64,000 bases of DNA, taken from assembly GCA_026414745.1 (NCBI GenBank), contig JAOAIK010000040.1, positions 62,001 to 126,000 on the forward strand. Reading direction: 5' to 3'. The notes under the pieces were generated by a model. The model was not told the DNA's origin, did not search any database, and worked only from the letters and a program-made list of their open reading frames with translations. The translations under genes were made by a program, and so were the position numbers. This DNA is from Roseococcus sp. (GTDB taxonomy: Bacteria > Pseudomonadota > Alphaproteobacteria > Acetobacterales > Acetobacteraceae). Shown here piece after piece: positions 1 through 64,000 of this stretch (its first letter is position 1; each line of letters starts with the position of its first letter).

Positions 1-100
1 GGGCGGGCAGGGGGAAGGGGCCGGTGAGGGCCCGCGCGAGGGCGGGGGCGGCGAGCAGCCCCGGCAGGACCAGCAGCAGGGCGCGGCGGGCGGGGGCCAT
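1..100 (-). CDS. Secreted protein, N-terminal fragment
   Basis: The gene starts at an ATG whose A is base 100 and runs off the left edge, so only 33 codons are visible. They read as a typical export signal: basic start (MAPARRA), a run of Leu/Val, then Ala-Pro-Ala-Leu-Ala before LTGPFPLP. The mature protein therefore lies outside the window. It follows cobT on the same strand, with the repeat region in between. In some alphaproteobacteria an esterase-like phytase-family gene follows cobT, so that identity is possible, but nothing here tests it. Confidence 0.5.
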   Translation of the reverse strand, partial: MAPARRALLLVLPGLLAAPALARALTGPFPLPA

Positions 101-133
101 GGTCAGCGGGTCGGGCTGGGGGCTGGCGGCGCG

Positions 134-319
134 TCAGACCATGGCCGGCGCAGGCTCCGCCGCGGCCCGGTGCGTCGCGCCGGAAGGCGCGCGGGGAGAG
201 GTCGCGCCGCAAGGCGCGCGGGGAGAGGTCGCGCCGGAAGGCGCGCGGGGAGAGGTCGCGCCGGAAGGCGCGCGGGGAGACGTCGCGCCGCGAGGCGCGC
301 GGGAGCTGACGCGGGGCAT
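134..319 (-). CDS. Repeat-encoded ORF in frame behind cobT
   Basis: A 61-codon ORF starts 15 bases after the cobT stop and in the same frame as cobT, so it could be either a separate small peptide or the tail of CobT if its UGA were read through (67 extra residues). It consists of about five copies of a nine-residue Ser/Pro/Arg/Ala/Gly/Thr motif and ends with a near copy of the CobT C-terminus. I see no convincing ribosome-binding site. It may equally be non-coding sequence that stays open because the repeat length is a multiple of three. Confidence 0.25.
   Translation of the reverse strand: MPRVSSRAPRGATSPRAPSGATSPRAPSGATSPRAPCGATSPRAPSGATHRAAAEPAPAMV
177..310. repeat. 27-bp tandem repeat array, about 4.9 units
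   Basis: Units begin at 177, 204, 231, 258 and 285; the last is incomplete. Each is 27 bases, nine codons, so on the minus strand the array encodes a nonapeptide repeat, SPRAPSGAT, with one S-to-C and one S-to-R variant. Each unit also holds an inverted repeat, CGCGCC/GGCGCG, around a 4-base loop. On the plus strand the loops are GGAA, GCAA, GGAA, GGAA and GCGA, all of the GNRA type. The intervening segment is rich in GGGGAGAGG. It is not a CRISPR: there are no unique spacers. Confidence 0.9.
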
Positions 320-334
320 CGGGCCGCCCGGGCT

Positions 335-2203
335 TCAGAGAATCGCCGGCGCACGCTCCGCCGCGGCCCGGTGCCACGCCTCGGCGGCGTCCTCGTCGAA
401 CAGTTCGGCGAGCTTCTTCATCATGGTGCCGCCCAGCTCCTCGGCGTCCACGATGGTGACGGCGCGGCGGTAGTAGCGCGTCACGTCATGGCCGATGCCG
501 ATGGCGATCAGCTCCACCTGCTGGCGCGTCTCGATCTCGCGGATCACCTCGCGCAGGTGGCGCTCCAGGTAGTTGCCGGGGTTCACCGAGAGGGTGGAAT
601 CGTCCACCGGCGCGCCGTCGCTGATGACCATCAGGATGCGCCGGTGCTCGGGCCGAACCAGCAGGCGGCGATAGGCCCAGTTCAGCGCCTCGCCGTCGAT
701 GTTCTCCTTGAGCAGCCCCTCGCGGAGCATCAGCCCCATGGCGCGGCGGGCGCGCCGCCAGGGCGCGTCCGCAGGCTTGTAGACGATGTGGCGCAGGTCG
801 TTCAGACGCCCCGGGTTGCGCGGCTTGCCCTCGGCCACCCAGCGCTCGCGGCTCTGGCCGCCCTTCCAGGCGCGGGTGGTGAAGCCGAGGATCTCCACCT
901 TCACCGCGCAGCGTTCCAGCGTGCGCGCCAGGATGTCGGCGCACATGGCGGCGACGGTGATGGGCCGGCCGCGCATGGAGCCGGAGTTGTCGATCAGCAG
1001 GGTCACCACCGTGTCGCGGAAATCGGTGTCGCGCTCGCGCTTGTAGGAGAGCGAGTGGGTGGGGTTGGCGACCACGCGGGCGAGCCGCGCGACGTCGAGA
1101 AGCCCCTCCTCCAGGTCGAACTCCCAGGCGCGCTGCTGCTGGGCCATCAGCCGCCGCTGCAGCCGGTTGGCGAGCTTCGAGACCACGCCGTGCAGATGCT
1201 GGAGCTGCTGGTCGAGCTGCTGGCGCAGCCGCGTGAGCTCGTCGGGGTCGCAGAGATCTTCGGCCTCCACCACCTCGTCGAACTGGGTGGTGAAGGCGCG
1301 GTAGCGCGAGCTGTCCTCGACCTGGGGCGGTTCGCGGCGGGCCTGGGGGCCGCCGGGCTTCTCGTCGCCCTCGGCGGCCGCCCCCTCCTCCTCGGACTCC
1401 TGGGCCTCCTCCTCGGCGGCGTCGCCCTCCATGGTCTCGGGCTCGGCGCCCTGCATGGCCTCCTGGTCCATGGACTGCGCCTCGCCGGGCGAGGCCTGGT
1501 CCTGCTGGCTCGCCTCCTCGGCGCCCTCGTCACCCTCCTGGTCGTCCTCGGCCTCGGAGTCGAGCTCGGCCTCGGCGAGGTCCATGGCGGCAAGCAGCTT
1601 GCGCGCGGCGCGGGCGAAGGCGTCCTGGTCGTCGGTGGCGGCGGCGAGCTCCTCCATCGCCGCGCTGGCCTTCTCGTCGAGATGGCCGCGCCAGAGCTCG
1701 AGCACGCGCTGCGCCGCGGGCGGCGGCGGCTCGCCCGTGATCTTCTCGCGCGCCATCAGGGCCAGCGCCGCGTGCAGCGGAAGCTGGTCCTTGCGCGTCA
1801 TGCGGTCATAGCCCTCGGCCTCGCACTCCTCGGCGAGGCGGGCACGGAGGTTGGCGGCCACTCCGGCCATGTGGCGGGCGCCCACGGCCTGCACGCGCAC
1901 CTCCTCGAGGGCGTCGAACACCTCGCGCGCCTCCTTGCGGGCGGGGGCGCGGGCGGCGTGGGTGGCCTCGTCGTGATGGCGCAGCTTCAGCGCCACGGCA
2001 TCGGCCGCGCCGCGCAGCCGCGCCATCTCGGCCGGCGGCAGGGCGCGGGTGGGCAGCGGCAGCCGCGCCCGCTTGCCCGACAGGCCGGGAGGCCCGGGCT
2101 GGAAGGCCACCTGCACCTCCGGCCCCTGCTGTGCCAGCGCGCGCAGGGCGCCGGCCGTGGCGCGCTTGAACTCTTCCTGGCGGGTGAGGTCCTGCTTGCT
2201 CAT
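335..2203 (-). CDS. cobT: Cobaltochelatase subunit CobT
   Basis: CobT is the large subunit of the aerobic cobalt chelatase, which with CobN and the AAA+ subunit CobS inserts Co2+ into hydrogenobyrinic acid diamide in cobalamin synthesis. The 622-residue length is normal. Roughly residues 200-290 form a very acidic linker rich in Glu, Asp and Gln, as in other CobT proteins. The C-terminal third is a von Willebrand A domain with an intact MIDAS core D405-N-S407-G-S409. The gene starts with MSKQDLTR and lies 75 bases behind cobS on the same strand, so the two are probably cotranscribed. No cobN or other cobalamin gene is in the window. Its 3' end is duplicated downstream at 134-173. Confidence 0.95.
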
Positions 2204-2278
2204 CGGCGTGCGGTCACGGGATGGCGGAAGGGGCGGCGGCGCGGCGGCCTGGTCTCCGGCCCTGCCCTCGACCTGGCG

Positions 2279-3283
2279 TCATCCCGCCTTCCTGTAGAGA
2301 CCTGTCGGGATCTCCTCGTTGAAGCAGCGCTGGTAGTACTCGGCGACGGTGGCGCGCTCGGCCTCGTCGCACTTGTTGAGGAAGGTGAGGCGGAAGGCGA
2401 AGCCCACATCGCCGAAGATGCGCGCGTTGTCGGCCCAGGTGATGACGGTGCGCGGCGACATCACGGTGCTGATGTCGCCCGCCATGAAGCCGGCGCGGGT
2501 GAGGTCGGCCAGCGCCACCATCGCCTCCACCTGCTTGCGCATCTTCGGATCGTTCGTGGCGCCGAGCTTGGCGAGCACGATGTCCACCTCCTGCGCGTGC
2601 GGCAGGTAGTTCAGCGTGCAGACGATGTTCCAGCGGTCCATCTGGCCCTGGTTGATCTGCTGCGTGCCGTGGTAGAGGCCCGTGGTGTCGCCGAGCCCCA
2701 CCGTGTTCGCGGTGGCGAAGAGGCGGAAGCACGGATGCGGGCGGATGACGCGGTTCTGGTCGAGGAGGGTGAGCTTGCCCTCCACCTCCAGCACGCGCTG
2801 GATGACGAACATCACGTCCGGCCGGCCGGCGTCGTACTCGTCGAAGACCAGCGCGCAGGGGTGCTGCAGCGCCCAGGGCAGGATGCCTTCGCGGAACTCG
2901 GTGACCTGCTTGCCGTCGCGCAGAACGATCGCGTCCTTGCCGATCAGGTCGATGCGGCTGATGTGGCTGTCGAGGTTGACGCGGATGCAGGGCCAGTTGA
3001 GGCGCGCGGCCACCTGCTCGATGTGGGTGGACTTGCCGGTGCCGTGATAGCCCTGGACCATCACGCGGCGGTTGTGCGCGAAGCCCGCGAGGATGGCGAG
3101 CGTGGTCTCGCGGTCGAAGCGATAGGCGGCGTCGAGTTCGGGCACATGCTCGGTGCGGATGGAGAAGGCGGGCACCTGCATGTCGATGTCCACGCCGAAG
3201 ACCTCGCGCGCATTCACCGTCCTGTCGGGCATGTTGATCGCGCTGGTCGGCTGCACGTCGCCGATGGGGGCCACCTGGTTCAT
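2279..3283 (-). CDS. cobS: Cobaltochelatase AAA+ subunit CobS
   Basis: CobS is the MoxR-like AAA+ ATPase that forms a ring complex with CobT and drives cobalt insertion by CobN. The 334-residue protein has the Walker A motif GYHGTGKS at 78-85 (K84) and Walker B LVFDE at 145-149. The alternative annotation as a plain MoxR ATPase is unlikely because cobT follows directly. The start MNQVAPIG is the first ATG of the frame. Upstream on the same strand lie the DUF2459 and J-domain genes; the J-domain, cobS, cobT order is common in alphaproteobacteria. Confidence 0.95.
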
Positions 3284-3341
3284 CGCGGATCCGCTTCGCT
3301 CGTGTTCGTCGCGTGATGTTAGGCCAAGCCCGGCGAGGGGG

Positions 3342-4028
3342 CTACCCGTGCGCCCGCGCTTCCGCGGCGGATGAGGAGGGCGGGGGGGCCGGAAAGGCCT
3401 CGGCGCAGGAGAGGGCGCGCGCCTGCGCCATCACCTGGCCGCGCGAGAGCGTGCCCGCCACCGCCACCGGCAATCCGGCCGCGGCCAGCGCCTCGGCCGT
3501 CCAGGTGTTGCAGGTGTAGGCCAGGGAATAGCGGCGCGCCGCCGCCAGGAAATGCCGCGCGGGCGGCAGGGAGAGCAGCGGCGGCGGCAGACGCCCCCCC
3601 GCGTCGCGGGCGAAGGAGGCGGCGAGGAAGCGCGCCAGCCCCGCGCGCCCGCCGCTGAGCGGCACCACCTCGAGCGCAGCGCCGTGGCGAGGCGGCGCGT
3701 CCGCGAAGTCGGCGCGGATCACCGCCGGTCCCGGGGCGAGGGCGGCCAGCGCCTCGGCCAGGCCCGGGCGCTCGGCCATGAAGAAGTCCCGCTGGCCGAA
3801 GCCGAGCGAGACCAGCGCCGCGCGTGGGGCGAGCGGGGCGAGCTCGGGCAGCCAGTGGACGGGGACCAGCACCTCGCTGTGCCAGTCGCTGGCGGTGACG
3901 TGGAAGGGCGCGCCGGGGCCGCAGACCGGCCGCGGAGGCGGCGGCCCCGGCAGCGCGCAGGCCGGAGCGAGGGCGGGCAGGGCCAGGGCGAGGGCCGCGC
4001 GGCGCGGCAGCCTATCCGGCCGCCGCAT
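3342..4028 (-). CDS. DUF2459 family exported protein
   Basis: The 228-residue protein resembles the DUF2459 family of uncharacterised exported or lipid-anchored proteins, sometimes found near urease genes. An N-terminal hydrophobic stretch (about 11-25) contains a cysteine at 24, a weak lipobox candidate (APAC). Family-like blocks are [12 protein letters not shown] around 46-57 (H50), LGFGQRDFF at 75-83 and [12 protein letters not shown] at 170-181 (C173). Its ATG overlaps the last 17 bases of the J-domain gene, so the two are translationally linked. It interrupts the common J-domain to cobS adjacency. No function is known. Confidence 0.75.
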
Positions 4029-4605
4029 GGGGCGCGGCCGGCTCGGCGCGCGGCAGGCGGCGGCGCAGCAGGGAATAGGCGCGGTTGATGTCCTTCAGCC
4101 TGTCCTCGGCGACGCGATCCCCGCCGGTCGCGTCCGGGTGGTAGCGCTTGGCGAGCTCCTTGTAGCGCGCCTTCAGCGCGGCCGGATCGAGCGGCCAGTC
4201 GAGGCCGAGCAGGCCGAGCGCGGCGCGCAGTTCGGGCGGCGCCTCCTCGCGCGCGGGGGGGCGGGCCCGCGCCTGCGGCCCGCCCTCGCGCAGGATGCCG
4301 AGCGGATCGGCCAGCCGGGCGGGGTCGAGGCGCGCGCCGCCCAGCCGGCCGAGCGGCCAGGTCGGGCGTTGCCAGCCCGTATCGGCGCGGATGGCGTCCT
4401 CGATCTCCGCCGGCCCCATGCCGCGGTAGTAGTCCCAGGCGGCGTTGTAGGCGCGCACATGGTCGAGGCAGAACCAGTGGTGGTCACGCAGGGTGCGGTC
4501 CTTGGGCGCGCGGAACTCGCCGGGCTTGCCGCAGCCGGGCGCGTCGCAGGGGCGGGGGGGCTCCCTGGGGTCGCGCTGGGGCTGGAAGGCGTGGCGGCGG
4601 GCCAT
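4012..4605 (-). CDS. J-domain co-chaperone-like protein
   Basis: A 197-residue protein with a C-terminal J domain (about 132-184) containing HPD at 156-158, the motif that stimulates DnaK ATPase. The N-terminal half has C20, C25, C46 and H49, a likely metal-binding cluster, followed by an aromatic segment AYNAAWDYY. The DnaJ zinc-finger and substrate domains are absent, so this is a specialised J protein. I chose the ATG at 4605 (MARRHAF) over one at 4641 because related proteins begin this way and a -10-like CATAAC lies six bases before it. It is divergent from bolA. The partner process is unknown. Confidence 0.85.
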   Translation of the reverse strand: MARRHAFQPQRDPREPPRPCDAPGCGKPGEFRAPKDRTLRDHHWFCLDHVRAYNAAWDYYRGMGPAEIEDAIRADTGWQRPTWPLGRLGGARLDPARLADPLGILREGGPQARARPPAREEAPPELRAALGLLGLDWPLDPAALKARYKELAKRYHPDATGGDRVAEDRLKDINRAYSLLRRRLPRAEPAAPHAAAG

Positions 4606-4611
4606 TGGCCG

Positions 4612-4641
4612 GTTATGGGTGCCGCGCCCCGGCTTGTCCAT
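4612..4641 (-). promoter_or_regulatory. Putative promoter of the J-domain gene
   Basis: On the minus strand TGGACA and CATAAC (4612-4617) are 18 bases apart, and the -10 element ends six bases before the ATG at 4605. Transcription would begin at or next to the start codon, giving a leaderless mRNA. Confidence 0.35.
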
Positions 4642-4667
4642 CGGCGCGGCTCGGGCACATTGCGGCC

Positions 4668-4943
4668 ATGCAGACCCGTGCAGATCGAATCCGCGCCGCG
4701 CTGGAGGCCCGCTTCGCGCCTCTCGCCCTCGAGATCACCGACGAGAGCCACCGCCATGCCGGCCATGCCGGCGCCCGGCCCGGCGGCGAGACGCACTACA
4801 GCGTGGTGCTGGTCAGCCCGGCCTTCGCGGGCATGGGGCGGGTCGCGCGCTCGCGCGCCGTGCACGAGGCGCTGGCGGGCGAGTTCGCCGCCGGCCTGCA
4901 CGCGCTGTCGCTGACGCTGCGCGCGCCCGAGGAGCTGGGCTGA
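4668..4943 (+). CDS. bolA: BolA family protein
   Basis: BolA proteins bind monothiol glutaredoxins and [2Fe-2S] clusters and act in iron sensing or cluster trafficking. The 91-residue product begins MQTRADRI and keeps the family block DESHRHAGH at 25-33 and the helix with RSRAVHEAL at 61-69. Histidines (H28, H30, H33) rather than cysteine are present in the loop, as in the BolA1 type. It ends LRAPEELG, as usual. It is divergent from the J-domain gene and four bases before a GTG-started oxidoreductase. A longer frame from 4605 has no family similarity at its start, so I use 4668. Confidence 0.93.
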   Translation: MQTRADRIRAALEARFAPLALEITDESHRHAGHAGARPGGETHYSVVLVSPAFAGMGRVARSRAVHEALAGEFAAGLHALSLTLRAPEELG

Positions 4944-4947
4944 GGCC

Positions 4948-6489
4948 GTGATCGAGCGGCTCTCCGCCCTGCCGGACGGGGTGCGGGCGGAAGCCGACCT
5001 CGCCATCATCGGCGGCGGGGCGGCGGGCATCGCGCTCGCCCTTGCGCTGCGCGGATCGGGGCTCTCGGTGGTGCTGGCCGAAAGCGGGGGCGCGCCGGAG
5101 GAGCCGAGCCTCGATGCGCTGAACGAGGTCACCCTCGCCGGCCACCCCTTCGCGGGCGCGCGCGAGGGGCGGGCGCGGCGGCTGGGCGGGGCCACCACCC
5201 TCTGGGCCGGGCAGTCGCTGCCGCTCGACCCGATCGACTTCGAGGCGCGCGACTGGGTGCCGCACAGCGGCTGGCCCATCGCCTATGCCGAGGTGGCGCG
5301 CCATTACGCCGCGGCTGAGCGGCTGCTGCGCCTCGAGGGGATGCGCTACGACGCGGCCGCCTGGGCGCATCTGGGCGAGGCGCCGCCGCCCTTCGACGCG
5401 GCGCTGCTGCGCCCGCAGGTCTCCTGGCTGGCGCGGCACCGGGATTTCGGGGCGATGTATCGCCGCAGCCTCGCCGGCGACCCGGCCACGCGGGTGCTGC
5501 TGGAGGCGACGGCCACGCGCATCCGCCCGCCCCGCGGCGCGGAGGCGCGTTTCGTCGTGGAGCTCGCCTCCCTCTCGGGCCGCCGGGCCGAGCTGCGCGC
5601 GGCCCGCGTGGTGATCTGCTGCGGCGGGCTGGAGACGCCGCGGCTGCTCCTCGCCTCCGGCCTCGGCAACGACCTCGTCGGCCGCTTCCTGCAGGATCAC
5701 CCGACGGCCACGGTGGGCGAGGTGGAGGCGCCGGACTTCGCCCGGCTCGCCCACTGGTTCCGCCCCTTCTACCGGCGCGAGGGGCGGCTGTTCCCGAAGA
5801 TCGCCCTGGCCGAGGCGGCGCAGCGCGAGGCGCGCGTGCTCAACGTCACCTCCGAGCTGGTGTTCACCGCGCCCGAGGACTCCCCCTTCGCCAGCGCCCG
5901 CGCCTTCTACGGCGCCTTCCGCGGCGGCGAGACGCGCGCGGCGCTCGGCCGCGCCCTGCGGCTGGCGATGGGCGGGCGCGAGATGCTCGGCTATGGCTGG
6001 ACGCGGCTGGTCAAGCGCCGGTTGCCGGCGGCCCGGGGGGCGCGCATCACCCTCTGGGCGCATATCGAGCAGACGCCCGATCCCGAGAGCCGCCTCACCC
6101 TCGACCTGGTGGCGCGCGACGCCCTGGGCATGCCGCGCGCGCGGCTCGACTGGCGGCTGAACGAGCTCGATCGGCGCAGCTTCGAGGTGTTCGCCGAGGT
6201 GGTGGGGCGGGAGTTCGCGCGGCTCGGCCTCGGGCGGCTGCGGCCCGCGCCCTGGCTCGGCGCGCCGGGCTGGCGGGCCGAGGTGCAGGATTTCTTCCAC
6301 CACATCGGCACCGCGCGCATGGGCGCGAGCCCGGCCGAGGGGGTGGTGGACGCCAACCTCGAGGTGTTCGGCTGCCCGGGCCTCTATGTCGCCTCCAGCG
6401 CGGTGTTCCCCACCGGCGGCGCCTCCAACCCGACGCTGACCATCCTGGCGCTGACACTGCGCCTCGCGGAGCGGCTGCGGGCGGGCTGA
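4948..6489 (+). CDS. GMC family FAD-dependent oxidoreductase
   Basis: The 513-residue protein is a glucose-methanol-choline family flavoenzyme that oxidises an alcohol or sugar; the substrate cannot be read from sequence. The FAD site is GGGAAG at 22-27 with the beta-strand acid in VVLAES (41-46). The C-terminal domain has HHIGTARMG with H451 and H452 and N494 in GGASNPT, matching the catalytic His/Asn positions of the family. No signal peptide is visible. It starts with GTG four bases after the bolA stop, so cotranscription is likely. Its stop is one base from that of the convergent DUF2889 gene. Confidence 0.85.
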   Translation: MIERLSALPDGVRAEADLAIIGGGAAGIALALALRGSGLSVVLAESGGAPEEPSLDALNEVTLAGHPFAGAREGRARRLGGATTLWAGQSLPLDPIDFEARDWVPHSGWPIAYAEVARHYAAAERLLRLEGMRYDAAAWAHLGEAPPPFDAALLRPQVSWLARHRDFGAMYRRSLAGDPATRVLLEATATRIRPPRGAEARFVVELASLSGRRAELRAARVVICCGGLETPRLLLASGLGNDLVGRFLQDHPTATVGEVEAPDFARLAHWFRPFYRREGRLFPKIALAEAAQREARVLNVTSELVFTAPEDSPFASARAFYGAFRGGETRAALGRALRLAMGGREMLGYGWTRLVKRRLPAARGARITLWAHIEQTPDPESRLTLDLVARDALGMPRARLDWRLNELDRRSFEVFAEVVGREFARLGLGRLRPAPWLGAPGWRAEVQDFFHHIGTARMGASPAEGVVDANLEVFGCPGLYVASSAVFPTGGASNPTLTILALTLRLAERLRAG

Positions 6490-6490
6490 G

Positions 6491-7078
6491 CTATTCCGCC
6501 GCGGGCGTCCGGGCGAGGTCGCTCCACTCCGGCCATTTGCGCCGCACCACGGGGCTGTCCGGCGCATAGGCGAAGCAGGTGCCGAGCAGGGCGGGGCGCT
6601 TTTTCGGCGCGCCGGCGGCCTCGGCCGCGCGCTCAGCCTGCTGGCGGCGGCGGCGGAGCGGCCAGAGGGTCTGGAAGGCGACGGTGGCCATCTGGGCCAG
6701 CACCTCGCGCAGATGGGTGCAGCCGGCCACGCCGCCCACGCGCTCGTTCACCGCGCGGTTGAAGCCGGGGCCGATGGTGAGGCCGGCGAGCCGCGCGAAG
6801 TTGGGCGCGGCGCCGGGGCAGACGGCGAAGGGGGTGTGGTCGGAGGCGGCCTCGCAGGCGACGATGACCATGTCCTCGTTCACCGTCATGCGCACCCACA
6901 TGCCGTGGATGGGCTCGCCCGGCTTCACCTCGCCCCGATCCTCGGAGGGGAAGCCGTAGGTCTTCGTGTCGGTGAGATGGGCCTCGATGTCCACAAGCCC
7001 GTCCTCGCGCAGATAGCCGCGCAGCGCGATGTCGCGCAGGTGTTCGAGAGTGCGGGGGGCGGGGGCGGAGAGCGGCAT
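6491..7078 (-). CDS. DUF2889 family protein
   Basis: The 195-residue protein matches the DUF2889 family, cytoplasmic proteins of unknown function in alpha- and betaproteobacteria. Characteristic blocks are GYLREDGLVDIEAHLTDTKT near residues 20-40, PGEPIHGMWVR, and GCTHLREVL around 130. There is no signal or membrane segment. I start at the ATG at 7078 (MPLSAPAP), the family-typical start; the open frame extends further up but has no similarity there. It is divergent from secB. Confidence 0.85.
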   Translation of the reverse strand: MPLSAPAPRTLEHLRDIALRGYLREDGLVDIEAHLTDTKTYGFPSEDRGEVKPGEPIHGMWVRMTVNEDMVIVACEAASDHTPFAVCPGAAPNFARLAGLTIGPGFNRAVNERVGGVAGCTHLREVLAQMATVAFQTLWPLRRRRQQAERAAEAAGAPKKRPALLGTCFAYAPDSPVVRRKWPEWSDLARTPAAE

Positions 7079-7084
7079 GCGACA

Positions 7085-7113
7085 GAGATAGGCTCTCGCT
7101 GCGCTGCCGCAAA
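7085..7113 (-). promoter_or_regulatory. Putative promoter of the DUF2889 gene
   Basis: On the minus strand TTTGCG and TATCTC (7085-7090) are separated by 17 bases. The -10 hexamer ends six bases before the ATG at 7078, which predicts a leaderless transcript. Confidence 0.35.
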
Positions 7114-7235
7114 GACGGCCGGCGCGGGCTTCCGGCACCGCGCGGCGCGTGGTAGCGCCCCGGTGCATCTGCCTGCGCGGCATCCCGCCCCGCCCGCCCC
7201 GGCCCGGGGTGTGCCGCCCCAACCGGAAGGCCTCC

Positions 7236-7730
7236 ATGTCCGACACAGCCAGCCCCGCTCCCGCCAACGGCAATGGCGCGCCGCCCCCGCCTCCCCTCGT
7301 GATCGAGATCCAGTACGTGAAGGATCTCAGCTTCGAGGTGCCCAACGGCCCGCAGATCTTTGCCATCCTGCGCGAGCAGCCGCAGCTCGACCTCGACGTG
7401 GACCTGGAAGTGAAGCAGCTCCAGGAGAATGCGAACCTGTTCGAGGTGGCGCTGATCCTGCGCGTCGAGACCAGGGCGCAGGACATGGTCTGCTACATTC
7501 TGGAACTCACCTACTGCGGCGTGTTCACGCTGAACCTGCCGCCCGAGCACGCGCAGCATGTGCTGGGCGTGGACTGCCCGCGGCTTTTGTTCCCCTATGC
7601 GCGGAGCATTATTTCCGAGGTGAGCGCCCAGGGGGCCTTCCCGGCGCTGATGCTGCCGCCGGTGGACATCGCCCAACTCATTCACGCGAAACGTATGCGA
7701 CAGCAGGCACAAGCCTCGGGAATTGCGTGA
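7236..7730 (+). CDS. secB: Protein-export chaperone SecB
   Basis: SecB is the cytoplasmic tetrameric chaperone that keeps preproteins unfolded and passes them to SecA. The 164-residue product has the family core from about residue 22 (VIEIQYVKDLSFE), the conserved VDCPRLLFPYAR around 119-130 and the C-terminal PPVDIAQL. The N-terminus carries a Pro/Gly-rich tail (residues 4-20). I start at the ATG at 7236 (MSDTASP); upstream codons in the frame are not SecB-like. The neighbours are unrelated in function, and the gene probably has its own promoter in the 157-base divergent gap. Confidence 0.95.
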   Translation: MSDTASPAPANGNGAPPPPPLVIEIQYVKDLSFEVPNGPQIFAILREQPQLDLDVDLEVKQLQENANLFEVALILRVETRAQDMVCYILELTYCGVFTLNLPPEHAQHVLGVDCPRLLFPYARSIISEVSAQGAFPALMLPPVDIAQLIHAKRMRQQAQASGIA

Positions 7731-7845
7731 AAAAAGGGGGCAAAGCTCCGGACACGCCTAGATTTATGGCGCTGCGCACGCAGATTCTTGCGGCGCTGTC
7801 AACGTCTCAAGAGTTGTAAAAGGAGGTTTTCCACACGCGCCTGGC

Positions 7846-7873
7846 TTGCATCGGGGCGGGAAGAGGTTTTAAT
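7846..7873 (+). promoter_or_regulatory. Putative sigma-70 promoter of the sugar locus
   Basis: TTGCAT (7846-7851) and TTTAAT (7868-7873) are 16 bases apart in the AT-richer 175-base gap between secB and the aminotransferase gene, about 33 bases before the ATG. The gap also holds an AAAGGAGG-like purine run near 7819 with no ORF behind it. Confidence 0.35.
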
Positions 7874-7905
7874 CGGCGCCAAAGCTGAATGAAGGGTTAA
7901 CGCCG

Positions 7906-9117
7906 ATGGCGCCTCCGCCCTCCGCTTCGCCGGTGTCCAGTGCTGCCATCCTCCCGTTCCGACGGGAGATTCCGCCCCCGCGGCGCCCCGTGCCCCTCGC
8001 GGCGCCGGCGCTGTCGGGGCGCGAACTCGGCGCGCTGGCCGCCGTGCTGGAGAGCGGCTGGCTCGCCCCCGCCGGCCCGGCGCTGGCGGCCTTCGAGGAG
8101 GCGATCGCCAAGGCCACCGGCCAGCCCGAGGCGCTGGCCACCGCCTCGGGCACGGCGGCGCTGCACCTCGCCTACCGCGCGCTCGGTGTCGCGCCGGGCG
8201 ACGAGGTCTGGACCACCACCCTCACCTTCATCGCCACCATCGCGCCCGCCGTGCAGATGGGGGCGGTGCCGCGCTTCCTCGATGTCTGTCCGGAGAGCTG
8301 GACGCTCGATCCCGAGCGGTTGCGGCGCGATCTCGCCTCGGCCGCCCGGCGCGGCCGTCTGCCGCGCGCCGTGGTGCCGGCCGACCTGTTCGGCCAGCCC
8401 GCCGACATCGCCGCCATTCGCGAGGCCTGCGCGCGCTGGGGCGTGCCCGTGCTCTCCGACAGCGCCTGCGGGCTGGGCGCCACCCAGCATGGCCGCCCGG
8501 CCGGAGACGGGGCCGATCTCGTCGTCACCAGCTTCAACGGGAACAAGATCGTCACCGCCGGCGGCGGCGGCGCCCTCTCGGGGCCGAACTCGGCGCTGCT
8601 GGCGCGCGCGCGGCACCTGGCGCACCAGGCGCGCGAGCCGGTGGCGCACTACCAGCACGAGACGACGGGGCACAACTACGCGCTGAGCTCCGTGCTCGCC
8701 GCCATCGGCCTCGCCCAGTTGCCCGACCTCGCGGCGCGCGTGGAGGCGCGGCGCGCCCGTTTCGCCCGCTATCAGGCGGGGCTGTGCGACCTGCCCGGCC
8801 TCTCCTTCATGCCCGAGCCCGGTTGGGCCCGCGCCACGCGCTGGCTCACCGTGATCCAGGTGAACCCCCGCCGCTTCGGGGCGGACCGCGAGGCCATCCG
8901 CCTCGCCCTCGCCGCCGAGGGCATCGAGAGCCGCCCGGTGTGGAAGCCGCTGCACCTGCAGCCCGCCTTCCGCGACGCGCCGCGCTCCGGCGGGGCGGTG
9001 GCGGCGGGGCTGTTCGAGCACGGGCTTTGCCTGCCCTCCGGCCATGGCATGAGCCGGGCCGAGGAGGGACGTGTCATCGCCATCATCCGCGAGATGGCGC
9101 GCCCCGGTCGGGGCTAG
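7906..9117 (+). CDS. DegT/DnrJ/EryC1/StrS sugar aminotransferase
   Basis: PLP-dependent aminotransferase of the sugar type, which converts a nucleotide-linked keto-sugar to an amino sugar with glutamate as donor. The 403-residue protein has the family blocks SGTAALHLAYRALGV, PGDEVWTTTLTFIATI, and SFNGNKIVTAGGGGAL, where K214 should bind PLP. C-terminal PLHLQPAF and CLPSGHGM are also typical. It opens a locus of two glycosyltransferases and a sugar-nucleotide dehydratase. By analogy with PglF/PglE it may aminate the 4-keto sugar made by that dehydratase, producing a 4-amino sugar for a surface glycan. Substrate specificity is inference. Confidence 0.88.
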   Translation: MAPPPSASPVSSAAILPFRREIPPPRRPVPLAAPALSGRELGALAAVLESGWLAPAGPALAAFEEAIAKATGQPEALATASGTAALHLAYRALGVAPGDEVWTTTLTFIATIAPAVQMGAVPRFLDVCPESWTLDPERLRRDLASAARRGRLPRAVVPADLFGQPADIAAIREACARWGVPVLSDSACGLGATQHGRPAGDGADLVVTSFNGNKIVTAGGGGALSGPNSALLARARHLAHQAREPVAHYQHETTGHNYALSSVLAAIGLAQLPDLAARVEARRARFARYQAGLCDLPGLSFMPEPGWARATRWLTVIQVNPRRFGADREAIRLALAAEGIESRPVWKPLHLQPAFRDAPRSGGAVAAGLFEHGLCLPSGHGMSRAEEGRVIAIIREMARPGRG

Positions 9118-9125
9118 GCCCGCGC

Positions 9126-10325
9126 TTGGCGCGGCTTCTCTATCTGCACCAGCATTTCTCGACACCCGCCGGCGCGGCGGGCACCCGCAGCTTCGCGCTC
9201 GCCCGGGCGCTCGCGCAGGCGGGGCATCGCGTCACCCTGGCCACCGGCCAGTGGCAGGGGGCGGTGACGGGGATCGAGGGCCCCTTCCGGCGCGGCGCGC
9301 GCGAGGGGGCGGTGGCGGGCTTCCGCGTCGTCGAGTTCGCCATCCCCTGCGCCAACGCCATGGGCCTCGCCGCGCGCAGCGCCGCCTTCCTGCGCTACGC
9401 CTGGCGCGCGGCGGGCCTGGCGCGGGGCGAGGCCTGGGATCTCGTCATCGCCTCCTCCACCCCGCTCACCGTGGTGCTGCCCGCGCTGGCGGCGGCGCGG
9501 CGCGGCATCCCCTTCCTGTTCGAGATGCGCGACCCCTGGCCCGAGCTGCCGCGGGCGCTGGGCCTCGCCAACCCGCTCGCCCTCGCCGCCATGGAGCGCA
9601 TGGCGGATGCCGCCTGCCGCCGCGCCGCCGCGGTGGTGGCGCTGAGCGAGGGGATGGGCGAACTCGCCCGGGCGCGCGGCGCGACTCGGGTGGAGGTGGT
9701 GCCCCAGGGCTGCGACCTCGACCTGTTCGGGCCGCAGATCCCGCCCTGGCGCCCCGAGGCGGCGGCGAGCCATGAGCTGCTCGCCGTCTATGCCGGGGCG
9801 CATGGGGTGGCGAACGGGCTCGGCGCCCTGGTCGAGGCGGCGCGGGAACTCGCCCGGCGCGGCGAGCGGCGCTGGCGCCTGCTGCTGGTCGGCGAGGGGG
9901 GCGAGAAGCCCGCCCTGGTCGCTGCCGCGCGGGGGCTGCCCAACATCAGCTTCCTCGACCCGCTGCCCAAGCGCGACCTCGCGCGGCTGCTGGCGGGCAG
10001 CCAGGCGGGGCTGCTCTGCCTCGCCCCGGTGCCGGCCTTCGCGGAATGGACGGCGCCGAACAAGCTGATGGACTACCTCGCCGCCGGGCTGCCCGTGCTC
10101 TCGACCCTGCCGGGCGAGGCGGCGCGGCTGCTGGCCGAGGGCGCGGGCGAGACGGTTCCCCCCGGCGACGCCGCGGCGCTGGCCGATGCGCTGCAGCGCC
10201 TGGCCGATGCGCCCGCGCGGCGCGCGGCGATGGGCGAGGCGGCGCGGGCGCTCGCGCTCCGGCGCTTCGACCGGCGGCTGCTGGCCCGGCGCTTCGTGGA
10301 GACGGTCGAGGCATGCCTGCGCTGA
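9126..10325 (+). CDS. GT4 family glycosyltransferase (first)
   Basis: A 399-residue retaining glycosyltransferase of the GT-B fold, similar to WbuB-like enzymes that move amino sugars onto surface glycans. The N-terminal acceptor domain starts LYLHQHFSTPAGAAGTRS; the donor domain has VVPQGCDLDLFGP, LLLVGEGGEKPAL and AEWTAPNKLMDYLAAGLPVL (E307 in the donor-binding motif). I infer a TTG start at 9126, nine bases behind the aminotransferase stop, because no ATG or GTG fits the N-terminus of the family. It overlaps the next gene by 13 bases. Confidence 0.85.
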   Translation: MARLLYLHQHFSTPAGAAGTRSFALARALAQAGHRVTLATGQWQGAVTGIEGPFRRGAREGAVAGFRVVEFAIPCANAMGLAARSAAFLRYAWRAAGLARGEAWDLVIASSTPLTVVLPALAAARRGIPFLFEMRDPWPELPRALGLANPLALAAMERMADAACRRAAAVVALSEGMGELARARGATRVEVVPQGCDLDLFGPQIPPWRPEAAASHELLAVYAGAHGVANGLGALVEAARELARRGERRWRLLLVGEGGEKPALVAAARGLPNISFLDPLPKRDLARLLAGSQAGLLCLAPVPAFAEWTAPNKLMDYLAAGLPVLSTLPGEAARLLAEGAGETVPPGDAAALADALQRLADAPARRAAMGEAARALALRRFDRRLLARRFVETVEACLR

Positions 10326-11419
10326 TCCTGCTGCTCTCCGCCGCCCATCCGCCCGACGACATGCGCGTGGTCCGCAAGGAGGGGGCGGCGCTGGCCGCGG
10401 CGGGCCACCGGGTGCTGCATCTCTGCCCCGGGCCGGGCGGGGCCTTGCCGCCCGTGGCCGGGGTGGAGATCGAGACCATCGCCGCGCCCTCGCGCCGGGC
10501 CATCTGGCGGCCGCTGTGGCGGCGGGTGCTGGCGCTGCGCCCCGCCGTGATCCATGCCTCCGAGCCCGATGCCTGGGTGCTGGCGGTGCTGGCGGCGCGG
10601 CGGCTGGGCGCGCGGGCGGTGCTGGACGTGCACGAGCACTACCCCTCGCGGCTCGATGCGCGGCTGCCGCGGCCGCTGCGCCCCCTCGGGCGGCTCCTGC
10701 TCGGCGCCGCGCTGCGCGCCATCGCCGCGCGGGCCGATGCGCTGGTGCATGCGAAATCCGGGCTGGCGGCGGATTTCCCGCGCCCGGCCCGGCAGGTGGA
10801 GGTGCGCAACCACGCCCTGGCCCCCGAGGGCCTGCCGCGCCGCGCCCATGGGCCGGGGCCGCTGACGCTGCTGCATCTCGGCGCGATCGGGGTGAAGCGC
10901 GGCTGGCCGCAGATGCTGGCCGCCCTCGCCCTCTGCCCGCCCGACACGCGGCTGCTCGTGATCGGCCGCTTCACCGACGGCAGCGAGGACGCCTTCCGGG
11001 CCGAGGCGGCGCGGCGCGGCCTCGCGCAGCGGATCGAACTGGCCGGCTGGATGCCGGCCGAGGCAGCGCTGGCCCGGGCGGCGGCCGAGGCGGATGTGAA
11101 CCTGATCCTGTTCCAGCCGGGCGAGGAGAACCACCGCCTGGCCCTGCCGCACAAGCTGTTCGACGGCATGGCGCTGGGGCTGCCCGTCATCGCGCCCGCC
11201 TTCGCCGCGCCGGTGGCCGAGATCCTGCGCGGCGCGGGCTGCGGCCTGCTGGTGGACGTGACCGAGCCCGCCGCCATCGCCGCCGCCGTGACGGAACTCG
11301 CCGACCCCGCGCGGCGGGCCGCGCTGGGCGAGGCGGGCTGGCGGGCGGCGCGGGGCGAGTGGGGCTGGCCGGCCGAGGCGGCGCGGCTGGTCGCGCTGTA
11401 TCGGGAGCTGCTGGCGTGA
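10313..11419 (+). CDS. GT4 family glycosyltransferase (second)
   Basis: A 368-residue GT-B glycosyltransferase. The N-terminus (ILLLSAAHPPDDMRVVRKEG) and DVHEHYPSRL around 105-114 are typical of group 1 transferases in capsule and lipopolysaccharide loci; the donor half has LLHLGAIG, LLVIGRF and PHKLFDGMALGLPVIAP. The ATG lies inside the end of the preceding transferase gene (13-base overlap), which implies coupled translation. It probably adds a further sugar to the same glycan. Donor and acceptor cannot be deduced. Confidence 0.83.
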   Translation: MPALILLLSAAHPPDDMRVVRKEGAALAAAGHRVLHLCPGPGGALPPVAGVEIETIAAPSRRAIWRPLWRRVLALRPAVIHASEPDAWVLAVLAARRLGARAVLDVHEHYPSRLDARLPRPLRPLGRLLLGAALRAIAARADALVHAKSGLAADFPRPARQVEVRNHALAPEGLPRRAHGPGPLTLLHLGAIGVKRGWPQMLAALALCPPDTRLLVIGRFTDGSEDAFRAEAARRGLAQRIELAGWMPAEAALARAAAEADVNLILFQPGEENHRLALPHKLFDGMALGLPVIAPAFAAPVAEILRGAGCGLLVDVTEPAAIAAAVTELADPARRAALGEAGWRAARGEWGWPAEAARLVALYRELLA

Positions 11420-11468
11420 TGCGGCCGGCGGCGCGCCGGCGGGCGGGGGCCGGGCCGCGCCGGGCGCT

Positions 11469-11497
11469 TTGGCGGCGCGGCCGCTTGCCTCTATAGC
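11469..11497 (+). promoter_or_regulatory. Putative promoter inside the sugar locus
   Basis: TTGGCG (11469-11474) and TATAGC (11492-11497) are 17 bases apart and the -10 box ends seven bases before the ATG at 11505. It would give the dehydratase gene its own, leaderless transcript. This is one of the best sigma-70-like matches in the window. Confidence 0.45.
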
Positions 11498-11504
11498 TGG
11501 CGCG

Positions 11505-13487
11505 ATGGCCCAGACCCCGCCGGCCCGGCACATCCTGAACTTCGCGCTGGACGCGGCGCTGGCCGCCCTGGCGCTGCCCGCCGCGCTGTGGCTCGCGGGG
11601 CCGGGGAACTGGCCCGCGCCCGGCTGGTGGTGGGGCGGGATCGCGCTCGCGGTCGCCACGCTGCTGCCCATCGGCTGGGCGCTCGGCCTGCACAAGCAGT
11701 ACTGGCGCTTCGCCGGGCTGCGCGACCTGCTGGCGGTGCTGGCCGCCGCGCTGCTCACCGCGCTGGCCTTCTTCTGGCTCCTGCGCGCGGCCGATGCCTG
11801 GCATGGCGACAACCCGGCCTTTCCGGTGCTGCACGCCATGGTGCTGGCCGCGCTGCTCGGCGCGCCGCGCCTGCTGAGCCGCGCCCAGGCGCTGCGCCGC
11901 GCCATGGAGATGGCGGGGGCGCCCGCCGTGCTGGTGGCCGGCAGCGCCGACCAGGTGGACGTCTTCGCCTCCGCCCTCGCGCGCGCGCGCAAGCCGCCCT
12001 ATCGCATCATGGGCATCCTGACGCGCCGCACGCGCCAGGCGGGACGGCGCATCCAGGGCCACCCCATCCTCGGCGCCATCGAGGAGGCCGAGGCGGTGCT
12101 CGAGCGGCTGCGCGCCGAGGGGCGGCTGCCGCAGATCCTCGTCCTCGCCTCGCCCGACCTGTCGGGCCCGCCGCTCGCGCGGCTGCTCGACGCGGCGGAC
12201 CGGCACGGGGTGCCGGTGCGCGCCGCCCCGCAGCCCACGGCGCTGGCGCACGCCGCGCGCGATGGTCTGGAAGGACCGCGGCTCGATCTCCGCCCCGTTT
12301 CCATCGAGGAGCTTCTCGACCGCCCGCAGGTGCCGCTCGACCGCGAGGGGATGGCGCGGCTGGTGCAGGGGCGGCGCGTGCTGGTCACCGGCGCGGGCGG
12401 CACCATCGGCGGCGAGCTCTCGCGCCAGGTGGCGGCGCTGGGGCCCGCCATGCTCACCCTGCTCGACCACGGGGAATACGCGCTCTACGAGATCGACCTC
12501 GAGCTGCGCGAGCGCCACCCGGAGGTGCCGCGCCGCGCCGTGCTGGCCGACATCCGCGACGAGGCGCGCATCCGCCGCATCATGGAGGAGGCGCGGCCCG
12601 AACTCGTCTTCCACGCCGCCGCGCTCAAGCATGTGCCGATGGTGGAGGCGGACCCGCTGGAGGGCGTGCTGACCAACGCCTTCGGCACCCGCGTGGTGGC
12701 CGAGGCGGCGCGCGCGGCCGGCTGCGCGCTGATGGTGTTCATCTCCACCGACAAGGCGGTGAACCCCACCAGCGTGATGGGCGCGACCAAGCGGCTGGCC
12801 GAGATGTACTGCCAGGCGCTGGACAAGCTCGCGCGCGCGGGCGAGGGCGGCATGCGCTGCATCACCGTGCGCTTCGGCAATGTGCTGGGCTCCACGGGCA
12901 GCGTGGTGCCACTGTTCCGCCGCCAGCTCGAGCGCGGCGGGCCGCTGACCGTGACGCACCCCGACATGCGGCGGTACTTCATGACGGTGCGCGAGGCGGT
13001 GGGCCTGGTGCTGCAGGCCGCCGTGGTGGGCGCGGCCGACCGCGCCGAGGCGCCCGATCCGGCCGCGGCGGAGGAGGCCGCCCCGGGCCTTGCGGATGTG
13101 CAGCGCGAGCTGCGCGAGGGCGGGATCTTCGTGCTCGACATGGGCGAGCCGGTGAAGATCGTCGACCTCGCCCGGCGGATGATCCGCCTCGCCGGTCTGC
13201 GACCCGACGTGGACGTGGAGATCCGCTTCACCGGGCTGCGCCCGGGCGAGAAGCTCTATGAGGAGCTGTTCCACGGGCAGGAGCCGCCGCGGCCCACCCG
13301 CTTCCCCGGGCTGCTGGTGGCCACGCCGCGCACCGCCGATCTCGCCCTGGTGGCGCGGGCGCTCGAGGAGATCGCGGCCTCGGCGCGGGCCGGGCAGGTG
13401 CGGCTCGCCCTCGCCCAGCTCTCGCGCCTCGTGCCGGAGTTCGAGCACGAGGCCAACCCCGCGCGAAGCGGCACGGCGGCGCGTTAA
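11505..13487 (+). CDS. Membrane-anchored UDP-sugar 4,6-dehydratase (CapD/PglF/FlaA1 family)
   Basis: The 660-residue protein has four N-terminal membrane helices (about 7-30, 38-60, 72-93, 102-123), a CoA-binding-like Rossmann region (near 145-260) and a C-terminal short-chain dehydrogenase domain. NAD is bound by TGAGGTIG at 295-302. The catalytic region is STDKAVNPTSVMGATK (414-429), with M425 where classical enzymes have Tyr and K429 kept, the usual form in this subgroup. It makes a 4-keto-6-deoxy sugar nucleotide from a UDP-HexNAc. With the aminotransferase it would form a bacillosamine- or QuiN4N-like precursor. C-5 epimerising activity is an alternative. Confidence 0.85.
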   Translation: MAQTPPARHILNFALDAALAALALPAALWLAGPGNWPAPGWWWGGIALAVATLLPIGWALGLHKQYWRFAGLRDLLAVLAAALLTALAFFWLLRAADAWHGDNPAFPVLHAMVLAALLGAPRLLSRAQALRRAMEMAGAPAVLVAGSADQVDVFASALARARKPPYRIMGILTRRTRQAGRRIQGHPILGAIEEAEAVLERLRAEGRLPQILVLASPDLSGPPLARLLDAADRHGVPVRAAPQPTALAHAARDGLEGPRLDLRPVSIEELLDRPQVPLDREGMARLVQGRRVLVTGAGGTIGGELSRQVAALGPAMLTLLDHGEYALYEIDLELRERHPEVPRRAVLADIRDEARIRRIMEEARPELVFHAAALKHVPMVEADPLEGVLTNAFGTRVVAEAARAAGCALMVFISTDKAVNPTSVMGATKRLAEMYCQALDKLARAGEGGMRCITVRFGNVLGSTGSVVPLFRRQLERGGPLTVTHPDMRRYFMTVREAVGLVLQAAVVGAADRAEAPDPAAAEEAAPGLADVQRELREGGIFVLDMGEPVKIVDLARRMIRLAGLRPDVDVEIRFTGLRPGEKLYEELFHGQEPPRPTRFPGLLVATPRTADLALVARALEEIAASARAGQVRLALAQLSRLVPEFEHEANPARSGTAAR

Positions 13488-13532
13488 GGGGGCAGGGCGG
13501 GGCCGCCGGCGAGACCCGTCCCGTCCCGATCG

Positions 13533-13556
13533 GGCGGCGCCGGCGCCGGCGCCGCC
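13533..13556. terminator. 24-bp perfect palindrome between convergent genes
   Basis: A perfect palindrome made of GGCGGC, GCC/GGC repeats and GCCGCC occupies the 78-base gap between the convergent dehydratase and aldehyde dehydrogenase genes. As RNA it folds on either strand, so it could end transcription from both sides. No T-run follows, so an intrinsic terminator is only a suggestion. Confidence 0.4.
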
Positions 13557-13565
13557 GAGGCCGTG

Positions 13566-15077
13566 TCAGGCCATGTTCACCATGATGGTCTTCTTGTGGG
13601 TGAAGTGCTCGAGCATCGCCTCCAGCGAGGCCTCCTTGCCGAGCCCGCTCGACTTCACCCCGCCATAGCTGAGATTGGCCTGCACCACGAGGTTCTGGTT
13701 GACCTGCACGAGCCCCGCCTCCAGCCGGTGCGCGAGATCGAGCGCGACCTTGAGGTTGTTGGTCCAGAGGCTCGCGGCCAGCCCGTACTCGCTGTCGTTC
13801 GCCTCCGCCAGCACGGACTCGGGATCGTCGAAGGGCTGGATCACGGTGACGGGGCCGAAGATCTCCTCGCGCACCAGGCGGCTGTCCTTCGTCAGCCCGG
13901 TGAAGATCACGGGCCGGAGGAACAGGCCCTTCTTCAGCGCCGGGTCGGAGGGCAGGGCGCTGCACTCGTGCGCCACCGCCCCGGGCGTGGCCTTGCCCTC
14001 GGCGATGTAGGCCTGCACCTTCTCGAACTGCGCGGGGGAGATGATGGTGCCGATGTCGGTCTTCTCGTCGAGCGGATCGCCCATCACCATGCGGTCCACC
14101 GCCGCCTTCATCGCCGCGAGGAAGCGCTCGAAGAGCGGGCGCTCGACATAGATGCGGCTCGCCGCCGTGCAGGACTGGCCCTGGCGCGTGAAGCGCATCG
14201 AGGTCAGCGCGCCCTGGACCGTGCGCTCGAAGTCGCAGTCGGCGAAGACGATCATGGGCGACTTTCCGCCGAGCTCGAGCGTGACGGGCACGAGCTTCTC
14301 GGCCGCCGCCTTGGCGACGATCTTCCCCGTCTCGACCGAGCCCGTGAAGGTCACCTTGCGCACCAGCGGATGCGCAACGAGCGGCGCGCCGCACTCGGGC
14401 CCGTAGCCCGAGAGAATGTTGAAGCAGCCGGGCGGCAGCACGCGGTTCATCAGCTCGCAGATGCGCAGCACCGCAAGCGGCGCTTCTTCCGCCGACTTCA
14501 CCACCACCGTGTTGCCGGCCACCAGGGCGGGCGCGACCTTCAGCGCCATCAGCAGCATCGGCACGTTCCAGGGGATGATCGCGCCGACCACGCCGAGCGG
14601 CTCGCGCACGGTGACGCTGAGCACATTGGGCGCGAAGGGCACGCTCTCGCCCTTCAGCTCGCTCCCGAGGCCGCCGTAGAACTCGAAGATGTCGGCGACC
14701 ACCCCGGCCTCGACGCGGCTTTCGGTGCGCAGCGCCTTGCCGGTCTCGAGCGCGATGAGGCGTGCGAGCTCCTCCTGGTGCTCCTTCAGCAGGGCGGCGC
14801 ACTGGTGCACCAGCGCGCCGCGCTTGCGCGCGGGCATCTTCGCCCATTCCTTCTGCGCGCGGGCGGCATCCCGCACCGCGGCGTCCACATCGGCCGCATC
14901 CCCCTCGGCGGCCTTCGCCACCGGCTCGCCGGTCGCGGGGTTCACCACGTCGAAGCTCCTGCCCGAGAGCGCCGGCACATAGCGCCCGCCGATGAAGTGC
15001 AGGCCGGAGAGGGCGGCGGCGAGCCGGCGCTCGTCCAGGGTGACGCCGGCAGGGGTGGGGTGGGGCGTGTCGAGCAT
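13566..15077 (-). CDS. NAD(P)-dependent aldehyde dehydrogenase
   Basis: A 503-residue ALDH superfamily enzyme that oxidises an aldehyde to the acid. Catalytic residues are E268 in LELGGKSPM and C303 in GQSCTAASR; the cofactor region has FTGSVETGK, and IPWNVPMLL is present. The open frame runs far upstream, but family similarity begins at the ATG at 15077 (MLDTPHPTP). The C-terminus (SYGGVKSSGLGKE) is typical of betaine-, vanillin- or semialdehyde-type enzymes; the substrate is not deducible. The Bug receptor gene upstream on the same strand suggests a shared catabolic role. Confidence 0.88.
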   Translation of the reverse strand: MLDTPHPTPAGVTLDERRLAAALSGLHFIGGRYVPALSGRSFDVVNPATGEPVAKAAEGDAADVDAAVRDAARAQKEWAKMPARKRGALVHQCAALLKEHQEELARLIALETGKALRTESRVEAGVVADIFEFYGGLGSELKGESVPFAPNVLSVTVREPLGVVGAIIPWNVPMLLMALKVAPALVAGNTVVVKSAEEAPLAVLRICELMNRVLPPGCFNILSGYGPECGAPLVAHPLVRKVTFTGSVETGKIVAKAAAEKLVPVTLELGGKSPMIVFADCDFERTVQGALTSMRFTRQGQSCTAASRIYVERPLFERFLAAMKAAVDRMVMGDPLDEKTDIGTIISPAQFEKVQAYIAEGKATPGAVAHECSALPSDPALKKGLFLRPVIFTGLTKDSRLVREEIFGPVTVIQPFDDPESVLAEANDSEYGLAASLWTNNLKVALDLAHRLEAGLVQVNQNLVVQANLSYGGVKSSGLGKEASLEAMLEHFTHKKTIMVNMA

Positions 15078-15130
15078 GGGGCGGTCCTCCGTCCCCGCCT
15101 GCCTACACCCGCCGCCGCGGGGCGAAAAGC

Positions 15131-16099
15131 TCAGCCCCGCTCGATGCGGAGGTTGCCGGCCCGCACCACCTCGCGCCAGCGCGCGATCTCGGCGCGGATA
15201 TGCGCGGCCGCGCTGTCGGGCGTGCTGGTGGTCACCGGCTCGGTGCCGATCTCGGCGAGGCGCCGGGACACCTCGGGCTCGGCCACCGCGGCGTTGAGGG
15301 CGGCGTTGAGGCGCATCACCACGGGCGCGGGGGTGCCCGCGGGGGCCACCGCCATGGTCCAGGAGCCGGCGTTGAAGCCCTCGAGCCCGCTCTCGTGCAG
15401 CGTCGGCAGCTCGGGGAAGGCGCGGGAGCGCGCGCGCGTCGCCACCGCCAGCGCGCGCACGCGCCCGTCGCGGATGGCGCCGGCCAGCGTGGCCGTGGTC
15501 TCGATGGTGAAGCTCGCCTCCCCCGCCGCCACCGCCTGCAGGGCCGGGCCGCCGCCCCGGTAGGGGACATGCAGGAAGTCGAGCCCGCCGGCGGCCTGGC
15601 GGAACCACTCGCCCGCGAGATGGGTGATGGAGCCCACGCCCGCCGAGGCGAAGTTGTGGCGCCCGGGCTCGGCCCGCAGCAGGGCGATGAAGCCCGCGAC
15701 ATCGGCCGCAGGCAGGCGCGGGTTCACCGCCAGCGCCTGTGGTGTCACGCCGAGCAGCGCCACCGGGGCGAAGTCCCGCTCCGCGTCATAGGGCAGGTCG
15801 GGGAAGACGGCGGGGTTCACCCCATGCGTGGAGGCGGTGGCGAGCAGGATGACGCTGCCGTCGGGCGCGGCGCGCCGCGCCTGCTCGGCCGCCACCGCCC
15901 CGCCCGCGCCGGGCCGGTTCTCCACCACCACCGGCGCGCCGAGCGCGCGGCCCAGCGCCTCCTGGATCAGGCGGGCGGCGATGTCGGTGGTCCCGCCCGG
16001 GGCGAAGGGGACGATGAGCACCACGCCGCGCGACTGGGCGCGCAGCGGCGCAGGCAGCAGCGCGGGCAGGGCGAGCAGGGCGCGGCGGGCGAGGGGCAT
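15131..16099 (-). CDS. Bug/TctC-type tricarboxylate transporter receptor (first)
   Basis: A periplasmic binding protein of the tripartite tricarboxylate transporter family, 322 residues with a signal peptide (about 1-21, ending PLRAQS). Family blocks are IVPFAPGGTTDIAARL, VVENRPGAGG and HVPYRGGGPALQAV. Bug proteins bind carboxylates or other small organic acids for TctA/TctB importers, or work with sensors. No TctAB genes are in the window, so it is an orphan here. It lies 53 bases upstream of the aldehyde dehydrogenase gene and divergent from the CoA-transferase gene, so the ligand may be the acid or aldehyde they process. Confidence 0.88.
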   Translation of the reverse strand: MPLARRALLALPALLPAPLRAQSRGVVLIVPFAPGGTTDIAARLIQEALGRALGAPVVVENRPGAGGAVAAEQARRAAPDGSVILLATASTHGVNPAVFPDLPYDAERDFAPVALLGVTPQALAVNPRLPAADVAGFIALLRAEPGRHNFASAGVGSITHLAGEWFRQAAGGLDFLHVPYRGGGPALQAVAAGEASFTIETTATLAGAIRDGRVRALAVATRARSRAFPELPTLHESGLEGFNAGSWTMAVAPAGTPAPVVMRLNAALNAAVAEPEVSRRLAEIGTEPVTTSTPDSAAAHIRAEIARWREVVRAGNLRIERG

Positions 16100-16200
16100 G
16101 GCGGGCTCCGGCTGGGGGCACCCGGGCCTATCGGCGGCGGATGACCGGCGCACGACGATGCGATGACGCCCCGATGAAGCCGCCGGGCCGCCCCGCGGGC

Positions 16201-16229
16201 TTGCCCGGCCGCACGCCCTGGCCGATACC
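16201..16229 (+). promoter_or_regulatory. Possible promoter of the CoA-transferase operon
   Basis: TTGCCC (16201-16206) and GATACC (16224-16229) are 17 bases apart in the divergent gap, 35 bases before the ATG at 16265. The match is moderate in very GC-rich DNA. Confidence 0.25.
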
Positions 16230-16264
16230 CTGGCGGCCTGCGGAACTCTCGGAAGCCGAAGCCC

Positions 16265-17470
16265 ATGACCACGCCCACCGGCCCGCTGAAGGGGCTGCGC
16301 GTCCTCGACCTCACCCGCGTCCTCGCGGGGCCCACCTGCACGCAGATGCTGGGCGACCTGGGCGCCGAGGTGATCAAGATCGAGCGGCCCGAGGCGGGCG
16401 ACGACACGCGCGGCTTCGCGCCCCCCTATTGGCCCGAGACGCGGGAGAGCGCCTATTTCCTCGGCGTCAACCGCAACAAGCGCTCCGTCACCCTCGACAT
16501 CGCGCGGCCCGAGGGCCAGGAGATCGTCCATCGCCTGCTCGAGCACTGCGACATCCTGGTGGAGAACTTCAAGGTCGGCGCGCTGGCGAAATACGGGCTG
16601 GGCTGGGAGCAGCTCAAGGCGAAGCACCCGCGGCTGATCTACTGCTCCATCACCGGCTTCGGGCAGACCGGCCCCTATGCGCCGCGCCCCGGCTATGACG
16701 CGCTGATCCAGGCCATGGGCGGGGTGATGAGCCTGACGGGCGAGCCCAAGGGCAGCCCGCAGAAGGTGGGGATCCCCGTGGCCGACCTTTTCGCCGGGCT
16801 CTACGGCTGCATCGGCATCCTCGCCGCGCTGAACCACCGGCACCTGACGGGCGAGGGCCAGCACATCGACATCGGCATGCTGGACACGCATGTGGCCTGG
16901 CTCGCCAACCAGGGGATGAACTACCTCGCCACCGGCGAGAACCCGCCCCGGCTCGGCAACCAGCACCCCAACATCAGCCCCTACCAGGAGTTCCCGACGA
17001 AGGACGGCTACATCATCCTCGCCATCGGCAACGATCCCACCTTCGAGCGCTTCTGCCGGGCCTTCGGCGTGGCGCATCTGCTCGAGGACCCGCGCTTCCA
17101 GACCAACGCCAGGCGCGTCGAGAACCGCGACCTGGTGACGGAGACGCTCACGCCCGTCATGCGCTCGCGCAGCACCGCCGAGTGGGTGGAGGCGCTGGAG
17201 CGCGAGAAGATCGGCTGCGGGCCGATCAACACGCTGAAGGAGGTGTTCGCCGACCCGCATGTGCAGGCGCGCGGCATGGTGGTGACCATGCCGCATGCCT
17301 CCGGCGCGGAGATCAAGGTGATCGCCAACCCCGTGAAGCTCTCGGCCACGCCGCCCGACTACCGCGCGCCCCCGCCCGTGCTGGGCGAGCACACGGCCGA
17401 GGTGCTGGGCGGGCTGCTCGGCCTGGGCGAGCAGGAGATCGCCGCGCTGCGCGAGAAGGGCGTGCTGTGA
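16265..17470 (+). CDS. Class III CoA-transferase (CaiB/BaiF family)
   Basis: A 401-residue family III CoA-transferase, which moves CoA between two carboxylic acids through an aspartyl-CoA intermediate. The N-terminus (LKGLRVLDLTRVLAGPTCTQ) and GAEVIKIERPEAGD are family signatures; D207 in GMLDTHVAW lies at the position of the catalytic Asp of formyl-CoA transferase. It overlaps the next gene by GTGA. With the hydrolase, the divergent Bug receptor and the aldehyde dehydrogenase it may be a carboxylic-acid catabolic cluster. The acyl substrate is unknown. Confidence 0.88.
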   Translation: MTTPTGPLKGLRVLDLTRVLAGPTCTQMLGDLGAEVIKIERPEAGDDTRGFAPPYWPETRESAYFLGVNRNKRSVTLDIARPEGQEIVHRLLEHCDILVENFKVGALAKYGLGWEQLKAKHPRLIYCSITGFGQTGPYAPRPGYDALIQAMGGVMSLTGEPKGSPQKVGIPVADLFAGLYGCIGILAALNHRHLTGEGQHIDIGMLDTHVAWLANQGMNYLATGENPPRLGNQHPNISPYQEFPTKDGYIILAIGNDPTFERFCRAFGVAHLLEDPRFQTNARRVENRDLVTETLTPVMRSRSTAEWVEALEREKIGCGPINTLKEVFADPHVQARGMVVTMPHASGAEIKVIANPVKLSATPPDYRAPPPVLGEHTAEVLGGLLGLGEQEIAALREKGVL

Positions 17471-18303
17471 GCCCCCGGGCGGGGCAGCTCCGCGCCGATC
17501 TGCCGGGCGGCCCCGTGCTGCTGCGCTGGACGGAATGGGGGCCGCCCGAGGGCGCGCCGGTGCTCTGCGTGCATGGTCTGACCCGCAACGGGCGCGACTT
17601 CGACGCGCTGGCCATGGAACTCGCCCGGCGCGGCCGGCGCGTGCTCTGCCCGGACATGCCGGGCCGCGGCCATTCCTCCTGGCTGGCCGATGGCGCGCTC
17701 TACGCCGTGCCGAGCTACCTCGCCGTGCTCGCGCCGCTGCTGGAGGCGCTGGGCGAGCATGACTGGGTGGGCACCTCCATGGGCGGGCTCATCGGCATGG
17801 GGCTCTGCGCCACGCCGGGCGCGCGCATGCGCCGCCTCGTGCTGAACGACATCGGCCCCTTCGTGCCGGTGGCGGCGCTGGAACGCATCCGCGACTACCT
17901 CAGCGTCCCGCAGCGCTTCGCCAGCCTCGACGCCCTCGAGGCCTATCTGCGCCGGGTGCACGCGCCCTTCGGCCCGCTCTCGGACGCCGAGTGGCGGCAT
18001 CTGGCCGTCCATTCCGCCCGCGCCACCGCGGCCGGCGAGCTCGCCCTGCACTACGACCCGGCGATCGTGCAGCCCATGCTCGCCCCGCTCGCCGATCTCG
18101 ACCTCTGGGCGCTCTGGCCCGCCGTGACCCAGCGCCCCGTGCTGGTGCTGCGCGGCGAAAGCTCCGACCTGCTGCTGCCCGAGACGGCGGCGCGCATGGC
18201 CGAAAGCCCCGCGGTGCGGCTGGCCACCATCCCGGGCTGCGGCCATGCCCCGGCGCTGATGGAGCCCGCGCAGATCGCGCTGGTGGCGGATTTCCTCTCC
18301 TGA
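17467..18303 (+). CDS. Alpha/beta hydrolase
   Basis: A 278-residue alpha/beta-fold hydrolase. The nucleophile elbow is GTSMGG with S104; D234 and H260 (in GCGHAPAL) complete the likely triad. LCVHGLTRNGRDF near the start is the oxyanion-hole region. I use the GTG at 17467, which overlaps the CoA-transferase stop by four bases and is the first plausible start after it. Coupling to the CoA-transferase suggests esterase or enol-lactonase-like work on the same pathway. Confidence 0.85.
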   Translation: MSPRAGQLRADLPGGPVLLRWTEWGPPEGAPVLCVHGLTRNGRDFDALAMELARRGRRVLCPDMPGRGHSSWLADGALYAVPSYLAVLAPLLEALGEHDWVGTSMGGLIGMGLCATPGARMRRLVLNDIGPFVPVAALERIRDYLSVPQRFASLDALEAYLRRVHAPFGPLSDAEWRHLAVHSARATAAGELALHYDPAIVQPMLAPLADLDLWALWPAVTQRPVLVLRGESSDLLLPETAARMAESPAVRLATIPGCGHAPALMEPAQIALVADFLS

Positions 18304-18357
18304 CGGGTCTGGTTTGATCCCGAGCAGTTGCGCGGCCGCCGCGCCCGTATTAAACGC

Positions 18358-18403
18358 CTCGCTTATCTAAGGCAGCGAGCATATATCTCTCGCGCAACGA
18401 GAG
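18358..18403. promoter_or_regulatory. Operator-like inverted repeats upstream of sqr
   Basis: The 128-base gap before sqr is unusually AT-rich. It contains CTCGCT (18358-18363) and AGCGAG (18374-18379) around a 10-base centre, and directly after it CTCTCG (18387-18392) and CGAGAG (18398-18403) around CGCAA, with CATATATC between. Two adjacent dyads here fit a repressor-controlled promoter, such as a sulfide or persulfide sensor, but no regulator gene is nearby. Confidence 0.35.
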
Positions 18404-18431
18404 GCTGTGCTCCAGGCGAGGAGACGAGGCG

Positions 18432-19742
18432 GTGCAGCAGGCATGGGCGGCGCTCGGGCGGCGCGGGGTTCTGGCCGGGGCGGGGGCCCTGGCCGTGATG
18501 GGGACGGGCGGCGCGCCGCGCGCCGCGGTGCGCACCCGGGCGAAGATCCTCATCATCGGCGCCGGCGCGGCAGGGCTGGCTGCCGCCAACCGCCTCGTCC
18601 AGCGGCTGGAGGGGGCGGAGATCACGCTGCTCGACAAGCGGCGCGAGCATCTCTACCAGCCCGGCTTCACGCTGGTGGCCGCGGGCATCAGGCCGCGCGA
18701 CTATGTGCTCTCCACGACGCGCGAGTATCTCTCCTCCGGCCTCACCCTCATCGAGGAGGCGGCGGCCGAGATCGACCCTGTCGCCAAGACCGTCACCACC
18801 GATGCGGGGCGGCGGCTCTCCTATGATTTCCTGATCGTCGCCCCGGGCCTCGAGCTGCACTACGAGGGGATCGAGGGCATGGATGTGGCGCGCATCGGCC
18901 AGAACGGCCTGGGCAGCATCTATGCCGGCCCCGCCCAGGCCGAGGCCACCTGGCGCGCCATGTCGCAGTTCGCCGACCGCGGTGGCATCGGCGTCTTCCA
19001 CCGCGCGGGCACCGAGATGAAATGCGCCGGCGCGCCGCTGAAATACTGCTTCCTGACGGAGGATGCGCTCGCGCGCCGCGGCAACCGCTCGCGCGCCGAG
19101 CTCATCTACCACGCGCACAACCGCGTGCTCTTCTCCGTGCCCATCGTCGCCGAGAAGGTGAGGATGCTCTACCAGGAGCGCGGCATCCAGGTGAAGCACG
19201 AGCATGTGCTGACGCGGATCGACCTCGACCGGCGCATCGCCACCTTCCGCACGCCCCAGGGCGAGCGCGAGCAGCCCTACGACTTCATCAACGTGGTGCC
19301 GCCCATGCGCGCGCCCGCGGTGGTGCGGAACTCGCCGCTCGCCTGGCGCAGCGGCCCCTGGCGGGCCGAGGGCTGGGCGGAGGTGGACCGCGCGACCCTG
19401 CGCCACGTGGTCTTCCCCGAGGTGTTCTGCGTCGGCGACATCGCGGGCGTCCCCAAGGGCAAGACGGCGGCCAGCGTGAAGTGGCAGGTGCCGGTGGCGG
19501 TGGATCACCTGGTCGCCGCCATCGAGGGCCGAAACAGCGCCGAGCGCTACGAGGGCTACACCTCCTGCCCGCTCATCACGCGCGTGGGGCGGGCCCTGCT
19601 GGTGGAGTTCGACTACCAGGACAATCTCGTGCCCTCCTTCCCCGGGCTCATCGCGCCGCTGGAGGAGCTCTGGATCACCTGGATGATGAAGGTGGTGGGC
19701 CTGAAGCCGACCTACCTCGCCATGCTGCGCGGCCGCGCCTGA
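18432..19742 (+). CDS. sqr: Sulfide:quinone oxidoreductase, type II (SQOR-like)
   Basis: Membrane-associated flavoprotein that oxidises sulfide and passes electrons to quinone. The 436-residue protein binds FAD through GAGAAG (43-48). Cysteines in MKCAGAPLK (C198) and YTSCPL (C379) match Cys201 and Cys379 of human SQOR, which hold the persulfide; the third cysteine of type I enzymes is absent (Tyr in SIYAG). This places it in the two-cysteine type II group, which needs a sulfur acceptor such as glutathione or sulfite. The C-terminus (TWMMKVVGLKPTYLAML) fits membrane contact. The N-terminus GRRGVLAGAGALAVMG is Tat-signal-like, which is unusual. GTG start with GAGGAG upstream. Confidence 0.9.
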   Translation: MQQAWAALGRRGVLAGAGALAVMGTGGAPRAAVRTRAKILIIGAGAAGLAAANRLVQRLEGAEITLLDKRREHLYQPGFTLVAAGIRPRDYVLSTTREYLSSGLTLIEEAAAEIDPVAKTVTTDAGRRLSYDFLIVAPGLELHYEGIEGMDVARIGQNGLGSIYAGPAQAEATWRAMSQFADRGGIGVFHRAGTEMKCAGAPLKYCFLTEDALARRGNRSRAELIYHAHNRVLFSVPIVAEKVRMLYQERGIQVKHEHVLTRIDLDRRIATFRTPQGEREQPYDFINVVPPMRAPAVVRNSPLAWRSGPWRAEGWAEVDRATLRHVVFPEVFCVGDIAGVPKGKTAASVKWQVPVAVDHLVAAIEGRNSAERYEGYTSCPLITRVGRALLVEFDYQDNLVPSFPGLIAPLEELWITWMMKVVGLKPTYLAMLRGRA

Positions 19743-19757
19743 GAAGGGGAACAGGCC

Positions 19758-20147
19758 ATGAAGGAACTCGACATCGCCACTCTCCTCGCCGTCTTCCAGG
19801 AGATGCTGGGCTGGACGCTGTGGCCGCTCGTGGCGCTCTCCGCCGCGGCCACAGTCGCCTTCCTCTTCGTGCTCTGGCGCGACCGCGGGGTGGTGGCGCG
19901 CCGCCTCGTCTGGGCCGAGGCCATCGGCCTCGCCGGCGGCATGGCGGCGGTGCTGGTCATGCAGGCGGTGACGCATTCGCGCTTCGCCGATCTCGGCGGG
20001 CCGGTCGATTGGCTGCTGGTGGTGGGCATCTTCGCCGCGGGGCTGATCGGCAGCGCGGTGGGCGCCTATGCGCTGCTCGGGCTGCTGGCGGGCGCGCCGC
20101 AGCGGCAGGCGGAGGCGGGCGCGCGCGCCCGGGCGGTGCGGGCATGA
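19758..20147 (+). CDS. Small membrane protein, possibly DUF5368
   Basis: A 129-residue protein with three predicted membrane helices (about 18-41, 48-70, 82-108) and a basic, Ala-rich C-terminal tail. It resembles DUF5368 proteins, which I recall beside sqr genes, but I cannot verify this. It follows sqr by 15 bases with an AGAAGGGGA ribosome-binding region and overlaps the next gene by ATGA. Its place suggests a membrane partner of SQR or a carrier of the sulfur product. No catalytic motif is visible. Confidence 0.65.
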   Translation: MKELDIATLLAVFQEMLGWTLWPLVALSAAATVAFLFVLWRDRGVVARRLVWAEAIGLAGGMAAVLVMQAVTHSRFADLGGPVDWLLVVGIFAAGLIGSAVGAYALLGLLAGAPQRQAEAGARARAVRA

Positions 20148-20578
20148 GCGCGCGGCGTCTCGCGGCGCTGGCGCTGGCGCTGGCGCTCTCCCTTCCCGGC
20201 ATGGCGCGGGCCGAGGCCCCGCCGCGGGTGCTCGCCCTCGTCACCTCCTCCGATCCGCAGGTGCAGGGCATGGCCTTCGTGCTGCTCAACCAGATGCGCC
20301 AGCAGGGCGTGACGGTGGAGGTGATGCTCTGCGGCGCCGCGGGCGATCTGGCGCGGCGCGAGCCGCCCGAGGCCGCGCCGCTGCGGCCGCTCGACGCCAC
20401 CCCGGCGCAGATGTTCCGCACCCTCGTGCAGGCCGGCGTGCGGGCCGAGGTCTGCGCCCTCTACCTGCCCAATGCGGGGCTGGGGCCGGAGGCGCTGATC
20501 GAGGGGGTGCGCCCCGCCGCCCCGCCCGAGATGGCCCGGCGCATGCTGGCGGCCGCCACGCGGGTGCTGCCCTTCTGA
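20144..20578 (+). CDS. Periplasmic DsrE-like sulfur protein
   Basis: A 144-residue DsrE/DsrF-like protein with a signal peptide (1-24, ending MARAEA). The DsrE pattern is visible: LVTSSDPQVQGMAFVLLNQM, VEVMLCGAAGDLA with C63, EVCALYLPN with C104, and a C-terminal helix. DsrE-family proteins carry sulfane sulfur on cysteine; a secreted form next to SQR could accept or relay persulfide outside the cytoplasm. It is translationally coupled to the upstream membrane protein. Whether C63 or C104 carries sulfur is inference. Confidence 0.75.
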   Translation: MSARRLAALALALALSLPGMARAEAPPRVLALVTSSDPQVQGMAFVLLNQMRQQGVTVEVMLCGAAGDLARREPPEAAPLRPLDATPAQMFRTLVQAGVRAEVCALYLPNAGLGPEALIEGVRPAAPPEMARRMLAAATRVLPF

Positions 20579-20580
20579 CC

Positions 20581-21003
20581 ATGCACCTCGTCTGCCCCCG
20601 GTGCGACGCGGTGAACCGGGTGCCCGAGGCGCGGCTCGGCGAGGGGCCGCGCTGCGGCGCCTGCCGCCAGCCGCTCTTCGACGCCAGGCCGGTGGCGCTG
20701 GACGCCGCGCGCTTCCGCCATCACGTCGCGAAGAACGAGATCCCGGTGCTGGTGGATTTCTGGGCCTCCTGGTGCGGGCCCTGCCGCGCCATGGCGCCGC
20801 AGTTCGAGGCGGCGGCGGCGATGCTGGAGCCGCGCATGCGGCTGGCCAAGCTCTCCACCGAGGAGGCGCCGGAGATCGCGGCGGAACTCGGCGTCACCGG
20901 CATTCCGCTGCTCATCCTGTTCAAGGGCGGGCGCGAGGTCGCGCGGCAGGCGGGTGCGATGCCGGCGCGCCAGATCGCCGCCTGGGCCCAGGCCCATCTG
21001 TGA
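20581..21003 (+). CDS. trxC: Thioredoxin 2 (TrxC)
   Basis: A 140-residue thioredoxin with the N-terminal zinc motif CPRC (C5, C8) and CGAC (C25, C28), and active site WCGPC at 64-68 (C65, C68). The conserved cis-Pro lies in VTGIPLLILF. No signal peptide, so cytoplasmic. It starts two bases after the DsrE-like gene. In an SQR operon it may reduce persulfides or disulfides produced during sulfide oxidation; in other bacteria TrxC serves oxidative-stress repair. Confidence 0.92.
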   Translation: MHLVCPRCDAVNRVPEARLGEGPRCGACRQPLFDARPVALDAARFRHHVAKNEIPVLVDFWASWCGPCRAMAPQFEAAAAMLEPRMRLAKLSTEEAPEIAAELGVTGIPLLILFKGGREVARQAGAMPARQIAAWAQAHL

Positions 21004-21033
21004 CAACCCCCCTTCCCGTCAGGAGGTGACCGC

Positions 21034-21804
21034 ATGACCCCCCGCCGCGCCCTGCTCGCCCTGCCGCTGCTCGCCCTGCCCGCCACGCTGCGGGCCCAGG
21101 GCGCCGGGATCCGTTGCTTCGGGCCGGGCGGCCCCGCCCCGGCGATGAACGCCGCCGCCACCGCCTTCCGCGCCGCGACGGGCGTCGCGGTGGAGATCGT
21201 CGCCGGCCCGACGCCGAGCTGGGCCGAGCGCGTGCCGGGCGAGGCCGACCTCCTCTTCTCCGGCGCCGAATACATGATGGACGAGTTCGTGGCGCGCTGG
21301 CGCGAGGCGGTGGAGCCCGCCACCCGCCGCACCCTCTTCCTGCGGCCCTCCGTGCTGCTCGTCCGCAAGGGCAACCCGCGCGGCATCACCGGGCTGCGCG
21401 ACCTGCTCTCCCGCCCGCCCGCGGAGGCGCGCATCCTCGCCACCGGCGGGGCAGGGCAGATGGCGCTGTGGGAGGACGTGGCCGGCCGCACCGGCGACAT
21501 CGCGCTGGTGCGCGCGATGCGCGAGCGCATCGTCATGATCGCCCCCAACACCGGCACGGCGCAGCGCGAGTGGCGCGAGAAGCCCGAGGCCTACGACGTC
21601 TGGCTCGTCTGGAACCACTGGCAGATCGCCGCCCCCGAGCACGCGGACATCGTCGAGATCGAGGAGCCCTTCCGCATCTGGCGCGCCGCGGGCTCGGTGC
21701 TGACGCGGCGGGGCGCGGCGCGCGAGGAGGTGCGGCGCTTCGACGCCTTCCTGGCGGGGCCCGAGGGCGCCGCCGCCTTCCGCCGCTTCGGCTGGCAGGG
21801 CTGA
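21034..21804 (+). CDS. AcfC-like periplasmic substrate-binding protein
   Basis: A 256-residue secreted binding protein (signal about 1-22, ending TLRAQG) of the ModA-like/AcfC group. CFGPGGPAPAMNAAATAFR at the start of the mature part, VEIVAGPTPSWAE, ADLLFSGAEYMMDEF and PNTGTAQREWREKPEAY are family-like. AcfC relatives bind small anions, possibly sulfate or organosulfur compounds, but the ligand is unproven. A strong AGGAGGTG site lies at 21021-21028. It is 30 bases behind trxC, so it probably belongs to the sqr operon. No permease gene accompanies it. Confidence 0.72.
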   Translation: MTPRRALLALPLLALPATLRAQGAGIRCFGPGGPAPAMNAAATAFRAATGVAVEIVAGPTPSWAERVPGEADLLFSGAEYMMDEFVARWREAVEPATRRTLFLRPSVLLVRKGNPRGITGLRDLLSRPPAEARILATGGAGQMALWEDVAGRTGDIALVRAMRERIVMIAPNTGTAQREWREKPEAYDVWLVWNHWQIAAPEHADIVEIEEPFRIWRAAGSVLTRRGAAREEVRRFDAFLAGPEGAAAFRRFGWQG

Positions 21805-21820
21805 AGGGCGCGGCGCGGCC

Positions 21821-24113
<2,293 letters not shown>

Positions 24114-24175
24114 CTGCCGCGCCTCCTCGTGCTCTTGGCGCGGAGCCTGCCATCATCCCCGGGCGGGCGGAAGCC

Positions 24176-24532
24176 TCAGCGCGGGCGGGCCGTCTCCCGC
24201 CCCGCGGCGAAGGCGCCGATCACGGTCCACACCCCCTCGAGCACGTCGCCCGGCTTGATCTCGTAGATGCCCATGCCGGTCTGGTTCTCGCCCAGGCTGA
24301 AGGCGGTGGCGAGCGTGAGGCCCGAGACCATGCCCACCCCTTCGAAGGTGTCGGCGCCGATGTTCCAGACGATGCGGAAGCTCGAGAGCCCCACCTGCTG
24401 GAGCATCATCGTGCCCGTGTATTCCGTGCCGTCCGGGTTGGTGCCCGTGACCTCGTAGACCGTGCTGCGCTGCGCCGCGGCCGGCAGGGCGAGGCCGATG
24501 GCGACCAGCGCGGCCAGGAACAGTCTCTTCAT
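24176..24532 (-). CDS. Small secreted protein of unknown function
   Basis: A 118-residue protein with a clear signal peptide (1-20, cut after LPAAA). The mature part is rich in Gly, Thr and Val (YEVTGTNPDGTEYTGTMML, FRIVWNIGADTFEGVGMVSG), suggesting a small beta-barrel or lipocalin-like fold. No cysteine remains after cleavage and no motif is recognised. It lies 10 bases behind the pyruvate kinase gene on the same strand, so it may be cotranscribed with the glycerate kinase-pyk unit. Confidence 0.7.
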   Translation of the reverse strand: MKRLFLAALVAIGLALPAAAQRSTVYEVTGTNPDGTEYTGTMMLQQVGLSSFRIVWNIGADTFEGVGMVSGLTLATAFSLGENQTGMGIYEIKPGDVLEGVWTVIGAFAAGRETARPR

Positions 24533-24542
24533 CGCGGACCCC

Positions 24543-25979
24543 TCATTTCACCGTCGCCACGCGCAGCGCGTTCGTCGTCCCCGGCGTGCCGAAGGGCACC
24601 CCGGCGGTGACGACGATCTCCTCCCCGTGCCGGGCGAAGCCCTCCTGCTGGGCGGCGCGGCTGGCGCGGGCGACCATCTCCGTCATGGAGTGGATATCCT
24701 GCACGAGCAGCGGATGCACCCCCCAGACGACGCCGAGCCGCCGCGCCGAGGCGAGATGGGCGGTCAGTCCCAGGATGGGGCAGTCCGGCCGTTCGCGCGC
24801 CACGCGCAGCGTCGTGGAGCCGGTGCTGGTGAAGGTGGCGATGGCCTGGGCGGAGATGGTGCGCGCCACCTGCGCCGCCGCCGCCGCGATGGCGCCGGCG
24901 CTGCTCTGCTCGGGGGCGGGGCGCTGGGCGTCGGTCTGCGCGCGCCAGCCGGGGTCCTGCTCGGTGCGGGCGAGGATGCGGTCCATGATGGTCACCGCCT
25001 CGACCGGATACTGCCCGGCCGCCGTCTCGGCCGAGAGCATCACCGCATCCGCCCCGTCGAAGACCGCGGTGGCCACGTCGCTCGCCTCGGCGCGGGTGGG
25101 GGCGGGGGCGCTGATCATGCTCTCCAGCATCTGGGTCGCCACCACCACGGGCTTGCCCAGCGCCCGGGCGGCGCGCACCAGGCGCTTCTGCACCAGCGGC
25201 ACCTCCTCGGGCGGCAGCTCCACGCCGAGATCCCCGCGCGCCACCATCACGCAATCCGCCGCCGCCAGGATGGCGTCCATGTTCTCGACGGCCTGGGGCT
25301 TCTCCATCTTCACCATGATCCAGGCGCGGCCGGCGGCGATGGCCTTCGCCTCCTCCACATCCTCGGCGCGCTGGACGAAGCTGAGGCCGATGTACTCGAT
25401 CCCCTGCGGCAGCACGAAGGCGAGGTCGGCGCGGTCCTTCTCGGTCAGCGCGGGGATGGGCAGGGCCACATCCGGCAGGTTCACGCCCTTGCGGTCGGAG
25501 AGCGGGCCGCCCACCACCACCTCCGTCTCCAGGTGGTCGCCCTCCACCTGGCGCACCACGCGCAGGCGCAGCTTGCCGTCATCGAGCAGCAGGGTGGTGC
25601 CGATGCGCGCGGCGGCGATGATCTCGGGGTGCGGAAGCTGCACGCGCTGCACGTCGCCCGGCGTGGGGCTGAGGTCGAGGCGGAAGCGCCGGCCGGGCGC
25701 GAGCTGCACGCGCCCGGCCGCGAACTTCCCCACGCGCAGCTTCGGCCCCTGCACATCGGCCAGGATGCCGATGGGCCGGCCCACCTTGCGCTCCACCTCG
25801 CGGATCGCGGCGATGCGCGCGGCGTGGTCCTCGTGGCTGCCATGGCTGAAGTTCAGGCGGAACACGTCCGCCCCCGCGCGGTAGAGGCGCTCGATCATCT
25901 CGGGCGCCGAACTCGCCGGGCCGAGGGTCGCGACGATCTTGGTGCGGCGGTGGCGGCGCAGCGGGATGCGGGCGGGCAT
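24543..25979 (-). CDS. pyk: Pyruvate kinase
   Basis: A 478-residue pyruvate kinase converting phosphoenolpyruvate and ADP to pyruvate and ATP. Catalytic K224 and metal ligand E226 are in IMVKMEKP; MVARGDLGVELP and LRLNFSHGSH-like NFSHGSHEDH near the N-terminus are intact. It starts three bases behind the glycerate kinase gene, so both are on one message. In Agrobacterium the tartrate locus ends ttuD-ttuE with ttuE encoding pyruvate kinase, and the arrangement here is the same. It could also be the general glycolytic enzyme. Confidence 0.95.
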   Translation of the reverse strand: MPARIPLRRHRRTKIVATLGPASSAPEMIERLYRAGADVFRLNFSHGSHEDHAARIAAIREVERKVGRPIGILADVQGPKLRVGKFAAGRVQLAPGRRFRLDLSPTPGDVQRVQLPHPEIIAAARIGTTLLLDDGKLRLRVVRQVEGDHLETEVVVGGPLSDRKGVNLPDVALPIPALTEKDRADLAFVLPQGIEYIGLSFVQRAEDVEEAKAIAAGRAWIMVKMEKPQAVENMDAILAAADCVMVARGDLGVELPPEEVPLVQKRLVRAARALGKPVVVATQMLESMISAPAPTRAEASDVATAVFDGADAVMLSAETAAGQYPVEAVTIMDRILARTEQDPGWRAQTDAQRPAPEQSSAGAIAAAAAQVARTISAQAIATFTSTGSTTLRVARERPDCPILGLTAHLASARRLGVVWGVHPLLVQDIHSMTEMVARASRAAQQEGFARHGEEIVVTAGVPFGTPGTTNALRVATVK

Positions 25980-25982
25980 GGC

Positions 25983-27278
25983 TCAGGCCTCCGCGACCAG
26001 GATGGCGCGCACGTCGTTCACGTTGGTCAGCGTCGGGCCCGTGCGCAGCGCGCCGCCGGCCGCCTCGAACACCTCGAGGCTGCGATGCGCGGCCAGGGCG
26101 GCGCGCGGGTCGAGCCCCGCCGCGCGCGCGGCGGCCAGCGTGCCCGGCCCGCACCAGGCGCCCGCCGCCTCCGACCGGCCGTCAATGCCATCCGTGTCGG
26201 CGCAGAGCGCCCAGATGCCCGGCGCGCCGTTCAGCGCGAGCGCCAGCCCGAGCAGCGTCTCGGTGTTGCGCCCGCCGCGGCCCTCGGCGCCGGGGGCGAG
26301 GGTCACCGTCGTCTCGCCGCCCGACAGCAGCACGCAGGGGGGGGCGATGGGCAGCCCGTGCCGGCGGGCGGAGAGCGCGATGCCCGCCAGCGCGGTGCCC
26401 ACATGCCGCGCCTCCCCCTCCAGCGCATCGCCGAGGACGAGCGGGGCGAGCCCCTCCGCCCGCGCCGCCTCGGCCATGGCGCGCAGCGCCATCATCGGCG
26501 TGGCGATCAGCCGGAACTCGGCGCGCGCGAGGCGCGGATCGCCGGGCTTCGGAGTCTCCTCCTCCGCGGCGGCCAGATGCGCCGCCACCGCCGCGGGCAG
26601 GGCGAGGCGGTGATGCGCCGCCAGCGCCCGCGCCTCGGCGAAGCTGGTCGGGTCGGCCACCGTGGGGCCGGAGGCGATCACCTCCGGATCATCGCCGGGC
26701 ACGTCGGAAATGGCGAGTGTGACCACGCGCGCCGGATGGGCCGCCGCCGCCAGCCGCCCGCCCGAGAAGGCGGAGAGATGCTTGCGGATGCAGTTCATCG
26801 CGTGGATGCCCGCGCCCGAGGCGAGCAGCGCGCGGTTGGTGGCGATCAGGTCCTCGAGCGTCAGCCCCTCGGCGGGAAGCGTGGCCAGCGCCGAGCCGCC
26901 GCCCGAGATGAGCGCGAGAACGAGGTCCTCGGCGGTGAGGCCGCGCAGCAGGCCGAGCATCTCGCGCGCCGCGGCCGCGCCGGCCGCGTCCGGCACCGGA
27001 TGCGCCCCGAAGCGGAGCGCGATGCGCCCGAGCGGCAGCCCCGCACCGTGCGGGGCGATGACGAGGCCGGTGAGCGGCACATCGGGCCAGGCGGCCTCCA
27101 CCGCCTGCGCCATCCTGGCCGCCGCCTTGCCCACGCCCACCACCACCACCCGCCCTGCGCGCGGCGGCTCGGGCAGATGCGCGGCCAGCACGGCCAGCGG
27201 GTCGGCCGCGCGCACCGCCGCCTCGAACATCGCCCGCAGCGCCGCCGCCGCGCGCGCCTCGCTCCATTCGCCCGCCAT
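25983..27278 (-). CDS. ttuD: Glycerate 2-kinase (GckA/TtuD, MOFRL family)
   Basis: A 431-residue glycerate kinase of the DUF4147 plus MOFRL type, which phosphorylates D-glycerate, usually to 2-phosphoglycerate. The N-terminal domain has VVVGVGKAAARMAQAVE and LISGGGSALATLP; the C-terminal MOFRL domain has LLSGGETTVTL and GRGGRNTETLLGLAL. Older annotations call this family hydroxypyruvate reductase (TtuD). Start at 27278 with GAAAGGAAG upstream. Divergent from tartrate dehydrogenase and followed by pyruvate kinase, it completes a glycerate-to-pyruvate route except for enolase. Confidence 0.9.
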   Translation of the reverse strand: MAGEWSEARAAAALRAMFEAAVRAADPLAVLAAHLPEPPRAGRVVVVGVGKAAARMAQAVEAAWPDVPLTGLVIAPHGAGLPLGRIALRFGAHPVPDAAGAAAAREMLGLLRGLTAEDLVLALISGGGSALATLPAEGLTLEDLIATNRALLASGAGIHAMNCIRKHLSAFSGGRLAAAAHPARVVTLAISDVPGDDPEVIASGPTVADPTSFAEARALAAHHRLALPAAVAAHLAAAEEETPKPGDPRLARAEFRLIATPMMALRAMAEAARAEGLAPLVLGDALEGEARHVGTALAGIALSARRHGLPIAPPCVLLSGGETTVTLAPGAEGRGGRNTETLLGLALALNGAPGIWALCADTDGIDGRSEAAGAWCGPGTLAAARAAGLDPRAALAAHRSLEVFEAAGGALRTGPTLTNVNDVRAILVAEA

Positions 27279-27327
27279 CGCCTTCCTTTCCCTCCTCCCC
27301 TTATGGCCCCCCGCGGCGCACCGCGCC

Positions 27328-27369
27328 AAGCCCGATGGGCTTCAAAACCGCGCGCGGGCATGCGATGCC
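27328..27369. promoter_or_regulatory. Two palindromes in the divergent tartrate promoter region
   Basis: AAGCCC-GAT-GGGCTT (27328-27342) and GGCAT-GCG-ATGCC (27357-27369) are perfect dyads whose centres are 28 bases apart in the 120-base gap between ttuD and ttuC. They are placed to control both directions. No regulator gene is adjacent, so the cognate factor is unknown. Confidence 0.45.
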
Positions 27370-27398
27370 TCGCCACCGCAACAGAGGGAGGATTCGCC

Positions 27399-28472
27399 AT
27401 GCGCACGCACCGGATCGCCGCCATCCCAGGGGATGGCATCGGCCAGGAGGTGATCCCCGCCGGGCTCGAGGTGCTGCGCGCGCTGGCCGAACGCGCGGGC
27501 GACTTCCGCCTGGATGTGGTGGAGTTCCCCTGGGGCAGCGACTTCTACCGCGCCACCGGCCGCATGATGCCGGAAGACGGGCTCGCCACGCTCAAGGGCT
27601 TCGATGCGATCTATTTCGGCGCGGTGGGCGACCCGCAGCTGCCCGATGACGTGACGCTGTGGGGGCTGCGCCTCGCCATCTGCCAGGGCTTCGACCAGTA
27701 CGCGAACATCCGCCCCACGCGGGTGCTGCCCGGCATCGAGAGCCCGCTGCGCGGCCTCGCCCCCGGCGCCATCGACTGGGTGATCGTGCGCGAGAACAGC
27801 GAGGGCGAATACGCGGGCCATGGGGGGCGCGCCCATCGCGGCCACGCCATCGAGGTGGCGACCGAGACCGCCATCTTCACCCGCGCGGGCGTGGAGCGGA
27901 TCATGCGCACCGCCTTCGCCATCGCGCGCTCGCGCCCGCGCCGGCTGCTCACCGTCGTCACCAAGTCCAACGCGCAGCGCCACGGCATGGTGTTGTGGGA
28001 CGAGGTCGCGGCCGCGGTCGCCGCCGATTTCCCCGATGTGCGCTGGGAGAAGGAGCTGGTGGACGCGATGGCCGCGCGCATGGTCCGCCGGCCGGCCAGC
28101 ATCGACACCGTGGTGGCGACGAACCTGCACGCCGACATCCTGAGCGACCTCGCGGGCGCGCTGGCGGGCTCGCTCGGCGTGGCGCCGACCGCGAACCTCG
28201 ACCCCTCGCGCGCGCATCCCTCCATGTTCGAGCCCATCCACGGCTCGGCCTTCGACATCATGGGCAAGGGGGTGGCGAACCCGATCGCCACCTTCTGGAC
28301 CGCCTGCATGATGCTCGAGCACCTGGGCGAGACGGAGGGTGCGGCGCGGCTGATGCGCGCGATCGAGGCCACGACCGCCAGGGGCGTGCTGACGCCCGAC
28401 CTCGGCGGCACGGCCCGCACGGCGGAGGTGACGGCGGCGGTGATCGCGGCTATCCGGGGAGACAACGCATAA
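27399..28472 (+). CDS. ttuC: Tartrate dehydrogenase/decarboxylase or D-malate dehydrogenase
   Basis: A 357-residue decarboxylating beta-hydroxyacid dehydrogenase of the isopropylmalate dehydrogenase superfamily. PGDGIGQEVIP is at the N-terminus; RENSEGEYAG (E132-N-S-E135) is the tartrate/D-malate variant of the substrate loop, unlike the Leu/Arg pattern of LeuB or the Ser site of isocitrate dehydrogenase. TNLHADILSDLAGALAG and PIHGSAFDIMGKG complete the site. Family members act on tartrate (giving glycerate or oxaloglycolate) and D-malate. The divergent glycerate and pyruvate kinase genes favour tartrate use. AGGGAGGA lies 11 bases upstream. Confidence 0.85.
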   Translation: MRTHRIAAIPGDGIGQEVIPAGLEVLRALAERAGDFRLDVVEFPWGSDFYRATGRMMPEDGLATLKGFDAIYFGAVGDPQLPDDVTLWGLRLAICQGFDQYANIRPTRVLPGIESPLRGLAPGAIDWVIVRENSEGEYAGHGGRAHRGHAIEVATETAIFTRAGVERIMRTAFAIARSRPRRLLTVVTKSNAQRHGMVLWDEVAAAVAADFPDVRWEKELVDAMAARMVRRPASIDTVVATNLHADILSDLAGALAGSLGVAPTANLDPSRAHPSMFEPIHGSAFDIMGKGVANPIATFWTACMMLEHLGETEGAARLMRAIEATTARGVLTPDLGGTARTAEVTAAVIAAIRGDNA

Positions 28473-28480
28473 GTCTCCCC
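28456..28480 (+). promoter_or_regulatory. Hairpin over the ttuC stop codon
   Basis: GGGGAGAC (28456-28463) and GTCTCCCC (28473-28480) form a perfect 8-bp stem with a 9-base loop that contains the TAA of ttuC. It ends 10 bases before the Bug receptor ATG. It could stabilise or attenuate the message between enzyme and binding protein, or hinder that gene's translation. Confidence 0.5.
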
Positions 28481-28490
28481 GGGGGGAACC

Positions 28491-29456
28491 ATGATCCGTC
28501 GCCGCGCCGCGGCCGCGCTGCCCATGCTGCTCGCCACCCCCGCGCTGGCGCAGCAGGGCTTCCCGAGCCGGCCGCTCACGCTGATGATCCCCTTCGCCGC
28601 CGGCGGGCCGACCGACATGATCGGCCGCCTCCTGGCCGAGGGCATGGCGAAGGATCTCGGCCAGCCCGTGGCGGCCGAGAACGTCACGGGCGCGGGCGGC
28701 ACCATCGCCGCCGCGCGCGTCGCGCAGTCGCGCCCCGACGGGCACACGCTGCTGATCCACCACATCGGCCTCGCGGCGGCGGCGACGCTGTATCGCCAGC
28801 TTCCCTTCAGCATCGAGCGCGGCCTCGCGCCGCTCGGCGTCGTCTCGCACACCGGCATGACGCTGGTGGCGCGCCCCGATTTCCCGCCCGCCGGGCTGCA
28901 GGGCTACATCGCCCTGCTGCGCGAGCAGGGGGACAGGCTGAACCTCGGCCACAGCGGGCTGGGCGGCTCCAACCAGCTCTGCGGCATGCTGCTGCAGCAC
29001 CTCGCGGGGCGCAGCGCCACCACCATCGTCTTCCGCGGCAGCGCGCCGGCGATGACGGAGATGATGGCCGGCCGGCTCGATATCTCCTGCGAGCAGGCGA
29101 CGGTGGCCGCCCCCTTCGTGCGCGAGGGGCGCATCAAGGCCTATGCGGTGACGCTGCCCGAGCGCATCCCGGGCTTCGACGTGCCCACCGCGCGCGAGCA
29201 GGGGGTGGACCTCGTCATGTCCGCCTGGCACGGCCTCTATGCCGCGGCGGGCACGCCGCCCGAGGTGCAGCAGCGTCTCGCCGCCGCCATCCGCGCCGCG
29301 CTGCGCGAGGAGCGCCTGCGCCAGCGCTTCGCCGAGACGCTGACGACCGTGGCCAGGGAGGACGAGGCCACCCCCGACCACCACGCCCGCTTCCTGGCGA
29401 GCGAGATCGCCCGCCTGCGGCCGCTCATCCTCGCCGCCGGGCAGTTCGCGGATTGA
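28491..29456 (+). CDS. Bug/TctC-type tricarboxylate transporter receptor (second)
   Basis: A 321-residue periplasmic binding protein with a signal peptide (1-20, ending TPALAQ). Blocks MIPFAAGGPTDMIGRLLAE, AENVTGAGGTIAAARVA and the late SAWHGLYAAAGTP place it in the Bug family. It follows the tartrate/malate dehydrogenase gene by 18 bases and is probably cotranscribed, so tartrate or malate is the likely ligand. The membrane subunits TctA and TctB are not in the window and must be elsewhere if transport is its role. Confidence 0.88.
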   Translation: MIRRRAAAALPMLLATPALAQQGFPSRPLTLMIPFAAGGPTDMIGRLLAEGMAKDLGQPVAAENVTGAGGTIAAARVAQSRPDGHTLLIHHIGLAAAATLYRQLPFSIERGLAPLGVVSHTGMTLVARPDFPPAGLQGYIALLREQGDRLNLGHSGLGGSNQLCGMLLQHLAGRSATTIVFRGSAPAMTEMMAGRLDISCEQATVAAPFVREGRIKAYAVTLPERIPGFDVPTAREQGVDLVMSAWHGLYAAAGTPPEVQQRLAAAIRAALREERLRQRFAETLTTVAREDEATPDHHARFLASEIARLRPLILAAGQFAD

Positions 29457-29505
29457 AGCGGCACGCGGACGGGGGCATCTGAGGGGGCAGCGAAGGAGAC
29501 TCCCG

Positions 29506-29865
29506 ATGCCCGCACCCCAGCCCGAAGCGAATCTCGCGCTCGGCGCCGCGGCCGCCCTCGACGCCGCGACGCGCGAGAAGATCGAGGCCGCCGCCTTCCG
29601 CAAGCTCGTGCAGCACCTGCGCGAGCGCACGGACGTGCAGAACATCGACATGATGAACCTCGCCGGCTTCTGCCGGAACTGCCTCTCGCGCTGGTACCAG
29701 GAGGCGGCGGCCGAGGCCGGCCTCGCCCTCGAGACGCCGGCGGCGCGCGAGGTGATCTACGGCATGGACTACAAGGCCTGGCAGGCGGCCCACCAGAAGG
29801 AGGCGAGCGAGGCGCAGAAGCAGGCCTTCGCTGCCGCCATGGCCAAGCATGGCGGGGCGGGCTAA
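29506..29865 (+). CDS. DUF1244 family protein
   Basis: A 119-residue cytoplasmic protein of DUF1244, a small helical family widespread in proteobacteria with no known function. The core is FRKLVQHLRERTDVQNIDMM (31-50) and LAGFCRNCLSRWYQEAA with C56 and C59. The N-terminus (1-20) is an Ala-rich extension. GAAGGAGA lies just upstream. It is followed 10 bases later by the GapR-like gene. Confidence 0.9.
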   Translation: MPAPQPEANLALGAAAALDAATREKIEAAAFRKLVQHLRERTDVQNIDMMNLAGFCRNCLSRWYQEAAAEAGLALETPAAREVIYGMDYKAWQAAHQKEASEAQKQAFAAAMAKHGGAG

Positions 29866-29875
29866 ACGCCCGCGC

Positions 29876-30133
29876 ATGGCGACCAGGGACGACAAGGAGG
29901 TCGGCGGCATCGCCGCCGACCGGTTGCGCAGCATCGTCGAGCGCATCGAGCGGCTGGAGGAGGAGCGCAAGGCGCTCGCCTCCGACATCAAGGACATCTA
30001 CGCCGAGGCGAAATCCGCCGGCTTCGATGTCAAGGTGATCCGCCAGCTCATCCAGCTCCGCCGCAGGGAGCCCGCGGAGGTCGAGGAGCAGGAGACCCTG
30101 CTCGACCTCTACCGCCGCGCGCTCGGGATGTGA
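29876..30133 (+). CDS. gapR: GapR family nucleoid-associated protein (DUF2312)
   Basis: An 85-residue protein close to GapR of Caulobacter, which clamps overtwisted AT-rich DNA ahead of replication and transcription forks. The coiled-coil segment LRSIVERIERLEEERKALAS is followed by DIYAEAKSAGFDVKVIRQL and ends LLDLYRRALGM, in the family order. I prefer the ATG at 29876 to that at 29849, because the longer form adds a basic stretch absent from the family and overlaps the previous gene. Confidence 0.9.
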   Translation: MATRDDKEVGGIAADRLRSIVERIERLEEERKALASDIKDIYAEAKSAGFDVKVIRQLIQLRRREPAEVEEQETLLDLYRRALGM

Positions 30134-30239
30134 GGGCGGGGGAGCGGCTTCGTCGCCCGCCGCGGGGGCCATCCGCCCCGGTGCCGCCTCGGCCGGGCAA
30201 CAGGTCCGGGGCGGGGGCGAGCCGATCCAGCCTCCTCCC

Positions 30240-31160
30240 TCATCCCGCCCGCCGCGCCTCCTGCGCGCGCACATGCAGCAGCGCGAGGTCGTGCCAGCCC
30301 GTCTCCATGCCGGCGCGCGCTAGCGCCTCGCGCAGGAAGCCGAGCACATGCTCGCCCTCGGACCGGCGCCCGGCCTCGATGTCCCGCAGCATCGACGTGG
30401 CGTAGGCGCTGGCCGGGTCGGAAAAGAGGGCGCGGTATTCGGCGAGGAAGGCCCCGGGCATCGGGTGGCCCTCGGCGGCGGCGAGCGCGGCGTGGCGGTC
30501 GAGCAGCGCGTGCAGGAAGGGCGCGCCGCCGGCCCGCACGATGGCGCCCACCGGCGCGCGCATCAGCACCGTGCCGAGCGCCGCCGTGCCGAGGTGCACG
30601 AGCTTCTCCCACATGCGCTGGCGGATGTCCGGCACCGCCTCGGCGACCACGCCGCGGCAGGGCGCGAAGGCCGCCGCGATGGCGCGGACGCGCGGGCTCC
30701 CCTCCGCGTCGCGCTCGCCGAAGACGAGGCTGCGCCAGTCGTTGAGGTGATGCACCCCCCCCTCCTCGTCCAGCCGCGCCTGGATCTTCGCGAGCCCGCC
30801 CAGCACCGCCTCGCGCCCGAAGGCCTCGTCCAGCGCCGCGAGGTGGGACATGCCGTTGAGCACGGGCAGGATGGCGGTGCGCCGGTCCACCGCCGGGCGC
30901 AGCGCGGCGATGGCCTCCGCGAGGTCATAGGCCTTGCAGGCGAGCAGCACGAGGTCGTAGCCCGGCGCGACCGCCTCGGGGGTCACCGTCCGCACGGGCA
31001 GATGCGCGTCGCCGAAGGGGCTGCAGAGGCGAAGCCCCCGCGCGGCCAGCGCCGCGGCGCGGGCCGGGCGCAGCAGGAAGGTGACATCCGCCCCCGCCTC
31101 GGCCAGCCGCCCGCCGAAATAGCCGCCGACCGCCCCCGCCCCGAGCACCAGACACCGCAT
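30240..31160 (-). CDS. panE: 2-Dehydropantoate 2-reductase (ketopantoate reductase family)
   Basis: A 306-residue ApbA/PanE family enzyme, which reduces ketopantoate to pantoate with NADPH in CoA synthesis. The nucleotide site is GAGAVG at 7-12; ACKAYDLAEA carries the active-site lysine, and MWEKLVHLGTAALG is the conserved C-terminal domain start. The family also includes reductases for other 2-oxo acids, so the exact substrate is not certain. It is divergent from the macA-like gene across a 62-base gap. Confidence 0.85.
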   Translation of the reverse strand: MRCLVLGAGAVGGYFGGRLAEAGADVTFLLRPARAAALAARGLRLCSPFGDAHLPVRTVTPEAVAPGYDLVLLACKAYDLAEAIAALRPAVDRRTAILPVLNGMSHLAALDEAFGREAVLGGLAKIQARLDEEGGVHHLNDWRSLVFGERDAEGSPRVRAIAAAFAPCRGVVAEAVPDIRQRMWEKLVHLGTAALGTVLMRAPVGAIVRAGGAPFLHALLDRHAALAAAEGHPMPGAFLAEYRALFSDPASAYATSMLRDIEAGRRSEGEHVLGFLREALARAGMETGWHDLALLHVRAQEARRAG

Positions 31161-31222
31161 GTGACATTCTCCCAGAAAGGCGCAACATGCCGGTTACACC
31201 CGGGGGCTAGCATCCCGAAGCC

Positions 31223-32830
31223 ATGCGCAAGCGCCTCATCGCCATTCCCGTGCTGATCGCCCTCGCGGCGGGGGGCTATGTCTACGGCCAGCCGGCCCTT
31301 GCCGCGCTCGGCCTCGCCTGGGGCCGGGGGGAGGCGAACGGGCCGCGGCTGCGCAGCGCCGCGGTGGACCGCGGGCCGATCACCGCCGTGGTCTCCGCCA
31401 CCGGCACGGTGAACCCGGTGGTCTCCGTCATCGTGGGCAGCCAGCTTTCGGGCCAGATCCGGGAGCTGCCGGGGGATTTCAACCAGCGTGTCAGGGCGGG
31501 CCAGCTTCTGGCGCGGCTGGACACGCAGCAGCTCGAGGCCGCGCGCGCCGCCGCCGAGGCCGATCTGCGTGCCGCCGAGGCGGCGGTGGCGGTGGCCCGC
31601 GCCTCGGCCGAGCGTGCGGCCGCCGATGCGGACAGTGCCCGCGCGCAGCTCGCCTCCGCCCGCGCCGGGGTGGCGCGCGTCGAGGCGCTGGCGCGGGACG
31701 CCGAGTTCGAGGCCCGCCGCACCGAGGAGCTGCGCCGCAGCGGCGTGGGCGCGGTGCGCGACGCCACCCGCGCCGGCTTCACCGCCGAGAGCGCGCGCGC
31801 CCAGCTCCTCGCCGCCCAGGCGGAGGCGCAGCAGGCCGAGGCGCTGGTCGCCTCGGCCGAGGCGGTGGCGCGCACCGCCCGCGCCCAGGTGCAGGCGGCG
31901 GAAGCCACCGCCGCCCAGCGTGCCGCCCAGCTCCGGCAGGTGGACGTCTCGCTCTCCTTCGCCTCGATCCGCAGCCCGATCGACGGCGTGATCGTCTCGC
32001 GCAGCGTGGATCTGGGGCAGACCGTGGCGGCCTCGCTGCAGTCGCCCACGCTGTTCACCATCGCCGCCAACCTCGACGAGATGGAGGTCTGGGCCACGGT
32101 GGACGAGGCCGATATCGGCCGGATCCGCCCGGGCCAGGCGGTCACCTTCACCGTGGCGGCACATCCGAGCGTGAACCTCCAGGGCCGGGTGAAGGACATC
32201 CGCCTCAGCCCGACCACGGTGAACAACGTGGTCACCTACACGGTGGTGGTGAGCGCGGACAATCGCGAGGGCCGCATGCTGCCGGGCATGACCGCGACGC
32301 TGCGCATCGTCACCGACGAGCGGGCGGACGCGCTGCGCGTGCCCAACGCGGCGTTGCGCTGGCGCCCGCCGGGTGCGGCGGCCTCCGGCCCCGCCCAGGG
32401 CCCGCCCGCCAGCCCGCTCGAGGCCGCGCTGCGCGAGATGGAGGACCTCACCCCCGCCCAGCGGCAGGAGATCGAGGCGGCGGGGCGCGAGCTGCGCGAG
32501 CGCATGGCCGCCCTGCCCGCCGATGCCGAGGCGCGGCGCCAGCAGGCCCAGGCGGCGCGGCAGCGCTTCCAGTCCCGCCTCTCGGCGGTGCTGACGCCCG
32601 ACCAGCGCGCGCGCCTCGCCTCGGCCCGCGGCCAGCGCGGCGCGACCGGCACCGTCTATGTCCTGGAGGGCGAGGGCCCGCCGCGCGCCGTGACCATCCG
32701 CACCGGGCTGACCGACGGCAGCGTGACCGAGGTGCTGGGCGGGGCGCTGGCCGAGGGCATGCTGGTGGTGACGGGAACGGAGCGCGCCGGGGCCGCGCCG
32801 CGCCCCGCCGCCGGCCGGCCGCTGTTCTGA
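31223..32830 (+). CDS. MacA-type periplasmic adaptor with LTxxQ insertion
   Basis: A 535-residue membrane-fusion protein of the HlyD/MacA type, anchored by an N-terminal segment (about 4-20). A long Ala-rich coiled coil covers about residues 105-235, flanked by the lipoyl halves (GQLSGQIRELPGDFNQRV-like and ASIRSPIDGVIVSRSVD). The C-terminal domain is interrupted by about 65 residues (about 405-472) with LTPAQ (409-413) and LTPDQ (457-461) joined by charged helices, the pattern of Spy/CpxP periplasmic chaperones. The usual length of MacA is near 370-400, so the insertion is additional. It is followed by an ATPase and a permease gene. Confidence 0.88.
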   Translation: MRKRLIAIPVLIALAAGGYVYGQPALAALGLAWGRGEANGPRLRSAAVDRGPITAVVSATGTVNPVVSVIVGSQLSGQIRELPGDFNQRVRAGQLLARLDTQQLEAARAAAEADLRAAEAAVAVARASAERAAADADSARAQLASARAGVARVEALARDAEFEARRTEELRRSGVGAVRDATRAGFTAESARAQLLAAQAEAQQAEALVASAEAVARTARAQVQAAEATAAQRAAQLRQVDVSLSFASIRSPIDGVIVSRSVDLGQTVAASLQSPTLFTIAANLDEMEVWATVDEADIGRIRPGQAVTFTVAAHPSVNLQGRVKDIRLSPTTVNNVVTYTVVVSADNREGRMLPGMTATLRIVTDERADALRVPNAALRWRPPGAAASGPAQGPPASPLEAALREMEDLTPAQRQEIEAAGRELRERMAALPADAEARRQQAQAARQRFQSRLSAVLTPDQRARLASARGQRGATGTVYVLEGEGPPRAVTIRTGLTDGSVTEVLGGALAEGMLVVTGTERAGAAPRPAAGRPLF

Positions 32831-32850
32831 GCCATGGCGATCGCGGCCCC

Positions 32851-33566
32851 ATGCTGATCGAGACGGAGGGCCTGACGCGCCACTACCCCTCGGGCGAGGG
32901 CGTGGTCGCCGCGCTCGAGGACGTCAGCGTCGGCATCGCTCCGGGCGAGTTCGTCGCCGCCATGGGCCCTTCGGGCTCGGGCAAGTCCACCTTCCTCAAC
33001 CTGATCGGCTGCCTCGACCGGCCCACGCGCGGGCGCTACCGGCTGGCGGGGGAGGAGGTGGCGCGGCTGTCCACCAACCGCCTCGCCGCGGTGCGGGGCG
33101 AGAAGATCGGCTTCGTCTTCCAGTCCTTCCACCTGCTGCCGCGCGCCGATGCGCTGGCCAATGTGGAGATGCCGATGCTCTACCGCGGCATCCCGCGCCG
33201 CATCCGGCGCGACCGCGCGGCCGAGGCGCTGGCGCGCGTCGGGCTCGCCGACCGGATGCACCACACGCCGAGCCAGCTCTCGGGCGGGCAGCAGCAGCGC
33301 GTGGCCATCGCGCGCGCCCTCGTGAACGGGCCGGAGCTGCTGCTGGCCGACGAGCCCACAGGCGCGCTCGACAGCCGCACGGGCCTCGAGATCATGGCGC
33401 TGTTCCAGGCGCTCAACCGCGCGGGCGTGGCCATTCTCTGCGTCACCCATGACGCGGACGTGGCGGCCTTCGCCGGCCGCACCCTGCGCTTCCGCGACGG
33501 GCGCATGATCGAGGACACGCGCCATCCGCCCGTCGATGCGGCGGCGCGGCTCGCCCAGAGCTTCGC

Positions 33567-33570
<4 letters not shown>
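32851..33570 (+). CDS. MacB/LolD-type ABC transporter ATPase
   Basis: A 239-residue ATP-binding subunit. Walker A GPSGSGKST at 39-47 (K45), signature LSGGQQQRVAIARAL, Walker B LLLADEPTGALD and the H-loop VTHD are all present. The pattern is that of the MacB/LolD/FtsE group, which drives mechanotransmission rather than membrane transport. It lies 20 bases behind the adaptor gene and overlaps the permease gene by ATGA, making a three-gene MacA-MacB export unit in which ATPase and permease are separate proteins. Confidence 0.93.
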
Positions 33571-34892
<1,322 letters not shown>

Positions 34893-34894
34893 CC

Positions 34895-35725
34895 CTACAG
34901 CATCGCCAGCGGCCGCTTGCGCCGCGGCGGGGGGAAGGCGGCGTCCAGCGCCGCCAGCTCCTCGGGCGAGAGAATGATCTCCGCCGCCGCCGCGTTCTGC
35001 CGCACATGCCCGGGGTCCACCGCCTTGGGGATGCTGACCACGCCGGGGCGCGAGAGCGTCCAGGCGATGGCCATCTGCCCCGGCGTCGCGCCGCGCGCCG
35101 CCGCCACGGCCTTGAGCGCGGGGTGGCGCAGCAGCGCGCCCCCCTGGCCGAGCGGCGAATAGGCCATGACCGGCATGCCCCGCGCCGCGCAGAAGGGCAG
35201 CAGATCGTATTCCGCGCCGCGGTGCGCGAGGTTCAGCAGAACCTGGTCCGTCGCGCAGTGCGCGAGCGCGGGGCCGAGCTCCTCCAGATCCGCCACGTCG
35301 AGGTTGGAGACGCCCCAGTGCCGGATCATCCCCGCCTCCCGCAGGCGCTCCATCGCCTCCGCCGTCTCGGCCAGCGGCACGGAACCGCGCCAGTGCAGCA
35401 GGTAGAGATCGAGGCACTCCACCCCGAGCCGCCGGAGGCTGCGCGCGCAGGCCTGCGGCAGGCCGCGCCGCGAGGCGTTGTGGGGATAGGCCTTGGAGAC
35501 GAGGAACACCGACTCGCGCCGGCCGCGGATGGCCTCGGCCACCACCTCCTCGGCGCCGCCCTCGCCATACATCTCGGCCGTGTCGATCAGCCCGAGGCCG
35601 AGATCGAGGCCGAGGCGCAGCGCCGCCACCTCTGCCGCGCGGTCGCGGGCGCGCTCGCCCATGCGCCATGTGCCCATGCCGAGGCGCGGGATCTCCCCGC
35701 CACCGGGCAGCCGCAGCCCTGTCAT
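34895..35725 (-). CDS. Aldo/keto reductase
   Basis: A 276-residue NADPH-dependent aldo/keto reductase with the full tetrad D48, Y53, K78 and H111 (in DTAEMYGEGG, VSKAY and LYLLHW). C-terminal IPKAVDPGHVRQN is the usual cofactor region. GAAGGAGGG lies before the ATG. It ends three bases from the convergent permease gene. The substrate is unknown; related bacterial enzymes reduce 2,5-diketogluconate or methylglyoxal. Confidence 0.88.
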   Translation of the reverse strand: MTGLRLPGGGEIPRLGMGTWRMGERARDRAAEVAALRLGLDLGLGLIDTAEMYGEGGAEEVVAEAIRGRRESVFLVSKAYPHNASRRGLPQACARSLRRLGVECLDLYLLHWRGSVPLAETAEAMERLREAGMIRHWGVSNLDVADLEELGPALAHCATDQVLLNLAHRGAEYDLLPFCAARGMPVMAYSPLGQGGALLRHPALKAVAAARGATPGQMAIAWTLSRPGVVSIPKAVDPGHVRQNAAAAEIILSPEELAALDAAFPPPRRKRPLAML

Positions 35726-35759
35726 GCCGCGCCCTCCTTCGCCGTGCTACTGATATCGC

Positions 35760-36365
35760 ATGCGCTCTGCCGCCATCACCCTCGCCCTGCTGCTGGCCCT
35801 GCCCGCCGCCGCCGGGAACGCGGCCGAGGAGATCGGCCCCTGGCGCCTCTCCTGCGTCACCGACCGCATGACCGACCGCAGCGACTGCACGCTGCGCCAC
35901 CGCGACCCGGTGGAGCGCTCGGCCGTCGGGCCCGCGCTGACGCTGGAAATCCTGGAGCGCCACGGCCAGCTCCTCCCGGCGGTGACGGCGCGCGAACTCG
36001 GCCTCGACGGGGCGGCGCGCGGGCTGCTCGCGATCACCGGCACGGCGCAGCTCCGCTTCGACCGCAACCCGATGATGGAGCTGCCCTGCGGGCTGGAGGG
36101 GCGCAGCCTGGTCTGCGCGCCGCGCGCCGCGGACGCGCCGCGCGCGGCGGCGGAGCTGCCCGGCGCCGAACGCGCGCTGGTGCGGATGACCGGCCTCGGC
36201 GCCCAGGCCGGGGCGGCGGAACCCACCGAGCTGCGCCTCTCCGACACCCGCGCGGCCATGGAGCGGCTGCGCCGCCTCCAGCCGCCCGGCAGCGCGCCCC
36301 CGCCCCCGCCGCCCGTCCTCGACCTGCGCGAGCTGCTGGGGCGGCTGCAGCGGCTGATGCCCTAG
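35760..36365 (+). CDS. Secreted protein, possibly IalB-like
   Basis: A 201-residue exported protein (signal about 1-21, ending GNAAEE). The mature part begins IGPWRLSCVTDRMTDRSDC, which resembles the start of invasion-associated locus B (IalB) proteins, with a conserved Cys pair; further cysteines follow near PCGLEGRSLVC. The C-terminal 35 residues contain a proline run and a basic amphipathic helix. The function is not known. It ends three bases from the convergent efflux channel gene. Confidence 0.6.
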   Translation: MRSAAITLALLLALPAAAGNAAEEIGPWRLSCVTDRMTDRSDCTLRHRDPVERSAVGPALTLEILERHGQLLPAVTARELGLDGAARGLLAITGTAQLRFDRNPMMELPCGLEGRSLVCAPRAADAPRAAAELPGAERALVRMTGLGAQAGAAEPTELRLSDTRAAMERLRRLQPPGSAPPPPPPVLDLRELLGRLQRLMP

Positions 36366-36368
36366 GCG

Positions 36369-37748
36369 CTACAGCCGCGGGCTGACGCCCGAGACCCCGC
36401 TCGCCGCCTCCAGAGTGGCGAGGGAGGAGAGATAGGCCGCCCGCGCATTGTTCGCCGCCACCCGCGTGGCGTTCAGCGTGCGCAGCGCGTCGAGCACGTC
36501 GATCAGGCTTCGCCCGCCGGCGAGGAAGGCCTGTTCGGTCGAGCGGTAGGCCTGCTCGGCGCGCCCCAGGGCCGCGCCCGTGTAGAGGCGCAGCAGCGCG
36601 CGGGACTGTTCGTAGGCCGTCCAGGCCGCGGCCACATCGGCGCGCGCCTGCAGCAGCGCCGCCTGGGCCTGGGCCTCGGCCTGCGCCTGCTGGCCCTGCG
36701 CCACGCCGATGTTCCCGCGCACGATGCGGTCGGTGAAGATCGGCACCGAGAGGCTGAAGGTGAACTGGTTGTTGGCGATCAGCGACCGGCTCGATTCCGG
36801 CTGGTCCTGCGAGAGGCGCGAGCGGTCCCAGCCGCCGTTCAGCGTCACGTCGCGCCAGCGGCCGGCCTCGGCGAGGCTGGTGTTCGCCCCCGCCGCCTGG
36901 GCCTGGCGCAGCGCCGCCACCACGTCGGGGCGGTTCTGCGCCGCCTCGACCAGCGCCGCGCGCGGCACGCCCGGCTCGGCGGCCGTCTCCAGCCGCCCGC
37001 GCAGATCGAGCGCCACCGCCGGCAGGGCGGAGGCGCGCCCGGGCGGGGCGGTGTTCGCCGCATCGAGGGCGAGCAGCGCCGCCACCTGCGCCACCGCAGC
37101 GGCATAGGCGGTGGCGGCGGCCGTCACCTCCGCCTCGAAGGGCAGGCGGCTGGCCTGGAAGCGCAGCAGGTCGCCTTCCGGCAGGGCGCCGTCCTGCACC
37201 TGGCGGCGCAGCAGCGCCTCGGTGCGGTCGAGGCTCGCGCGGTTGGCCAGCGCCACCTCGAAGTTCGCCCGCGCGCCCAGGGCGGCGATGAAGGACTGCC
37301 GGAGCTGGAGAAGCTGCACGCGCAGCGCGTCCAGCACCTGCGCCTCGGCCACGCCGATGTTCTCCTCCGCCAGCCGGGTGCGCAGCTCCCGCTTCCCGCC
37401 CAGCTCGATCAGCACGGAGAGGCCGACTGTCACGTTGCTGTCGAGGAAGCGTCCGCGCGGGGGCTGGGGGCCGCCGCGCAGCTCGCGGAACTCGGCGAAG
37501 GTGTTGCCCACGCTCACCGAGGGCGGCGGCCGGGAGGAGGCGATGAGGCGCTGTGCCCGCGCCGCGTCCACCCCGCGCTGGGCGGCGATGACGGCGAGGT
37601 TGCGCTCGACGAGCCGCCGCTCGGCCTCCGCCAGCGTCAGGCTGCGCGGGCCCGGCGCGGCGGCCGCGGGGACGGGCTGGGGGCGGTTCTGCTGCGCCGC
37701 CGCCGCCCAGGGCGCGAGCAGCGCGAGCGCGAGGAGCAGCGCCCTCAT
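36369..37748 (-). CDS. TolC/CusC-type outer-membrane efflux channel
   Basis: A 459-residue outer-membrane factor with a signal peptide (about 1-18, MRALLLALALLAPWAAAA). The sequence repeats the two-half TolC plan of long helices around short strand segments (LTLAEAERRLVERNL near the start, VAAAWTAYEQSRALLRLY and AFLAGGRSLIDVLDALRTLN near the end). The start codon overlaps the stop of the pump gene by ATGA. It forms the exit duct for the adjacent heavy-metal RND pump. Confidence 0.9.
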   Translation of the reverse strand: MRALLLALALLAPWAAAAQQNRPQPVPAAAAPGPRSLTLAEAERRLVERNLAVIAAQRGVDAARAQRLIASSRPPPSVSVGNTFAEFRELRGGPQPPRGRFLDSNVTVGLSVLIELGGKRELRTRLAEENIGVAEAQVLDALRVQLLQLRQSFIAALGARANFEVALANRASLDRTEALLRRQVQDGALPEGDLLRFQASRLPFEAEVTAAATAYAAAVAQVAALLALDAANTAPPGRASALPAVALDLRGRLETAAEPGVPRAALVEAAQNRPDVVAALRQAQAAGANTSLAEAGRWRDVTLNGGWDRSRLSQDQPESSRSLIANNQFTFSLSVPIFTDRIVRGNIGVAQGQQAQAEAQAQAALLQARADVAAAWTAYEQSRALLRLYTGAALGRAEQAYRSTEQAFLAGGRSLIDVLDALRTLNATRVAANNARAAYLSSLATLEAASGVSGVSPRL

Positions 37749-40700
37749 GTCGGAAGCCCCGCGCGGGCACGCCGCGCCGCGAGCGAGGCCTCCTGCTGCG
37801 CGAGATCGGAGGGACGGCCGAAACGGTCGATCAGCGCGGGGAAGACCACCAGGATGAACACCGGCACGAGCCCGATGCCCCCCACCACCACGAGGGCGAG
37901 CGGCTTCGTCACATCGGCGCCGATGCCGGTGGCGAGCGCCATGGGCAGCAGGCCGAAGAAGCTCGCGAAACAGGTCATGAACACCGGGCGCAGCCGGTCC
38001 TGCCCGGCCTGGTCGAGCGCGGCGCGCCAGGGCATGCCCTCGTGGCGCAGGTGGTTGAAGTGGCTGAGCAGGATGATGCCCTCCATCACCGTGATCCCGA
38101 ACAGCGCGAGGAAGCCGATCGCCGCCGGCACCGAGAAGTTGAGCCCCGCCGCCGCCAGGGCCAGGATGCCGCCCACCAGCGAGCAGGGCACCATGGCCAT
38201 CACCAGGAAGGTCTCGCGCAGGTTGCCGAACTGCACGTAGAGCAGCACGCAGATGATGAAGAGCGCAATCGGCACCACCAGCACCAGCCGCGCCACCGCC
38301 TCCTTCAGGTTGCGGAACTCGCCCAGCCAGTCGAGCCGGTAGCCGGGCATGAGCTGCAGCTCGCGCTCCACCAGCGCCTGCGCCTCCTGCACGGCCGAGG
38401 CGGGGTCGCGCCCGCGCACCGAGAAGCGGATGGGCACGTAGCGGCTGCCGTCCTCGCGATAGACATAGGCGGTGCCGGAGACGAGCTCGATGCGCGCGAC
38501 ATCGGCGAGCGTCGCCCCGCGCGGCCCGCCCACGGGGATGCGGCCGATGGCCTCGAGATTGTCGCGGTAGGGCGCATCGAGGCGCACCACGATGGGGAAG
38601 TTGCGATCGCCGCCGGTCTCGTAGAGGCGGCCCGCCTCGCGCCCGCCGATGGCGGCCTGCACCACGTCGTTGATCGCCTCCACCGGCAGGCCGAAGCGCG
38701 CGGCGCGGGCGCGGTCTATGGCGATGGAGACGGTGGGCTGGCCGAGGGTGGGGAACACCGCGATGTCGGTCAGGCCGCGCACCCGGTTCAGCAGCAGGCG
38801 GATCTGCTCGGCCTTGCGCGTCAGCACCTCGAGGTCGGGGCCGAACACCTTGATGGCGTTCTCGCCCTTCACGCCCGAGGCGGCCTCCTGCACGTTGTCG
38901 CTGATCATCTGCGCGTAGCTGAACTGGATGCCGACGAAGCGCTCCTCGAGGCGGCGGTTGATCGCGGCCACCAGCTCGGTGCGGGTGCGGCCGGTGCGCC
39001 ACTCGGCGGGCGGGCGCAGCGGCACGAAGAACTCCGTGTTGAAGAAGCCCGCGGGGTCGGTGCCGTCATCGGGCCTGCCCTGCTGCGAGGTGACGGTGAT
39101 GGCCTCGGGGAACTCCATCAGCGTGGCACGGATGGCCTGCACCGTGCCGTGCCCCTCCTCGAGGCTGATGGTCCCGGGCATGGTGGCGCGCACCCAGAGG
39201 TTGCCCTCCTCCAGGGTGGGCAGGAACTCCGCGCCCAGCAGGGTGAGGATGTAGAGCGCCGCGACGCACAGCCCCCCGCCGACGGCCAGCGTCAGCGCGC
39301 GCAGCCGCATGCCGAGCGCATAGAGCCGGGTGAAGCCCGCGCGCAGCACGCGCATCAGCGCGGTGTCGCGCTCGCGGCTGTGCTCGCTCAGCAGCACGGA
39401 GGAGAGGGCGGGCACGATGGTGAAGGCGGCGATGAGCGAGCCCGCGATGGCGTAGGCGTAGGTCTTGGCCATGGGGCCGAAGATGCGCCCCTCGATGCCG
39501 CCCATGGTGAAGAGCGGGATGAAGGCGACGATGACGATGAGCAGCGCGAAGGCGATGGGCTTGCCCACCTCGCCCCCCGCCTTGAGGATGATGAGCGAGA
39601 TGCCCGTCAGCCCCCCGCTCGCGCGGCGCCCGCCCGCATAGGCCGCGGGGTTGCGCCGCGCCATGGCGATGTGGCGGTAGATGTTCTCGACCATGATGAT
39701 GGTCGCATCCACCAGCAGCCCGAAATCCAGCGCGCCGACGCTGAGCAGGTTCGCGCTCTCGCCGCGCGCCAGCATCAGCAGCACGGCGAAGAAGAAGGCG
39801 AAGGGGATGGTGGCGGCCACGACGATGGCGCCGCGCAGGTCGCCCAGGAACAGCCACTGCATGACGAGGATGAGCACCACGCCGAGGATGATGTTCTTCA
39901 CCACCATCCTGGTGGTGATCTTCACCAGCTCCTCGCGGTCGTAGATCACCTCGAGCCGCACGCCCGGCGGCAGCACGCCCCCGGCGTTGATGCGCGCCAC
40001 CTCCCGCTGCACGGCGCGGATGGTGGGCATGGTCTGCTCGCCCCGGCGCATCAGCACGGTGGCGAGCAGCACGTCCTCGTCCTGCTCGTGCCCGGCGATG
40101 CCGAGCCGCGGCAGCGCCCCCACCTCGACGCGCGCCACGTCCGAGAGCAGCACGGGCACGCCGCCCGCATCGGCGGCCAGCACGATGTTCTGGATGTCCT
40201 CGATGGAGCGGATCAGCCCCACGCCCTGCACCACCGCCGATTGCGGGCCGATGTTGATGGTGCCCGCGCCCACCGTGACGTTGCCCGCGCGCACCGCGGC
40301 GATCACCTCGGGCAGCGCGAGGCCGTGCGCGTTCATCCGCGGCAGGTCCACCACCACCGTGTAGGCCTTGCTGCGCCCGCCGAAGCTCGTCACGTCCACC
40401 ACGCCGGGCACGCGGCGCAGCCGGCGCTCCAGCACCCATTCCTGCAGCGTCTTGAGATCGTCCGGAGAGAAGCCGGGCGGGCCGCGCAGCCGGTAGCGCA
40501 TGATCTCGCCGATGGGCGAGAGCGGGCTGATCGTCGGGTTCGCGCCCTCGGGCAGCTCGCGCAGCGTGGCCAGCCGGTTCAACACCTGCTGCAGCGCCTG
40601 CTCGTAGGTGTAGGCGAAGGTGAACTGCACCCGCACGTCCGAGAGGCCGAACAGCGAGGTGGAACGGATGGAGGTGAGGTTGGGCAGCCCCGCCATGGCC

Positions 40701-40909
40701 AGCTCGACGGGGATGGTGACGTAGCGCTCGATCTCCTCCGCGCTCTGCCCCGGGTTCTGCGTGATGATCACGACCTGGGGCGGCACCGGGTCCGGGTAGG
40801 CCTCGATGTTCAGGCGGGTGAAGCCATAGGCGCCGGCGCCGAGGAAGATGGCGAAGAGCAGCAGCACCAGCGCCCGCTGCTGGAGCGAGAAGGCGACGAT
40901 CTGGCGCAC
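37745..40909 (-). CDS. CusA/CzcA-type heavy-metal RND efflux pump
   Basis: A 1054-residue inner-membrane proton antiporter of the HME-RND group, with the standard 12 helices and two large periplasmic loops. Helix 4 reads DFGLLVDATIIMVEN with D395, D401 and E408, the acidic set required in CzcA for proton-driven export; this favours divalent ions (Zn, Co, Cd, Ni) over Cu/Ag, but is not decisive. GEIMRYRL and LGLSDVRVQF-like motifs in the N-terminal porter domain are also typical. It lies nine bases behind the adaptor gene. Confidence 0.93.
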   Translation of the reverse strand: MRQIVAFSLQQRALVLLLFAIFLGAGAYGFTRLNIEAYPDPVPPQVVIITQNPGQSAEEIERYVTIPVELAMAGLPNLTSIRSTSLFGLSDVRVQFTFAYTYEQALQQVLNRLATLRELPEGANPTISPLSPIGEIMRYRLRGPPGFSPDDLKTLQEWVLERRLRRVPGVVDVTSFGGRSKAYTVVVDLPRMNAHGLALPEVIAAVRAGNVTVGAGTINIGPQSAVVQGVGLIRSIEDIQNIVLAADAGGVPVLLSDVARVEVGALPRLGIAGHEQDEDVLLATVLMRRGEQTMPTIRAVQREVARINAGGVLPPGVRLEVIYDREELVKITTRMVVKNIILGVVLILVMQWLFLGDLRGAIVVAATIPFAFFFAVLLMLARGESANLLSVGALDFGLLVDATIIMVENIYRHIAMARRNPAAYAGGRRASGGLTGISLIILKAGGEVGKPIAFALLIVIVAFIPLFTMGGIEGRIFGPMAKTYAYAIAGSLIAAFTIVPALSSVLLSEHSRERDTALMRVLRAGFTRLYALGMRLRALTLAVGGGLCVAALYILTLLGAEFLPTLEEGNLWVRATMPGTISLEEGHGTVQAIRATLMEFPEAITVTSQQGRPDDGTDPAGFFNTEFFVPLRPPAEWRTGRTRTELVAAINRRLEERFVGIQFSYAQMISDNVQEAASGVKGENAIKVFGPDLEVLTRKAEQIRLLLNRVRGLTDIAVFPTLGQPTVSIAIDRARAARFGLPVEAINDVVQAAIGGREAGRLYETGGDRNFPIVVRLDAPYRDNLEAIGRIPVGGPRGATLADVARIELVSGTAYVYREDGSRYVPIRFSVRGRDPASAVQEAQALVERELQLMPGYRLDWLGEFRNLKEAVARLVLVVPIALFIICVLLYVQFGNLRETFLVMAMVPCSLVGGILALAAAGLNFSVPAAIGFLALFGITVMEGIILLSHFNHLRHEGMPWRAALDQAGQDRLRPVFMTCFASFFGLLPMALATGIGADVTKPLALVVVGGIGLVPVFILVVFPALIDRFGRPSDLAQQEASLAARRARAGLPT

Positions 40910-40918
40910 GGGCGAAGG

Positions 40919-42214
40919 CTATTCGATGCGGGAGGCGCGATCGATGAACAGGGCGCCGCCGGTGACCAGCCGCTCGCCGGCCGCAAGCCCCGCGCGCGCC
41001 TCGATCATGCCCTCCTGGCGCAGCCCGGTCTCGATGTGGCGCAGCTCGAAGCGGTTGCCGGGCAGCGCCACCCAGACATGCGCCTCCGCGCCGCGGAAGA
41101 TGACGGCGGAGGTCGGCACCGCCGGGGCCTCGCGCGGCTCGCCCACCTGGATGCGGAAGGTGGCGAACATCTCGGGGCGCAGCAGCCCCTCGGGGTCCTG
41201 CACCTCGGCCATGACGGTGAGGCGGCGCGTGAGCGGATCGAGCCCGGCGGCGGTGCGCACCAGCCGCGCGTCGAACACGCGCCCGGGCAGCGCGCCCACC
41301 TCCACCTGCACGGGCTGGCCCACGCGGATCAGCGGCGCATCGAGCTCGCGCACCTGCGCCACCAGCCAGACGGTGGAGAGATCGGCGATGGTGAAGACCG
41401 GCTCGCCCTGGCCGGCCTGCAGCCACTGCCCCGGCCCCACCCGGCGCTGGGTGACGGTGCCCGCAAGCGGCGCGGTGACGGTGATGAGGCCGCTGACCTG
41501 CCGGCCTTCCTCGATGCGCGCGATCTCGGCCGGGCTGCGGCCCAGCACGCGCAGCCGGTCCCGCGCCGCGTCGAGCTGCGCGGTGGCGGAGCGGGCCTCG
41601 GCCTCGGCCGCCAGCGCCGCCGCCCGGGCCTGCTCGAGGTCGCGCTGCGAGGCGGCGCGGGCGGCGAAGAGCGATGCCTGGCGCGCCTCCTCCCGCCGCG
41701 CCTGGTCCAGCGTGGTGCGCGTCTTCTGCACATTGTCCAGCGCGGCGAGCAGTTCGTTCGCGGCGGAGGCGACGTCCTGCGTCTCGATTTCGTAGAGAGG
41801 CGCGCCGGCTTCGACACGGTCGCCCACCCGGGCGAAGGCGCGGAGGACCCGGCCCGTGTAGGGGGCGAACATGGGCGTCGCGCGGTCGTCGTTCACCGCG
41901 ATGCGCCCCTCGGCCACGCGCTCGGGACGGAAAACCATGCTGCGCACCGGTTCGATCCGCAGGGCGCGCATCTCGGCGTCGTTCAGCCGGAACTCGCCCG
42001 GGGCGCGGGTGGCGGCGACCGTGGCCGGAGCGGGCTGAGGGGCTTCGCCGCGGCCAAGCAGGAACCACGCCCCGGCGCCGGCCGCCACGACAAGCCCGAG
42101 CAGCCAGGGCCAGCGCGCCGGCCGGGCCGGCGAGGCGACGGCAGAGTCCTGCGGGCGGCTCAGCGCCTCCTCGGCTCTCTGGTCGGCGCGCGGTGGCTGT
42201 TCGATGACGGTCAT
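40919..42214 (-). CDS. CusB/CzcB-type RND periplasmic adaptor
   Basis: A 431-residue membrane-fusion protein with one anchor helix (35-54, WPWLLGLVVAAGAGAWFLLG), a FRLNDAEMRALRIEPV beta-barrel segment and a helical hairpin (about 160-215) between lipoyl halves (FAPYTGRVLRAFARVGDRVE and TVTAPLAGTV). C-terminal domain GAEAHVWVAL is usual for CzcB-like adaptors. I choose the ATG at 42214, because the longer frame needs a GTG and AGGAAAGG is suitably placed for 42214. It is the first gene of the adaptor-pump-channel operon. Confidence 0.9.
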   Translation of the reverse strand: MTVIEQPPRADQRAEEALSRPQDSAVASPARPARWPWLLGLVVAAGAGAWFLLGRGEAPQPAPATVAATRAPGEFRLNDAEMRALRIEPVRSMVFRPERVAEGRIAVNDDRATPMFAPYTGRVLRAFARVGDRVEAGAPLYEIETQDVASAANELLAALDNVQKTRTTLDQARREEARQASLFAARAASQRDLEQARAAALAAEAEARSATAQLDAARDRLRVLGRSPAEIARIEEGRQVSGLITVTAPLAGTVTQRRVGPGQWLQAGQGEPVFTIADLSTVWLVAQVRELDAPLIRVGQPVQVEVGALPGRVFDARLVRTAAGLDPLTRRLTVMAEVQDPEGLLRPEMFATFRIQVGEPREAPAVPTSAVIFRGAEAHVWVALPGNRFELRHIETGLRQEGMIEARAGLAAGERLVTGGALFIDRASRIE

Positions 42215-42265
42215 GACGGCCCCGGACCTTTCCTGCACGGCGGATCCCCCTGGTCTCCCGCCGCC

Positions 42266-42296
42266 TGCCGTTACGCTTAACCCAAGCTGAACGGCA
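42266..42296 (-). promoter_or_regulatory. Palindromic operator on the metal-efflux promoter
   Basis: A 31-base near-palindrome pairs TGCCGTT with AACGGCA and GCTT with AAGC around AACCC (11 of 13 arm positions match). On the minus strand TTGCCG (42292-42297) and TAACGG (42268-42273) sit in the two arms, 18 bases apart, so the dyad spans a possible -35/-10 pair 52 bases before the adaptor ATG. A long spacer with a central dyad recalls MerR-type metal-responsive promoters. No regulator gene lies beside it. Confidence 0.45.
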
Positions 42297-42375
42297 AGGC
42301 CAGAGGAATTTCATGGGGCATATGGTCATCCCGCCGCCATGGAGAAAAATGCGGGACTCGGGCCGTTTCGCGGCG

Positions 42376-42401
42376 GCGGCGCGCTGTTTCGGAGGCGCCG
42401 C
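42376..42401 (-). terminator. Hairpin directly behind the M23 peptidase gene
   Basis: GCGGCGC (42376-42382) and GCGCCGC (42395-42401) form a 7-bp stem with a 12-base loop just after the stop codon of the peptidase gene on the minus strand. No T-run follows, so it may be only a 3' stabiliser. It separates the xseA unit from the efflux operon. Confidence 0.35.
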
Positions 42402-43184
42402 TCACCCCTCCAGCAGCGGCTGCGGGTCGAGCCAGGTGCGGAACCAGGAGAGGCTGAAATGCAGGTGCGGCCCGGTGACGCGGCCGGTGGCGCCCATCTC
42501 CGCGATGGTCTCGCCCTGCGCCACCTCCTGGCCCTCGCGCACCAGCAGGCGCGAGAGATGGGCGTAGAGCGTGTTCACCCCATGCCCGTGCTCCAGCACC
42601 AGAAGCTTGCCGAAGAAGACGAACTCGGCGGCCAGCGTCACCCGGCCGGCCAGGGCGGCCGCGACGGGCGTGCCCACCGGCCCGGCGATGTCCAGCCCGT
42701 AATGGGGCTGGCGCGGCTCGCCGTTCAGCACGCGCTGGCTGCCGAAGACGCCGCTGATGCGCCCGCGCGCGGGCCAGCGCAGCGGGGCGGCGAAATGCGT
42801 CGCCGCGCTGTCCAGGGCGCGGGCGGCGGCGAGGCGCTCCCGCTCGGCGCGGATGCGCGCCAGCGTCGCGGCATCGGGCGTCACCTGGGCAGGGGGCAGG
42901 CCGGTGATGTGCTGCACATCCCAACTGCGGGGGGCCACCTCGATGGCGCGGGCCGCGCCGTCCACCGAAAGCGTGGCGCGCGGCCCGTGGTCCCGCCCGA
43001 AGCCGAAGACGAAGAGACCCTCCGGAGAGACGCGCAGCGGCGCCCCGTCCAGCGCGAGGCGGCGGCCCGCCGCCCCGGCCCCGCGCAGCATCCCGCCCTG
43101 CTCGGCCCTGCCCTGCCAGGAGAGGGCGCGCGCCGGGGCGGCGAGCAGCAGCGCGGGCAGGGCCAGCGCCGCGCGGCGGATCAC
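42402..43184 (-). CDS. M23 family peptidoglycan metallopeptidase
   Basis: A 260-residue exported LytM/M23 peptidase (signal about 1-19, ending PARALS). Zinc ligands H161 and D165 (PHYGLD) and H240-L-H242 ([10 protein letters not shown]) are all present, so it should be an active endopeptidase cutting peptidoglycan cross-links, or an amidase-related enzyme. The start is a GTG that overlaps the xseA stop as GTGA, the only start that gives a proper signal peptide. Coupling to xseA is positional, not functional. Confidence 0.88.
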
Positions 43185-44632
43185 AGCAGCGCCCCCTGCT
43201 CGGGGCCCGCGCGGCGGCGCTTCGAGGGCCGCGCCTCGCCCTCGGCGGTGGCGCGGCGCTGCCCGTCCTGGAAGGTGAGGCGCAGCGCCTGGCCGGGCGC
43301 GACCTCGGCGGCGCGGGCGATGGCCGCGCCGGACTCGTCCTGCACCAGGGCGAAGCCGCGGGCGAGCACGGCGTGGTAGCTCACCGCCTCGAGCCGCGCC
43401 GCGAGGCCGGCGAGCCGGGCGCGCCGCTCGCGCAGCAGCGCCTCGATCGGGGCGGGGGAGAGGCGCGCCAGCGCGGGCGCGGCGGCGCGGCGCTGCTGCC
43501 CGCGCGCCCAGGCGGCCTCCAGCCGTTGCACCCGCTGCGCCAGCGCCGCCCTGGCCGCCGCCAGCACCTCGCGCGGGTGGCGCAGCCCCGCCGCGGCGGC
43601 CGAGAGCGCCGCGCGCTTCGCCCCCAGCATCTGCGGCAGTGCGCCGGAAAGCCGCTCGGCCCGGTCCTCCAGACGCTGCCGGGCCTGGGCCAGCAGGGCG
43701 GGCGCGTCGGGCAGGCCGCGCTCGGCCCGGCTCAGGGCGAGATGCGCCGCGCGCAGCCGCGCCAGCAGGGACTGGTCGAGCCGCGCGGCCTTCTGCGCGA
43801 GGTCGGCCAGCAGATCGGCCCGGGCGGGCACCGCCATCTCGGCCGCCGCGGTCGGGGTGGGGGCGCGGCGGTCGGCGGCGAAATCGATCAGCGTGGTGTC
43901 CGTCTCGTGGCCCACGGCGCTGATCAGCGGGATGGAGCAGGCGGCCGCGGCGCGCACCACCGCCTCCTCGTTGAAGGCCATCAGATCCTCGAGCGACCCG
44001 CCCCCGCGCGCGACGATCAGCACATCGGGCCGCGGCCCCGGCCCGCCTGCCGGCAGTTCCGAGAAGCCGCGGATGGCGCGGGCGATCTGCTCCGCCGCCC
44101 CCTCGCCCTGCACCGCCACGGGCCAGAGGATGATCTCGCGCGGGAAGCGGCGCGCCAACGTGGTACGGATGTCCTGGATCACCGCCCCGCGCTCGGAGGT
44201 GACGACGCCGATGACGCGCGGCAGCAGCGGCAGGGGGCGCTTGCGCTCGAACAGTCCCTCCGCCAGCAGCCGCTTGCGCAGCGCCTCGATGCGCGCCAGC
44301 AGCGCGCCCTCGCCCGCGTATTCCAGCTTCTCGATGACGAGCTGGTATTTCGAGCGGTCGGCGTAGGTGGAGAGGCGGCCGGTGGCGATCACCTCCACCC
44401 CGTTCTCCGGCTTGAGGCCGAGTCGCGGCACGGCGCTCTTCCACACCACCGCCTCGATCTTCGCGTTCTCGTCCTTCAGCGAGAGGTAGATGTGGCCCGA
44501 GGGGTAGGGCTTGAGCTCGGTGATCTCGCCGCGCACACGGATGCGCGCGAAGGCGCCCTCGAGGGTGCGCTTGATGGCGCCGGCCAGTTCGCCGACACCG
44601 TATTCGGGAATGTTGGCGCCGGGCGCGTCCAT
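43181..44632 (-). CDS. xseA: Exodeoxyribonuclease VII large subunit
   Basis: XseA forms, with XseB, the nuclease that degrades single-stranded DNA to oligonucleotides. The 483-residue protein has the N-terminal OB domain ([20 protein letters not shown]), the catalytic core ([50 protein letters not shown]) and a long coiled coil in the last third, ending in a basic tail. I take the ATG at 44632; a GTG five codons earlier is possible. xseB is not in the window. It is divergent from purD across 45 bases. Confidence 0.95.
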
Positions 44633-44677
44633 GCCCGAGCCATACACCAGCTTTCATCCGTTTCGGAGACACGCCCC

Positions 44678-45952
44678 ATGAAGCTTCTCGTCGTCGGGTC
44701 CGGGGGGCGGGAACACGCGCTCTGCTGGGCGCTGGCCGCCTCGCCCCTGCTCACGAGGCTGTGGTGCGCGCCGGGCAACCCGGGCATCGCCGAGGTGGCG
44801 GAGTGCGTGCCCATCGCCGCGCTCGACATCCCCGCCCTTGTCGCCTTCGCCCGGCGCGAGGGGGTGGACCTCGTCGTGGTCGGGCCCGAGGCGCCGCTGA
44901 CGGCGGGGCTGGCCGATGCCTGCGCGGCCGCGGGCATCCGCTGCTTCGGGCCGAGTGCCGCGGCGGCGCGGCTCGAGGGCAGCAAGGCCTTCTTCAAGGA
45001 GGTGGCGCTGGCCGCCGGCGCCCCCACCGCCGCGCATGCCGTCTTCACCGAGGCCGAGGCGGCGCGCGCCTATATCCGCGCGCGCGGCGCGCCCATCGTG
45101 GTGAAGGCCGACGGGCTGGCCGCGGGCAAGGGCGTGGTGGTGGCGATGACCGAGGCGGAGGCGCTCTCGGCCGCCACCGCCATGCTGGAGGGCGGGCTGC
45201 ACGGCGAGGCCGGCCGCCGCATCGTGGTCGAGGAGTATCTGGCCGGCGAGGAGATCAGCTTCTTCGCCCTCTGCGACGGCGCCACCGCCCTGCCGCTGGG
45301 CGCAGCGCAGGACCACAAGCGCGCCTTCGACGGCGACCGCGGCCCCAACACCGGCGGGATGGGCGCCTATTCGCCCCCGCCGGCCTGGACCCCCGCGCTG
45401 GAGGCCGAGGTGATGGCCACCTGCATCCGCCCCGTGCTCGCCGAGATGGCGCGGCGCGGCGCGCCCTTCACCGGCGTGCTCTTCGCCGGGCTGATGCTGA
45501 CCGAGGCGGGGCCGAGGCTGCTCGAGTTCAACGTCCGTTTCGGCGATCCGGAATGCCAGGCGCTGATGCTGCGCCTGCGCTCGGACCTGCTGCCCGCGCT
45601 GCTCGCCGCCACCCAGGGCGAGCTCGCGCTGTTCGACCTGCGCTGGGAGCGTCTCTCCTCGATCCTGGTGGTGATGGCGGCCGAGGGCTATCCGGACGCG
45701 CCGCGCACGGGCACCGAGATCAGGGGCCTCGAGGCCGCGGCCCAGGTGCCGGATGTGACGATCTTCCACGCCGGCACGGCGCGGCGCGAGGACGGGGCGC
45801 TGGTGGCGGCCGGCGGGCGGGTGCTCGGCATCGGCGCGGTGGGGGCGACGCTGGCCGAGGCCCGCGCCGCCGCCTATGCGGCGGTGGACCGCATCGACTG
45901 GCCCGGCGGCTTCTGCCGGCGCGACATCGGCTGGCGCGCGCTCGCGGGCTGA
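44678..45952 (+). CDS. purD: Phosphoribosylamine-glycine ligase
   Basis: PurD joins phosphoribosylamine and glycine with ATP in the second step of purine synthesis. The 424-residue ATP-grasp protein starts [19 protein letters not shown]; it has [23 protein letters not shown] (ATP site), the signature RFGDPECQ and [12 protein letters not shown]. Length is normal. Its stop is three bases from that of the convergent Nudix gene. The 45-base gap to xseA has to hold promoters for both directions. Confidence 0.96.
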
Positions 45953-45955
45953 GCC

Positions 45956-46825
45956 TCAGCCCACCCCCTGGTCGAGGGCGGCGCGCAGCGCCCTGCCCTC
46001 GGCGCTCTCGGGCGGGATCAGCCCCTCGCGCAGGAAGAGGTCGATCAGCACGAGGTTCACGTTGAACTTCACCGCGTCCGTCTCGCGCACGCAGTCGAGC
46101 AGGCGGCGCGCGGGCCAGAGCTCGAAGCGCTCGACCTCGTCGTCCTGCGGGACGGGGAGGAAATCCTCCGGCAGCTCGAGGTCGTAGAGGTGCAGCACGT
46201 CGCGCCGCAGCCCCTCGGGCAGGGTCAGGATGTAGGAGACGCGGCCCACGGGGCGGGCGCGGGCGGCGAGGGCGGCGGGGATGGACGCCTCCTCCTGGGC
46301 TTCCTTCAGCAGCGTCTCCCGCGGTGTCAGCCCCGCGGGCACGCCCCCGCCCACGAGATTGTCGAGCTGGCCCGGCGCCACCGCCTTGTTGCGCGCGCGC
46401 ACGCCGACCCAGACATGCAGCCCGTCAGCGCGGCGCACCAGCCCGTTCAGGTGAACCCCGTGCCCGATCACGCCGAAGGCCGGGATCGCCCCGCGGTCCA
46501 GCCGGGCGAGCACCGGGCCGGCAGCGGCGGCGCGGATGTCGAAGAGCTCGCCGCGCAGGCGCAGCCGGCGCTCGGCGGCGAGGCTGCGGCAGGCCGAGGC
46601 GAGGGTCGCGCTGCGCGCCTCGGGCGAGGCGGGATCCGTCGCCAGTGCCAGCCCCTCGCGGTCCAGGCGGAAACCCTCGGCCCGCGCGGCCAGCGCCTCG
46701 GCGAGATCGGGCGCGACATGGCCCGCCACTGCCCCGCCGAGGCGGAAGGGCAGCAGATGGGCGAGGGAGGGCGTGTTGTGGCACGCCTCGACGTGGCGCA
46801 TGAGGGAGAGGGACATGGCCGCCAT
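45956..46825 (-). CDS. Nudix hydrolase with DUF4743 domain (Tnr3/YJR142W-like)
   Basis: A 289-residue two-domain protein: an N-terminal DUF4743 region (about 1-120) and a Nudix domain. The Nudix core (160-182) keeps E175, E178 and E179 in KEAQEEASI, though the first Glu and the final Gly of the box are changed. Fungal and plant relatives remove damaged thiamine diphosphate. Here the substrate is unproven. A start at 46816 (MSLSLMRHVEACHNTP) is equally possible: TTACAT lies seven bases before it, which would make a leaderless message. Confidence 0.8.
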   Translation of the reverse strand: MAAMSLSLMRHVEACHNTPSLAHLLPFRLGGAVAGHVAPDLAEALAARAEGFRLDREGLALATDPASPEARSATLASACRSLAAERRLRLRGELFDIRAAAAGPVLARLDRGAIPAFGVIGHGVHLNGLVRRADGLHVWVGVRARNKAVAPGQLDNLVGGGVPAGLTPRETLLKEAQEEASIPAALAARARPVGRVSYILTLPEGLRRDVLHLYDLELPEDFLPVPQDDEVERFELWPARRLLDCVRETDAVKFNVNLVLIDLFLREGLIPPESAEGRALRAALDQGVG

Positions 46826-46878
46826 GTAAGGCCCCCCGCCCCTTTTCCAAAACGCGGCTTCCGGGCCATCTGGGGGGC

Positions 46879-48747
46879 ATGAGCCCGCCGCACGCCCCGA
46901 GCCACCGCCACGCCCTGCTCTCCATCCTCCCCTATCTCTGGCCGCGCGGCGAGGCGGAGATGCGGCTGCGCGTGGTGCTGGCCGTGCTGTTCCTCGTGCT
47001 GGCCAAGGCCGCCAATGTTCTGGTGCCCATCGCCTATGCGCGGGCGGTGGACGCGCTGGCGCCGAAGGACGGGGTGGGGGCGATGCTCGCCATCCCCGTG
47101 GCGCTGGTCGTCGGCTACGGGCTGCTGCGCGTCATGGCCTCCGCCTTCGCCGAGCTGCGCAGCGCCATCTTTGCCAAGGTGCAGGCGCGCGCCTCGCGCC
47201 GGGTGGCGCTCAAGGTGTTCGAGCACCTGCACGGCCTGTCCCTGCGCTTCCACCTTGACCGCGCCACGGGCGGGCTGTCGCGGGTGATCGAGCGCGGCAC
47301 GCGCGGCATCGCCATCGCGCTCAACTTCCTGCTGTTCAACATCATTCCCACCATTGTCGAGATCCTTCTGGTCGCGGTCATCCTGTGGTGGATGTTCGCC
47401 GCCTCCTTCGCGCTGACGGTGCTGCTGACCATCGCCGCCTATGTCGCCTTCACGCTGCTCTTCACCAATTGGCGGCTGCGCTTCCGCCGCGCGATGAACG
47501 CGATGGACGAGGAGGCGAACACCAAGGCGGTGGACAGCCTGCTGAACTACGAGACGGTGAAGTACTTCAACAACGAGCGCCACGAGGCCCGCCGCTACGA
47601 CGAGAGCCTCGCGCGCTACGAGCGCGCCTACACCCGCAGCGAGACGACGCTGAACATGCTCAACGCCGGCCAGGCGACCATCATGGCCGCGGGGCTGACG
47701 GTGGTGATGCTGCTGGCCGGCGACGGCATCGCGGGCGGGAGCATGACGGTGGGCGACTTCGTGATGGTCAACACCTACCTCATCCAGCTCTACCTGCCGC
47801 TGAACGTGCTCGGCTTCGCCTATCGCGAAATCCGCCAGGGGCTGACGGACATGGAGCAGATGTTCCGCCTGCTCGAGGTGCCGGCCGAGGTGCGCGACGC
47901 CCCGGAGGCGCGGCCTCTGCCCGAGGGCCCCGGCGAGGTGACCTTCGAGGAGGTGCGCTTCCACTACCGCCCCGACCGCGAGATCCTGAAGGGCGTGAGC
48001 TTCACCGTGCCGCCGGGGCGGATGCTCGCCATCGTCGGGCCGACGGGGGCGGGGAAATCCACCATCTCGCGCCTTCTCTTCCGCTTCTACGACGCGACCG
48101 GCGGGGCGGTGCGCGTGGACGGGGCCGATGTGCGCACCGTGACGCAGGGCAGCCTGCGCCAGGCCATCGGCGTGGTGCCGCAGGACACGGTGCTGTTCAA
48201 CGACAGCATCGCCTACAACATCGCCTATGGCCGCCCGGGCGCGACGCAGGAGGAGATCGAAGAGGCGGCGCGGCTCGCCCAGGTGCATGAGTTCGTGATG
48301 CGCCTGCCCGAGGGCTACCGCACCCGGGTGGGCGAGCGCGGCCTCAAGCTCTCGGGCGGGGAGAAGCAGCGCGTGGCCATCGCGCGCACCATCCTCAAGA
48401 ACCCGCGCATCCTGATCCTCGACGAGGCGACCAGCGCCCTCGACACCCGCACCGAGCAGGAGATCCAGGCCGCGCTGCGCGGGGTGGCGCAGGGGCGCAC
48501 CACGCTGGTCATCGCGCACCGGCTCTCGACCGTGGTGGAGGCCGACGAGATCCTGGTGCTGGACGAGGGGCGGGTGGCCGAGCGCGGCACCCATGCGGAG
48601 CTCATCGCCCGGGGCGGCCTCTACGCCGAGATGTGGCGGCGCCAGTCGGAAGCGGTGGCGGCGGCCGAGGCCGCGGCCCGGGCGGAGGCCGAGGCCCGCT
48701 TCGGCCGTGGCGTCAGCGCATGGGCCGAGGGCGAAATGTCTGCATGA
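46879..48747 (+). CDS. Atm1/ABCB7-type ABC exporter
   Basis: A 622-residue half-transporter with six membrane helices (about 30-310) fused to an ATPase domain. Walker A is GPTGAGKS with K393; LKLSGGEKQRVAIART, ILILDEATSALD (D515, E516) and AHRLST follow. The membrane domain has NYETVKYFNNERHEARRYDE, a hallmark of the ATM1/HMT1 group, which exports glutathione-linked sulfur compounds or metal-glutathione conjugates. The C-terminal tail is Ala/Glu-rich. It is divergent from the Nudix gene. Confidence 0.93.
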   Translation: MSPPHAPSHRHALLSILPYLWPRGEAEMRLRVVLAVLFLVLAKAANVLVPIAYARAVDALAPKDGVGAMLAIPVALVVGYGLLRVMASAFAELRSAIFAKVQARASRRVALKVFEHLHGLSLRFHLDRATGGLSRVIERGTRGIAIALNFLLFNIIPTIVEILLVAVILWWMFAASFALTVLLTIAAYVAFTLLFTNWRLRFRRAMNAMDEEANTKAVDSLLNYETVKYFNNERHEARRYDESLARYERAYTRSETTLNMLNAGQATIMAAGLTVVMLLAGDGIAGGSMTVGDFVMVNTYLIQLYLPLNVLGFAYREIRQGLTDMEQMFRLLEVPAEVRDAPEARPLPEGPGEVTFEEVRFHYRPDREILKGVSFTVPPGRMLAIVGPTGAGKSTISRLLFRFYDATGGAVRVDGADVRTVTQGSLRQAIGVVPQDTVLFNDSIAYNIAYGRPGATQEEIEEAARLAQVHEFVMRLPEGYRTRVGERGLKLSGGEKQRVAIARTILKNPRILILDEATSALDTRTEQEIQAALRGVAQGRTTLVIAHRLSTVVEADEILVLDEGRVAERGTHAELIARGGLYAEMWRRQSEAVAAAEAAARAEAEARFGRGVSAWAEGEMSA

Positions 48748-48831
48748 CGAAGGGGTAACCTTTGCCCCCTTCCCGCCGGGGCGCGGCTGCCCCATGTCGC
48801 GCGCAGTCGAATGCCGGGGAGATCAGCCGCC

Positions 48832-49068
48832 ATGGACCAGCAACCGCCCGAGGATCTGAGCCACGCCGGATCGGTCGTGGACAAGGCCATCGAATACATG
48901 ATGGAGCAGGGGATCGCGCCTCTCTCCGCGGCCTCCGCCCTTCTGGGCGGGGCGCTTGGGCTGCTCGCGCGCAGCATGGACGACCGCTGCATCGCCGCGG
49001 TGCTGCGCCAGGCGCTGAACAGCGTGGAATCGGGCGAGCTGCGCGAGTTGCCGACCCTGCCGCGCTGA
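48832..49068 (+). CDS. Small uncharacterised protein
   Basis: A 78-residue protein I do not recognise. A short acidic N-terminus (MDQQPPEDL) is followed by a helix (VVDKAIEYMMEQGI), a hydrophobic Gly/Ala/Leu stretch (about 34-48), and a C-terminal helix (DRCIAAVLRQALNSVESGEL). It could be a membrane-touching or helix-bundle protein. GGGGAGATC lies about 14 bases before the ATG. It is 84 bases behind the ABC exporter and just upstream of rpmB. Codon use is like that of its neighbours, so it is probably real. Confidence 0.6.
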   Translation: MDQQPPEDLSHAGSVVDKAIEYMMEQGIAPLSAASALLGGALGLLARSMDDRCIAAVLRQALNSVESGELRELPTLPR

Positions 49069-49075
49069 GCCGCGC

Positions 49076-49104
49076 TTGACTCGCGCCGGGCGCTGACGCA
49101 AACA
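49076..49104 (+). promoter_or_regulatory. Putative rpmB promoter
   Basis: TTGACT (49076-49081), a near-consensus -35, is followed after 17 bases by CAAACA (49099-49104), 62 bases before the rpmB ATG. The -10 is weak, but a strong -35 is common for ribosomal protein genes in this class. Confidence 0.4.
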
Positions 49105-49166
49105 GCCGGCTTCGCATGCCTTCGCGCGCGCGGCCTTGCGCGCGCCCTTCGTTCGGGATCAGCACC

Positions 49167-49460
49167 ATGTCGCGCCGTTGCACCATCACCGGCAAGGCCG
49201 TCCTCACCGGCAACAACGTCAGCCACGCGAACAACAAGACGAAGCGGCGCTTCCTGCCCAACCTGCAGCAGCAGTCCTTCTGGTCCGAGACCTTGGGCAC
49301 CTCGGTGCAGATCCGCGTGACGGTGAACGGCATCCGCACCATCGAGCACAATGGCGGCCTGGACGCCTTCCTGCTCGGCACGCCCGATCGGCGCCTGCCG
49401 CCCGAGGCCATCGTGCTGAAGCGCCGCATCGCGCGCGCCCAGGCGAAGAAGGCGGCCTGA
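49167..49460 (+). CDS. rpmB: 50S ribosomal protein L28
   Basis: A 97-residue L28. It starts [20 protein letters not shown] with the typical RRC-ITGK start, followed by [19 protein letters not shown] and ends with basic [11 protein letters not shown]. Length and motifs match alphaproteobacterial L28. It has its own promoter-like sequence and a hairpin behind it (49473-49498), so it is probably monocistronic. Confidence 0.96.
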
Positions 49461-49472
49461 GCGGCGGATGGG

Positions 49473-49498
49473 GGCGGCCGCGACCGGCGCGGGCCGCC
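49473..49498 (+). terminator. Hairpin behind rpmB
   Basis: GGCGGCC (49473-49479) pairs with GGCCGCC (49492-49498), extended inward by GCG/CGC past a one-base bulge, 12 bases after the rpmB stop. No T-run follows. Confidence 0.35.
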
Positions 49499-49561
49499 TG
49501 CGCGTGATCCCCGGCACCGCGCCTTAGCGCGGCGTTAACCGTGCCGCGCCATGCTTCCACC

Positions 49562-50335
49562 ATGGCGCTTGACGTCTCCGATCTGATCCTGGCGCTGCTC
49601 GCCTCGGGCCTGGGTGCGGCGGTCATAGCCGGGCGTGCCCGCTTGGCCGGGCAGACGGCCGAGGTGCAGACCGCCCAGCACCTCGCCGCGGAGCGCGGCC
49701 GCGCCCTTGCGCTGCTCGCGCAGGAGGTCCAGTCCACCTCGCTCTCCCTTCTCGGCCGCGCCCAGGTGCTGGGCGGCGAGGCCGGTCGCGCCTTCGAGGC
49801 CGAGGCGCGCCACCTCCTGTCCCTGTCCGACCAGGCGGCCGAGGCCGGCAGCGAGCGCGAGAGGACGCCCAGCCTGAAGGAGGAGCGCTTTCCTCTGGCC
49901 CCCCTGCTGCGCGAGACCGTGGCCTTGACCGCCCAGCGGCTGGGTCCGGGCCGGCGCCTCTGGCGGGTCGAGCCGGCGCTCGAGGCGGTGACGCTGCGGG
50001 CCGATCGGCGCGCCCTGCGCGCCGCGCTGCTGGAGGTGCTCACGCGCGCCGTCCGCGCCACGGGCGAGGGCGATGCCATCGATCTCAGGCTGGAACGCGC
50101 CCGCGACTCCCTCGCCCTGGTGGTGGAGGACGAGGGGCTTGGTCTCGGAGCGGAGGATCTCTCCCCCGCCGTGCACGATGGCGGCGCACCCCGCTCGCGC
50201 GGGCTCGGCATAGGCCTCGTGATCGCGCGCGCCCTGCTGCGCGCCCATGGCGGCGAGCTGGTGCTCGAGGCGGCCGAGGGGGTGGGGGCGCGCGCCTTCC
50301 TCTCCCTGCCCGCCGAGCGCTGGGCGGGCGGCTAG
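49562..50335 (+). CDS. Degenerate histidine kinase-like protein
   Basis: A 257-residue protein with one N-terminal membrane helix (about 5-24), a dimerisation helix and a HATPase_c domain. The H-box aligns as AQEVQSTSLSLLGRAQVL, with Gln (Q54) where the phosphorylated His should be and E55 kept. Both N-box asparagines are replaced (E158, R162 in LLEVLTRAVRAT). The nucleotide G1 and G2 motifs remain: D190-E-G192-L-G194 and RGLGIGLVIA (213-222). It may bind nucleotide without phosphorylating itself, acting as a pseudokinase or scaffold. No response regulator is adjacent. Confidence 0.75.
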   Translation: MALDVSDLILALLASGLGAAVIAGRARLAGQTAEVQTAQHLAAERGRALALLAQEVQSTSLSLLGRAQVLGGEAGRAFEAEARHLLSLSDQAAEAGSERERTPSLKEERFPLAPLLRETVALTAQRLGPGRRLWRVEPALEAVTLRADRRALRAALLEVLTRAVRATGEGDAIDLRLERARDSLALVVEDEGLGLGAEDLSPAVHDGGAPRSRGLGIGLVIARALLRAHGGELVLEAAEGVGARAFLSLPAERWAGG

Positions 50336-50340
50336 GCTGC

Positions 50341-50371
50341 GCGGAGGCGGTGTGCCGCAGTCCGCCTCCGC
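50341..50371. terminator. Bidirectional terminator-like hairpin
   Basis: GCGGAGGCGG (50341-50350) and CCGCCTCCGC (50362-50371) form a perfect 10-bp stem with an 11-base loop between the convergent kinase-like and universal stress genes. A second stem, GCGCCC/GGGCGC (50382-50397), follows. There is no T-run, but position and stem length fit a shared terminator. Confidence 0.5.
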
Positions 50372-50411
50372 ACGCCCATCGGCGCCCCTGCGGGCGCGCG
50401 GCGCCGCGGCG

Positions 50412-51290
50412 TCAGCGGCACATCAGCACGGGGATTTCCGCGTTCTCCAGCACATGGCGCGTCACGCCGCCGAGGATGAGCTGGCGCAGACGGGAATGGC
50501 TGTAGGCGCCCATGGTCAGCAGATCCGCCCCGAAATCCCGCGCCGCGCCGAGCAGCCCCGCCCCGACATCCTTCGTCATCGGCTTGAAGGGGACGGCCTC
50601 GGCGGTGATGCCGTGCCAGTGGAGATAGGCGAGGATGCCCTCCACCGGCGGGCCGCGGCGCTGGTATTCGTCGGCATAGAGCACGCGACGCGCGCTGGCG
50701 CGGTGCAGCCAGGGTAGGGCGGCGGCCATGGCGGCCGCGCTCTCCGCCGTGCCGTTCCAGGCGCAACAGACCCGCGTGCCGATGGTGGCGGGCGCCTGGC
50801 GCGGGGCGATCAGCACCGGCCGGCCGCTGTCGAAGAGCACGGCGTGCAGCGCGTCGCTGCTGCTGACGTCCTCGTCCGCCTCGGGATGCGGCACCACCGC
50901 CATGTCGTAGAGGCGCGACTGCTGGGCCACCACGTCCTCCTCCCGGCCCGCGATGGATTCGAAGGAGAGGGTGGGCCCGCCGGATTTGAGCGCCGTCTCG
51001 GCCGAGGTGGCGATGGTGACATCGCCCGCGGTGCTGGCGAAGCGCTCGAACAGGGCGCGCACGCGCGCCGCGCGTTCGCCGCTCTCGCGCTCGGTGGCGG
51101 CCATCATCTCTTCGATCATCGCGCCGGAGAGGCCCTCGCCGGCCAGTGGCGCCACGTCGCGCGCATCCACCCGCACATGCAGGCAGTGCACATGGGCGTT
51201 CCAGATGCGCGCGACCATCAGCGCCGTGGCCAGCGCAGCCTCGCCGGCGGCGGTGCCCGTCAGCGGCAGGAGCAGGCGTCGGTAGGCCAT
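50412..51290 (-). CDS. Tandem-domain universal stress protein
   Basis: A 292-residue cytoplasmic protein made of two Usp domains (about 1-150 and 165-292). The first begins YRRLLLPLTGTAAGEAAL; the second has RVCCAWNGTAESAAAMAAAL and ends ADLLTMGAYSHSRLRQLILG, GVTRHVLENAEIPVLMC. The usual ATP motif is only partly kept (S264 and G275, with Tyr-Ser instead of the second Gly). Such proteins support survival under stress. It stands alone, with a hairpin behind it. Confidence 0.88.
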   Translation of the reverse strand: MAYRRLLLPLTGTAAGEAALATALMVARIWNAHVHCLHVRVDARDVAPLAGEGLSGAMIEEMMAATERESGERAARVRALFERFASTAGDVTIATSAETALKSGGPTLSFESIAGREEDVVAQQSRLYDMAVVPHPEADEDVSSSDALHAVLFDSGRPVLIAPRQAPATIGTRVCCAWNGTAESAAAMAAALPWLHRASARRVLYADEYQRRGPPVEGILAYLHWHGITAEAVPFKPMTKDVGAGLLGAARDFGADLLTMGAYSHSRLRQLILGGVTRHVLENAEIPVLMCR

Positions 51291-51326
51291 GGTCCCGGTT
51301 CCTCAACCCATTCGTTTCGCGCGTGG

Positions 51327-52778
51327 TTATGGCGAGGGCGGGGGGGCGGAGTCCAGCAACTTCCGCACCGCGGGCAGCGGGTCGTCGCTGGCGTCCACCA
51401 CATGCCAGGCGATGGGCCCCGTCGCACGCGTCGCCGCCTGCTCCAACACCGCCACCGTCGCGTCCGAGGCGTCGCCGCGGCGGGCGGCGATGCGTGCGCG
51501 CAGCAGCGGCAGCGGGGCGGTGAGCCAGATGCCGGTGAAGGGCGCGCCGGCGGCGGCGATCAACGCCCGCTCCTCCTCGCGCAGGAAGGCGGCATCGGCG
51601 ATCGCGGCGTGCCCGCCCTCCAGCGCGGTGCGCGCCATGGCCGCGAGCTCCGCGAAGACGGCCGCGCTTTCGGCGGCCGTGTAGGCGGCCTCCGGCAGGC
51701 GCTGTTCGGGCGCCACGCCCCATCGGCGCTTGCGGATCTCGTCGCTGCGCAGCACCAGCGCACCCGGCGCGGCGCCGAGTGCCGGCGCCAGCGCACGCGC
51801 AAGGCGCGACTTGCCCGTGCCCTGCAGCCCGCCGATGGCGAGAAGCCGCGGCGGCGCGGGATCGAGATAGGCCCGCGCCGCGGCCAGCAGCGGGCGCGGG
51901 TCCTCCCCCTTGCGCGCCGCCACATGGGCGCGGATGAAGGCGCGCAGCGAGAGCCAGAGCGGCAGGCCGCGCACCAGCGCCGCATCGCCCGTGCGCGCGA
52001 CATAGCGGTTGAGCACGCGGTTCGCCGCACGCCGGTCCTGGCGCTGCTCCAGGTCCATGAGCAGGAAGGCGAGGTCGTAGCCGAGGTCGATGGTGGCCAG
52101 CCCCTCGTCGAACTCCAGCGCGTCGAAGGCGTGCGGCGCGCCCTCCAGCAGGCAGAGGTTGCCCAGATGCAGATCGCCATGGCAGCGGCGCAGGAAGCCC
52201 GCCGCCGCGCGCGCCGCGAGCCATGGGCGCAGCGCCGCATGCCGTGCCGAGGCCGCCGCGTGCCAGGCCCGCGCCTCGGCCGGATCGAGCCCGGCCGAGA
52301 GCGCCGCCTCGAGATTGCCCGCGAGCGTCGCCTCCATCCCGCCTTCGCCCGTCCGGCGCGGGGCGCGGGCGTGGAGCGCGGCCACCGCATCGGCGGTCGC
52401 GTCGAGCAGTGCCTCGTCGAGGGGCCCATGCGCGTCGAGGAAGGCCTCGGCCGGCAGGCGGCGCATCCGCAGCACCCATTCGATCGGCTCGCCCGGCCCG
52501 TCGAGGGCGAGGGTTCCGTCCGGCGCGCGGGTGACGGCCGAGACGCCGAGGTAGAGGCCGGGCGCGTTCGGGGCGTTGAGCGCGAACTCATGGTGCAGCA
52601 GCCGCGCGCGCTCGGCGAGGCGCGTGAAGTCGAGGAAGCCGAGATTCACCGCCTTCTTGAGCTTCAGCGCCTCCTCCCGCCCCAGGAAGACGGCCGAGAT
52701 ATGCGTCTGCACCACCCCCTCGCCCGCGCGACGGGCGAGGAAGGCGGCCACCTCCCGCTGCTCGGGCGGGATCTCCAT
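51327..52778 (-). CDS. Two-domain protein: APH-like kinase plus P-loop ATPase
   Basis: A 483-residue fusion. The N-terminal part (about 1-310) is an aminoglycoside-phosphotransferase-like kinase with CHGDLHLGN (H200-G-D202-L-H204) and FDEGLATIDLGYDLAFLLMD. The C-terminal part (about 315-483) is a small P-loop kinase with GLQGTGKS (K323), like AAA or chloramphenicol/gluconate kinase-type domains. This fusion is known in proteobacteria but its substrate is not. Its ATG overlaps the pdxH stop by one base, so the two are coupled. Confidence 0.82.
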   Translation of the reverse strand: MEIPPEQREVAAFLARRAGEGVVQTHISAVFLGREEALKLKKAVNLGFLDFTRLAERARLLHHEFALNAPNAPGLYLGVSAVTRAPDGTLALDGPGEPIEWVLRMRRLPAEAFLDAHGPLDEALLDATADAVAALHARAPRRTGEGGMEATLAGNLEAALSAGLDPAEARAWHAAASARHAALRPWLAARAAAGFLRRCHGDLHLGNLCLLEGAPHAFDALEFDEGLATIDLGYDLAFLLMDLEQRQDRRAANRVLNRYVARTGDAALVRGLPLWLSLRAFIRAHVAARKGEDPRPLLAAARAYLDPAPPRLLAIGGLQGTGKSRLARALAPALGAAPGALVLRSDEIRKRRWGVAPEQRLPEAAYTAAESAAVFAELAAMARTALEGGHAAIADAAFLREEERALIAAAGAPFTGIWLTAPLPLLRARIAARRGDASDATVAVLEQAATRATGPIAWHVVDASDDPLPAVRKLLDSAPPPSP

Positions 52779-53365
52779 CAGGGGTAGAGCAGCTCCTCCC
52801 GCCAGCGCGCGTCCTCCAACGGGCCCTCGCGGTGGAAGACGCGGCGTTCGTGCAGGCGGAAGGGCATGTCGCGCCAGAACTCGATCCGATCGGGCACGAC
52901 GCGGAAGCCCGACCAGTGCGGCGGGCGGGGGATCTCGCCCAGGCCGAACCTCAGCGTGTAGTCCGCCACCGCCTTCTCGAGCGCCCAGCGCCCCTCGAGC
53001 GGGCGGGACTGCTTCGAGGCCCAGGCGCCGATGCGCGAGGGGCGGGGGCGCGAGGCGAAATAGGCATCCGCCTCCTCGGGCGAGACGGGCTCCACCTCGC
53101 CTTCCACGCGCACGCTGCGCGCCAGCGTCTTCCAGTGGAAGCACAGCGCCGCGCGAGGGTTCGCCGCCAGCTCCCCGCCCTTGCGGGAGTCGAGGTTGGT
53201 GTAGAACACGAAGCCGCGCGCGTCCTGGCCCTTGAGCAGCACCATGCGCGCCGAGGGCCGCCCATCGGGCGTGGCGGTGGCGAGGCACATGGCGTTGGGG
53301 TCGTTGGGCTCGGAACGGGCCGCCTCCGCCATCCAGTCGGCGAAGAGGGCGTGGGGGTCTGTCAT
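52778..53365 (-). CDS. pdxH: Pyridoxine 5'-phosphate oxidase
   Basis: PdxH oxidises pyridoxine or pyridoxamine 5'-phosphate to pyridoxal 5'-phosphate with FMN. The 195-residue protein has [20 protein letters not shown], the FMN segment [30 protein letters not shown] and the C-terminal [12 protein letters not shown]. Length is usual. It is divergent from fabI and coupled to the two-domain kinase gene downstream. Confidence 0.95.
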
Positions 53366-53449
53366 GGGGTCCGCATCCGGGGTTCGGGGGCCTTGCCCGC
53401 CTGTGGGGCATGTGCCACCACGCCCCCCGCCCCGCAACCGCCAGCACGG

Positions 53450-54295
53450 ATGACCATGACGGAAGACGCCGACTCCGCCCTGCCGACCGGAACGCTGATG
53501 CAGGGCAGGCGGGGCTTGATCATGGGAGTGGCCAACAACCGCTCCATCGCCTGGGCCATCGCGCGCGCCGTGGCGGCGCAGGGGGCGGAACTCGCCTTCA
53601 CCTACCAGGGCGAGGCGCTGGAGAAGCGGGTGCGACCGTTGGCGCAATCCCTGGGCAGCGACATCGTGCTGCCCTGCGATGTGGCGCGCGACGATGAGAT
53701 GGACGCGGTCTTCGGCGCCATCGAGGAGCGCTGGGGCCGCCTCGACTTCTTCGTCCACGCCATCGGCTTCGCGGACAAGCAGTATCTGCGCGGCCGCTTC
53801 CTCGACACGCCGCGCGAGGCCTTCCTGCAGGCGCTCGACATCTCCTGCTACTCCTTCGCCGCCACGGGGCGGCGGGCGGCGGCCCTGATGGGGCCGGGCG
53901 GGGCGCTGCTCACCCTCACCTATCTCGGCGCGGAGCGCTGGATGCCGCACTACAACGTCATGGGGGTGGCCAAGGCCGCGCTCGAGGCCAGCGTGCGCTA
54001 CATGGCCGCCGACCTGGGCGGGGAGGGCATCCGGGTCAACGCCATCAGCGCCGGCCCGATCAAGACCCTTGCGGCGAGCGGCATCGGCGACTTCCGCTAC
54101 ATCCTGAAGTGGAACGAATACAACTCACCGATGCGTCGCAACGTGGCGCTGGACGAGGTGGGCGGCGCGGGGCTCTACCTGCTCAGCCCGCTCAGCGCCG
54201 GCGTGACGGGCGAGGTGCACCATGTGGACTGCGGCTATCACATCGTCGGCATGAAGCACCCCGAGGCGCCCGATCTCGCCATCGAGAAGGGCTGA
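53450..54295 (+). CDS. fabI: Enoyl-ACP reductase (NADH) FabI
   Basis: FabI reduces enoyl-ACP in the last step of fatty-acid elongation and is the triclosan target. The 281-residue SDR-fold protein has [17 protein letters not shown] (NADH site), Y158 (TYLGAERW), Y168 and K175 (Y-x6-K), and [16 protein letters not shown] and [15 protein letters not shown] are typical of alphaproteobacterial FabI. Two ATG codons, 53450 and 53456, are both possible; I use the first. It begins 84 bases from the divergent pdxH. Confidence 0.95.
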
Positions 54296-54340
54296 GGCGG
54301 ACGGTGTCATGGCCGGGCCAGGGGCGGCGGCCGGCGAGGC

Positions 54341-55216
54341 TCAGCCCGCCGCGCGCGGCGGCTCCACCGCCTCCGGGCCGCGCAGCAGCTCCGCTTCGCG
54401 CTTGAGCCGGCGGTAGGAGCGCGCGGAGAAGAACAGCATCCCCACATAGATCACGCCGGCCAGCGCCAAGGCCGCCCAAGGTTCGGTGACCAGGAAGGCG
54501 AGATAGGCGCCCACGCCGAGGAAGAGGGGCAGCACCCGTTCGGCGGGGATCTTGAAGTTCTTGAAGGACCAGGTGGGCAGGGTGCTCACCATCAGCCCGC
54601 CCACGAGGAAGAGCATGGCGGCCGAGAGCGCGGGGTGGCGGATCGCCTCGGCCGTGGCCGCCCACCCCGATTCGGTGAAGGCGAGCGAGGCGAAGAGCGG
54701 GAAGAGCGCGAGCCCCGCGCCCGCCGGCGCCGGCACCCCGGTGAAGAAGTTGTAGGCGTAGGCGGGCTTGAGCACCGGCGGCGCCCCCGGCTCGGCGATG
54801 CTGGCCGCGTTGAAGCGGGCGAGCCTGAGCGCGCTGCACACGGCGAAGAGCACGCAGGGGATGAAGCCGATCGGCCCCGCGTGCTGCAGCGTCCAGAGAT
54901 AGAGCACGAGCGCCGGCGCCACGCCGAAGCAGAGGAAGTCCGAGAGGCTGTCGAACTCCGCGCCGAAGCGGCTCGTGCCCTTGAGCAGCCGGGCGATGCG
55001 CCCGTCCAGCCCGTCGATCACGCCGGCGGCGACGATGAAGGCCGCCGCCTGGGCGAAGCGCCCCTCGAGCGCGAAGCGGATGGCCACCAGCCCGGCGCAG
55101 AGCCCCATCATGGTCAGCAGATTGGGGATCACGCGGTTGAAGGAGGGGCCGCGGTAGCGCGGCCGCTGGCGCGGGCGCAGGCGGCGCAGCCGCGTGCGCA
55201 GACCCTCGCGCGTCAC
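54341..55216 (-). CDS. pssA: CDP-diacylglycerol-serine O-phosphatidyltransferase
   Basis: PssA makes phosphatidylserine from CDP-diacylglycerol and serine. The 291-residue membrane protein has the CDP-alcohol phosphotransferase motif D-G-x2-x-G-R-x-A-R in VIDGLDGRIARLLKG followed by FGAEFDSLSDFLCFG, and about eight hydrophobic segments. It starts with GTG that overlaps the psd stop as GTGA. An Arg-rich N-terminal stretch (RLRRLRPRQRPRYRG) precedes the first helix. With psd it supplies phosphatidylethanolamine. Confidence 0.95.
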   Translation of the reverse strand: MTREGLRTRLRRLRPRQRPRYRGPSFNRVIPNLLTMMGLCAGLVAIRFALEGRFAQAAAFIVAAGVIDGLDGRIARLLKGTSRFGAEFDSLSDFLCFGVAPALVLYLWTLQHAGPIGFIPCVLFAVCSALRLARFNAASIAEPGAPPVLKPAYAYNFFTGVPAPAGAGLALFPLFASLAFTESGWAATAEAIRHPALSAAMLFLVGGLMVSTLPTWSFKNFKIPAERVLPLFLGVGAYLAFLVTEPWAALALAGVIYVGMLFFSARSYRRLKREAELLRGPEAVEPPRAAG

Positions 55217-55902
55217 GCCCCCGTCCCCGACGCGGCGAGCTCGGCGAGGATGGTCTCCCCGCCGATCATGGTCTGGCCCGGCAGCACGAGCGGCCGCACG
55301 CCCTCGGGCAGATAGACGTCGACGCGGCTGCCGAAACGGATGATGCCGAAGCGCTCGCCGGCCGAGAGATGGTCGCCTTCGCGCACGGTGCAGACGATGC
55401 GCCGCGCCACCAGCCCCGCGATCTGCACGCAGCCGAGGCTGCGCCCGTCCGGCAGATCGAGGCGCAGCGCGTTGCGTTCGTTCGTCTCGCTGGCCTTGTC
55501 GAGGCTCGCATCCAGGAAGGCGCCGTGGCGGTAGGCGATCCGCGCCACGCGCCCCTGCACGGGGCTGCGGTTCACATGCACGTCGAACACGGAGAGGAAG
55601 ATGGCCACGCGCCAGCGGGGGGCTGCGCCCATCTCGAGCTCGGGCGGGGGCGCGGCCTCGTCCACCAGCACCACCTTGCCGTCCGCGGGTGCGAGGACGA
55701 GGCCGGGGCGGGGCGGCGGCACCCGCTCGGGGTCGCGGAAGAAGTAGAGGCAGAAGAGGGTGAAGGCCGCGCCGAGCCAGAACAGCCAGGCGCCCAAGAT
55801 CAGCCCGCCGAGTACCGCCACGCCCGCGCCGGCATAGACGAAGACGCGCCCGGCCGGGTGCGGCGGCGCGAGGACGAGGGACAGGCTGCGCGGAAGGGGC
55901 AT
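55213..55902 (-). CDS. psd: Phosphatidylserine decarboxylase
   Basis: Psd decarboxylates phosphatidylserine to phosphatidylethanolamine with a pyruvoyl group made by self-cleavage. The 229-residue short form has two N-terminal membrane segments (about 18-52), SVFDVHVNRSP, and the cleavage site RFGSRVDVYLP, between G191 and S192. The gene overlaps pssA by GTGA. GAGAGGA precedes the ATG by 12 bases. Confidence 0.94.
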   Translation of the reverse strand: MPLPRSLSLVLAPPHPAGRVFVYAGAGVAVLGGLILGAWLFWLGAAFTLFCLYFFRDPERVPPPRPGLVLAPADGKVVLVDEAAPPPELEMGAAPRWRVAIFLSVFDVHVNRSPVQGRVARIAYRHGAFLDASLDKASETNERNALRLDLPDGRSLGCVQIAGLVARRIVCTVREGDHLSAGERFGIIRFGSRVDVYLPEGVRPLVLPGQTMIGGETILAELAASGTGA

Positions 55903-55948
55903 GGCGAGGTTTATCCTCTCTTAACCAGCGCGGGGCAAGCTTCGCCCC

Positions 55949-56344
55949 ATGCTGACGCTCGGCCCCTTCGTCGTCGCGCGCGACGGCAGACTCACTCCGC
56001 GCGAGCCCGGTGTGCGGCCCGCGCTCCGTTTCGACTGGCGCGGCCGCCGCTGCGAGGCCGAATGGCAGGGAGACAGGCTGCGCCTGCGCGCCATCGCCGG
56101 CCGCATTCCCTCCAGCGCCGAGCCCGGGGCCAACCGGCGCCTGGCGTTCGAGGCGGCGGCCCGGCTGCCGCAGGAGCTGCCCGAGGGCTGGCGCCTGCGC
56201 CTCACCCCCGATCACCGCATCGCGCTCGAGGCCGAGGCCCCCTCGCGCGAGACGGCGGTGGAACTGCTGGGCGAGATGGTGCGCTTCGCCCTCGCCCTCG
56301 ACCCCTGGATCGAGCGCATCGAACAGGCGGGGGTGCGGGCCTGA
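55949..56344 (+). CDS. Uncharacterised small protein
   Basis: A 131-residue cytoplasmic protein I do not recognise. The N-terminal half is strand-rich with charged and aromatic residues (FDWRGRRCEAEWQGDRLRL); the second half has two probable helices (AFEAAARLPQEL and VELLGEMVRFALALDPWIER). The single cysteine is C35. Codon usage matches neighbouring genes. It is divergent from psd across 46 bases and convergent with ftsK. Confidence 0.65.
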   Translation: MLTLGPFVVARDGRLTPREPGVRPALRFDWRGRRCEAEWQGDRLRLRAIAGRIPSSAEPGANRRLAFEAAARLPQELPEGWRLRLTPDHRIALEAEAPSRETAVELLGEMVRFALALDPWIERIEQAGVRA

Positions 56345-56359
56345 GGCAGCCCGCCTCCC

Positions 56360-58753
56360 TCACGCCTCCGGCCGGCGCGCCAGGATCTCGCGCTTGCCCA
56401 CATGGTTCGCGGGGCTGACGATGCCCTCGCGCTCCATCTGCTCGATGAGCTTCGCCGCGCGGTTGTAGCCGATGTTGAGGTGGCGCTGGACGAAGCTCGT
56501 GCTGGCCTTGCCCTCCCGCACCACGAGCTCGACGGCGCGGTCGAAGAGGGATTTCTCGGCGTCCGAGGCGCTGGCGATGTCGAGCGGGCCCCCGCCCTCC
56601 TCCTCCTCCACCTCGGTCACCTCGTCCACGTAGTCGGGCTCGCCCTGGGCGCGCAGCCAGTCGGCCACCTTCTCGACCTCGGCGTCGGAGACGAAGGGGC
56701 CGTGCACGCGCGTCACGCGCCCGCCGCCTGCCATGTGCAGCATGTCGCCCTGGCCGAGCAGCTGCTCGGCGCCCTGCTCGCCCAGAATGGTGCGGCTGTC
56801 GATCTTGCTCGTCACCTGGAAGGAGATGCGGGTGGGGAAGTTCGCCTTGATGGTGCCGGTGATCACGTCCACCGAGGGGCGCTGGGTGGCCATGATGACG
56901 TGGATGCCCGCCGCCCGCGCCATCTGCGCGAGGCGCTGCACGGCGGCCTCGATCTCCTTGCCGGCGACGATCATGAGGTCCGCCATTTCATCAATGACCA
57001 CGACGATCATGGGCAGCTTCTCGAGCGTGAGCGGCTGCTCCTCGAAGACGGGCTTGCTGGTCTCGGGGTCGAAGCCGGTCTGCACGCGGCGCGTCAGCAC
57101 CGTTCCCTTCGACTGCGCCTCGGCCACCTTCTCGTTGTAGGCCTGGATGCCGCGCACGCCGAGCTGGCTCATCGCGCGGTAGCGGCGCTCCATCTCGCGC
57201 ACCGTCCATTTCAGCGCGCCGATCGCCTTGGGCGGTTCGGTCACCACCGGGGCGAGCAGGTGCGGGATGCGGTCGTAGACGCTGAGTTCCAGCATCTTCG
57301 GATCGATCATGATGAAGCGCACCTCGGCCGGGCCGAAGCGGTAGAGCAGCGAGAGGATCATGGTGTTGATCCCCACCGACTTGCCCGAGCCCGTGGTGCC
57401 CGCGATCAACAGATGCGGCATCCGCGCGAGGTCCTGGATCACCGGCGCGCCGCCGATGTCCTTGCCCAGCACCAGCGGCAGGCGCCCGGTGTTGCGTCGG
57501 TACTCCTCGCTCTGCAGCATCTCGGAGAGGAACACCGTCTCGCGCTTCGCGTTGGGCAGCTCGATGCCGATCACGCTGCGCCCGGGCACGGTGGCGATGC
57601 GCACCGCCACCACGCTCATGCTGCGCGCGATGTCGTCGGCAAGGCCGATGACGCGCGAGGACTTGGTGCCGGGCGCGGGCTCGAGCTCGTAGAGGGTCAC
57701 CACCGGGCCGGGACGGATTTCGACGATCCGCCCGTTGACCCCGTAGTCGGCCAGCACCTGTTCGAGCATGCGCGCATTGGCCTGCAGCGCCTCGGCGCTC
57801 GGGCCCGAGGCGATGCGCGCGGGCGGCGGGGCGAGCAGCTCGAGCGGCGGGGTGCGCCAGCCCGCCACCGGGAGGTCGAGCTGCGGCTGCACCGGGGCCG
57901 GCCGGCCTTTGGGCGGCGTGGCGACGCGCGGGGCGGTGCGCGGCGCGGGGGCGCCGGGGGCCGGGGGGCCGAGGCGCGGCTCGGCGCGGGCGGGGGGCGG
58001 GGCCTCGGCCGCCTTCTCGGCGGCGCGCAGCACCGCAGCGAGATCCTCGCCCGGCCCCTGGCTCCGGCGCGGCCAGAGGCGCCGCGCCGCGAGGAAGGGC
58101 CGCAGCCAGATATGCCGCTTCCCCGCCGAGAAGCGCGCCGCGTGCTCCGCCCCGCGCGCGGCGGTCTCGGCGGTGAGGCGCGCCGCCCGGCCCCATTCCC
58201 CGAAGGAGAGACCGAAGGCCGTGTAGGTCAGCCACAGCCAGAGCGCCGCGAGGCCGATGCGCGCCGCGAGCGCCCCGGCGGGGCCGAGCCCGTCGGCGAG
58301 GAAGCTGGTCAGCGCGCGCGCCAGCAGTGGCCCGGCCGCCCCGGCCTCCGCCCCCGGCAGCCCGGCCAGCAGCGCGGCGCCGAGCGGCAGGGCCAGGAGC
58401 AGCGCGGTCAGGCGCAGCGGCAGCAGCCGCAGCCCGCGCCGGGCGGCGAGGCGCAGCGCCCAGGCGAGCAGCACGAGCCCGGGCAGGAAGGCCATCCAGC
58501 CCACGCCCTGGCGCAGCACATCCGCCACCACCGCGCCCGGGGTGGAGAGCAGGTTGGCCACCGGCCGCGCCGTGGCGGTGGAGAGCGAGGGGTCGGCCGG
58601 GTCGTAGCTCGCCACGGCCAGCAGCAGGGCGATGCCGCCGAAGCCGAGCAGCAGGGCGGCGAACTCGCCGAGGCGGCGGGCGATGGCCGCGCGCACCGCC
58701 GGCGAAGCGAAGCGGCGCGGGGCGGCCGCGGCGGAGGTGGCGTCGCGCGCCAT
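56360..58753 (-). CDS. ftsK: DNA translocase FtsK
   Basis: FtsK couples cell division to chromosome segregation and activates XerCD at dif. The 797-residue protein has four membrane helices in the first 190 residues, a Pro/Ala-rich linker (about 240-340), and the motor domain with Walker A GTTGSGKS (K458), [12 protein letters not shown] (Walker B) and [19 protein letters not shown]. The C-terminal gamma domain (about 730-797, winged helix [20 protein letters not shown]) binds KOPS-type sites. The start [11 protein letters not shown] is the first ATG after the cysK gene. Confidence 0.95.
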
Positions 58754-58830
58754 GGCGGTCGGACCTCGTTGGGGGGGAGGTTCAGGACAGCCGGGGGGAA
58801 GAGCAGGATACCAGCCCCGCCCGCGCGCCG

Positions 58831-59784
58831 CTACAGCCCCTCGAACAGCTCGGTGGAGAGGTAGCGCTCGGCGCTGGAGGCGGCGATGCCGAGGATCAGC
58901 CGGCCCGCCATGCCCGGCCGGGCGGCGAGGCGGCGCATCGCCACCAGCACCGCGCCGGTGGAGATGCCGACCGCGATGCCCTCGGCGCGCGCCGCCTCGC
59001 GCGCGGCGGCGAAGGCCTCGCGCTCGGCCACCCGCTCCACCCCGTCGAGGGCGGCGAGGTCCAGCACCGCGGGGCAGAAGCCCGCGCCGATGCCCTGGAT
59101 GCGGTGCGGCCCCGGCTCGTCGCCGCTCAGCACCGCCGATTCGGCGGGTTCCACGCCGATGACGAGGAGTCCGGGCCGGCGCGGCTTCAGCGTGCGGGCC
59201 ACGCCGGTCAGCGTGCCGCCGGTGCCGACGCCGCCCACCACCGCGTCCACCGCCCCGGCCGTGTCGCGCCAGATCTCCTCGGCGGTGGTGCGGGCATGGA
59301 TGGCGGGGTTGGCGGGGTTGTCGAACTGCCGGGCCATCCAGGCATGGGGCGTGCGCGCCACGATCTCCTCGGCGCGCTGGATGGCCCCGGCCATGCCGCG
59401 CTTGGCGGGGGTGAGCTCCAGCTCCGCGCCCAGGTGGCGCATCATCTTGCGCCGCTCCAGCGAGGCGCCGTCGGGCATCACCACGATCAGCCGGTAGCCC
59501 TTGGCCGCCGCCACCCAGGCCAGCGCGATGCCGGTGTTGCCCGAGGTGGGCTCGACGATCACCGACCGGCCGGGGGCGATCTCGCCGCGCGCCTCCGCGT
59601 CCTCGACCATGGCGAGGCCGATCCGGTCCTTCACGCTGCCGCCGGGGTTGAGGAACTCGAGCTTGAGCGCAAGGCGCGCCCCGGCCTCGGCCGAGAGGCG
59701 GGGCAGCAGCACGGCGGGGGTGTCGCCCACGGCGGCGAGGATGCCGGGCAGAAGCCGCCCGGCGGGGGGCGTGGTCGCGTCCAT
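58831..59784 (-). CDS. cysK: Cysteine synthase A
   Basis: A 317-residue O-acetylserine sulfhydrylase that makes cysteine from sulfide. PLP is bound at K52 in [15 protein letters not shown] (81-85), [10 protein letters not shown] and ISTGA are present. It is a single-domain enzyme without the haem or CBS domains of cystathionine beta-synthase. It lies between ftsK and a Bug receptor gene on the same strand; a long hairpin at 59796-59843 separates it from the latter. Confidence 0.93.
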
Positions 59785-59795
59785 GGGCGCTTCCT

Positions 59796-59843
59796 AGAGC
59801 GGATCGCACATGGCTGGAATCAGCCATGGCGTGAATCCGCTCT
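59796..59843. repeat. 48-bp compound hairpin, REP-like
   Basis: The outer arms AGAGCGGAT (59796-59804) and ATCCGCTCT (59835-59843) and the inner arms CATGGCTG (59809-59816) and CAGCCATG (59821-59828) pair perfectly, separated by a short internal loop and closed by GAAT. It lies in the 104-base gap between cysK and the Bug gene. Such nested stems are typical of dispersed palindromic elements, but only one copy is in this window. It could also end the receptor message. Confidence 0.6.
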
Positions 59844-59888
59844 CTCCCGCGCGCGGCCGCGCCGGAATCGGCGGGCGCCGGGCGGGGC

Positions 59889-60863
59889 TCACGAATCCGC
59901 GGTGATGTTCGCCCGGCGGATGACCGCGCCCCAGCGTTCCAGCTCCTCGCGCATGTGGCGGGCCAGCAGCTCGGGGCCGCCGCCCAGCGCCTCCACCCCG
60001 TTGCGCTCCAGCGTGGTGCGCGTCTCCGCCTCGGCGAGCGAGGCGGCGAAGATGGCCGCGAGGCGCTGCGCGACGGGCCCGGGCAGGTTGGCGGGGCCGA
60101 ACAGCGCCCACCAGCCCTCGGCGTTGATGCCGGGCAGCCCCTGCTCGGCGAAGCTGGGCACCTGGGGCAGCAGCGGGCTGCGCGCGCCCCCCGTGATGCC
60201 GAGGCCGATGAGCTGCCCGGCCTCGATCTGCGCGCGCACGAACTGCGTGTGGTAGAACATGGAATCGAGCGTGCCGCTCAGCGCGTCCGTCATCGCCCGC
60301 GCGCCGTCGCGGTAGGGCACATGGGTGGTGGTGGCGCCCGTCGCCTCGCTCATCGCCGCGTGGTTGAGGTGCCCCGCCGTGCCGGTGCCCGAGGTGCCGA
60401 CCGAGAGCGCGCGCGTGCGCGCCAGCGCCACGAACTGCTCCATGGTGCGCGGGCCGAGCTGCGGGCGCGCCACCAGCAGCAGCGCCGTCTTGGAGTGCAG
60501 GAACAGCGGCGTGAAGTCGCGCAGCGGGTTGTAGGCGAGGCCGGGCATCAGGTGCGGGTTCACCGCATGGGTGCCGATGGTGCCGAGCAGCAGCGTGTGC
60601 CCGTCCGGCGGCGACTGCGCCACGAACTGCGAGCCGATGGTGCCGCCCGCCCCGGCGCGGTTGTCCACCACCACCGCGTGCCCGTTGAGCGCGCGGGAGA
60701 GCTGCCCCGCGATCATCCGGCCGATGATGTCGGTGCTGGTGCCGGCCGCGAAGGGCACGACGAGCCGGATGGGCCGATCGGGCCAGGCCTGAGCGCGCGC
60801 GGCGTTGCCCGCCGCGAGGGCGGGCAGGGCGAGGCCGGCGGCCAGGGCGGTGCGGCGGTTCAT
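59889..60863 (-). CDS. Bug/TctC-type tricarboxylate transporter receptor (third)
   Basis: A 324-residue periplasmic binding protein with a signal peptide (about 1-25, ending NAARAQA). [38 protein letters not shown] and [16 protein letters not shown] mark the Bug family. It overlaps the end of a polysaccharide deacetylase gene by ATGA, so the two are coupled; this partner is unusual for a solute receptor. No membrane subunits are present nearby. Confidence 0.88.
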
Positions 60864-61513
60864 GGCGCGTCATCCCGTCTGGATATGGTTTCCGGATCGC
60901 ACAGCAGCCGGCCCTCGCGCAAGGCAAGGCAGGCCTCGGGGAAATCCGGGGTGAAGGCCGCCCCTGCATCGGCCAGGGTCCCCAGCACCCGGTCGAGGTG
61001 GCGCATCGCGTCGGCGCGCAGGTCGTGCAGCACCATCAGCACCGGGGCGGCGGCGGCGCGGCAGAGGGCGAGGGCGCGCTCCGGCCAGCCATCGGGATCG
61101 TCCCAGTCGCGCGGGACGGCGTTCCACAGCACCACCGTGTAGCCCCCGGCGGCGAGGTGGGCCAGCGCGGCGCGGCGCAGCAGATGCGGCCCCAGCGCGC
61201 CGCCGCCGCCATTGGGGCGGAACAGGCGCTGGCGGTTGAGCGGGCCGAGCAGGCCCTCGGCCGCCGCGATTTCCTCGACCGCCTCGGCCGGCGGGCGCAG
61301 ACCGAGCGGGGCGCCATGGGTCAGGGTGTGGTTGCCGATGCGGTGGCCCTCGGCCAGGGCGCGCTCGGCGAGCCCCCGGCGGGCGGGGTCGCGCAGCTTC
61401 TCGCCGATGACGAAGAAGCTGGCGGAGAGGCCGCGCCGGGCCAGCGCCTCCAGCACCAGGGGCGTGGCCTCCGGCTCGGGGCCGTTGTCGAAGCTGAGGC
61501 AGATGGGCGGCAC
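60860..61513 (-). CDS. Polysaccharide deacetylase (NodB homology) family protein
   Basis: A 217-residue NodB-fold protein, cytoplasmic by sequence (no signal). Motif 1 is SFDNGP (7-12): D9, the catalytic base, is kept but the metal-binding second Asp is N10. Motif 2 NHTLTH gives H62 and H66. FRPNGGGG and VLHDLRADAM correspond to motifs 3 and 5. It could remove an acyl group from a sugar or an unusual amide. It is coupled to the downstream Bug receptor gene by ATGA. Confidence 0.8.
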   Translation of the reverse strand: MPPICLSFDNGPEPEATPLVLEALARRGLSASFFVIGEKLRDPARRGLAERALAEGHRIGNHTLTHGAPLGLRPPAEAVEEIAAAEGLLGPLNRQRLFRPNGGGGALGPHLLRRAALAHLAAGGYTVVLWNAVPRDWDDPDGWPERALALCRAAAAPVLMVLHDLRADAMRHLDRVLGTLADAGAAFTPDFPEACLALREGRLLCDPETISRRDDAP

Positions 61514-61655
61514 GCGGCCTTTCTAGGGCGGAAGCGCGCCTCGGGGAACGCCGCGCCCGGCGTGCGGGCGCTTTGCCCTGCCGCGCCGCGATGCTAGGGA
61601 GACAGGCCCAACGGGCGGCGATTCGGCCCAGCAGCGGCGGGAAGGGGTTCGGGAG

Positions 61656-62786
61656 ATGAAGTTCAGCGTCGAGCGCGCCATCCTGCTCAAGGCCCTCGGC
61701 CACACCCAGTCCGTGGTGGAGCGCCGCAACACCATCCCCATCCTCTCCAACATCCTGCTGGACGCGACGAAGGAGGGCCTGCTGCGCCTGACCGCGACCG
61801 ACATGGAGATCGCGGTGGTGGAGGAGGTTCCGGGCGTTCAGGTGGTCCGCGCCGGCCGCACCACCGCCCCCGCCGCCACCCTCTTCGAGATCGTGCGCAA
61901 GCTGCCGGAGAACGCGCCGGTCGAGCTCGACCACGCGGGCAGGGACGCGCCGCTCAAGCTGCGCGCCGGCAAGTTCCACACCACCCTGCAGGTGCTGCCT
62001 GTGGAGGATTTCCCCTCCATGACCGAAGGCGCCCTGCCGCACGCCTTCAAGCTGGAGGCGGCGAAGCTGCGCGGCATGATCGACCGCACGCGCTTCGCCA
62101 TCTCGACGGAGGAGACGCGCTACTACCTCAACGGCATCTACCTGCACGTGGCCGAGAGCGAGGGCCGCAAGGTGCTGCGCGCCGCCGCCACCGACGGCCA
62201 CCGCCTCGCGCGCGTGGAGGAGGAGCTGCCCGAGGGTGCGGGCGGCATGCCCGGCGTCATCATCCCGCGCAAGACGGTGAACGAGGTCCGCAAGCTCGCC
62301 GAGGAGACGCGCGACGAGATCGAAATCCGCCTCTCCGCCACCAAGATCAGCTTCCGCATCGGGCCGGTCACCCTCACCTCCAAGCTGATCGACGGCACCT
62401 TCCCCGACTACGAGCGCGTGATCCCGCGCGCCAACGACAAGGTGCTCGAGGTGGCAAAGCAGCCCTTCGCCGAGGCGGTGGGGCGCGTCGCCTCCATCTC
62501 GACCGAGCGGTCGCGCCCGGTGAAGCTCTCGCTCGACCGCAACCATCTGCTGCTCACCGCCTCCTCGGCCGAGACCGGCCAGGCGCAGGAGGAGCTGGAG
62601 GCGGATGTGGTGAGCTATGCCGCCGCGCCCATCGAGATCGGCTTCCAGGCGCGCTACCTGGCCGACATCACCGACCAGGTGGGTGAGTTGCTGCGCTTCC
62701 GCTTCTCCGACAGCAGCGCGCCCACCCTGGTGCAGGACGCGCGCGACGACGCGGCGCTCTACGTGCTGATGCCCATGCGGGTGTGA
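61656..62786 (+). CDS. dnaN: DNA polymerase III beta clamp
   Basis: DnaN is the sliding clamp that tethers DNA polymerase III. The 376-residue protein has the usual three repeated clamp domains, starting MKFSVERAILLKALGHTQSV and ending DAALYVLMPMRV. GGGAGATG is at the start. It is followed by recF after 10 bases. dnaA, often next to dnaN, is not upstream: a polysaccharide deacetylase gene on the other strand is. Confidence 0.97.
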   Translation: MKFSVERAILLKALGHTQSVVERRNTIPILSNILLDATKEGLLRLTATDMEIAVVEEVPGVQVVRAGRTTAPAATLFEIVRKLPENAPVELDHAGRDAPLKLRAGKFHTTLQVLPVEDFPSMTEGALPHAFKLEAAKLRGMIDRTRFAISTEETRYYLNGIYLHVAESEGRKVLRAAATDGHRLARVEEELPEGAGGMPGVIIPRKTVNEVRKLAEETRDEIEIRLSATKISFRIGPVTLTSKLIDGTFPDYERVIPRANDKVLEVAKQPFAEAVGRVASISTERSRPVKLSLDRNHLLLTASSAETGQAQEELEADVVSYAAAPIEIGFQARYLADITDQVGELLRFRFSDSSAPTLVQDARDDAALYVLMPMRV

Positions 62787-62796
62787 CGCGGCGGGC

Positions 62797-63924
62797 GTGC
62801 TGCGCCTCACCCGCCTGCGCCTCGCCCGCTTCCGCAACCACCACGCGCTCGATCTGCGCTTCGCCGCGCGGGCGGTGGTGTTCACGGGGCCCAACGGCGC
62901 GGGCAAGACCAACCTCCTGGAAGCGATCTCCCTGCTCGCGCCGGGGCGGGGGCTGCGCGGCGCCCGCGTCGCCGAGCTCGCCGAGGGCGGCAGCGGCCCC
63001 TGGGCCGTCAGCGGCCGCTTCGAGGATGCGCTGGGCCCTTTCGAGATCGGCACCGGCACGGCGGAGGAGGGCGGGGCCGAGCGCCGCGCCTTCTTCCTGG
63101 ATGGCGCGCGCGTGCGCAGCCAGGGCGAGATCGCCGAGCGCGTGGCGGCGGTCTGGATCACGCCGCAGATGGACCGGCTGTTCCAGGAGGGCGCGGGCGC
63201 GCGGCGCCGCTTCCTCGACCGGCTCGTGCTGGCGCTGGAGCCGCACCACGCGCGCGAAGTGGCGGCCTATGAGGCGGCGATGGCCCACCGCAACCGGCTG
63301 CTGGCCGGCGGGCGCGGCCGCGACCCCTCCTGGCTGGCCGCGCTGGAGGATGCGATGGCCCGGCACGGCGTGGCGGCCGCCGCCTCGCGCCGGGCGCTGG
63401 TGGCGCGGCTGAACGCGGCCATGGCGGGGGGCGTGGCGGGCGCCTTTCCGGCCGCGCGGCTCGATCTGCGCTGCCCCGCGGCCGCGCTGCTCGAGGCCAT
63501 GCCCGCCCTGGCGGCCGAGGAGACGCTGCGCGCCGAATGGGCGTCGGGCCGGACGCGGGATGCGGCGGCCGGCGCCACTCTGGCCGGGCCGCACCGGGCC
63601 GATCTGCTCTTCACCCACGCGGAGAAATCCGTGCCCGCGGCGCTCTGCTCCACGGGGGAGCAGAAGGCCCTGCTGGTCTCCACCGTGCTCGCGCATGCGG
63701 CGCTGATCGGCCGCGCGCGGGGCTTCGCGCCGCTGCTGCTGCTCGACGAGCTGCCCGCGCATCTGGACGCCGCGCGCCGCGCCGCCCTCTTCGCCGCGCT
63801 GGCCGCCCTGCCGGGTCAGAGCTTCCTCACCGGCACCGAGGCGGCGCCCTTCCAACCCCTTGCCGGGGAAGCGGAATTTTTCGCCCTTGAGCCGGGCGGA
63901 ATCGGCCCCTCCCCCCTGGGTTGA
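62797..63924 (+). CDS. recF: DNA replication and repair protein RecF
   Basis: RecF loads RecA at gaps together with RecO and RecR. The 375-residue SMC-like ATPase has Walker A GPNGAGKT at 31-38 (K37), the signature region STGEQKALLVS and Walker B LLLLDELPAHLD. It begins with GTG 10 bases after the dnaN stop, an operon arrangement found in many bacteria. Length is normal. Confidence 0.95.
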   Translation: MLRLTRLRLARFRNHHALDLRFAARAVVFTGPNGAGKTNLLEAISLLAPGRGLRGARVAELAEGGSGPWAVSGRFEDALGPFEIGTGTAEEGGAERRAFFLDGARVRSQGEIAERVAAVWITPQMDRLFQEGAGARRRFLDRLVLALEPHHAREVAAYEAAMAHRNRLLAGGRGRDPSWLAALEDAMARHGVAAAASRRALVARLNAAMAGGVAGAFPAARLDLRCPAAALLEAMPALAAEETLRAEWASGRTRDAAAGATLAGPHRADLLFTHAEKSVPAALCSTGEQKALLVSTVLAHAALIGRARGFAPLLLLDELPAHLDAARRAALFAALAALPGQSFLTGTEAAPFQPLAGEAEFFALEPGGIGPSPLG

Positions 63925-63979
63925 AGGGCGCGGAGATGTCATACTGCGGGCGAGCACTCCCAAGGTTTTCCCCCGCCCG

Positions 63980-64000
63980 ATGACCAGCCACTCCGCGCCG
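63980..64000 (+). CDS. gyrB: First codons of the next gene, probably gyrB
   Basis: An ATG at 63980 opens a frame of seven codons (MTSHSAP) up to the window edge, 55 bases after recF. The dnaN-recF-gyrB order is widely conserved, so DNA gyrase subunit B is the likely product. The visible residues are too few to test this, and no clear ribosome-binding site precedes them. Confidence 0.45.

Follow-up and report, generated by a model that had tools for sequence, protein, structure and literature searches.

The conserved unit at this locus is a pair of genes, encoding a type II sulfide:quinone oxidoreductase (SQR) and a membrane protein of the family DUF5368, and the genes for a DsrE-like protein, TrxC, and an AcfC-like protein that follow them are accessory, optional local extras. 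In the wider best explanation of these genes, which we consider likely on the basis of sequence, the two-gene core is an outward-facing sulfide oxidase held by DUF5368.

Gene order and conservation of the SQR-DUF5368 pair

The window (the whole stretch of DNA analyzed, 64,000 nucleotides from a Roseococcus sp. contig) contains five open reading frames densely arranged on the + strand at 18432-21804 (Table 1). SQR and DUF5368 are separated by a 15-base gap, DUF5368 and DsrE overlap by 4 bases, and gaps of 2 and 30 bases precede TrxC and the AcfC-like gene, respectively. The five tightly packed genes described in the first-pass annotation are thus all present; however, the start it gave, 18358, precedes the first ATG, GTG, or TTG of the frame (18432), and an SD-like AGGAG (18419-18423) lies ahead of the GTG start. 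A positional-GC gene caller was used as a guide only, having missed the window DsrE and TrxC genes and called one antisense frame. Neither Rfam nor tRNA scanning gave a match in the window, and no sigma-70-type promoter was matched in 18250-21900. Two terminator-like matches, one inside SQR and one inside DUF5368, were taken as chance (0.6 expected in 18250-21900). The motif TTGATC-N2-GATCAA, which we take to be an FNR-like box, is intact upstream of SQR in three genomes (G003, G004, and G011) and degenerate in the window.

Table 1. Positions of the sulfide-related genes and associated features in the window
Feature	Coordinates	Strand	Remarks
SQR gene	18432..19742	+	436 aa, GTG start; type II sulfide:quinone oxidoreductase
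Tat signal peptide of SQR	18432..18527	+	~residues 1-32, RR at 10-11; predicted, judged by eye
DUF5368 membrane protein	19758..20147	+	three long helices, predicted N-out/C-in; proposed SQR partner
Exported DsrE-fold protein	20144..20578	+	invariant C63 and C104; accessory
TrxC-type thioredoxin	20581..21003	+	N-terminal zinc ribbon and WCGPC, without signal peptide; accessory
AcfC/PEB3-like protein	21034..21804	+	predicted periplasmic solute-binding protein; accessory
Degenerate remnant of putative FNR-like box	18314..18327	+	upstream-sequence comparison with G003, G004, and G011

The same five genes occur in the same order in the sister genome G010. Because this order recurs there and the SQR-DUF5368 pair in about 100 loci, a chance arrangement is excluded. 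Of 109 distinct core sequences (three of them, L004, L170, and L172, being truncated duplicates of other loci in the count), 78 had 3 kb or more of sequence on both sides, and DUF5368 followed SQR in 78/78 of these. In 79 of the 80 named loci, it was the next gene downstream, in the same orientation. In the exception, L125 (contig coverage, 1.2), SQR lacks the MLRG end and its frame continues until the contig stops, and no DUF5368 was seen; this departure is either an assembly error or a true exception. None of 16 classic type II SQRs had DUF5368 beside it within 1.5-kb flanks. In a class sample of 385, all 13 genomes above the DUF5368 cutoff have it beside Tat-SQR. A phylum sample of 398 gave the same result for 9/9 DUF5368 genomes, of which two were shared with the class sample. 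These two samples are not independent, as DUF5368-adjacent genes were the source of SQR profile A3; the SQR-based searches are independent. For 3 of 14 Tat-SQR genomes (G194, G218, and G295), the downstream gene was missed by Pfam and found by our own profile (E, ~1e-13). DUF5368 next to Tat-SQR in nearly all loci supports the earlier suggestion that the membrane protein is part of the SQR system.

Neighbor clustering of 92 loci with a crude ORF method revealed no third gene near all Tat-SQR loci among the matches listed. Neighbors in some relatives include persulfide-dioxygenase-like MBL proteins, ArsR regulators, OsmC, SLAC1 proteins, and exported rhodanese, whose gene immediately precedes SQR in relatives from Azonexus and Dechloromonas. 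The rhodanese neighbors were taken from a rescan, the first count having mixed in the rhodanese domain of a dioxygenase-like protein (L113 and L115) and an unchecked L125 hit. The Tat-SQR clade is large and mostly proteobacterial. In Paracoccus denitrificans PD1222, the SQR gene PDEN_RS23370 carries only the annotation "FAD/NAD(P)-binding oxidoreductase," and its neighbor PDEN_RS23375 that of "DUF5368 domain-containing protein." A literature search, with subscription papers mostly outside its reach, returned no study that describes a Tat-exported SQR alongside DUF5368, and the name "DUF5368" was absent.

A type II SQR with a Tat signal and its proposed membrane partner

The best PDB relative of the window SQR is mitochondrial SQOR (217 bits); FCSD flavoproteins are the next kind (68 bits), and they and other SQR kinds score at most 68 bits. 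The protein has cysteines at positions 198, 206, 333, and 379. C198 and C379 align with the SQOR cysteines that are presumably catalytic and are common to group A (the Tat clade) and group B (classic SQRs). The assignment as a type II SQR in the first-pass annotation therefore holds, and its numbering of this pair is exact, as is its count of two DsrE cysteines (63 and 104). The NCBIfam type III selenoprotein SQR model scored the window SQR below its cutoff (202.7 versus 525). Like mitochondrial SQOR and bacterial type II SQRs, the window SQR has the FAD fold and the cysteine pair in KCAGAP and TSCPL contexts; in contrast to these enzymes, which are often rhodanese fused, it has a Tat signal and no rhodanese domain.

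Tat and other signal peptides were assigned by eye, and the genes, the conserved pair, and the RR motif are read from sequence. The twin-arginine RR is invariant in 14/14 SQRs of the clade and present in 112 of 114 clade SQR rows, a count that includes re-fetched loci; the other two rows are cut by contig starts. The Tat-like N terminus noted previously is thus found in every clade SQR whose N terminus is present. A TatC gene occurs in the same genome as the window. The SQR is probably exported by Tat and would then act outside the cytoplasm.

The clade also differs from classic type II SQRs at the C terminus, which stops 2 residues after the MLRG motif in 104/106 Tat-clade sequences and in 0/18 classic SQRs, all 18 of which extend 11 to 38 residues beyond that position. 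Of the C-terminal membrane-anchoring segment, the first part is kept, while the last part, present in 18/18 group B sequences, is absent. Group-specific residues include W305 and W351. In a quick tree, the 18 classic SQRs fall on one side of a branch (97), the group A split needs 2 changes, and row L044 sits beside group B; a single origin of group A is compatible with this tree.

Flavocytochrome c sulfide dehydrogenase (FCSD; SoxF/FccB) is an exported sulfide flavoprotein with a cytochrome c partner, and FCSD flavoproteins are typically Tat exported. The window protein could accordingly be an FCSD-type enzyme with a cytochrome rather than quinone as the electron acceptor, and the genome does encode a separate FCSD-type protein (L018, 8008-9300) with FCSD_central and FCSD-flav_bind domains and a gene upstream that is cytochrome-like by look. 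However, neither domain was detected in the window SQR (Pfam; E, 0.01), its match to SQOR far exceeds that to FCSD, and its proposed partner is DUF5368, with no cytochrome c gene in the unit, all of which make this reading highly improbable.

The three-helix protein belongs to Pfam family DUF5368 (PF17336; 129.2 bits versus a cutoff of 25). The charge pattern was nearly uniform: the N terminus is net negative in 97/98 proteins, loop 1 positive in 98/98, loop 2 negative in 98/98, and the C terminus positive in 90/98. In the predicted topology, worked out after four truncated copies had been dropped, the N terminus is outside and the C terminus inside, with the most conserved residues (E15, G18, W22, G81, P82, and D84) toward the periplasm. 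A fold search returned nothing at an E value of 0.001 (best E, 1.3), which is no proof of a new fold. As there was no fold match, the docking and quinone roles of DUF5368 are ones that we infer: its conserved periplasmic-side residues may dock SQR and admit quinone.

The exported DsrE and the optional tail genes

The DsrE-like protein scored barely above the PF02635 cutoff (24.0 versus 22.7 bits), but its predicted fold matched YchN, DsrE, and TusD with Z scores of 13.3 to 15.4, the next rows being below 6. It shares this fold, as well as a cysteine that follows the third long strand, with DsrE/DsrF, TusD, and YchN but adds a signal peptide and a second cysteine, C63, and is encoded by a single gene; no DsrEFH gene set was encountered, with a single DsrE-family protein among the seven proteins tested. 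The TrxC protein has zinc ribbon and thioredoxin domains (NF008229, 128.2 versus a cutoff of 125; PF21352, 44.4 versus 27.1) and, as it lacks a signal peptide, is not itself a periplasmic part. The AcfC-like protein (SBP_bac_11, 119.8 versus a cutoff of 25) is a near whole-length relative of Campylobacter PEB3 (E, 3.5e-36) and Vibrio AcfC (E, 5.1e-35) in the PDB but here adjoins sulfide genes. AcfC has been proposed as a periplasmic sulfate-binding protein (PMC5976639).

The first-pass annotation joined all five genes into one system. As a dedicated relay, such a system would move sulfane sulfur from SQR through the membrane protein to the exported DsrE, and neither TrxC nor AcfC would be dispensable. 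The identical gene order in the window and G010 is consistent with such a relay, as are the DsrE cysteines 63 and 104, both invariant in 15/15 exported DsrE proteins, and the weak alignment of C104 with the YchN cysteine (E, 0.04). Co-occurrence argues against it. Exported DsrE was near Tat-SQR in only 6 of the 78 full loci and missing from the other 72, while TrxC was near in 4/78 and AcfC in 2/78. In the genus survey (20 of 21 genomes; G018, 57% complete, was left out), three of the five Tat-SQR genomes (G003, G004, and G011) keep the syntenic order CaiB-hydrolase-SQR-DUF5368-HemB-MetZ with no DsrE, TrxC, or AcfC gene at this locus. DsrE also occurs without Tat-SQR in G006 and G086, and the genus members G000, G010, G003, and G006 are the only genomes in which AcfC lies beside DsrE. 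A five-gene relay is therefore unlikely, and exported DsrE as a constant Tat-SQR partner is rejected. A relay from SQR to DsrE is possible but is not the rule.

Alternatively, two modules may share a transcript: the Tat-SQR/DUF5368 oxidase and a DsrE-TrxC-AcfC module for sulfide or thiol stress, found elsewhere with CydAB, peroxiredoxin, and Rrf2/ArsR genes. This reading agrees with the core of our best explanation and differs on DsrE only. Indeed, exported DsrE recurs in sulfide islands, often near bd oxidase genes and also without Tat-SQR, and is found with a non-Tat SQR in G006 and Paracoccus sediminicola. In G003, G006, and G242, its neighbors are bd oxidase genes confirmed with Pfam; annotated cydAB adjoins it in P. 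sediminicola and Roseicitreum antarcticum, and cydX is close by in P. pantotrophus. Peroxiredoxin genes are close to DsrE in some loci, and DsrE and AcfC are adjacent without TrxC in G003 and G006. In contrast, exported-DsrE genomes are enriched for any type II SQR (6/9 versus 40/289 overall; Fisher p = 3e-4, uncorrected for kinship, with two of the six from one genus), and the DsrE/DUF5368 overlap suggests coupled expression. The link of exported DsrE to Tat-SQR genomes is weak (2/14; p = 0.065). We regard separate modules as a serious contender, though somewhat short of probable. What stands of the first-pass description of DsrE is its kind: the predicted fold is that of DsrE, and the protein goes with type II SQR genomes.

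Proposed mechanism and implications

For the outward-facing oxidase, we infer the activity, complex formation, the sulfur acceptor, and every role of DsrE, TrxC, and AcfC. The type II SQR would fold with FAD in the cytoplasm, be exported by Tat, and sit on the periplasmic face of the inner membrane, held by DUF5368. Sulfide would be oxidized outside the cytoplasm, with electrons passing to the quinone pool. Sulfane sulfur from C198/C379 would be handed to sulfide or sulfite as a small acceptor or, in some lineages, to a carrier protein that is itself exported; in the window genome, the local candidate is the exported DsrE. A CcdA/DsbD-type protein might link TrxC to the DsrE cysteines, which TrxC could reset, and an oxyanion product is a possible ligand of the AcfC-like protein. 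SoxY was not enriched (4/14 Tat-SQR genomes versus 73/289; p = 0.76), and SoxYZ was rejected as a general acceptor of the exported SQR.

A bolder proposal, which we hold as tentative and rather doubtful, is that SQR and DUF5368 are the two obligate subunits of an outward-facing enzyme in which DUF5368 supplies the anchoring or quinone-entry role of the C-terminal segment missing from the clade and sulfur passes to interchangeable, lineage-specific exported carriers (DsrE here; rhodanese in Azonexus and Dechloromonas relatives). If true, this would give the periplasm a parallel to the cytoplasmic SQR-rhodanese-dioxygenase pathway.

The membrane side of SQR is disputed in places. In a study on cable bacteria, the SQR of these organisms was moved to the cytoplasmic side, no signal peptide having been found (PMC13047784). 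In the Tat-SQR clade, the export signal is conserved, and a membrane protein is the proposed partner. Overall, the pair offers a testable function for the Pfam family DUF5368, and it is present in a laboratory organism, P. denitrificans PD1222.

Organization of the SQR locus

The proposal that 18358-21804 encodes a five-gene sulfide-oxidation system, made in the first-pass annotation, began too early, because the SQR frame contains no ATG, GTG or TTG before its first possible start, a GTG; the residue numbers given there proved exact when checked on the sequences. 5' of the SQR, the same strand encodes a CoA-transferase and an alpha/beta hydrolase; 3' of the five genes, and facing them, are genes for a HemB-type dehydratase and for a PLP enzyme of Cys/Met metabolism (metZ-like in appearance). 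An FNR-like palindrome (TTGATC-N2-GATCAA) was present 5' of the SQR in three sister genomes (loci L184, L185, and L186) and was degenerate in the window (18314-18327) and in sister genome G010, hinting that low-oxygen control may have been altered in the window/G010 lineage.

Genes of the SQR locus in the window
Gene product	Position	Strand	Remark
SQR	18432-19742	+	GTG start
DUF5368 protein	19758-20147	+	15-base gap after SQR
DsrE-like protein, exported	20144-20578	+	-4 (4-base overlap) with DUF5368 gene
TrxC	20581-21003	+	2-base gap after DsrE-like gene
AcfC/PEB3-like binding protein	21034-21804	+	30-base gap after TrxC

A predicted Tat-exported SQR and its proposed DUF5368 partner

SQR, DsrE, TrxC, and AcfC belong to families that are already known. 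For a Tat-exported type II SQR clade with a DUF5368 (PF17336) partner, however, our literature search found no description, and the pair is annotated in Paracoccus as "FAD/NAD(P)-binding oxidoreductase" and "DUF5368 domain-containing protein." Judged by gene order, SQR and DUF5368 together make up the conserved unit. In the class sample, DUF5368 exceeded the Pfam cut-off in 13/385 genomes and directly adjoined an SQR of the Tat-SQR kind in all 13; the two sub-cut-off matches, one in G131 and one at another position in G311, had no adjoining SQR. The same arrangement was observed in all nine DUF5368-positive genomes of the phylum sample (9/398), which shares G000 (the window's own genome) and G311 with the class sample. 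DUF5368 was found beside none of the 16 classic type II SQRs of the class sample within the 1.5-kb flanks searched.

SQR profile A3 was derived from DUF5368-adjacent SQRs; only the named-genome scan and the class-sample SQR search (289 genomes, 14 with Tat-SQR) were independent of DUF5368. In 3 of these 14 genomes the partner was too divergent for the Pfam model and was detected with a custom DUF5368 profile. Scanning named genomes with the SQR alignment returned at least 596 stretches, at least 555 of them encoding a relative (one gene can match twice), and DUF5368 was directly downstream of SQR in 79 of the best 80 loci. At the exception, L125, the SQR lacks a stop at the usual end and stays open to the contig end, with no DUF5368 visible there; this may be an assembly error, because the record title gives a coverage of 1.2. 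Overall, DUF5368 was present, always on the same strand, in 108/109 distinct core sequences (three truncated re-fetches included) and in 78/78 core loci having at least 3 kb on each side. On a Cereibacter sphaeroides plasmid (L190, 4374-7575), an SQR-like gene, with a small "hypothetical" gene in the position of DUF5368, comes immediately after a set of Calvin-cycle genes that includes RubisCO, an arrangement suggesting that sulfide may serve there as an electron donor for CO2 fixation.

The SQR is a predicted Tat substrate. The Tat-like N terminus noted in the first-pass annotation was borne out, as the arginine pair was invariant in 14/14 aligned proteins and was found in 112/114 SQR rows (re-fetches included); in the other two, the contig begins inside the gene. 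TatC is encoded in the window's genome. Clade members end exactly two residues past an MLRG-type motif in 104/106 proteins (L055 has MIQG, also two residues from the end, and L125 continues), versus 11 to 38 residues beyond the motif in 18/18 classic SQRs. Since C198 and C379 are common to both groups, type II chemistry would be expected in the Tat-SQR clade.

The predicted DUF5368 model (pLDDT 91.7, confident) comprises helices 6-42, 47-72, and 82-110 plus a C-terminal helix and had no match in the PDB at an E value of 0.001. Among 98 sequences, net charge was negative at the N terminus (97/98), positive in the first loop (98/98), negative in the second loop (98/98), and positive at the C terminus (90/98), a pattern that fits the positive-inside rule for a predicted N-out/C-in protein. 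In this orientation, the positions with the strongest conservation (E15 in 97 of 98 sequences; G18, 98; D84, 98; W22, 91; S74, 91; G81, 94; P82, 91) are predicted to fall on the periplasmic side or close to it, the side to which Tat would export the SQR. DUF5368 could function in SQR docking or quinone access.

Variable neighbors and the exported DsrE

Tat-SQR was detected in 5 of 20 genus genomes examined (G000, G003, G004, G010, and G011). The five-gene set stood in identical order in one sister genome, G010, but not as a general system: of 78 full loci, six had an exported DsrE nearby (the window, L011, L034, L111, L115, and L119), four had a TrxC-like protein, and two had AcfC. G003, G004, and G011 retain the window order CaiB-hydrolase-SQR-DUF5368-HemB-MetZ without DsrE, TrxC, and AcfC; in G003 and G006, DsrE and AcfC occur together after cytochrome bd oxidase genes. 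The compact sulfide island of G006 (L013, 2104-10636) encodes a rhodanese-like/SQR fusion, an MBL persulfide-dioxygenase-like protein, regulators, cytochrome bd oxidase, exported DsrE, and AcfC.

Other neighbors recur. An exported rhodanese is encoded directly 5' of SQR in Azonexus/Dechloromonas relatives (L091, L097, L101, L106, L107, and the shorter locus L116), and L115 holds a further candidate unrecognized by Pfam. A SLAC1-type anion channel protein, of a family that includes sulfite exporters, follows DUF5368 in L111 (Pfam), L114, and L119 (both by clustering), and another is encoded at L182 (7630-8598); in L111 and L119 the exported DsrE comes next after it.

The exported DsrE model (pLDDT 91.4, high confidence) resembled YchN, DsrE, and TusD (Z 13.3 to 15.4; following matches, <6). 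C63 and C104 were invariant in 15/15 proteins, and C104 aligned weakly to a YchN cysteine (E 0.04). On named plasmids, the gene adjoins cydAB in Paracoccus sediminicola and Roseicitreum antarcticum and a rhodanese gene in Skermanella; in Salinivibrio no named sulfur genes surround it. Of the nine class-sample genomes encoding it (9/289), six encode a type II SQR (any kind), versus 40/289 overall (P = 3e-4, ignoring kinship), but only two have Tat-SQR (2/14 Tat-SQR genomes; P = 0.065, ignoring kinship). Its genomic company therefore places the exported DsrE in sulfide/thiol biology, not specifically with Tat-SQR.

Possible fate of the sulfur

A sox-type cluster on contig C48 of the window's genome encodes SoxY, a SoxA-type cytochrome, a DsbD/CcdA-type membrane protein, an FCSD-type flavoprotein, and a SoxC-like molybdoprotein. 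The cluster also encodes another exported member of the DsrE family, which has one cysteine and an N terminus bearing RR (L018, 11325-11804); a DsrE family gene is reported within sox clusters of two Sulfitobacter species (PMC11034169). Contig C55 encodes a persulfide-dioxygenase-like MBL protein 56% identical to one in the G006 island. As SoxY was not enriched among Tat-SQR genomes (4/14 versus 73/289 overall; P = 0.76), the safest general reading is that the sulfur acceptor is a small molecule, with exported carriers as local options.
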